A stretch of DNA of 36,152 nucleotides from a bacterium. GTDB taxonomy: Bacteria > Patescibacteriota > Saccharimonadia > Saccharimonadales > SZUA-47. The notes under the pieces were generated by a model. It saw only the letters and a list, made by a program, of their open reading frames with translations, had not been told where the DNA came from and did not search any database. Every line of letters begins with the position of its first letter. Position 1 is the stretch's first letter. This document shows positions 1 through 36,152 of the stretch, piece by piece. The stretch spans positions 1 to 36,152 of the forward strand of contig JAUIKH010000008.1 of assembly GCA_030430915.1 (NCBI GenBank), written 5' to 3'. Position numbers and translations under genes: made by a program.

Positions 1-264
1 AAAATTTATATAGTCAAAAAACCCAATTGGAAGTCTATACTTACTGACATGGGACCTTAAGCTTGCTGCAGGACTAAAGCCTATACTCATACCACCCGCA
101 TCTTTCGCACCTTTAGCCGCATAAAGTGGCAAACCGACTGTAGCGCCAGTTGTCAGAATATGTCCAGCTTTAGCAATTTCAACACCAAGTTCGTAGGCTA
201 TTCCACACGACTCATCTACTGAATCTCCAGCAGCCGCCCCTGATACACATATTGAATAATTCAT
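1..264 (-). CDS. SLOG/LOG-like Rossmann nucleotide-binding protein (partial, runs off window)
   Basis: Minus-strand ORF from ATG at 264: MNYSICVSGAAAGDSVDESCGIAYELGVEIAKAGHILTTGATVGLPLYAAKGAKDAGGMSIGFSPAAS...; LOG/SLOG-type glycine-rich pattern. Confidence 0.6.
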   Translation of the reverse strand, partial: MNYSICVSGAAAGDSVDESCGIAYELGVEIAKAGHILTTGATVGLPLYAAKGAKDAGGMSIGFSPAASLRSHVSKYRLPIGFFDYINF

Positions 265-289
265 AATATTTTGTTTAAAATCCTTAAGC

Positions 290-1513
290 TTATACTAGCA
301 CATTAGACTGATTTAAAGTAAGTTGATGCACTAAAGAATGAGCCAGTACATCTTCTTGTAAATACCTGACTTGAATTTCGTTCCACAACGAATTTTCGAA
401 ATGCACTACACTTTGTTCACCATATTCTAGCTCGTTAACAAGTGATAGTAGTACGTCTGTTAAGTGAATAGACACCGGTTTGAGTGAATTAGTTGATATA
501 GCTAAATAATGGCTATAAATCCAAAAATCCATTTCACTGACTAAACTTGCTAGTTTTGTTTCTGTGGTACTCCAATTTAAATCATCTAGTACAAATTCTG
601 TTTCAGGTGCACTGATTTTTATGTGACCTTTTCCTAATAACTCATGAACTGCTGCCCAAGAAGGAGTTAAGCCATGAATACTAACAAGCTGTGCTTGTTT
701 TTTATGAGCTATTTCAGAAAGAACCAATGAAAAGCCATGGCCCAGAGCTTCTTGCCTATAAGGTAAACTTCTTACTGATAAATTTTGTGCTTGTTGCAAG
801 AGCAAGCTTAAAGCTAAAGCAATTGATCCAGTCTTGGTTTTATCAAAAACTGGCAAAACTACCACACTTCCGGTTTCGGCATTGGTTGTATAGGCTCTGG
901 AATTGTCAATTATATTTATAACCTTTTTATACCAATTATCTGGCATCAAGACGTATTCTACCTGTTGCCAACTAACATATTTTGGCTCCAATCTTCTCAT
1001 TTTTGCATGAATCTGAGATTTCCAGGATTTATCTTCTATTATTGTTGCTAGATGATAAAGAAGCTTAGGATTTTCTCTTTTTAGCACAGAGTCCAAGGAT
1101 CTATACTTTAGAGTTTTTAGTGTTTTTTTCGGTGGCACTGCTTTTAGTATTTTTTTAGTTCCTGAATTTGTTAAAGCTAGACACTTCTCATTGCCAGATA
1201 ATTTGTTAGAAGTAGTAGCTAAAATTTTAGCAACTTTTTCAGGATTTTTTCGCCCGATATTTAGTTTTTTTACTATAAGTTCATCGTGTTTTTTAGCTAG
1301 ATGAAGTAATGCATAATACATCTCTTTTGGCTTGGTATCAGATATATCTAGGCCAATCTGCCTTATTTTGTCTCGGCTCTTTGTAATTAGCTCTGCGGTT
1401 AGTTTTATATCAAGTCCAGGGTGCATGCAAGCTTTCTCAAGCTTATCGATATACCTACGAAATCCCTTCTCATCCACGTCGAGAAGTTGTACTAGTAACT
1501 TTGACATGTTCAC
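290..1513 (-). CDS. Conserved-looking hypothetical protein, 407 aa, coupled to PfkB kinase
   Basis: Long ORF; start overlaps the stop of the upstream pfkB-family gene by 4 nt (ATGA); no family recognised. Confidence 0.75.
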   Translation of the reverse strand: MNMSKLLVQLLDVDEKGFRRYIDKLEKACMHPGLDIKLTAELITKSRDKIRQIGLDISDTKPKEMYYALLHLAKKHDELIVKKLNIGRKNPEKVAKILATTSNKLSGNEKCLALTNSGTKKILKAVPPKKTLKTLKYRSLDSVLKRENPKLLYHLATIIEDKSWKSQIHAKMRRLEPKYVSWQQVEYVLMPDNWYKKVINIIDNSRAYTTNAETGSVVVLPVFDKTKTGSIALALSLLLQQAQNLSVRSLPYRQEALGHGFSLVLSEIAHKKQAQLVSIHGLTPSWAAVHELLGKGHIKISAPETEFVLDDLNWSTTETKLASLVSEMDFWIYSHYLAISTNSLKPVSIHLTDVLLSLVNELEYGEQSVVHFENSLWNEIQVRYLQEDVLAHSLVHQLTLNQSNVLV

Positions 1514-2520
1514 ATCTCTTTGGGGTGATAATTGTTTGGTGCGTTCCTTAAGTAGTAGTCAATCTGATCTTCACTTAACAATCCTTCTTGTGCTCCAACA
1601 TGCTGAACAACATTCATAGAATTAATCGGAGCCCATAGTAACGCACTAGGTACATCAGCCCCCTTCATTAAAGCTGCGGTAAATGTTGAAGCAAATGAAT
1701 CTCCGGCTCCAGTTCTATCTACAGGTGGAGCTGGATCTGGATAAAGTGGCATACTCCAGCGCTTGTTACCGTCAGATGCATAAGCACCATTTGGACCGTC
1801 TGTTACTAATGCCGTTTTGATACCTGCTTCGTGCATTTTGTTTAATTGATCATTAATATCTTCATGGTTTGCTTTAAAAACTTCTGTTGCCTCTTCTCGA
1901 TTAAGAGCCACTACGTTACTCCTGGCGTAGAGTTTTTTAAGTCTATCTATTCCGGCCTCCATCTGGAAAGTCCCTGGTTGGAAAGCTAATTTAACTTCAG
2001 GATTTTCTTCAAGCCATTCAACAACATCATCATGATAATGATCTATTGCTTTTTCACTTATTGAACTAAAGTAAACCCATCTTGGAACATCATTTGGTCT
2101 AAAACGAGGCCAATGATAGTCATATTCTTCGTGTTTTATTAAAATAGTTCTTTCTTCTTTGTACCAAAGCACGTAATGATAGTTACTGACCTTGCCAGGA
2201 TTTTCATGGACAAATCTAGTGTCTACACCTTCTTGTTTAAGCTGTCTGGCTATATCAACGCCCCTTTGGTCATCTCCAATATTTGTAGCAAATCCAGTCT
2301 TTAGTCCCAGTCTAGAAAATGCTACTGCAGCATTAGCTGCATTTCCAACAGCATTCACAACTTGATCATGGTCAAATGGCAGTTTGGACCCAAACTCCAT
2401 GCATAAAACATTCTTATCGTTCTTTTTTTCTATCCATGCTTCATCATCTTTCAGCTTTATAAATGCATCAATAACGACATCACCAACTGCGACAACGTCT
2501 AACTTTTGCTGTGTGCTCAT
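1510..2520 (-). CDS. PfkB-family carbohydrate kinase
   Basis: N-terminal GDVVIDAF, NAVGNAANAAVAFSRLG and C-terminal DRTGAGDSFASTF signatures. Confidence 0.9.
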   Translation of the reverse strand: MSTQQKLDVVAVGDVVIDAFIKLKDDEAWIEKKNDKNVLCMEFGSKLPFDHDQVVNAVGNAANAAVAFSRLGLKTGFATNIGDDQRGVDIARQLKQEGVDTRFVHENPGKVSNYHYVLWYKEERTILIKHEEYDYHWPRFRPNDVPRWVYFSSISEKAIDHYHDDVVEWLEENPEVKLAFQPGTFQMEAGIDRLKKLYARSNVVALNREEATEVFKANHEDINDQLNKMHEAGIKTALVTDGPNGAYASDGNKRWSMPLYPDPAPPVDRTGAGDSFASTFTAALMKGADVPSALLWAPINSMNVVQHVGAQEGLLSEDQIDYYLRNAPNNYHPKEM

Positions 2521-2522
2521 CT

Positions 2523-3437
2523 TTATCCTATCCGTGCCTTTCCTGCGCTATTAAATAACGCTATTTTTGATTCAACTACACCTTGAACAGCAGCAATAAC
2601 TTCATCCATTAATTTAACGACTGCATACTGAGTTTTGTTCTCGGCCAACACTCTTTCCAAAGTTTCCCTATAAGCCTTCCTCATATCGCTGTTAATATTA
2701 ATCTTTTGAACACCTATTTTTACTGCTTCTTCAAAATAGTGCCCTGGAGTTCCGCTACCGCCGTGCAATGAGATATTACAAGATATTGCATTTCTAATTT
2801 CTTGTAACAATTCTAGATCTAAAACCTTCGGAGTCGGGTAGCTACCATGGAGATTACCGATTGCAGCGGCAAATGTATCTATGCCTGTTTTGTTTACGAA
2901 CTCAGCAGATCCCTGAGGTGTGCTGAATGTTTTTTTAATTTCTTCATAGTCTATTTCTTCAGTATGTACATTTGAACTGCCGCCGAAATAATGTGGCTCA
3001 CTTTCGACTAATGCCCCTGTTAATTTGGCATGTTCAACAACTTTTCTGGTAGACTCTTCGATTTCTTCATCTGAAGCATCGTGGTTAGCTTGACTTATAT
3101 CTATATGGATAAACTCAAATCCAGCTTCTATACCTTCGATTGCCTCATCGACACTAGGACTATGATCAAGATTTACATACATTTCCACACCGTATTCTTC
3201 TTTGTAATTGTCGACCATATCCCTGACATTGTCTAAGCCTATCGCTTTAACCTCTCCTGAGCTAACTTCAACTAGTACTGGAGAGTTAGTTTTTTTAGCC
3301 GCTCTTACGACAGAAATTAATGTCTCTTGGTTATCTAAATTAAATGCACCAACCGCGAACTTTTCTGATCTGGCTCTATCCATCAGTTGTCTAGCATCGG
3401 AACAATTTTTTCTTATTTGCTGCAGAGATAATCCCAC
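2523..3437 (-). CDS. fba: Class II fructose-bisphosphate aldolase
   Basis: AVGAFNLDNQET, YVNLDHS, SLHGGSGTP motifs; GTG start preceded by AAGGTGG. Confidence 0.9.
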   Translation of the reverse strand: MGLSLQQIRKNCSDARQLMDRARSEKFAVGAFNLDNQETLISVVRAAKKTNSPVLVEVSSGEVKAIGLDNVRDMVDNYKEEYGVEMYVNLDHSPSVDEAIEGIEAGFEFIHIDISQANHDASDEEIEESTRKVVEHAKLTGALVESEPHYFGGSSNVHTEEIDYEEIKKTFSTPQGSAEFVNKTGIDTFAAAIGNLHGSYPTPKVLDLELLQEIRNAISCNISLHGGSGTPGHYFEEAVKIGVQKININSDMRKAYRETLERVLAENKTQYAVVKLMDEVIAAVQGVVESKIALFNSAGKARIG

Positions 3438-3541
3438 TATTTATCCACCTTCATTTGCTCCATTGTAACTGCTTACGTTTACTAATTGCAAGCTAAAATA
3501 ATCAAACAAACTTTGCAATATTACTGAAAGTTGCCAAGACA

Positions 3542-4510
3542 TTACTTACTTTCGCATAAAGTATGGGCATTAACCATTACATTTTTGACAGTTAGTCCGT
3601 AGTGGTTTAGTAGCTCTTCTGGTGTACCTGACTGGCCATACTCGTCTTTTATACCCATTCTTTTAATTGGTACAGGTAAATTTTCACCTAATAATTCTGA
3701 TACTGCCCCACCTAGCCCGCCGCTTATCTGAGCTTCTTCAATAGTTATAACTTTTTTAGTCTTTTTTACGCTTGTCAGAATCGTTGCTCCGTCTAGTGGC
3801 TTAACCGTTGGGCAATGTATTACCTCCGCATCAATACCGTCTTTGAATAGCTTTTCGGCAGCTTCCATGGCTACCGATGTCATAGTACCGTTAGCAATAA
3901 TTGTTAGGTCTTGTCCTGGAGAAAATACGTATGCTTTGCCAATTTCGAATGGTGTTTTATCAGTAGTCATAACGGGAGATTTATCTCTAGCCAATCTCAA
4001 ATAATTTGGCCTAGGATCGTTGGCCATTGCAATCGTTGCTTTTTCAGCTTCTACACTGTCACCGGGTACAATAACCACCATGTTTGGCATTACTCGCATT
4101 AAAGCAACATCTTCTAGCATTTGATGAGTTGCACCATCAGGTCCTGTATATAACCCAGCATGGGCTCCAATAATTTTAACTGGCTGATTGTTTAGTGCAG
4201 CTGTTGTTTTAATCTGTTCCCAATTTCGTCCTGGGCTAAATGCCGCATAGCTTGCAGTAAATGGTATCTTGCCCATCTTTGCCATACCACTAGCAACTGT
4301 AACTAAATTCTGTTCGGCAATTCCCACTTCAACATAACGTTCTGGAAACTTTTCGGCAAAAGGTGCAATTTGCACCGACCCTGTTAAATCTGCACAAAGC
4401 GCAACAACTTGTTTGTTAACTTCTCCAGCCTTGACTAAACCTCTACCAAAGCCTTTTCTTGTCGGCTCACTACCCCAGTTTTCAATGTCTAGTAAATGCA
4501 AATCCTTCAT
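3542..4510 (-). CDS. Transketolase C-terminal subunit (Pyr + C domains)
   Basis: VGIAEQNLVTVASGMA, THQMLEDVALMRVMPNM, GLGGAVSELL motifs. Confidence 0.93.
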   Translation of the reverse strand: MKDLHLLDIENWGSEPTRKGFGRGLVKAGEVNKQVVALCADLTGSVQIAPFAEKFPERYVEVGIAEQNLVTVASGMAKMGKIPFTASYAAFSPGRNWEQIKTTAALNNQPVKIIGAHAGLYTGPDGATHQMLEDVALMRVMPNMVVIVPGDSVEAEKATIAMANDPRPNYLRLARDKSPVMTTDKTPFEIGKAYVFSPGQDLTIIANGTMTSVAMEAAEKLFKDGIDAEVIHCPTVKPLDGATILTSVKKTKKVITIEEAQISGGLGGAVSELLGENLPVPIKRMGIKDEYGQSGTPEELLNHYGLTVKNVMVNAHTLCESK

Positions 4511-4950
4511 TGATTAGTCCTCCACACAGAAAAAGACACAAATAAGATACCTGTAACAATTAATAGTAGCCCTAAGGACTGAAAAATATCAGTTTTTTCT
4601 TTATAAACGACAACTCCCATTAAACTAGCAACTAATACGGCTCCTCCATATACAAGTGGAGTTACAAAGCTCACGTTCTCGCCACTTGCAAAAATTCGTG
4701 TTAATGCAATTGTAAAAATACCAATACATAGACCGCCAAATACTGCCCACACATATCCTTTAGAAGTTGATCCTCCAGGCGACAATCTTTGTGATGAAAA
4801 CAAAACAAATAATGATGCTGGAACTAAAAATCCTATGAAATTTACTATTGTACCAAGAATATTTGAATTTATATTTATTGCTCCACGACTAAATGCCAAA
4901 ATACTACCTGCATACGCCAATACTGCAATTATCATTAGCAAATAATTCAT
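4507..4950 (-). CDS. Small DMT/EamA-like membrane protein
   Basis: 147 aa, about 5 hydrophobic segments; 4-nt overlaps with both flanking transketolase ORFs. Confidence 0.65.
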   Translation of the reverse strand: MNYLLMIIAVLAYAGSILAFSRGAININSNILGTIVNFIGFLVPASLFVLFSSQRLSPGGSTSKGYVWAVFGGLCIGIFTIALTRIFASGENVSFVTPLVYGGAVLVASLMGVVVYKEKTDIFQSLGLLLIVTGILFVSFSVWRTNQ

Positions 4951-5849
4951 TCGTGTTCGTTCCTAATCTTCCCACGCAAAGTCCTAAGCTCTTTTAGCGC
5001 GACCTTAGCTTGTTCATTTTTAGGCGGTGCTCCAGCTACATCAGATAGGCCAACCGGCATACCATGCCAATGGTAATCATATTCCATATAATCAACGCCT
5101 TTGCCAGGTACTGTGTGGGCAATAATTACTATTGGCTTCTCAACAATTGCCCTAGCCATTGAACAGGCATCAATAACAGCTTCTATGTCATTGCCGTCAA
5201 TGTCTATCACATGCCAACCAAAACTCTCCCATTTAGCCTTGAGATCTTCGAGAGGCATTACATGTTCTGTAGTTCCATCAATTTGGATATTATTCCTATC
5301 AACTATTCCAATAATATTGTGCAGGTTGTATTTTGAGCACAGCATTGCTGCTTCCCATATATTTCCTTCGTTAAGTTCTCCGTCACCCATAACCGTATAA
5401 ATCCATCGATGACTTACTTTATCCATTTTCATGGATAATGAAATGCCAGCAGCTTGGCTTAAGCCACAGCCCAGTGGACCACTGGTATTTTCTAGACCCG
5501 GCAACTTCTCACGTTCTGGGTGCCCTTGCAGTCTACTTTTAAACTTTCTTAGAGTCTTAAGCTCATCTTTAGGAAAGTATCCTGCATTAGCCATTGCTGC
5601 GTATTGAACGGGTACACAATGACCATTACTCAATAAGAGTATGTCTCTCTCTTCCCAATTTGGATTTTCTGGATCATGTTTTAAGATATCAAAATATAGA
5701 GCAGAAAAAATGTCGGCTAAACCTAAAGGCCCAGCACTGTGACCACTACCGGCTTCTTCAAGGCTTTTTATGATGTCCTGTCTTATGTCATTAGCTATTA
5801 ATTCTAACTTATCAATAGATAATTTACTTGCTGTATAGTTTTTTCCCAT
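4947..5849 (-). CDS. Transketolase N-terminal subunit (TPP-binding)
   Basis: GSGHSAGPLGLADI, GHPEREKLPGLENTSGPLGCGLSQAAGIS, MGDGELNEGNIWEA motifs. Confidence 0.95.
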   Translation of the reverse strand: MGKNYTASKLSIDKLELIANDIRQDIIKSLEEAGSGHSAGPLGLADIFSALYFDILKHDPENPNWEERDILLLSNGHCVPVQYAAMANAGYFPKDELKTLRKFKSRLQGHPEREKLPGLENTSGPLGCGLSQAAGISLSMKMDKVSHRWIYTVMGDGELNEGNIWEAAMLCSKYNLHNIIGIVDRNNIQIDGTTEHVMPLEDLKAKWESFGWHVIDIDGNDIEAVIDACSMARAIVEKPIVIIAHTVPGKGVDYMEYDYHWHGMPVGLSDVAGAPPKNEQAKVALKELRTLRGKIRNEHE

Positions 5850-5854
5850 TACGC

Positions 5855-6481
5855 TTATGATATCAAAGATGTAAGCTTGTCGTAAGTCTTTTTAGGATTT
5901 TTGGCATTTTTTAAAAAACTTCCAACATTCACAATAGAAACACCAGCAAAAACAATTTCCTCAATGTTTTCATCGTTAACTCCACCATCCCAAGATATTT
6001 CTACGTTAGGAAATCTTTCTTTGACCTCATATGCTTTTTTAGTCATAGTCATATCTGCTTTGCCTCCTTGATGGCCTAAGTTTCCAGCAAATATCAGCAC
6101 ATGGTCAAACAACCCTTCATATCTTGTCAATATTAGTATGGGTGTTTCAGGTAACAGGGCTATGCCTGCTCTTGTTCCATTTTTTTGCAACATCTTTAAG
6201 CAGTCTGTAATATCCCTAGACTCGGCATGTAAAATTACTAAATCTGCATCTAGCCTTAAAATATCTTTGATGTAGTTTTTTGGAGATTTATACATTATGT
6301 GTGCATGCGTGATTAACGCATCGTCTCTCCATGCCTTATTTAGTGGAAGTAACTTAGTAGGTGCCAGCTCTCCATCGGCAAAATCTAAATGCACACCGTC
6401 AGCAAAATCAGCAATCAGCTCCATTTGCTGCCTATACTCATGTTCATCATCAGTGGTTATGGTCGGAGTTATTACTGCCAT
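5855..6481 (-). CDS. rpe: Ribulose-phosphate 3-epimerase family protein
   Basis: HLDFADG, EISWDGGVNDENI, VNVGSFLKNAKNP; TIM-barrel epimerase motifs. Confidence 0.8.
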   Translation of the reverse strand: MAVITPTITTDDEHEYRQQMELIADFADGVHLDFADGELAPTKLLPLNKAWRDDALITHAHIMYKSPKNYIKDILRLDADLVILHAESRDITDCLKMLQKNGTRAGIALLPETPILILTRYEGLFDHVLIFAGNLGHQGGKADMTMTKKAYEVKERFPNVEISWDGGVNDENIEEIVFAGVSIVNVGSFLKNAKNPKKTYDKLTSLIS

Positions 6482-6574
6482 ACTTATATTTTAACAAAAA
6501 CGTTGAGTTTTTTTACTTCAATATCCACTTCAAGCGCTTCATCTATTCGAAAATTAACGATAGCTTATTGCGAC

Positions 6575-7030
6575 TTAATAGGCAATTAAATCATCAAGTT
6601 GTTTATTGCGCCTTTTGTACCTAGGGGCGCCCGCAAAAGGTGTAGAAAGCCACGCATCTACTATTTGTTTCCAGGAAGAGTCATCCATAAGAATTTCTGC
6701 TGGTAGTGCAAGAACATTGCTGTCCTCATCTTTTCTAATGCTAGTAGCTGCTTCAACACTAAATCCAAGTCCAGCTCTTATACCTTTGAATCGGTTAGCA
6801 GCCATAACCATTCCCTGACCACTGCCGCAAATTAATATACCTCTGGGATCATTATCTTGGGTACTTTGCATTGCGTTAACTACTCGCTGGGCGAAAACTG
6901 GGAAATCATCATCAGAATCACGTTGCTCATCACCCTCATCTTCTACATCAATACCTTGTTTCCTGATATATTCTGTAACCTTTTTTTTAAGGTCAAACCC
7001 ATTATGGTCAGCTCCTATAAAAATTTTCAT
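6575..7030 (-). CDS. rpiB: Ribose-5-phosphate isomerase B
   Basis: GADHNGFDLKKKV, ILICGSGQGMVMAANRFKGIRA; RpiB/LacAB family. Confidence 0.92.
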   Translation of the reverse strand: MKIFIGADHNGFDLKKKVTEYIRKQGIDVEDEGDEQRDSDDDFPVFAQRVVNAMQSTQDNDPRGILICGSGQGMVMAANRFKGIRAGLGFSVEAATSIRKDEDSNVLALPAEILMDDSSWKQIVDAWLSTPFAGAPRYKRRNKQLDDLIAY

Positions 7031-8049
7031 GAGTCTTTTTGCAGAGATTTACCTACGTCAGCTACTAGTTCAACGAGCCGATTAGAGTAGCCCCATTCGT
7101 TGTCATACCACACCACTACCTTAGCTAAATTACCGTCAACTACTTTGGTTAAGGGCAGGTCTATTATCCCACTATGACTATTACCGATAAAGTCGCTACT
7201 GACTAGTTCTTCTTCTGTGCAGCTAATAATGCCCTGATAATAGGGTTGTTTGCAAGCTTCTTTAAGTTTATTCTTTAATTCTTCCTCAGTTGAATTTTCC
7301 TTGAGCAGTATAGTCACGTCACTGACGCTTACAACGCTAGTCGGGACCCTTACAGCCATACCGTCAAACTTATCTGTTAGACTCGGAACTGTCTTGGTTA
7401 CAGCAATAGCTGCTCCGGTGGTTGTTGGCACTATATTTTGGGCTGCAGCTCTAGCTCTTCTAAAATCTCTATGGGGAGAATCTTGTAGTCTCTGGTCGGC
7501 TGTGTAACTATGTATCGTTGTCATCATGGCTTTTTCTATACCTATCTCACGCTCAAGTACATCCATAACAGCCGCTAGGCTATTGGTTGTGCAGCTGGCA
7601 TTACTAAAAACATGCTTTTCTGAGTCATCTAGATTTGATTCGTTAGCTCCAATTACTATAGTTTCAGCTCCATCATCTTTTGCAGGAGCACTTATTACGA
7701 CTTTCTTAGCTCCAGCGTCAATGTGAGATCTAGCAAGTTCTGACTTAACAAAAAACCCAGTAGACTCTATAACTATGTCTACTTTGTTCTCTCCCCAAGG
7801 TAGTTTTGAGGGTTCTTTTTCTGAAAACACAGGTATTTTGTTACCGTCAACAATTAAGTGCTTTTCATCAAAATCAACTGAAAATTTATATTCCCCATAA
7901 TTAGTGTCGTGTTTTAGTAGATGGGCTAGCATTTTTGTTTCTGTAAGATCATTAAGCGCAACGACTTCCATATCTTTTCTGTCAAACGCTACCTTGAAAG
8001 CATTTCTACCTATCCTACCAAATCCATTGATTGCCACCCTTATTTTCAT
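7027..8049 (-). CDS. gap: Glyceraldehyde-3-phosphate dehydrogenase
   Basis: RVAINGFGRIGR, SNASCTTNSLA, WYDNEWGYSNR. Confidence 0.98.
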   Translation of the reverse strand: MKIRVAINGFGRIGRNAFKVAFDRKDMEVVALNDLTETKMLAHLLKHDTNYGEYKFSVDFDEKHLIVDGNKIPVFSEKEPSKLPWGENKVDIVIESTGFFVKSELARSHIDAGAKKVVISAPAKDDGAETIVIGANESNLDDSEKHVFSNASCTTNSLAAVMDVLEREIGIEKAMMTTIHSYTADQRLQDSPHRDFRRARAAAQNIVPTTTGAAIAVTKTVPSLTDKFDGMAVRVPTSVVSVSDVTILLKENSTEEELKNKLKEACKQPYYQGIISCTEEELVSSDFIGNSHSGIIDLPLTKVVDGNLAKVVVWYDNEWGYSNRLVELVADVGKSLQKDS

Positions 8050-8097
8050 TTCAATTGTACCCCATTAAATTTAGCTATATTGTAACTTGCTTATGGT

Positions 8098-8529
8098 TCA
8101 AGTTGCAAGAAATTTGTATATATCTGTTTTTATTCTGTTAAAGAATTCTTTATCTTTTTTATGTGTTAATAAACTAGCAACTTGCTCAACATCAACCCAT
8201 ATTGCTTCTGGGTTTTCAGGATCAATCGGTTTTAATTCAGTTAAATTAGTTTGAAAAAGATACATGGTGATGTGCTTCATTTCTATCTTGGAGCTGCCTT
8301 CTCCTTTTTTACCAATTCTTGGACGTTCATACTCACCCAATTTTTTAATAAGCTTTACTTGGGATATGCCAGATTCTTCATGAATTTCCCTCTTTGCAGC
8401 TTCAAGAGCATTTTCACCCTCGTCGATATGACCCTTAGGTAAAGACCAAGAATCATGATGTTGATTGACAACAACAACTTTTTTATCTGTTCCAATTACT
8501 ACTCCACCAGCTGAATAATGTTTAATCAT
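8098..8529 (-). CDS. NUDIX hydrolase
   Basis: Nudix box GHIDEGENALEAAKREIHEESGI. Confidence 0.92.
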   Translation of the reverse strand: MIKHYSAGGVVIGTDKKVVVVNQHHDSWSLPKGHIDEGENALEAAKREIHEESGISQVKLIKKLGEYERPRIGKKGEGSSKIEMKHITMYLFQTNLTELKPIDPENPEAIWVDVEQVASLLTHKKDKEFFNRIKTDIYKFLAT

Positions 8530-9311
8530 TTATTGTCTTCAAAAGCTTTCTTAAATTCTTGTTTAAGAATACCGTCATACACTTTGTGGTTATTTTTTGT
8601 AAGTACTGAAAAACTCCTTGATTTAAGCTCATCTTGAATATCATAATATGTGACAATGGCTCCCGCTTCTTTAGCAATGAAATTACCAGGCGCATAATCC
8701 CAGTCACTACCCCCACTCTTATATCGAATTGTGCCTTCTATCTTTCCACCTGCAATTAAGAACGCTCTAAAGGCTGCTCCATGAGTTTTTATGAATGTGC
8801 AATTATCTGAAACCATTTTGATAATTTTTGAATTCAACCCCAGGTCTTTATGACAATCTATTTCAATAATTGAATGTTCTGGAATATTATCTGAAACCCT
8901 GATTTTCTGTTTGTTTTTATATGCCCCTTTTCCTTTCAGCGCCCAAAACACATCATCATTTATTGGGTCATAGATAGAAGCAAACACAATTTTACCTTTT
9001 TCAACCAACCCGATGATTGTACCTATTCCAGGAATACCTCTGATGTAATTTAGCGTTCCATCTATTGGGTCAACTAGCCAATATTTGTCTTTAGATCCAG
9101 ACACGCCAAACTCTTCTCCATGTATACCGATTTCAGGAAATTCTTCTTCCAATCTTTTTCTTATTTTTTTCTCAATTGATCTATCAATTTCTGTAACAAC
9201 CGTGTTGTCGCTCTTTACACCGTGTTCAACTTTGCCAAAGCACGTCATTATCTCAGACCTGAAAGATCTAATTAGAGGTACTACAAAATCAGAATACTGA
9301 TTACTTATCAT
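8526..9311 (-). CDS. Inositol monophosphatase family protein
   Basis: VVTEIDRSIEKKI, GEEFG, WLVDPIDGTLNYIRG, GGSDWDYAPG. Listed ORF extends to 9380, but MISNQYSDF (ATG at 9311) is the more likely start. Confidence 0.9.
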   Translation of the reverse strand: MISNQYSDFVVPLIRSFRSEIMTCFGKVEHGVKSDNTVVTEIDRSIEKKIRKRLEEEFPEIGIHGEEFGVSGSKDKYWLVDPIDGTLNYIRGIPGIGTIIGLVEKGKIVFASIYDPINDDVFWALKGKGAYKNKQKIRVSDNIPEHSIIEIDCHKDLGLNSKIIKMVSDNCTFIKTHGAAFRAFLIAGGKIEGTIRYKSGGSDWDYAPGNFIAKEAGAIVTYYDIQDELKSRSFSVLTKNNHKVYDGILKQEFKKAFEDNK

Positions 9312-9828
9312 TACTCCAGCGTTCAATACATTCTGCGATAACTTCGTGGGCTCGAACAGAATCACTAAATCCCTGAACATCCGTTGTTCCTGGTTTTTTT
9401 AAGTCTTTATAGTGTGTAAAATGGTGCTCTATTTGTTGTATAAGTCTTTTATTTACATCATCCAAGCTCTGGATGGCATTGCCGCTATTTCGGTCATCAG
9501 AAGGCACACATATAACTTTGTGATCCATCTCACCGCCATCTTCAAACTCCATAACTCCAATAACCTTAGCACTTACTACAACTCCAGTCGGTAATGGCTC
9601 TTCAGTAATTATCAATGTGTCTAACTCGTCCCCATCATCATCTAAAGTCCCAGGTATAAAACCGTAATTAGTTGGCTTGGCAAAAATTCTTGGCTCAACC
9701 CTATCTAAAACCATGACTTTATTCCGCCGATCATACTCGATTTTATGAGAAGACCCCATAGGTATTTCTACGACTGTGTTAATTGTTTTACCTTCTGAAT
9801 ATGGTTTAAAAATCACATTATAATCCAT
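9301..9828 (-). CDS. ppa: Inorganic pyrophosphatase (family I)
   Basis: EIPMGSSHKIEYD, NYGFIPGTLDDDGDELDTLI; AAGGAG upstream. Confidence 0.95.
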   Translation of the reverse strand: MDYNVIFKPYSEGKTINTVVEIPMGSSHKIEYDRRNKVMVLDRVEPRIFAKPTNYGFIPGTLDDDGDELDTLIITEEPLPTGVVVSAKVIGVMEFEDGGEMDHKVICVPSDDRNSGNAIQSLDDVNKRLIQQIEHHFTHYKDLKKPGTTDVQGFSDSVRAHEVIAECIERWSNDK

Positions 9829-9871
9829 TTATAAATAACTCCTTTTCTTTACAATATTGTACACTACATAT

Positions 9872-10453
9872 ATGAATATAGTAGGTCATCGAGGGGCTAA
9901 AGGACTAGCACCAGAAAATTCAATCGAATCAATCAGAAAAGCCTTAGAAGAAAAGGTTGACATGATTGAAATCGACATTAGGATGCAAAATTCTAAGTTA
10001 GTTTTATCACATGACAAGACAGATACAGAACAAGTCTATTGCCCTCTAACTCAAGCACTCGAGGAAATTGAAGGTAAAATTCCAATAATTTTAGATATCA
10101 AAGAGTCCGCAGTAATAAATAAAATGCTAGAAACTCTAAAAGAATATGAAGGAAAAATTATCTATTCTAGTTTAAAATTCGGTACACTACAAAAAATATC
10201 TAATCTTATTCCAAAAGCAGAGCTTGCTGTAATTGAAAAATGGTCAGGAGTTAGGGCGGTGGCATCTGCTTCACTACTTGGTATTAAAAAATTACACCTG
10301 AACCATAAATGGCTTTGGGAAAACTATGTTCTTTCGCTTAAAAACCAAGGTTTTGAAGTATATGCTTACACAGTGAATGATTTGGGAAGAGCTAATGAAT
10401 TAAAGCAGTGGGGTGTTGACGGTATAATTACTGACTATCCAAATCACTTTTAG
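9872..10453 (+). CDS. Glycerophosphodiester phosphodiesterase family protein
   Basis: MNIVGHRGAKGLAPENSIESI...IEIDIRMQ; start assigned to ATG 9872 rather than TTG 9857. Confidence 0.88.
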   Translation: MNIVGHRGAKGLAPENSIESIRKALEEKVDMIEIDIRMQNSKLVLSHDKTDTEQVYCPLTQALEEIEGKIPIILDIKESAVINKMLETLKEYEGKIIYSSLKFGTLQKISNLIPKAELAVIEKWSGVRAVASASLLGIKKLHLNHKWLWENYVLSLKNQGFEVYAYTVNDLGRANELKQWGVDGIITDYPNHF

Positions 10454-10515
10454 TTCTTACTTGGATAAACGCATCTAATAATATGCAATAATATAAGCAT
10501 AACTTAGGAGAATTT

Positions 10516-10944
10516 ATGAAACCAGGATTAATTGCATCATTAATTGTAGCTCTATTAGTAATTACTGGGCTATTTGTGTTCGCAGCATCAGACAATACTA
10601 AAGAAGAGACAACCAGTAGCACCTCGCCAACCGTAGCTGAGGCTGAGGCTAGCGCTAACAATACTGATACTGAAGCAGTGAATCATACATCAGACGAGGT
10701 TGCCCAGCATGATAGCGAACAGGATTGCTGGACAATTATTGATGGCCAAGTATACGATATAACTTCATATATACCAAGGCACCCTGGGGGAGATGAGATA
10801 CTAAGAGCCTGCGGGACAGATGGAACTAGTTTGTTCATCTCTAGGCAGACACAGGAAGGCGCGCCAGTAGGAAGCGGGACAGCCCATAGCAATAATGCAA
10901 ACTCTCAATTATCTGAACTTTATATTGGCGAATTGTCTGACTAG
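10516..10944 (+). CDS. Membrane-anchored cytochrome b5-like heme-binding domain protein
   Basis: N-terminal hydrophobic anchor, Thr/Ser/Ala-rich linker, then DCWTIIDGQVYDITSYIPRHPGGDEIL; SD AGGAG. Confidence 0.85.
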   Translation: MKPGLIASLIVALLVITGLFVFAASDNTKEETTSSTSPTVAEAEASANNTDTEAVNHTSDEVAQHDSEQDCWTIIDGQVYDITSYIPRHPGGDEILRACGTDGTSLFISRQTQEGAPVGSGTAHSNNANSQLSELYIGELSD

Positions 10945-11888
10945 TTAGTCTTTTTACGGTCGTAATTTTCTAAGTATTCTCTGATACTCAGCGCAGCACT
11001 GGCGCCTTCACCTACAGCAGATGCAATCTGCATAGTCGCACCACTTCTGACATCTCCAGCGCAGAATATGCCTTTGATGTTGGTCATTAGTTTTTCATCA
11101 GTCTTAACAAAGCCGTACTCATCTAGTTCCACTCCAGAGTTTATTAAAAAATGCGTCACAGGTTTGAGCCCTATAAATACAAAAACACCGTCAGTAACGA
11201 AATCTATTTTTTTACCGTCTTTACCGCCAACGACTTTTGTGACTTTTTTCATACCATCCACATCACCGCCAACAATCTCATCGGTAGTAGTGTTGAAGTG
11301 CACAGCTATCTTTTCATTTTTATCAACTTCTTGAACTAAAACATCGCTGGCCTTCCACTTATCGCCTCTAATAAGAATGTCTATATGTGAAGCAAACTTT
11401 GTCAAAAACAGTGCTTCTTGCGCGCTAGAATTACCACTACCAACAACTACTAACTTTTTATCTCTGTAAAAAGCTCCATCACATGTTGCACAATTATGAA
11501 CACCTTTTCCATAGAATTCCTGTTCTCCAGGAATCCCTAGTTTTTTCCACTCACTTCCAGTCGCAACTAAAACAGTCTTTGCTAAATAACCACCTATAGC
11601 GGTCTTTATATTGAATACATCGTCTTTCTTTTCGATATCCTGTACTTCGTCTAGCTCAATAACTGCACCAAATCTTTCAGCTTGTTTACGCAGATTTTCG
11701 GCTAACTCCATTCCTTCAATGCCCTTAGGGAATCCAGGATAGTTATCTATTTTATCTGTAATGGCCGCTAGTCCACCAATTATACCTTTTTCAAGTATTA
11801 ATGTTTCGATATCTTCTCTGGCTGTGTACACTGAGGCCGCTAAGCTCGTTGGCCCCGCACCTATCATTATCACATCATATGTTTTCAT
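10941..11888 (-). CDS. trxB: Thioredoxin reductase / FAD-dependent pyridine nucleotide-disulfide oxidoreductase
   Basis: GAGPTSLAASVYTAR, CATCDGAFY, GIFCAGDVR. Confidence 0.93.
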   Translation of the reverse strand: MKTYDVIMIGAGPTSLAASVYTAREDIETLILEKGIIGGLAAITDKIDNYPGFPKGIEGMELAENLRKQAERFGAVIELDEVQDIEKKDDVFNIKTAIGGYLAKTVLVATGSEWKKLGIPGEQEFYGKGVHNCATCDGAFYRDKKLVVVGSGNSSAQEALFLTKFASHIDILIRGDKWKASDVLVQEVDKNEKIAVHFNTTTDEIVGGDVDGMKKVTKVVGGKDGKKIDFVTDGVFVFIGLKPVTHFLINSGVELDEYGFVKTDEKLMTNIKGIFCAGDVRSGATMQIASAVGEGASAALSIREYLENYDRKKTN

Positions 11889-11917
11889 TGCCTTTAGCTC
11901 CTAGTTCTTAGTTACAC

Positions 11918-11941
11918 ATGTTTAAGTATCTACTTAAACAT
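11918..11941. promoter_or_regulatory. Perfect palindromic operator upstream of trxB
   Basis: ATGTTTAAGTA-tc-TACTTAAACAT, 11-bp arms with 2-nt centre. Confidence 0.7.
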
Positions 11942-11950
11942 TCTACACCA

Positions 11951-11976
11951 AAAGAGCCTGCTCAAGCAAGCTCTTT
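11951..11976 (-). terminator. Probable rho-independent terminator downstream of glutaredoxin
   Basis: AAAGAGC-c-TGCT-ca-AGCA-a-GCTCTTT hairpin; minus-strand side followed by a short T run. Confidence 0.5.
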
Positions 11977-12006
11977 ATTAATCTAAACACCCTATGTTTT
12001 ATCTTT

Positions 12007-12255
12007 TTAAGCAATAACAGATGCTAGTCTAGGTAAATTGAATCCTATGACTACTTCTTCTGTTTTATCTTCTTTTTCTACTAACGTAACTGGTACGGTT
12101 AACGCACCACTTTTTTCGTAAATTTCTTTTTGCTTGTCTGGTTGATCGTCTAAGTTTACGACTTCATAGCTAACACCTTTTCCGTCAAGATATTTTTTTA
12201 CCATGGCACAGTAAGCGCAGGTGTTTGTAGTGAAAACTGTTACTTTTTTTGACAT
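12007..12255 (-). CDS. Glutaredoxin-like protein
   Basis: TNTCAYCAMVKKYLDGKGVSYEVVNLDD; SD AAAAGGAG. Confidence 0.9.
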   Translation of the reverse strand: MSKKVTVFTTNTCAYCAMVKKYLDGKGVSYEVVNLDDQPDKQKEIYEKSGALTVPVTLVEKEDKTEEVVIGFNLPRLASVIA

Positions 12256-12404
12256 TGCGAGACTCCTTTTAATTGTCTTGTTTGGTTTTGTTAAGTTTTT
12301 AAGCTTATGCTTGCTATTGTAAATGGTGTTTTGCTAAATTGCAAGCACACCACATGTTGTGTAATTGACTTTATTTTTAGTTTTTTTGCCCCCTCTTTTA
12401 ATTT

Positions 12405-12989
12405 TTAACTCCCCCTCTTAGTCGATACAATTTCAACTTCGAAGATCAAATCTGAATTTGCAGGTATACCTGGTCTTTCTTGGTCACCATAAGCCATGTC
12501 TGCTGGTATTAGTAGTCTTCTGACTCCACCTACTTTCATTCCGGGAATACCTTCTGTCCAACCAGGAATAACTCCATTCAATGAAAACTCTATTGGAGTT
12601 CCTTCTTCATAATTTCCGTCAAATTTTGTTCCATCAGTCGCTAGTGTTCCATAATAGAGTGCCGCCACACAATCTCCAGGCTGCACTTCTTCGCCATCTC
12701 CAACTTTGACGTCAACTGTCTCTAGCTCTTTAATGGGTGTAGGAGCTGTTACAACTTCTGGTGTAGGTCTTGGGTCTACTGCTGCAAACTGACCAGCTCC
12801 ACATGCATTTGCTGCCTCTGCAGCTTGCTGTTCTGCTGATTGGTTTGTATCCAGTGTTTCAGAAGTTTCATTGACTATTGGGTCTTGGTTAATCTGCCAT
12901 ATAACGTAAGCCGTCGTACCGATAGTAGTTATTAAAAATAATCCAGCCAGCAAAAAAGCTGCCACTCTCTGGCTATTAGAACTTGCCAT
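12405..12989 (-). CDS. Membrane-anchored FKBP-type peptidyl-prolyl isomerase
   Basis: N-terminal TM; VKVGDGEEVQPGDCVAALYYGTLATDGTKFDGNYEEG...VIPGWTEGIPGMKVGGVRRLLIP. Confidence 0.92.
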   Translation of the reverse strand: MASSNSQRVAAFLLAGLFLITTIGTTAYVIWQINQDPIVNETSETLDTNQSAEQQAAEAANACGAGQFAAVDPRPTPEVVTAPTPIKELETVDVKVGDGEEVQPGDCVAALYYGTLATDGTKFDGNYEEGTPIEFSLNGVIPGWTEGIPGMKVGGVRRLLIPADMAYGDQERPGIPANSDLIFEVEIVSTKRGS

Positions 12990-13136
12990 AAATTGTTACC
13001 CTCCACGCGTGTTAATTTTTGTTCCGCGATTAGCTATAGTATAGCCTTTGAAAACGTAGAATCCAACTGGATTTTCGTTGTTTTATTTTCATATACATTT
13101 TGCACTAACAGAACATCTGCTGCTACTTTGTTGTTG

Positions 13137-15842
13137 CTAAGATTTCTTGGACTTTTTCTTTAATCTGTTATTTTTTCGTGCTTTTCTAGTGCCCTTGCTC
13201 ATCCTCATTCTAAACCACTCTGCAGCGAGGTAATAGTAAGGGAAAGAAAATATTACTAAGAACGTACTTGAAATAAGTCCAAAAATAATAGTAAATGCTA
13301 GTGCTTCCCAGAAAGGATCACTTAAAGCAAGTGGCAACAAAGCTACCACTGTAGTAACTGTAGTGGTGACTAGAGGCCTGAACCTTTTCGTAGTTGCATT
13401 TGCAATAGAGTCTATTGCTCCAAGCCCAGATCTCCTCTCTTGATTAGCATAGTCCGTTAAAAGAATCGTGTTGTTGACAGCAATTCCAATTAGACCAATT
13501 AAACCTACTTGAACAAAAAAGCTCAGCGCATTGTCTGTTAAATACAAGCCACCAAAGACTCCAAAGAATGTAAACGGTATAGCCACAAATATTAACGCGG
13601 GCTGTATCAAAGATCTGAACTGTGTAGCTAAGAGTACATACATTAATAGTAGCGCTAGTGGAAATGCCCAAGCTAATGATGCAAATGATTTGGCGTTTTC
13701 AGTTTCTTGACCGAAATCAAAACCCAGCGCATCCTCAGAATAACCGTTGCTCGATAAGTATTCTGGCGTAAACTTCTCCTTAACATAATCCTCCGACAGC
13801 GCTAACAAAGCTGAAGTATCATCGGCATTAAATGAACCTTGAACTGTTAGTGTTCTCTCGCCGTCAACTCTGGTAACCAAAAATTGTGAAGCTCCGTCTA
13901 TATGTTCTTGAACTTCTAATGCCAACTTAGTACCCTTTTCAATATCTTCATCAACAACTTGAATTGTTAAAGGAAATTCACTTAATGGTGGCCCAGCATC
14001 ATACTGTACCACCCTGATAGAAACCTCTTTTGGAATCTGATCATTAATAGCTGTTTGCAGGTTGTTAATTAATTCAGGTGATTTTATATCACGCTGACTA
14101 AACGGCACAAGCTCTATCAAGGCGTCTGCTGAACGGGCATTAGGCTGTTCAAAGCTACCATAAAGTACTCGTCTGACGTTCTCGCCGATCTCTTCTTCAA
14201 TAATATTGTTAATCTGGCCAGCTGTATCCTGTGCTTGATTTATTGTGTAGCCCTCTGGAAATCGAATCTGAAACCCTATTTGATCACTATCTTTGGTAGG
14301 TGGAAATATGTTAAAAGATAATTTTGATGCAAATTGTCCAGCACCCATCATGAATACAATACTCATACTAAACATTGCAAAAGCCACAAGCTTACCAGCT
14401 TTTGGTTTAGTTTTTAATAAGCGAGGCATTGCTCCAACACATTTTCCTGCCCATACTTCAAGTTTTGCTATCGGGTTTATACGCGTAAACCAGCTAGTGC
14501 CCTTCGCATTGAGCATAATAAATTTGGACAAGAAAGGTATTATAGTCAAGCTTAAAAACAGTGAAGTTATTAGAGCAATTATAATTGTTATTGGCATAAG
14601 TCTTATAAATTCACCTAATATTCCTGAGAGAAATGCTAGTGGTAAAAATACCAATACAGTTGTGAAGGTGCCCGCGAAACTTGCCGCTCCAACTTTCTTG
14701 ATCGCACCATGAACTATTTCTGAAGCTTTTTTCTTCTTTTTTCTGTTCGCGTCTATTGCTTCTACTACTATCGTTGCATCGTCAACAAATAACCCAAGGG
14801 ATAATACTAGTGCAAATAAGGTAATTGTATTTAGTGTATAGCCTACTAGGTAAAGCACCATTACAGTTGCTGCCATTACAGATACCATGAATAGACCTGT
14901 GATAATTGAAGCTCTCCAACCAATCATGAGCAAACTTATTACTGCAACGGCAAGCAAGCCAGTAAACAAGTTTGACTGAAGTGAGTTAATTTGTGTATTA
15001 ATTGATTCGGCAAAATCAGCCCCGATAATGACTCTATAGCTAACTTCATCGTTATTGAATTGTTCTAGATTTAAATTAGAGACTTTTTCCGTCATTTGAT
15101 CAGAAAGCTCAATAATGTCTATTTGCTCTTTGTCGCGGTCAACACCAATAGTGATTGCATTATAAAACTCTACCTTACCTGGCTGATCTTTTTGAGACAG
15201 CCCTACAGAATTAAAATTGGTCTGTTGTGTTATTTCCGCACCCGTTTGTGGGTTTATACCTTTGCTAACCAATCCTTGTTTTTCTGCATAAACAATATTT
15301 TCTTCTTTTTGAATCTCTTCAGTGACGTAATCTGCAACTTTTTCTAATTCTTCAACACTTGCTTCACCAGAAACATAAACAGAAAGTAGCATATCAAATT
15401 CATTTAGAAATCCCGCTGGATCAATAACAACATAGCTAAGGCTTGCTTCATTTGGAATTTCGTTTGATTTTTTAACCGCTTCTTCTAGGTCTTTAGTAGC
15501 CGTATTAGCATCTACGCCCTCTTCGAAAGAAACTATTGCACTGAAAAAATCTCCTCCTGAAGTAGTGGTTACTGACTTAACTGAATTATCCTGATTAATA
15601 ATCTCATAGAGCGGTTGGGATACCTCACTATCAACCCTATCAGCATCAGCAACAAAATACGTACCTTGTACAACACTCAATGGGAACTGAATTGCAGGAA
15701 AGCCTTCGCGTTTAATAATGTTGGTGTAAATAATTCCACCACCAAAAATAATTACCACCCAAATTACCGCTGTAAGACGCCAATTCTTAAAGAACCAATC
15801 GCTAACTTTCACAAGAATATTATCTTTTTCTTTTGCTCCCAT
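13137..15842 (-). CDS. RND-superfamily (AcrB-like) efflux transporter, 901 aa
   Basis: GLFVDDATIVVEAIDANRKK, GLIGIAVNNTILLTDYANQERR...ATTKRFRPLVTTTVTTVVALLPLAL. Confidence 0.92.
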   Translation of the reverse strand: MGAKEKDNILVKVSDWFFKNWRLTAVIWVVIIFGGGIIYTNIIKREGFPAIQFPLSVVQGTYFVADADRVDSEVSQPLYEIINQDNSVKSVTTTSGGDFFSAIVSFEEGVDANTATKDLEEAVKKSNEIPNEASLSYVVIDPAGFLNEFDMLLSVYVSGEASVEELEKVADYVTEEIQKEENIVYAEKQGLVSKGINPQTGAEITQQTNFNSVGLSQKDQPGKVEFYNAITIGVDRDKEQIDIIELSDQMTEKVSNLNLEQFNNDEVSYRVIIGADFAESINTQINSLQSNLFTGLLAVAVISLLMIGWRASIITGLFMVSVMAATVMVLYLVGYTLNTITLFALVLSLGLFVDDATIVVEAIDANRKKKKKASEIVHGAIKKVGAASFAGTFTTVLVFLPLAFLSGILGEFIRLMPITIIIALITSLFLSLTIIPFLSKFIMLNAKGTSWFTRINPIAKLEVWAGKCVGAMPRLLKTKPKAGKLVAFAMFSMSIVFMMGAGQFASKLSFNIFPPTKDSDQIGFQIRFPEGYTINQAQDTAGQINNIIEEEIGENVRRVLYGSFEQPNARSADALIELVPFSQRDIKSPELINNLQTAINDQIPKEVSIRVVQYDAGPPLSEFPLTIQVVDEDIEKGTKLALEVQEHIDGASQFLVTRVDGERTLTVQGSFNADDTSALLALSEDYVKEKFTPEYLSSNGYSEDALGFDFGQETENAKSFASLAWAFPLALLLMYVLLATQFRSLIQPALIFVAIPFTFFGVFGGLYLTDNALSFFVQVGLIGLIGIAVNNTILLTDYANQERRSGLGAIDSIANATTKRFRPLVTTTVTTVVALLPLALSDPFWEALAFTIIFGLISSTFLVIFSFPYYYLAAEWFRMRMSKGTRKARKNNRLKKKSKKS

Positions 15843-15860
15843 TGTATCCTCTGATTTTAA

Positions 15861-15876
15861 TTAAGTATCTGCTTAA
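15861..15876. promoter_or_regulatory. Palindromic operator upstream of RND exporter, same motif as trxB site
   Basis: TTAAGTATCTGCTTAA; 15 of 16 bases identical to TTAAGTATCTACTTAA at 11922-11937. Confidence 0.65.
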
Positions 15877-15910
15877 TAGCTTAACACGCCAGCAGTCAAA
15901 ACCATTACTT

Positions 15911-17686
15911 CTATTCTATAATTCCAAACTTCGACAACGCCTTTTGTCTTTCCTCTACTGACGTAGCAGTCTGTAGGGCCAACAACTTTGAATATATGCC
16001 TGATTTTTTTGCTAGTTCTCTTGGCGTACCTGATTCAGATACCTTACCGTTTTTAATAGCAACTATTTTGTCGACACTTTGTATGGTGCTTAACCTGTGG
16101 GCAATAATAATTGTTGAACGGTCTTTCATTAAATGTTCCAACGCTTCTTGTACTAATATTTCGCTCTTACTGTCCAGACTGCTAGTAGCTTCGTCAAGAA
16201 TCAAAATCGGCGCGTCCTTAAGAATTGCTCTAGCTATAGCAATTCTTTGTTTTTGACCTCCGCTTAGTTTTAACCCTTTTTCACCAATTTCTGTGTCATA
16301 GCCATTTTCTAGCTTTGTTATAAATTCATGTGCATTTGCTGCCTTTGCAGCCTTTACTACTTCATCTTTTGTTGCATTCTTGTTCGAGTATGTAATGTTC
16401 TCGTTTATTGTACCGCTAAACAAATTCGGGTCCTGAAAAACAACACCTATGTTAGACCTTAGACTTTTCTGTGTAACGTTTCTAATATCTGTACCGTCTA
16501 TTAATATCCTCCCTGAATTTGGCTCATAAAGTCTAAGTAATAAATTAGTCAAGGTTGTTTTGCCTTCGCCGCTTTCACCAACAAGGGCTACTTTTTCGTC
16601 AGGGTTAATTTCAAAACTTACGCCTTTAATTATGGCTTTATTCTTATCGTATTCAAAGTTAACATCTTCAAATACAATTTTTGGTTTATCAATTTCCAGT
16701 TTCACTGAGCCTTCATTATCTTTAATATCTGGTTTAATGTTCATTACCTCAAAATAGTCTCGACTGTCAGCAACAGCCCTCTGGGTCTGCTCTACCAGCC
16801 AGCTGATTGTGAATATTGGTATCCTAATGTTCATAGCATACAAAATTAAAGCGACTGCTTGACCAGGTGATAATACACCTTTAGCACCCTGATAAAATAT
16901 GAACAAGTAAACACCATAAAATATAATATTTAGAACAAGCCGTCTCTTTACATCCTCTTTATGCCAGTGCTTAGACTGGGGTACATTTGTGCGCTCGACT
17001 ATACCGAAGTGCTTATTAAAGAAATTGATCTCTCGTTTTTCTTGTATATAGCTTTTTACTACTTTTACTTGTGATATGGACTCAGCAAAACGTCCACTAG
17101 CAATATCTGTGTGTTCGTTTTTAATTTTTTGAAATTTTTGCCACTTTCCACTACTTCTTACTGTTAATACAATAAATACTGGATAAAGCATGAATAACAT
17201 CAACGCTACAGGCCAGCTATAAATTGCAACTACTATCAGACTAAGCACTGTGCTGAAAATAAACTGCAGGAAGTTATTACTCATTGACTGTATAAATCCA
17301 GTAACTTGAGTTATTGACCTGTTTAGACGGCTAATTATTTTACCGCTTAACTCTGTATCGAAGTAACTTTGGGGCAGCGTTAGTAAATGTTCGTAATACT
17401 TAATACTTAATATTTTCTGTAACTTTACCTGTATTTGGTCACCAACATAGCCGTTTATATTGCTTAAGATGGTTTGAGCTAAGTCTAGTAAAAATATTCC
17501 TGTAGCTAATATTACTAGATATTTTATATTCGACTCTGTGCCAAGCTTCATTTCATCTATAGCCCATCCAGATAGAAGTGGAATTATTATGGTAAACAAA
17601 GAAAACAAAGAGGTTAACAACGCAACAAGTAAATACTTACCACGCAGCTCTTTGCCAACTGCAAGAAGTTTAAAAATATCTTTCAT
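15911..17686 (-). CDS. ABC transporter, fused permease/ATPase (type IV exporter)
   Basis: Walker A GESGEGKTT, signature LSGGQKQRIAIARAIL, Walker B ILILDEATSSLD. Confidence 0.95.
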   Translation of the reverse strand: MKDIFKLLAVGKELRGKYLLVALLTSLFSLFTIIIPLLSGWAIDEMKLGTESNIKYLVILATGIFLLDLAQTILSNINGYVGDQIQVKLQKILSIKYYEHLLTLPQSYFDTELSGKIISRLNRSITQVTGFIQSMSNNFLQFIFSTVLSLIVVAIYSWPVALMLFMLYPVFIVLTVRSSGKWQKFQKIKNEHTDIASGRFAESISQVKVVKSYIQEKREINFFNKHFGIVERTNVPQSKHWHKEDVKRRLVLNIIFYGVYLFIFYQGAKGVLSPGQAVALILYAMNIRIPIFTISWLVEQTQRAVADSRDYFEVMNIKPDIKDNEGSVKLEIDKPKIVFEDVNFEYDKNKAIIKGVSFEINPDEKVALVGESGEGKTTLTNLLLRLYEPNSGRILIDGTDIRNVTQKSLRSNIGVVFQDPNLFSGTINENITYSNKNATKDEVVKAAKAANAHEFITKLENGYDTEIGEKGLKLSGGQKQRIAIARAILKDAPILILDEATSSLDSKSEILVQEALEHLMKDRSTIIIAHRLSTIQSVDKIVAIKNGKVSESGTPRELAKKSGIYSKLLALQTATSVEERQKALSKFGIIE

Positions 17687-17727
17687 TAACTACATAATAC
17701 TTGAATCTTTGAATATTAACATAAAAA

Positions 17728-17751
17728 AACTGGGCTGTTTTTAGCCCAGTT
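17728..17751 (-). terminator. Rho-independent terminator downstream of metK
   Basis: Minus-strand AACTGGGCT-(loop)-AGCCCAGTT followed by a T tract (plus-strand aaaaaaactgggct...agcccagtt). Confidence 0.85.
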
Positions 17752-17848
17752 ATGGAATATGCATGACGTTTCCACCATCACACTTCCATTATTATTTTAT
17801 ATTTTAATGACAACAATTAAAAGTGATTTTATTCACACAATAGTCCTA

Positions 17849-17879
17849 AATCATATTTAAATATGATTTAAATATGATT
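17849..17879. repeat. 20-bp palindrome plus an 11-bp-phased third arm
   Basis: AATCATATTTAAATATGATT followed by AAATATGATT at 17870. Confidence 0.6.
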
Positions 17880-17929
17880 TTACCTTAATTTTATCTATAT
17901 TTTCCTAAAACACTGTTGATTGACAGTTA

Positions 17930-19033
17930 TCAAACTACTTTTTCCCAAGGTAAACTTTCTTTTCCGAAATGGCCATAAGCAGTTGTTTTTGAATACATTG
18001 GCCTTCGTAAATCAAGCCCTTTTATTATCCCTACTACTGACGTGTCTAATAAATTATCAACAAACCCATGTATCTCTTTTAAAGACACTGTTTCTGTTCC
18101 AAAAGTATCAAACGACTTCATTAAAGGCTGTGGCTTCCCGATTACGTATGCTAGTGCTACTTCGCATTTATCCGCCAGACCTTTAGCTACTACATTCTTC
18201 GCTAAAAATCGGGCTGCGTATGCACCAGATCTATCTACTTTTGATGGGTCCTTACCACTAAAAGCACCTCCACCCACTCGGGCATATCCACCGTAAGTAT
18301 CAACAACAATCTTACGTCCTGTTAGACCGGCATCTGTATCAGGTCCTGGTATATGCCAGGTACCTGTTCCATTTATGACTACATTGTTTTCAATAATCTT
18401 GTAGCCGTACTTTTCTAGTACTTTATCGATGATTTCAGTTTTAATAGTCTTCCTTACTTCATTTTCATCAATATCTTCATTGTGAGCAACAGCCAAAACG
18501 ACTTTTTCAATGTTGATTGGTTTGCCATCTTTATATTCCACTGTAACTTGACTTTTACCGTCTGGTCTTAACCAATTTATTTGCCCAGACTCTCTTGCTT
18601 CATCAAGTGCCTGTGTTAGCCTGTGAGCAATTGTAATAGGTAAAGGCATTAATTCCTTTGTTTCTCTGCATGCAAACCCAAACATCATTCCCTGGTCGCC
18701 CGCACCGTCTTTATCAACTCCCTGAGCGATTTCAGGCGACTGTTTGTGTATGTTGTTGTCAATAGGTGATTTATCTGAAAAGTTCCAGTCTGAGTTTGTG
18801 TAACCAAGTTTTGCAACCGTATTCCTTGTAATTTTTTCAAAATCTAAATCAGCCTTAGTTTTTATTTCTCCAAAAAGACCTATTTTGTTAGCGCCTACTA
18901 TAGTTTCTAGACCTGTACGAGACAGAGGATCTTGTGCTAAAGCTGCGTCCAATATTGCATCACTTATTGCATCTGCAATTTTATCTGGATGACCAGCTGC
19001 TACAGATTCGCTTGTAAAAATTTGATATGACAT
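17930..19033 (-). CDS. metK: S-adenosylmethionine synthetase
   Basis: FTSESVAAGHPDKIADAISDA, GAGDQGMMFGFA, GGGAFSGKDPSKVDRSGAY. Confidence 0.98.
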   Translation of the reverse strand: MSYQIFTSESVAAGHPDKIADAISDAILDAALAQDPLSRTGLETIVGANKIGLFGEIKTKADLDFEKITRNTVAKLGYTNSDWNFSDKSPIDNNIHKQSPEIAQGVDKDGAGDQGMMFGFACRETKELMPLPITIAHRLTQALDEARESGQINWLRPDGKSQVTVEYKDGKPINIEKVVLAVAHNEDIDENEVRKTIKTEIIDKVLEKYGYKIIENNVVINGTGTWHIPGPDTDAGLTGRKIVVDTYGGYARVGGGAFSGKDPSKVDRSGAYAARFLAKNVVAKGLADKCEVALAYVIGKPQPLMKSFDTFGTETVSLKEIHGFVDNLLDTSVVGIIKGLDLRRPMYSKTTAYGHFGKESLPWEKVV

Positions 19034-19037
19034 AAAA

Positions 19038-19072
19038 ATATCCTTCCGTCCGTATTCGAACCAAAAGGATAT
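19038..19072 (-). promoter_or_regulatory. Riboswitch expression platform hairpin (SD-sequestering / terminator-like)
   Basis: Minus strand ATATCCTT...AAGGATAT followed by TTTTTATG; AAGGA is the apparent SD of metK. Confidence 0.65.
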
Positions 19073-19083
19073 GTATCTACACT

Positions 19084-19221
19084 ACAACATCTTCCCTATC
19101 CGTACGGACTGGCTAGACTTAGCACCTTATTTACATTTCAAAAAAATACAAACAGGTTGCTGACGGGTGATGAAGTTTAAACTTCTTCGAGCTAGATCTC
19201 TTCCCGCTCTCTTTATATTGT
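19084..19221 (-). promoter_or_regulatory. SAM-I-type riboswitch aptamer in metK leader
   Basis: Minus strand AAGAGAGCGGGaAGAGAtctaGCTC...CCCGTCAGCAACC...AAGGTGCTAAGTC; P1 ACAATAT/ATGTTGT; P3 TTTGTATTT/AAATGTAAA; P4 TCC-GTAC-GGA. Confidence 0.85.
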
Positions 19222-19239
19222 TTAATTGTTAATAGTTAG

Positions 19240-19245
19240 ATTATA
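19240..19245 (-). promoter_or_regulatory. Extended -10 promoter for metK riboswitch transcript
   Basis: Minus strand TGTGCTATAAT just upstream of the aptamer. Confidence 0.65.
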
Positions 19246-19256
19246 GCACAGTAGAT

Positions 19257-19835
19257 TTATATTTTAGGGCAGTTTGAGTCAGTATTTTTTTCTGCAAAGA
19301 TTAACTTACATTCTGGATAATATGTTTTGCTTCCGGCTGTTTTACCTCCATAATAACCAATAATTTCTTCCACTAAGAAAGCGTCTTCTGTCTCTTGCAG
19401 TATTAGAGTCAAAATGTTTTTAGGATCAGCATTAGTGTCAGCAATATAGTCTTCTACATTGCCTACCGTGAATACAACGTTATCTGTGCCTAAATCAGGA
19501 TATCTATTTTTAAGCTTTTCTAACCAAATTTTATATTCCATAGAATTTTTAAATCGTTGGTCTTTTACTGTTTCTGACATCAGTTTATAGCCATAATTTT
19601 GTTCTTCAGAAATTATCTGCTCGTTAAAGACACTAGAGAATTCCTTTATTTTTTGCTCGCGTAGTTGATTGTAATCTTGCTTTACTTCAATTGGCTTATT
19701 TTCTTCAACATAAAACACATAAGCAAGAGCTAGCAACAATATTACAATGATAGTAATAGCAGTAGCGATCTGTTTTCGAGAAAGTTTACCAGCCACCGCC
19801 GCCACCGCCGCCACCGCCGCCGCCAGAGAATCCAC
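19257..19835 (-). CDS. Hypothetical single-TM protein, extracytoplasmic tail
   Basis: ORF with TM segment ATAITIIVILLLALAYVFYV; the overlap with the upstream gene suggests a start at GTG 19796 rather than ATG 19835. Confidence 0.65.
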   Translation of the reverse strand: MDSLAAAVAAVAAVAGKLSRKQIATAITIIVILLLALAYVFYVEENKPIEVKQDYNQLREQKIKEFSSVFNEQIISEEQNYGYKLMSETVKDQRFKNSMEYKIWLEKLKNRYPDLGTDNVVFTVGNVEDYIADTNADPKNILTLILQETEDAFLVEEIIGYYGGKTAGSKTYYPECKLIFAEKNTDSNCPKI

Positions 19836-21546
19836 CGCCGCCAGAAAAACCTGAGCTAGAACTACTTGATGGAGGGCTGAATGCTGTTGTGGTTACTTTA
19901 TTTGTGTTGCCTATACTTGATGCAAGTGCAGCAGTGCTGAAATTATTCCAATTACCGTTATACCACTCAGGCGGTTGGTTATATATATCTGAAAAGGCTT
20001 TAGACCAACTTTTTTCTACTCCGTAAACAACTGCAAAAGGTAGGAGCTTCTCATAAAACTTCACATCACGCTTGGGCTGGTTCCTATCACTCGATAGTGG
20101 AGCTGCAACAGCATCATGAGCTTTAAGCCTATCTTTCTGTGCAATATCTAGATACAGCTTTAATCCTTCCATGTGCGTTTTTAGTCTTTCACCTTCTAGA
20201 CTGCGCTTAGTCATTAATGCACCAAAAATAATAACTAATATTAAAATAACGACTCCAGTAATTGCTGGAATCGGGCCAACAACAAATGCCGATAATATAC
20301 CTGCAACCATAGCAAGCATACCTAGTGCATATTCCTTAGCAAATTTTATTGGAGACTTTTTAGGTGACAAATCATAAAAGCCTTTAGCTCTAACAAGCTC
20401 ATCTATTTTATTCTTTAATTCTGCTTGAACTTTAAAAAGCTTATTTTTCTTATCTTCTAATTTTACCTTTTCACCAACTTTTATATTAGTGAATAGTGAC
20501 TCAATTAAAATCTTCTCATCTTCTGAATTGCTAGTATCAGGCGGTTTAACCAGCTCTAATTCGTGCTTTGGTTTTTTATCATTAGTTTCAGATATTTTTA
20601 TATAGCCTCTAATCGCCAAATCTATTATTGATGCAGTTATGTCCTTAGGTGACAATTTATTATTGGCGACATAAGAAGCCTGCATAACACTCACTTTCTT
20701 TGGCCTGCCGAAAAAAGGTACAACTTCATTTTTAGAATCATAATCTTTACCATATTTCTGCCATTTTTTATACGCCATTAATAGTGCTAGTAACTGAAGT
20801 AAAACAATAAATGCTGCCGCTATATACGTCCAGTTATTTTCCCACCACGATAGGGGTGTAAAGTAACCTTTTTCATATGCAGCCACGAAAGACAGTGTCT
20901 GTTTAGGTTGTAAACTTTTGGTCGTTTTAACTTCAAAGTTTGAAGAATTAGTTGAAACTTCACAGCCCGAGTTATCATTATCTCCATAACTACCAGCAAA
21001 ACAACTAACATATGGATCTACTAACGCTACACCACTATCCACGTTGACATTCACACTAGTGAAAGGCTGCTGCCATTCATCACCATTTACGTCCCAGTAT
21101 AGTTCGTCATGATTATCATAAAACCTAATTACATTCTCTACTGAATAGCTAATCTCGTAATTGTGGGCTCCTGTTATATATTTCCCCGCTGTGCCGATTT
21201 TTAAAACTAAATTATCATTTTCTTCATATGTAATGTACGGTTCGATTTCACCATCACGTTTGACATCTATGATTTTTGGATTAGTTTTATAATCACCATA
21301 TTTTGATGGGATTGATCTAAAAATACCTTGGTTTTGACCACTAAAACTAAGACTTATAGACTCATTAATTTCCATAAAACCCTGCGGATCTTGATTGGAC
21401 AAGCTGTAGTTTGTTGTGAAATCATTTATGATAAAGTCTTGCACTCCTTGCGCTGTAGCTATACTGCTATTAAAAAACAAACCAGATGCCAGGAAAACTA
21501 CAGCTAGTAATAATCTGTTAAATACGTTTAGCTTGAAATTTTTCAT
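19786..21546 (-). CDS. DUF2207-family membrane protein with glycine-rich C-terminus
   Basis: Signal peptide, DUF2207-type N-terminal domain, internal TMs, terminal GGGGFSGGGGGGGGGGGW. Confidence 0.85.
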   Translation of the reverse strand: MKNFKLNVFNRLLLAVVFLASGLFFNSSIATAQGVQDFIINDFTTNYSLSNQDPQGFMEINESISLSFSGQNQGIFRSIPSKYGDYKTNPKIIDVKRDGEIEPYITYEENDNLVLKIGTAGKYITGAHNYEISYSVENVIRFYDNHDELYWDVNGDEWQQPFTSVNVNVDSGVALVDPYVSCFAGSYGDNDNSGCEVSTNSSNFEVKTTKSLQPKQTLSFVAAYEKGYFTPLSWWENNWTYIAAAFIVLLQLLALLMAYKKWQKYGKDYDSKNEVVPFFGRPKKVSVMQASYVANNKLSPKDITASIIDLAIRGYIKISETNDKKPKHELELVKPPDTSNSEDEKILIESLFTNIKVGEKVKLEDKKNKLFKVQAELKNKIDELVRAKGFYDLSPKKSPIKFAKEYALGMLAMVAGILSAFVVGPIPAITGVVILILVIIFGALMTKRSLEGERLKTHMEGLKLYLDIAQKDRLKAHDAVAAPLSSDRNQPKRDVKFYEKLLPFAVVYGVEKSWSKAFSDIYNQPPEWYNGNWNNFSTAALASSIGNTNKVTTTAFSPPSSSSSSGFSGGGGFSGGGGGGGGGGGW

Positions 21547-24040
21547 CTACAACCTTAGAGATTTTATCAATTAGAGAATTTACCTCTTCTGTTTTAAGAG
21601 TTTTATTTTTATGCGAAACTTCAAGCCTGAAACTGACTCTTTTGAAGTCAGATTTTTCTGGTTTATATATATCGAGACCATATAGATAGTGTTTATAACC
21701 TTCTTCAGCGCTTGCTACTTTAAATTCAGCATCTAAAAAGTTATATAAGTCTGACCATGCAAGCTCATCACTTACTTCATAAGTTATATCTTGTTTTAAT
21801 CCAGGAAAGCTAGATAGAGGCACATACTTTCTATTATTTATTGAAGATTGCAGAATATCAGTATCAATTTCAAATCCTGCACAGAATTCTGGAAGCTTAA
21901 AAGAGTTTACTGTTTTCTGCTTAAACTCACCTATAACCCCTAAAATTTGACCGTTTACGGAAACTCTAGCACTCCGACCTTTTCTGTAGGGTGAAGTCAT
22001 AGGATATTCAAAAGTATCTAGAACCTCATATTTTGCCTGATTATCGGTTATTAAGTCTAAGTACCGTTTAGCTAAGTAATAGGCTGACCCTGAATATTTA
22101 TTTGAAGTTTTCTTGTCAGCGCCAACTACTAGTGCAAGACGTCTCATTTGCTTGGGCAGATTTTCTTCGCCTTCTTCATTGTGGCCTTTTATATGAACTT
22201 TTCCGAGTTCATAAATTGCAAATTCATTATCTTCATTGCCAGCCTGGGCTTTAATGTTAGCGTGGACTTTGTCTAGTAAACTAGGTATTAAGCTTGTTCT
22301 GTAATATTGTAGGCTTGGACTTATAGCATTCCGTAAATGGTAAGCCCACTTATCGGGGTCTACACCTGTACTTTCAATAACTCTTCTATGAACAAAACTG
22401 TAAGTCAAAACTTCATTAGCACCAGCTCCAGATAACATATTTTTTAAGCTCATCTTAAATTCTCTTATCTCACTTCTTGGTGCGGGCTTTGCTTTTCGTT
22501 TAATCAATTCTACAGGTAGGTTGTAGTATCCATATAGTCGACCAACTTCTTCAACTATATCTTCTGGTATTGATATGTCCATACGCCAAAATGGAACAGT
22601 AACCTCTATAATGCCTTCGTAAACATCGACTTCAAATTCTACGTTTTCAAGTATTGATTTAATGCCTGCATCGCTCAAATTGGAGCCTAATCGATTATTT
22701 ATGAAATCAGTCTTTACAACTACTTTATTTAGTTGGTCATCCTTAGTGTCAAAACTTGCGATATCATAAACATTGCTAGATTGCTTACCGTTGGCTAGTT
22801 CAGACAATAGCTTCATTGCGTACCACAAAACTCTATCATTCTGGAGCGGACTTTGACCCTTATTGAATCTAGTAACAGCGTCGGTAAACAGACCATGACG
22901 CATTGAAGATTTTCTGATTGTATACATATCAAAGTTGGCACATTCAATTAGAATCGATTTTGTGTTTTCATCTACCTCAGTCTCAAGTCCACCCATGATA
23001 CCACCCAACGCAACAACCTGCCTGTCTGTGGCAATAACAATATCGTCCTTGCTAAGCTTAATAGTTTTATCGCCAAGAAGCTTTAGGACTTCTCCTTCTT
23101 CAGCCATTCTCGGCCTTATACCTGCTGAATTCGAACGATCACTGATTTTATCAAAATCAAATGCATGTATTGGCTGACCTGTCAGGTGCATCACATAATT
23201 TGTTATGTCTACTACGTTGTTTATTGATTTAATACCGATTCTTGTAAGGTAAGCCTGCATCCAGACCGGACTGGATTTTATTTCGATATTATTTAAAGCA
23301 ACACACATAAATCTTGGAACTTTATCCTGTAGATTATTTTCGATATTTAACCTTGGTGCTTCAATTAGCTCAAAGTCAGCGCTTTTCGTGTACCAATAAG
23401 GACTTTTGAAAGGCTTATCAAATATACCTGCAACTTCTCTGGCAATACCGAGATTACCAAAACAATCAGGACGATGAGTGAACATTTTATTTTCACAATC
23501 AACTACAAAATCATCTAATCCATAATAATCAACTATTGGTTCACCAATAACTGGCTCTTTACCTGCACCTGAACGGGTAATTTCTAAAATCCCCTCATGA
23601 CTGTCGCTTATATCAAGCTCTTTAGGGCTAGCAATCATACCATTACTCATTTTTCCTCTGAGCTCTCTAGACTCTAGTATGAACTTATCCTTATTATAGG
23701 TACTTGGCACAATACTCCTAGGCGGTATCCAAGCTACGTACATATCTTGAGCGACGTTTGGTGCTCCGCAAACTACCTGAACATTGCCATTTTCATCACG
23801 ATCTACTCCTTCAGTTACTCCACCATCATCAATAACACACAAACTTAATTTGTCAGCATTTGGATGTTTTTGACAATATACAACTTTAGCTACAACTATA
23901 CCGTGATATTTTTTAGACCAATCTTCAACTGACTCAACCGCACCCAACTGAGATCCAATACGCAGTAAAAGCTCACTATGAGGTAGGGAATTGTAATCTA
24001 CATCACTGTAATAACTAGCAAGATTTATACTAAATTTCAT
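21518..24040 (-). CDS. pheT: Phenylalanyl-tRNA synthetase beta subunit
   Basis: tRNA-binding domain VVAKVVYCQKHPNADKLSLC, B5 region DIVEEVGRLYGYYNLP, FDX-ACB C-terminus; start refined to ATG at 24040 (MKFSINLA). Confidence 0.95.
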   Translation of the reverse strand: MKFSINLASYYSDVDYNSLPHSELLLRIGSQLGAVESVEDWSKKYHGIVVAKVVYCQKHPNADKLSLCVIDDGGVTEGVDRDENGNVQVVCGAPNVAQDMYVAWIPPRSIVPSTYNKDKFILESRELRGKMSNGMIASPKELDISDSHEGILEITRSGAGKEPVIGEPIVDYYGLDDFVVDCENKMFTHRPDCFGNLGIAREVAGIFDKPFKSPYWYTKSADFELIEAPRLNIENNLQDKVPRFMCVALNNIEIKSSPVWMQAYLTRIGIKSINNVVDITNYVMHLTGQPIHAFDFDKISDRSNSAGIRPRMAEEGEVLKLLGDKTIKLSKDDIVIATDRQVVALGGIMGGLETEVDENTKSILIECANFDMYTIRKSSMRHGLFTDAVTRFNKGQSPLQNDRVLWYAMKLLSELANGKQSSNVYDIASFDTKDDQLNKVVVKTDFINNRLGSNLSDAGIKSILENVEFEVDVYEGIIEVTVPFWRMDISIPEDIVEEVGRLYGYYNLPVELIKRKAKPAPRSEIREFKMSLKNMLSGAGANEVLTYSFVHRRVIESTGVDPDKWAYHLRNAISPSLQYYRTSLIPSLLDKVHANIKAQAGNEDNEFAIYELGKVHIKGHNEEGEENLPKQMRRLALVVGADKKTSNKYSGSAYYLAKRYLDLITDNQAKYEVLDTFEYPMTSPYRKGRSARVSVNGQILGVIGEFKQKTVNSFKLPEFCAGFEIDTDILQSSINNRKYVPLSSFPGLKQDITYEVSDELAWSDLYNFLDAEFKVASAEEGYKHYLYGLDIYKPEKSDFKRVSFRLEVSHKNKTLKTEEVNSLIDKISKVVDEKFQAKRI

Positions 24041-24744
24041 TTTGTTAACCACTCTGCTATTTTTAAATAATAATTTTGTTTTTCTTCTTCTGAAATATCA
24101 CTTTCACCAAAACCATGTTTAAATCCTTTTGCATCCCAGCAGTCTGCATTAAATGCTTCAATAAAAGGCTTCGTTGAGTTCAATGGGCAAACATCGTCGA
24201 GCTCATGGGTAACGACCAACGTCTTTCCTTTGAATTTTCTTGCTCTCTTAAGTAGTGGATGGCTGTCTAATTCTTTGTTTTCATGTCTGTATTTATGACT
24301 AAGTTCTCGATCATACTCGGACCATTTTGTATAAAAACTTTCTGGTTCATAAATAGCTGGAACTCTTAAGATTAGCTTTTCGAATTCACGATACTTAGTA
24401 AGCTGAGTAGCCAAAAAACCGCCATAACTGCCACCCATAACATAGACATCATTATCTTGATAATGTTCTTTTACCCAATCAAATGCCGTAATTACCTCAA
24501 GAAAGTTTTGAGCTGGAGTTATATCTTTAATATTAAAGGGACTTTCACCATGCCCTGAATAATCAATAGTGACTGTTGTTATGTTGCCCTGTTCAGCTAA
24601 TGTTGTTACAAAATCCTTATATTTTGACTTACTAGAACTAAAACCGATAAGATTCAGTAACGCTATGTCTGATTCGGCCTTAATAATATCAGCAGATATG
24701 GAATAACCTACACATTCAATATTAAAAGTTTTTATATTCGTCAT
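24037..24744 (-). CDS. Alpha/beta hydrolase family protein
   Basis: VMGGSYGGFLATQL nucleophile elbow, TIDYSGHGES; ATGA overlaps with pheS and pheT. Confidence 0.88.
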   Translation of the reverse strand: MTNIKTFNIECVGYSISADIIKAESDIALLNLIGFSSSKSKYKDFVTTLAEQGNITTVTIDYSGHGESPFNIKDITPAQNFLEVITAFDWVKEHYQDNDVYVMGGSYGGFLATQLTKYREFEKLILRVPAIYEPESFYTKWSEYDRELSHKYRHENKELDSHPLLKRARKFKGKTLVVTHELDDVCPLNSTKPFIEAFNADCWDAKGFKHGFGESDISEEEKQNYYLKIAEWLTK

Positions 24745-25760
24745 TTAAATTGCCTCAAGAACTTTAAGTTTGCAGATTCAAAGTGTCTAATATCTTCTAT
24801 ACCATTTTTCATCATAACCATTCGCTCTATACCAAACCCAAAAGCAAAGCCACTAGAAGTCTTAGGATCTACGCCAGCTTCAAATAAAACGTTAGGATGA
24901 ATCATTCCACAGCCACCTAGCTCAAGCCACTTCTGCTCCTCAGAGTCATTTTTTTTCAATACATCAGGCCTTTCAATGGCAAATTCAAAACTTGGTTCGG
25001 TAAAAGGAAAATAAAAAGGCTGTAATTTTGTCTCTAAATTTTGTGCAAAATAATCATTCATAAACGCACTCAAGGTTGCAATCAAATTTCCAACATTAAC
25101 TTTTTTAGCAACAAATATTCCCTCTATCTGGTAAAAAGTATGCTCGTGAGTTGCATCTAGGTCTTCATTTCTAAAAACTCTATCAGGAACTACCACAGCT
25201 ATAGGCTCTTCATTTGCTAAATTATCTTTATATTTTTTCAGCAATCTGTTCTGCATGGTGCTTGTATGAGCCGGAGCAATTAAACCCTCGTCGGTATTAA
25301 ACGTGTCATAGTCATCTCTCGCTGGATGACCAAGAGGAAAATTCAAGCTTGTAAACATATTATAGTCATTATCAATCTCTCTTGACTCCTCAACTACAAA
25401 ACCCATCCTTTGAAATATATCTACAATATCTGATATCTCTCTAGTAATTGGATGTATGCTTCCTTGAGTCGTGTTAAAAAAATTTGGCCTTTTCTCTTTT
25501 GGAGTATTTACATCCCATGGTGCAGTTACGTCTATTGGTTCTTTTTCATTATCTTGCTCATCCGATTCTTCTATCCACGATTTTACTTCTGTTTTTAAGT
25601 CATTTATTGCTTTCCCGTATTCTGACCTTTTATCAGGTTCTATTCCACGAATACCATCAAATAACGCCTTAAATTCACTATCTTTTAAGATTGCGTTTTT
25701 GTCTTCGATTTTTTCAAACTTGCGTCTAAGGTTTGCCCGTGCTGTTTCTATCTGCTTCAT
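24741..25760 (-). CDS. pheS: Phenylalanyl-tRNA synthetase alpha subunit
   Basis: HPITREISDIVDIFQRMGF, PAHTSTMQNRLL, GFGIERMVMMKNGIEDIRHF. Confidence 0.97.
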   Translation of the reverse strand: MKQIETARANLRRKFEKIEDKNAILKDSEFKALFDGIRGIEPDKRSEYGKAINDLKTEVKSWIEESDEQDNEKEPIDVTAPWDVNTPKEKRPNFFNTTQGSIHPITREISDIVDIFQRMGFVVEESREIDNDYNMFTSLNFPLGHPARDDYDTFNTDEGLIAPAHTSTMQNRLLKKYKDNLANEEPIAVVVPDRVFRNEDLDATHEHTFYQIEGIFVAKKVNVGNLIATLSAFMNDYFAQNLETKLQPFYFPFTEPSFEFAIERPDVLKKNDSEEQKWLELGGCGMIHPNVLFEAGVDPKTSSGFAFGFGIERMVMMKNGIEDIRHFESANLKFLRQFK

Positions 25761-25802
25761 CTTGAATATATTGTATAGCTAAGACAGTTGTCTAACAACC
25801 AT

Positions 25803-26747
25803 CTAGCTAATAATATCCTGCCAATTCTTAACAAATCTTAACGAAATTGAATATGGCAAAGTGTCATTTAGAATCTTCTTTTTAAGATCAGGTGAGTTAT
25901 AGGTCAATTTTTCTTTTTCGACTAATTGCACGTAATTTCTAAAACTAACTACCTGAATCCAATATCTTTTAGTTTTACTTGAAGCAACCCACCTTCGTCC
26001 ATTAACTCTACCAATTAAACCAACTAGTAGCATGGACAGTATAAACAAAGGCAGAAAGCTTATAACTGACAAATACAGAAAGAAATATGCTAAATCTGTA
26101 AACACTCTAAAGCTACTAGCACCTTCTCTTAGAATGGTCAGGACAATTACTAAAATAAACGGATATAATACAAGGACTATAAGTACAAATAAACAAAGCT
26201 TTAACGATACCTTAAAAAATCTAAGCTTACTATTGCTACTTATATATTTCCTTTTGGCCAAGTCATTTATGACCGATTCTGTAAACGTTTTTTTACTAAA
26301 CTGCCTACCTGCAGACAAATCTTTAACTAATGAATTAAAATAATATCCATCAAAGGATTCTACGTACTTGAGTATAGTTTTTTCATAACTTCTTAAGCTA
26401 TTGTCTACTTTTGGACCCGGATAAACTACTTTATGGCCTTTAACTTTTTTTATATTTACAACTCCTCTATGTAACAGATGAATTATAGTTGCAGCAACTG
26501 AACGTTCATCAAGCTTTTTATAAAAAAATACACTGAGTTCAGCGGGATTAAAATTATTGGGTGGTATAAAGCTAGCAGTTATTTTATTACTTCTTAACCT
26601 TTTACGCTCTACAAACCAAAAATAAAACAAAAAAATTGGAAAAAACACCAACGAACCAAGGCCCATCAAAACAATAAACAGCCATAAATTTACCTCAATA
26701 CCCTGCAACTCAAAAGAATTGCTTAGCAGGTCTACCACCGGAAACAT
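25803..26747 (-). CDS. DUF2207 C-terminal-like membrane protein
   Basis: Multiple TMs; NPAELSVFFYKKLDERSVAATIIHLLHRGVVNIKKV resembles the DUF2207 C-terminal region; start refined to ATG 26747. Confidence 0.65.
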   Translation of the reverse strand: MFPVVDLLSNSFELQGIEVNLWLFIVLMGLGSLVFFPIFLFYFWFVERKRLRSNKITASFIPPNNFNPAELSVFFYKKLDERSVAATIIHLLHRGVVNIKKVKGHKVVYPGPKVDNSLRSYEKTILKYVESFDGYYFNSLVKDLSAGRQFSKKTFTESVINDLAKRKYISSNSKLRFFKVSLKLCLFVLIVLVLYPFILVIVLTILREGASSFRVFTDLAYFFLYLSVISFLPLFILSMLLVGLIGRVNGRRWVASSKTKRYWIQVVSFRNYVQLVEKEKLTYNSPDLKKKILNDTLPYSISLRFVKNWQDIIS

Positions 26748-26807
26748 AAGCATATAATATCACACGACACTTGTGGGGCTTATGCGGCAATGGTTTATAA
26801 TATATTT

Positions 26808-27302
26808 ATGGCTCAGTTTAGTTTTGATGTGGAATCCACCTATGACTCAGGAGAAATGATTAACGTATACGATCAATCTCAGCGTGAATTAAGTAATCGA
26901 TATGATTTAAAAGGAACACATACATCTCTTGAATGGCTTGAAGATAAAAAAGGACTGAAAATATGTGGCGACGTACAATTTCATCTAGATGCCGTTATAG
27001 ATATTTTACGTAAAAAAGCTGCAACAAGAGGGGTCAGCCAAAAAACATTTGATGTCACTAATGAACCAGAGACTACAAATTTAAGGATGATATGGTTAGT
27101 ACCATTTAAAAATGGCCTAAAACAAGAAGATTCCAAGAAAATCACAAAACTGTTAAAAGAAAAACTACCGAAAATTAAAACTCAAATTCAAGGTGACTCC
27201 ATAAGAGTAATGAGTCCAAAAAAAGACCAGCTACAGGAGGCTATGCAGCTACTAAAAACTCAGAATTTTGATTTTCCACTAAGCTTTACAAACTTTAGAT
27301 AA
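26808..27302 (+). CDS. yajQ: YajQ family nucleotide-binding protein
   Basis: MAQFSFDVESTYD...NVYDQSQRELSNRYDLKGT...; start at ATG 26808. Confidence 0.9.
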   Translation: MAQFSFDVESTYDSGEMINVYDQSQRELSNRYDLKGTHTSLEWLEDKKGLKICGDVQFHLDAVIDILRKKAATRGVSQKTFDVTNEPETTNLRMIWLVPFKNGLKQEDSKKITKLLKEKLPKIKTQIQGDSIRVMSPKKDQLQEAMQLLKTQNFDFPLSFTNFR

Positions 27303-27317
27303 TTGCGGGTTTATCTT

Positions 27318-27346
27318 TTGATATTACTATACTTCTAGTTTAGAAT
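27318..27346 (+). promoter_or_regulatory. Sigma70-type promoter for the 208-aa ORF
   Basis: TTGATA - 17 nt - TAGAAT. Confidence 0.6.
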
Positions 27347-27387
27347 GGCAGTGAATAATCAATAAAGGGTGAGGAGACGGAGATACA

Positions 27388-28014
27388 ATGACTTTTCATG
27401 AAATTCTACCAAAAACTGAAGACGAGGCACCAAGACTTGATGTAGTAATGAATCAAGAGCAAGAGCTAAATATAGCTGGATTAGGACAGAGCATAATTGA
27501 TCTAGTGGGATACGGAGCTAGGAGAGGATATCACATGAAAAGTAATCCCGGCTTCGAACTAACAACAAGACAGAAACAAGACGGAAAGCGCAAACTAACT
27601 CACGCGATGGTTGACATAGCAGAAACTGGCGAGATAATAAGCGCCGAGGCATCATATGATCTGCTTTCTTCACACGATAAACAAGCACATAAAGTAAAGG
27701 CTGCATTTTTTGCTTTTGAGCCTGACAGCTATGATATTGATAGACGAGGCAGAATTACAGACAAGAGTCTTCGTAATCAATACCCATCGTATTTTTATAT
27801 CGAAGGTTATGAAAGTTTTGAAAGTGAATTAATAGAAGCGCCTAATCAAGAACAAACTATTGAAGACTTAAGATTATCAGGCACCCATAAACCTTTCGAG
27901 TCTAATGACTGGTCAATAAGATATATAGAAGAAAACAAAGAATCAAGAGGCGGACAATCATTAATAGAAATTTTGAAGTTGACAGTCGAAAGACTAAAAG
28001 AAGTTAACTCTTAG
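27388..28014 (+). CDS. Hypothetical protein, 208 aa
   Basis: ORF with purine-rich SD-like GAGGAGACGGAG upstream; no family recognised. Confidence 0.75.
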   Translation: MTFHEILPKTEDEAPRLDVVMNQEQELNIAGLGQSIIDLVGYGARRGYHMKSNPGFELTTRQKQDGKRKLTHAMVDIAETGEIISAEASYDLLSSHDKQAHKVKAAFFAFEPDSYDIDRRGRITDKSLRNQYPSYFYIEGYESFESELIEAPNQEQTIEDLRLSGTHKPFESNDWSIRYIEENKESRGGQSLIEILKLTVERLKEVNS

Positions 28015-28016
28015 CT

Positions 28017-28046
28017 TTGATTAAATCGCATTAATAAAGTTATACT
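28017..28046 (+). promoter_or_regulatory. Promoter of MGH-like glycosidase (predicted leaderless)
   Basis: TTGATT - 18 nt - TATACT, ATG 7 nt later. Confidence 0.6.
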
Positions 28047-28053
28047 TAAGCTT

Positions 28054-29409
28054 ATGAGCGGAATGCCAGAGCCAAGTATTGACGAGGTTTTTGAGGGCTG
28101 CAAACAAGTCCTAGAAAAAAACAAAAAAGACAGCTTCACAATACCAGCTGAAGGTCTATACCCACATCAATGGTTATGGGACAGTTGTTTTATCGCTATC
28201 GGACTAGCTGAGTATGACTTGCCAAGAGCCAAAAAAGAACTTCAAAGTCTACTCCGAGGTCAGTGGAGCAATGGAATGCTTCCGCACATGATTTTTGCCA
28301 AAGGAGACTCACATAAGCGTGATCGTGATATATGGCAATCATGGAGAAGTCCGTACGCACCCGACAAATTATCAACCAGTGGCTTTACTCAACCACCGAT
28401 GTTGGCAGAAGCGATAGTTAGAATTGGTGAAAAAATGAAAATCCGTGATCGAAGATCATGGTATCAAGATATGTATCCTGCCTTACTCGCTTATCATCAA
28501 TGGCTTTACTCCGAAAGAGATCCACATAAAGAAGGACTAATCCTATTAATACACCCTTGGGAAAGCGGCTTAGACAACTCACCCCCATGGATTGATCAAC
28601 TACACCTCCAAGAAAAACCGTGGTGGGTTAAACTTGTAGAAAAAACCAATATAGATAAGGTTGTCATGTTCTTCAGGAGAGATACACTCCACGTTCCTCC
28701 CGGGCAACGAATTAGCAATATAGATGCACTGCTCTACTTTCATATAATTCAAAGATTAAAGCGAAAAAATTGGGATATTGATAAAATATTATCTAGATCA
28801 CACTTTAGCTTTCAAGATTTAACATTTAATTGCATTCTTGTTAGGGCTAATCAACACATGATAGATATTGCTAAGACCATTGGGCATGAATTACCAGAAG
28901 ACCTTAAAGAAAATTTCAAAAAAACTGAAGATTCACTCGAAACACTATGGGATGGATTCTATAAACAATACTATTCTAGGGCTTTTATTACCCATAAATT
29001 GGTTAAAGAAGGTAGTATTGCCAGCTTAATGCCTCTCTACGCTGGAAGCATATCCAAAGAAAGAGCACTAGAGCTAGTAAAAACTCTTAAATCTTCGAAG
29101 CAATTTGGTACAGAATACCCAGTACCTAGCGTACCTGTATCTAGCAGTTGGTACAAAGAATTTGGTTATTGGCAAGGACCTACTTGGATAAATACCAACT
29201 GGCTCATAGCTGATGGCCTAGACAGATACGGCTTCAAAGAGGAGGCTGACAACATCAGGAGTAAAAGTATAAAAGCAGTGACAAAACATGGTCCATACGA
29301 GTATTTTTCAGCAAAATCAGGTGAACCAGCAGGGGCAAAGAATTTTTCTTGGAGCGCAGCATTAATAATCAACATGATAGCCAATCAAAAATCTGGCAGT
29401 AAAAAATGA
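28054..29409 (+). CDS. MGH1/GH63-like glycoside hydrolase (mannosylglycerate hydrolase-type fold)
   Basis: YPHQWLWDSCFIAIGL, WSNGMLPHMIF, PTWINTNWLIADGL (alpha/alpha toroid glycosidase motifs). Confidence 0.8.
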   Translation: MSGMPEPSIDEVFEGCKQVLEKNKKDSFTIPAEGLYPHQWLWDSCFIAIGLAEYDLPRAKKELQSLLRGQWSNGMLPHMIFAKGDSHKRDRDIWQSWRSPYAPDKLSTSGFTQPPMLAEAIVRIGEKMKIRDRRSWYQDMYPALLAYHQWLYSERDPHKEGLILLIHPWESGLDNSPPWIDQLHLQEKPWWVKLVEKTNIDKVVMFFRRDTLHVPPGQRISNIDALLYFHIIQRLKRKNWDIDKILSRSHFSFQDLTFNCILVRANQHMIDIAKTIGHELPEDLKENFKKTEDSLETLWDGFYKQYYSRAFITHKLVKEGSIASLMPLYAGSISKERALELVKTLKSSKQFGTEYPVPSVPVSSSWYKEFGYWQGPTWINTNWLIADGLDRYGFKEEADNIRSKSIKAVTKHGPYEYFSAKSGEPAGAKNFSWSAALIINMIANQKSGSKK

Positions 29410-29777
29410 ATATACTAACAATAGTTATACTTTTACTAAGTTTTATTAACGTTGGCGGTGGATCTGAAAGCATTGAGAAAAGAAATACTGAGCGTAAAAA
29501 TGACATAAACAATATATATTCAAATCTTGAGAAACACTATGCTCAATACGGATACTACCCAACTTCTGAGGAATTTATAAATGACAAACTAAACACCCTG
29601 CCTGGTGTAGATCTGGAATCGTACATTGATCCAAATGGTAAAAAAATGCCACAAGGAGATTACAGCTATAGTCCTTCACAATGTAGAGCTGTTGGTTGTG
29701 ATAGGTATATCTTAAAATCAACACTAGAGTCTGAAGACGACAGTGTTAGTGAATACAAAAAAGAAAATTTGAACTAA
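29406..29777 (+). CDS. Pilin-like C-terminal domain small exported protein
   Basis: N-terminal hydrophobic segment; RKNDINNIYSNLEKHYAQYGYYPT...YSYSPSQCRAVGCDRYILKSTLES resembles type IV pilin/pseudopilin C-terminal patterns; ATGA overlap with upstream gene. Confidence 0.6.
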   Translation: MNILTIVILLLSFINVGGGSESIEKRNTERKNDINNIYSNLEKHYAQYGYYPTSEEFINDKLNTLPGVDLESYIDPNGKKMPQGDYSYSPSQCRAVGCDRYILKSTLESEDDSVSEYKKENLN

Positions 29778-30829
29778 TCTTCTAGTTTTGGGCGGTCTAT
29801 TTGTTCTGTATCTATTACGGACTCTCCACCACCAATCTTAACGATATCTTTATCAATTTTTCCTAGCTCCTTTGAGGCATTATTGTAGTGACCTACTGTT
29901 GCGCCTAATGAATTCCCTACCTTACCAAAATACGTATTATAAGCTAGTAAATGCCTTTGAAGTTGTTCAATATTTTTTCTTATTAACTCTGTGTCTTTCT
30001 GAATTTCTAAACTTTTTAAGCCTTGAACTATTACTTGCAGCATTGCGCTTAACGTACTAGGTCCAACGATGACCACACGTTTTTCTACTGCAGCATATTG
30101 CATTAAATCTCTTCCGCTAACGCCACCTGAGCCTACCTTATTGGCTAGTAGGTCGTAATATACGGCTTCGGATGGTATGAACATCAACGCTTGATCTAGA
30201 GTTCCTTTTTTAGGCTTAATATACTTGGAAGTTTCATCTATTCTTTTTTTCAGATCTTCCTTATATATTTTTTCGTACTGTTGTCTTTGGGTGCCTTTTG
30301 AATCAATTATTCTATTATAATTTTCTAGTGAAAACTTGCTGTCTATTGGTAGTATTTTGCCATCTAGGTGTATCGCAGCATCGACTACAAACCCTGTGTC
30401 TATCTTGTATTGCAAAGTGTAAGAATTAGGCGGCAGCATATTTTGCAATATCTGTTCTAAATAAAACTCACCCAAAACTCCCCTTTGTTTTGGATTTTGT
30501 AAAACATTCTGCAACTGTTTAAGTTCATCAGCTACATCAACTACTTTCTTGTTTGTTTCATCTAGTTTTGTCAATCTCTCAGTAACATCCTTAACTAACT
30601 TTGCGCTAGCAGAGAGCTGTCTGGTCATACTTTCTTGGTTTTTATCAAGCTTAACATCTATTTGAGTTTTTAGCTGATCCTGAAGTTTATTCACATTATC
30701 CGATAGATGATTAATATTTTGCTGTATGAGATTAGAATCTTGTGTTGATTTAGATTTTTTTGGCTTAAAAATCAAATATAAAACAAGTACCAAATTTATA
30801 ACTAGTAGTGTTAAAACGATTTCACTCAT
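29774..30829 (-). CDS. rmuC: RmuC family protein
   Basis: N-terminal TM + coiled coil, QRGVLGEFYLEQIL, LPIDSKFSLENY, LMFIPSEAVY, VVIVGPSTLSAML. Confidence 0.93.
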   Translation of the reverse strand: MSEIVLTLLVINLVLVLYLIFKPKKSKSTQDSNLIQQNINHLSDNVNKLQDQLKTQIDVKLDKNQESMTRQLSASAKLVKDVTERLTKLDETNKKVVDVADELKQLQNVLQNPKQRGVLGEFYLEQILQNMLPPNSYTLQYKIDTGFVVDAAIHLDGKILPIDSKFSLENYNRIIDSKGTQRQQYEKIYKEDLKKRIDETSKYIKPKKGTLDQALMFIPSEAVYYDLLANKVGSGGVSGRDLMQYAAVEKRVVIVGPSTLSAMLQVIVQGLKSLEIQKDTELIRKNIEQLQRHLLAYNTYFGKVGNSLGATVGHYNNASKELGKIDKDIVKIGGGESVIDTEQIDRPKLED

Positions 30830-30846
30830 ACTTTAAGTATAGCTGA

Positions 30847-31689
30847 TTAATGATTGTCACACGAAATATGACTGTCCTCAAAAACCGAATCACTGTGACA
30901 TATTATTGTATTGGTATTATTCTCTATTTCATGTTCATGATTTGCGTCTATATATTTATGGGCTAGTGGGGAAAGTACAATAATCAATAGAGCTCCTGCA
31001 AGCAAAGAAACTGAACTGACATCAAATTTTTTGCCATTACTACGTTGAATCTCAGGGATAACGTCGGTAGCCGCTATATAAATAAAAAATCCTGCAGTCA
31101 TTGCTAATAAATACGGAATGGCAATACTCTCATCGCTACCAAGTCCATAAGTTAATGCTGCAGTTAACGTTGTTGCAAGTGCGCTAATTATGTTTATAAT
31201 TATGGCCTTTTTCTTTTCCATACCGTTATTTAATAACAGGCCGAAATCTCCTATTTCTTGGGGTATTTCATGTACGGCGACAGCAATTGAAGCGACTATG
31301 CCCGTTGGTACGTTGATAAGAAAAGCAGCACCAATTGCAACTCCATCGAGCGCATTGTGTAGTGTATCCCCAATTATAATTAAAGATGACTTAACACCTC
31401 TTTCGTTTTTATGTTCGCGGTGATGATGAAAAAAATGTAAAAATTGCTCAACAAAGAAAAATGCCATAAATGCTAGTAATGCAGTCAGTAAAATAAGTCT
31501 AGTATTGTCATTCTGGCTTAAAGCTTCTGGCAATAAGTCACCAAAAGCTGCACCAAGTAAAATTCCTGCAGCAAATGGTGTTGCGTACTTTGCTATCTTT
31601 TTTGCTTCTGTCTTATCTCTAAATAACGTTACTGCAGCCAATAGAGAAAACAAGCCCCCAACTAAAGAGAAAAATATTACATTGAGCAT
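30847..31689 (-). CDS. ZIP family metal transporter
   Basis: His-rich FHHHREHKNE loop, HNALDGVAIGAAF, AVHEIPQEIGDFGLLL; start refined to ATG 31689 (MLNVIFF). Confidence 0.93.
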   Translation of the reverse strand: MLNVIFFSLVGGLFSLLAAVTLFRDKTEAKKIAKYATPFAAGILLGAAFGDLLPEALSQNDNTRLILLTALLAFMAFFFVEQFLHFFHHHREHKNERGVKSSLIIIGDTLHNALDGVAIGAAFLINVPTGIVASIAVAVHEIPQEIGDFGLLLNNGMEKKKAIIINIISALATTLTAALTYGLGSDESIAIPYLLAMTAGFFIYIAATDVIPEIQRSNGKKFDVSSVSLLAGALLIIVLSPLAHKYIDANHEHEIENNTNTIICHSDSVFEDSHISCDNH

Positions 31690-31714
31690 GGGCATATACT
31701 AACTTTTTTAGTCA

Positions 31715-31748
31715 TTAACTGCAACTTTGTCGCAACTTAGTATACAAT
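31715..31748. promoter_or_regulatory. Divergent ZIP/Fur promoter with GCAACTT direct repeat
   Basis: GCAACTTTGTCGCAACTT (31721-31738), minus-strand ZIP -35 TTGCAG with 17-nt spacer to TAGTAT, plus-strand TACAAT -10 for Fur. Confidence 0.6.
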
Positions 31749-31755
31749 TACTATT

Positions 31756-32169
31756 ATGCTTCAAGGATCTTTGGAATCTACTCTGAAAAACAATAAACTT
31801 CATGTAACCAAAGAGAGAAAATTCTTGTTTCAGCTAATTGTCAATCACTCTTCCCCTCTAGAAATGAATCGTATCGTGGAATTAGCCAAAAATACAGTAG
31901 ATAGATCTACGGTCTACCGTACAATAGAAACTTTTGAAAATATCGGCATAATCACGCGTATTTTCAGTGGATGGAAATACAAAATTGAACTTAGTGACAA
32001 ATTCAGTACACATCACCATCACATGACATGCTTGAACTGCGGCCAGGTAGTCATGTTTAAAGAGTCAGATAAACTAATAGCAGAAATGAAAAACACTGAA
32101 AAACAGTATGGATTCAAGTCAACGTCACATAATTTAGAATTAAAAGGCTACTGTAAAAATTGCTGCTAA
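31756..32169 (+). CDS. Fur-family transcriptional regulator (possibly Zur-like)
   Basis: VTKERKFLFQLIVNHSSPLEMNRI...VDRSTVYRTIETFENIGII, HHHHMTCLNCGQV...YCKNCC metal-site cysteines. Confidence 0.92.
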   Translation: MLQGSLESTLKNNKLHVTKERKFLFQLIVNHSSPLEMNRIVELAKNTVDRSTVYRTIETFENIGIITRIFSGWKYKIELSDKFSTHHHHMTCLNCGQVVMFKESDKLIAEMKNTEKQYGFKSTSHNLELKGYCKNCC

Positions 32170-32172
32170 GAC

Positions 32173-33096
32173 TTATAGCCACTTCTTATATTTGAAGTAA
32201 CCTACAAATCCAAGCATAAGTCCAATTGTAATTGTACTAACAATCCAAAAAGCGTTTGGATCGCTTTCGAATGGCAATAGTACATTCATGCCATAAAATC
32301 CTCCCACAATAGTAGGAATCGATAAGAATATTGCAATACTAGTCAATCTTTTGAATATTTGATTAAGATTATTAGTGGCTATAGCTGTGTATGCCTCTCT
32401 TATATTTTGTATAGTTTTTAGCCTGCTCTTTGTCAATTCAATTAGCTCACTAGCAGAAAGTTGTAAATCTTCTATTAAATCTTCATCGTCTTTGTGAGCT
32501 TTAATATATTTACCACTAATCAGTGCCTGCAGAACAAGTCCGTAAGGCTGCAGAGCAGCTAAAAATTCGTTTAAATCTTCTTCGATGTCAATAAAGTTCA
32601 AAACATCTTCGTTTTTAACTATTGTTCTTTGAAGTTTGTTTCTTGTTGATAAAATCCGTTTTGTTACTTTGTTCAAATGATCTCTGTAGCCTTTATTAAC
32701 TTCTTCTAGTATTTCTAGAACAAACTTAACCTTTTGAGTTGTAACAATGTCTCCTCTCTTAGCAAGATTATCCAAAGGTTGTGACTCGGTTCTGGATAGC
32801 GTAACAACATTATTTGGCATAACTACAATCAATAACGGATGCGTGCTTGTATGCGATCCTGATGGACGACAATACCTGACATATATATAGATATTGTTGC
32901 CGTTCCTCTCAAGTCTAGGTGCCTCGTACAAATCTGTTCCGTCTTCTAGCAAGTCGATTTCTAGTCCGTAGTTTTTTTCTAGATTGTCTAGCTCTGAATA
33001 TTCTGGATCAATAACTCTAATCCAGCTACCTTTTTTAGGCGTCCTTAATTCACTCATGACTGAATCTCTAATAGTCCGATGATAAATAGTCTGCAT
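32173..33096 (-). CDS. corA: CorA family divalent cation transporter
   Basis: C-terminal YGMNV followed by final TM, FLSIPTIVGGFYGMNVLLPFE. Confidence 0.95.
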   Translation of the reverse strand: MQTIYHRTIRDSVMSELRTPKKGSWIRVIDPEYSELDNLEKNYGLEIDLLEDGTDLYEAPRLERNGNNIYIYVRYCRPSGSHTSTHPLLIVVMPNNVVTLSRTESQPLDNLAKRGDIVTTQKVKFVLEILEEVNKGYRDHLNKVTKRILSTRNKLQRTIVKNEDVLNFIDIEEDLNEFLAALQPYGLVLQALISGKYIKAHKDDEDLIEDLQLSASELIELTKSRLKTIQNIREAYTAIATNNLNQIFKRLTSIAIFLSIPTIVGGFYGMNVLLPFESDPNAFWIVSTITIGLMLGFVGYFKYKKWL

Positions 33097-33147
33097 AAGA
33101 ACTATTGTAGTGTAAGTTAGATAATTTAAAAAGCTTATGTCTTATTA

Positions 33148-34308
33148 TTAGGAGATTGACAACGTTTCATTATGAGCTTCAGCTTCTTCAACCAGACTCA
33201 TATCTCTACCATTTAAGTGCCACTCTATTATTCCACTAACTCTTCTTAAGCTATCAATACTTAAATGATAACCAGGTAGCTCAAAAACTCTACCATTAGG
33301 ATGTTTTTCTATTTCTAAATTCCAAGAATCTAGCTTAGTCAAACCATCTCCATTCATTATTATTACATTAACATCCGTTTCGTCAGGAATTCTCTCGGCT
33401 ATACCTTCTAGGGGTTTTTGTGCAGCATATAGTATCGCCGTTTTAGCTATCATGCCTAATGATTGAGCCGGTGGAACAGTGTCTTTTAGAGCCTTACCAT
33501 AATCAATTAATACACTTGGACTCATAGCTGAAGCTTTTCGTATAACATGAGAAGGCTCATCATATATAAATTGCTTAGCTGCATGAACACCCAATCTGTC
33601 TAGTCCAGCGGGGGCAAATGCTGTTACGCCAGTAGGCCTCCTATCTGGCTTACCTAGCTCTGATCTTTTATTGATGATTTCTTCTGTTGCAGAAAGTAAG
33701 CTCAATGTACCACCCCTAGAACCTCCAATAGCTTCGTATGTATCTATAGTTACATTTTCTTTTTCACTTATTTCATCAAAGCTATCAGCCACATTCATAG
33801 CCATCTGCTCAAATGACAGACCTAGTACTTGTTTTACACTTGGCTTTCTGCCTTTAAATCCTTCGCTACTAAAAACAACTAAAGCTCTTCCTTTAGATCT
33901 ACAATACTGACTTAAGTGGTCAACAATCGGTGCTTTAAACCCACGATCACTAGGAGTGCCTAGCTCAAATGTCATCTGTACTGGTGGCAGATCAGAGCGT
34001 TCTTTACCTAAAAAGCCTACGTTATATACATCGGCTTGAATATCTAGACCAGAATCAGTTGTTGTTTGTATTGTTTTGCGATTTTCTTCTGTATCATACT
34101 TTTCATCTAAGTTTACAAATCTAGTTGGTTGATATTCACCTTTCACTTCGTATGCAGGATCTGGACAGCTAATAATTTTGTTTGAAGCTATTAAACCTAC
34201 TCTTTGTAATAATTTAGCTGTTCTAAGTGCAGTTGAACTTAAAGATGTATCTAACTCTTCCACGATGAATGGATTTTTCATTTCAAGGCTTGATACATCA
34301 CTGCTCAT
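33148..34308 (-). CDS. Alpha/beta hydrolase-like protein
   Basis: GGSRGGTLSLLSA nucleophile-elbow-like motif, VNVIIMNGDGLTKLDSW, C-terminal LPGYHLSID; SD AAAAGG. Confidence 0.65.
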   Translation of the reverse strand: MSSDVSSLEMKNPFIVEELDTSLSSTALRTAKLLQRVGLIASNKIISCPDPAYEVKGEYQPTRFVNLDEKYDTEENRKTIQTTTDSGLDIQADVYNVGFLGKERSDLPPVQMTFELGTPSDRGFKAPIVDHLSQYCRSKGRALVVFSSEGFKGRKPSVKQVLGLSFEQMAMNVADSFDEISEKENVTIDTYEAIGGSRGGTLSLLSATEEIINKRSELGKPDRRPTGVTAFAPAGLDRLGVHAAKQFIYDEPSHVIRKASAMSPSVLIDYGKALKDTVPPAQSLGMIAKTAILYAAQKPLEGIAERIPDETDVNVIIMNGDGLTKLDSWNLEIEKHPNGRVFELPGYHLSIDSLRRVSGIIEWHLNGRDMSLVEEAEAHNETLSIS

Positions 34309-34449
34309 AAGTGTACCTTTTAATTTATCTATATTAATCGTATCACGTAAAATATGTGATATATCTAACAGTAAATCTATTTATTTACTTTTAAAACTTC
34401 TATACTAACTTGTTGTTTTAATCTTAACCATAAGCAATAATGTAAACAC

Positions 34450-35661
34450 ATGACAAAACTAAAACGGACAATTAGCTGGAAAGTATTTGCTCTATACGGA
34501 CTAGGTAATATTTTGGGAGCAGGAATTTACGTATTAGTAGGTGAAGTTGCTGCTGAATCTGGTAATGCATTAATTTGGTCTTTCCTTGCTGCAGGAATTG
34601 TCGCTCTTTTCACAGCACTTACCTACAGCGCATTAGCTACTAAATACCCTGTTAGCGCTGGAGCTGCCGTGTATACCGAACGCGCATTTATGAACAAATA
34701 TTTAAGTACATTAATTGGTTTATCTTTAGCCTTTACTGGTATTGTTTCAGCGGGGGTTTTACTTCGTGGTTTCGATAGATATTTTCAACAGCTATTACAA
34801 ACCTTTGATTTAAGCTTGAGCGTTCCATCGTGGATTGTAATTTTAAGTACTCTATTAATTCTTACAATTATTGCACTAAAGGGCATAAAAGAATCCGCGT
34901 TTATGGTAGTGTCGCTAACTCTGTTAGAAGCAGGTGGTCTTATAGCAATTGTAGTATATGCAGTATTAAATGGTGATATAGCTAGCGCTACAATTGATAG
35001 TGTTAGATCCCTAAGCTCGGTTGAGCCAATTGCGATACTGCTTGGCGGATTTTTAGCTTTTTATGCCTTTATTGGCTTCGAAGACATGGTAAATATAGCT
35101 GAAGAAGTAAAAACTCCTAGTACTAGTATTAAAAAAGGCATGATTTGGGCACTGGTTTTAGCAAGTATTTTATATATGGCTACAGCCATCGCATCTCTTT
35201 CAGTGTTATCAAGTGCAGAACTGGCAAGCTCAAAGGCTCCTTTAGCCTCTGTATTTCAGCAAGCTAGCGGCATAAGCTTTCCTGTTATAACTCTAATTGG
35301 ATTATTCGCAGTAATAAACGGTGTTTTAGCACAAATAATTATGAGCTCGAGAGTTTTGTATGGTTTAGCTCGTGAGGGTTGGCTTACTAAAAAACTGGCA
35401 AATGTCTCTAAAGTTCAGCGCACCCCCACATTAGCCACCTTATTGTCGTCTTTCGTAATAGCAGTAGGAGCATTAATATTACCCTTAGCAACTTTGGCTA
35501 AAATCACCAGTTTTGCTCTACTAATAATTTTTTCTGTCGTTCAGGTGTGCGCTCTAAGGCTTATTAAACTTAAAAAAATTAATCTAAACAAAATAATTCC
35601 AATACTAGGTTTAATTACAAACTTAATAATTATTGCCGTACAAATTTCAACATTTATCTAA
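34450..35661 (+). CDS. APC-family amino acid permease
   Basis: GLGNILGAGIYVLVGEVAAESGNALIWSFLAAG, FYAFIGFEDMVNIAEEVKTPS. Confidence 0.93.
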   Translation: MTKLKRTISWKVFALYGLGNILGAGIYVLVGEVAAESGNALIWSFLAAGIVALFTALTYSALATKYPVSAGAAVYTERAFMNKYLSTLIGLSLAFTGIVSAGVLLRGFDRYFQQLLQTFDLSLSVPSWIVILSTLLILTIIALKGIKESAFMVVSLTLLEAGGLIAIVVYAVLNGDIASATIDSVRSLSSVEPIAILLGGFLAFYAFIGFEDMVNIAEEVKTPSTSIKKGMIWALVLASILYMATAIASLSVLSSAELASSKAPLASVFQQASGISFPVITLIGLFAVINGVLAQIIMSSRVLYGLAREGWLTKKLANVSKVQRTPTLATLLSSFVIAVGALILPLATLAKITSFALLIIFSVVQVCALRLIKLKKINLNKIIPILGLITNLIIIAVQISTFI

Positions 35662-35743
35662 TTTTTGCAACAAATAATAAATTCGCTAGCTAAATTTCAC
35701 CCAGTCCAGACTTTAGCTTGGACGTTGCAAATGCAGTTTTTTT

Positions 35744-35840
35744 AGTTTATATCGCTCTTTACGGTTATTTAAAGTAGCATCCGCTACTGTAGGCACTGGC
35801 AATTTTTAATTAGACCGTTGATAATTACTGATATAAACTA
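35744..35840 (+). repeat. Nested inverted-repeat structure upstream of pyrD
   Basis: TAGTTTATATC (35744-35754) / GATATAAACTA (35830-35840), internal ACGGT/ACCGT and AGTAGC-atcc-GCTACT. Confidence 0.6.
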
Positions 35841-35845
35841 CTACT

Positions 35846-36152
35846 ATGGTATTAGGGCTATTGATTGGTTTTAGAAACAAATTAGCTTATTTTGTTTACA
35901 AGTTTATTTTAAAACCAGTCTTTTTTATGCAAGACCCAGAGGTAGTCCATGACAGAATTCTTAATCTTGGGAAAAAAACCTCCAACAACGCGTTAATAAA
36001 ACCTCTTATTAGTCTTGCGTTCGGCTACAAGAATAATATGCTTGGACAGAAAGTAGATGGTATTGATTTTGTTAACCCAGTTGGTCTAGCTGCCGGTTTT
36101 GATAAAAATGCGCAATTGACTACACTTACACCGCTAATAGGTTTTGGATTTG
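35846..36152 (+). CDS. pyrD: Dihydroorotate dehydrogenase, class 2-like (partial, runs off window)
   Basis: Translation from ATG 35846: MVLGLLIGFRNKLAYFVYKFILKPVFFMQDPEVVHDRILNLGKK...GIDFVNPVGLAAGFDKNAQL. Confidence 0.92.
   Translation, partial: MVLGLLIGFRNKLAYFVYKFILKPVFFMQDPEVVHDRILNLGKKTSNNALIKPLISLAFGYKNNMLGQKVDGIDFVNPVGLAAGFDKNAQLTTLTPLIGFGF

Follow-up and report, generated by a model that had tools for sequence, protein, structure and literature searches.

The window analysed here, a stretch of 36,152 nt, comes from an 869-kb genome (G000) of a Saccharimonadales bacterium. Its minus strand carries a cluster of genes ending in trxB, the gene of thioredoxin reductase (Table 1). The trxB product matches Pyr_redox_2 as well as TIGR01292, the latter with 322.9 bits, slightly below the curated cut-off of 343. 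The gene order metK–ABC exporter–RND–FKBP–glutaredoxin–trxB (window positions 10941-19033) is conserved in several genomes of the family; the RND gene is absent from this cluster in G004 and G010. The intergenic region that separates metK from the ABC exporter gene contains, at 17847-17880, an AT-rich palindrome with a repeat, TAAATCATATTTAAATATGATTTA(AATATGATTT), unrelated to the sites discussed below.

An earlier note on this DNA had pointed to two palindromes, one upstream of trxB and one upstream of the RND exporter gene, with 16-bp cores that differ at one position. Both are real and correctly placed.

Table 1. Genes and sites at the trxB locus, with the regulator gene found elsewhere in the genome
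Feature	Position	Strand	Basis or remark
trxB, thioredoxin reductase, putative regulated gene	10941..11888	minus	TIGR01292, Pyr_redox_2
trxB Shine-Dalgarno AGGAGC	11897..11902	minus	sequence
Putative trxB operator, 24-bp palindrome ATGTTTAAGTATCTACTTAAACAT	11918..11941	.	sequence, matrix score, conservation in relatives
trxB -10 box TAGAAT	11940..11945	minus	sequence; TACAAT/TATAAT/TAGAAT at the same place in relatives
Candidate trxB -35 box TTGCTT	11964..11969	minus	sequence; 18 nt upstream of the -10 box
Glutaredoxin gene	12007..12255	minus	next gene upstream in conserved cluster
FKBP-type peptidyl-prolyl isomerase gene	12405..12989	minus	same cluster as trxB
RND-family exporter gene	13137..15842	minus	regulon membership uncertain
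Weak lineage-specific candidate operator TTAAGTATCTGCTTAA	15861..15876	.	between ABC gene and RND gene
ABC exporter gene	15911..17686	minus	
ArsR-family regulator gene	G000:C4:23053-23403	minus	outside the window

The palindrome upstream of trxB

By inspection, ATGTTTAAGTATCTACTTAAACAT has two arms of 11 bp that match perfectly and are separated by a 2-nt centre; perfect palindromes with arms of at least 11 bp and a centre of at most 2 nt are expected 0.05 times per shuffled window. Starting 29 bp ahead of the trxB start codon, it shares two bases with the -10 box. A consensus-based scanner called no promoter at trxB, the -35 candidate included, so the trxB promoter rests on comparison with relatives: in G003 and G005 the counterpart of the -35 box is TTGCGA, likewise with 18 nt. 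The site is kept in five of the eight assessable family relatives: in G001, G003, G005 and G006 it directly follows the trxB -10 box, and in G008 it precedes a gene that encodes a Grx-TrxB fusion. No site was found directly at trxB in G004, G007 and G010. In G010 the operator precedes the ABC gene that heads a cluster ending in Grx-trxB.

The earlier note had proposed to scan the genome for the motif with two mismatches and had named, as an outcome that would speak against it, occurrence at background frequency, including within genes. Such a scan with TTAAGTANNTRCTTAA gave 28/29 matches vs 35/34 for the control in the 869-kb genome, most of them in genes; there is no excess, and taken alone this is the adverse outcome named. 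We consider the scan uninformative, since the pattern carries neither the true degeneracy of the site nor its flanks. A tighter search with the 24-mer turned up another, nearly identical site in front of a DUF427 gene (C50:17368). Matches in the same genome at C38, C41, C44 and C53 were rejected as lying inside genes; those at C44 and C53 also score low. Across 11 genomes of the family, TTWAGYNNNNRCTWAA occurs at 55 sites compared with 19 for the reversed control, part of these sites being background within genes.

We built a scoring matrix from 30 training sites, all from other genomes, with the sites of the window left unused; the training sites were hand-picked from core-pattern matches, hence their own scores are optimistic. 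The matrix gives 30.3 bits to the trxB site, on a par with the top of the training set, 30.3 to the DUF427 site, 22.1 to a site at a DsbA-like gene and 21.7 to one at an ArsR-family gene (all in G000). In shuffled sequence about one site per Mb reaches 14 bits, and the largest maximum was 18.5. The proposal of the earlier note that the trxB palindrome is an operator for a dimeric protein is supported by its conservation in relatives and by its recurrence in the arsR promoter described next.

An ArsR-family gene with the motif in its own promoter

A gene of the ArsR family is present in all 11 family genomes (the copy in G008 is a fragment at a contig end); named relatives belong to Candidatus Saccharibacteria / Saccharimonadia. 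At most loci it is followed by a glutaredoxin gene. In essentially all relatives the trxB motif recurs in the promoter of this gene, between the -35 and -10 boxes, as in the example TTGACA-TATATTTAAGTGTTTGC-TAAAAT-ACTAAC-ATG, where the putative operator fills the spacer; promoters of this build (TTGACA-N17-TAAAAT) were found in other families of the class as well. Such an arrangement, with the operator in the -35/-10 spacer of the regulator's own gene, is typical of autoregulated repressors. In G000 itself, the site on C4 is imperfect: it is half conserved, between the divergent genes of the ArsR protein and an FMN reductase, and a clear TTGACA was not seen there. The arsR messages of relatives (L042-L050, L114) look leaderless, with the ATG about 6 nt past the -10 box.

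The regulator matches PF01022 with 48.9 bits (cut-off 22) and NF033788 with 75.2 bits (cut-off 55), which places it in the ArsR/SmtB superfamily, whose members are HTH_5 winged-helix proteins of ~100 aa that bind inverted repeats as dimers. Its AlphaFold model (mean pLDDT 90) retrieves CadC, CzrA and HlyU in Foldseek searches. MarR, TetR and Rrf2 types, which had been suggested as the cognate family, were set aside, the MarR model giving 19.9 bits, below its cut-off; the autoregulatory motif and the class-wide co-occurrence of motif and gene both point to an ArsR type. In a set of 295 genomes of Saccharimonadia, the 18-mer TTTWAGYRNNYRCTWAAA was detected in 14 of the 20 with the ArsR gene (24 sites) vs 15 of the 275 without it (15 sites; Fisher p = 7e-12, a value that overstates independence as the genomes are related). 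These counts partly rest on arsR's own promoter; in genomes lacking the gene the sites occur at about the background rate and mostly inside genes. The earlier idea of one regulator encoded outside the window is supported, with the ArsR gene on C4 as its probable source.

Several observations extend beyond the family. The ArsR gene has a patchy distribution in the class (20 of 295 genomes) and is nearly absent from its largest family, f2. Throughout the phylum, similar sites are frequent at related ArsR-Grx pairs. Three ArsR-like proteins whose recognition helix reads SHHL rather than SQHF (L217, L221, L224) have ATTCAA-N-TTTGAAT palindromes upstream of their genes; operator and recognition helix thus seem to vary jointly, as expected if the ArsR protein reads the operator motif.

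The arsR promoters bear on whether the trxB palindrome might act as an RNA hairpin in the trxB leader, a stabiliser of the mRNA or an attenuator. The earlier note had dismissed a hairpin on the ground that a 2-nt centre is too tight for a loop; that argument does not hold, as the leader folds into a hairpin whose stem has 10 bp and whose loop has 4 nt (-11.1 kcal/mol, z -2.2). A search of the window against Rfam gave no match. At arsR, however, the motif is located in the -35/-10 spacer, outside the predicted transcript; moreover, the right arm of the palindrome has decayed in G005 and G006, and presence of the site tracks the ArsR gene. The first two of these facts favour a DNA operator, and we regard the hairpin as very improbable.

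Putative regulon and the RND site

In the 11 family genomes the motif was found at trxB or Grx-TrxB genes, at genes of DsbA-like Thioredoxin_4 proteins accompanied by a membrane protein, and at DUF427 genes; further contexts are NADPH-FMN reductases, CcdA/DsbD, rhodanese and disulfide reductases, besides the ABC gene in G010. All seven DsbA-like orthologues have the site (with only 17.4 bits in G005) vs none of nine paralogues. DUF427 genes are located near arsR in six genomes and have an operator of their own in three where they lie elsewhere (G000, G001, G003). Both distributions serve as internal controls and support a thiol-redox regulon.

Two features of neighbouring genes were recorded along the way. 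The DUF427 gene of G000 (L006:1549-1851) has an apparent ATT start right behind its Shine-Dalgarno sequence, with no in-frame ATG, GTG or TTG nearby. The DsbA-like operon has a divergent neighbour (L098:1596-1958, L094:1097-1528, L101:1176-1592) that shares its operator region and codes for a zincin-like metallopeptidase (PF06262 in L098) or a protein resembling one.

The earlier note had joined efflux to thiol redox under the same control. The thiol-redox part stands, as thiol and redox genes carry sites; the efflux part fares less well. The RND site would be a genuine low-affinity operator, with the pump in the regulon in this lineage, if weight is given to its intergenic position 18 bp upstream of the RND start, to its score (12.4 bits, the second best in the window), to a core identical to that of the site upstream of CcdA in G001, and to the presence of only two exact matches of the tight pattern in the 869-kb genome. 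Nevertheless, 12.4 bits is below every training site (the lowest has 17.7) and is reached by chance about 1-2 times per Mb. Comparison of upstream regions, which bore out the trxB site, revealed no site in front of any of the eight RND matches from seven other genomes, G000 being the sole member of its genus in the set. Neither did the scanner recognise a promoter at the RND site, which had been placed at a promoter or leader. Membership of the pump is unproven, and we hold it possible, with the balance tilting somewhat against it.

Proposed switch and comparison with known ArsR systems

With a probability of about 0.77, we propose that an ArsR-family autorepressor, which is released by oxidation and governs a thiol-disulfide regulon, uses the trxB palindrome as an operator. 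The repressor, encoded elsewhere in the genome in an operon with glutaredoxin, would bind as a reduced homodimer to a site of ∼24 bp with consensus ATRTTTAAGTRNNTRCTWAAAYAT. It would keep RNA polymerase from trxB by covering the -10/start region and, in relatives, from its own gene by covering the -35/-10 spacer. Once the conserved Cys43/Cys81 pair is oxidised or otherwise modified, the repressor would come off the DNA and so induce trxB, glutaredoxin, the DsbA-like thioredoxin, FMN reductase, DUF427 and other thiol-disulfide genes (the RND gene perhaps as a weak lineage-specific target), until the restored thiol pool reduces the repressor again. The site, its overlap with the promoter, regulon membership, the co-occurrence of regulator and site, and the invariant cysteines are read from sequence; direct binding, the chemical signal and repression by occlusion (rather than activation), the last suggested by the overlap of operator and promoter, are what we infer.

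The two cysteines, 38 residues apart, are invariant in the A1 and A2 regulator sets. C43 stands where the HTH begins and C81 belongs to the wing; in the model, residues 42-43 form a short strand and residues 79-84 a strand of the wing. Such strands usually pair in winged helices, so a cross-strand C43-C81 disulfide is geometrically plausible in the monomer model. Two invariant cysteines on predicted neighbouring strands suggest sensing of thiol oxidation. No operator was found with ArsR-like proteins that lack the pair (L145, L147) or have it at another spacing (L146).

Glutaredoxin and FMN reductase genes can also accompany arsenic genes, and the regulator might, like classical ArsR/SmtB proteins, respond to thiophilic metals or metalloids (arsenite, Cd, Zn, Cu), the redox genes forming a detoxification set. 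The match to NF033788, a generic metalloregulator model, agrees with such a role; the SmtB/CzrA/CadC sensors are the closest solved folds, and C43 aligns with SmtB Cys61. Yet the regulator is without the full metal-ligand sets (an N-terminal Cys plus CxC at alpha3N; Asp/His/His/Glu at alpha5): C43 and C81 are its sole invariant cysteines, H61 in the recognition helix is the one invariant His in A1/A2, and the C-terminal region has no conserved His. The CmtR and TsoR models score far under their cut-offs, no Acr3 arsenite exporter was found in the 11 family genomes, and the site-bearing genes encode thiol-disulfide enzymes rather than metal pumps. We consider metal sensing quite unlikely.

Sensing of reactive sulfur species instead of oxidants, through a polysulfide bridge as in SqrR, BigR and HlyU, is less improbable but still unlikely. 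Sites are found at rhodanese and CcdA genes, the fold matches HlyU and SqrR, and BigR, SqrR, YgaV and HlyU likewise have the ArsR fold with two cysteines per protomer. Their cysteines are located in helices 2 and 5, however; the YgaV cysteine aligns about nine residues before C43, hence the geometry differs, and the BigR model gives 23.8 bits vs a cut-off of 155. HlyU-type two-Cys ArsR proteins are known to sense persulfide, through another Cys pair (PMC10509353).

Oxidation sensing by the Cys43/Cys81 pair has its nearest parallel elsewhere. Residues 19-87 of the regulator align with 19-85 of structure 7txm, which we take to be RexT; judged by the limits of the aligned regions, C43 would fall within about one residue of RexT Cys41. 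RexT is an ArsR-SmtB sensor of H2O2 in Nostoc that controls trxA2, and its peroxidatic Cys41 contacts the wing (PMC8960804). Both have the ArsR fold; a redox cysteine where helix 3 begins, turned towards the wing, and control of a thiol reductant gene would be further likenesses. RexT, however, has vicinal Cys40-Cys41, whereas here a single cysteine at this place (preceded by Met, Leu or Tyr, so that the resolving Cys40 is not matched) is combined with Cys81 in the wing strand; RexT regulates thioredoxin in cyanobacteria, whereas the Saccharibacteria regulator has an operon with glutaredoxin and a putative regulon of several genes. For CyeR, an ArsR-type regulator, we know of no glutaredoxin operon. 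As described in the RexT paper, CyeR is inactivated via the cysteine equivalent to RexT Cys41 and differs in its target, an old yellow enzyme gene (PMC8960804).

A literature search covering few subscription journals found no described regulon for such a regulator in Saccharibacteria, small-genome episymbionts with few known regulators. The present one would give them a concrete redox regulon, connect thiol stress with DUF427 and further uncharacterised genes, and offer a new cysteine arrangement for ArsR sensing. The chance is slightly short of even that it represents a distinct ArsR-glutaredoxin switch of Patescibacteria, with a cross-strand Cys pair not described for RexT, BigR, SqrR or HlyU, a global thiol regulon acting through leaderless and overlapped promoters, and a half-site that, across the phylum, follows the recognition helix (TTTAAG with SQHF; ATTCAA with SHHL). 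ArsR-type redox regulation as such is already known; new would be the cysteine arrangement, the glutaredoxin operon and the phylum.
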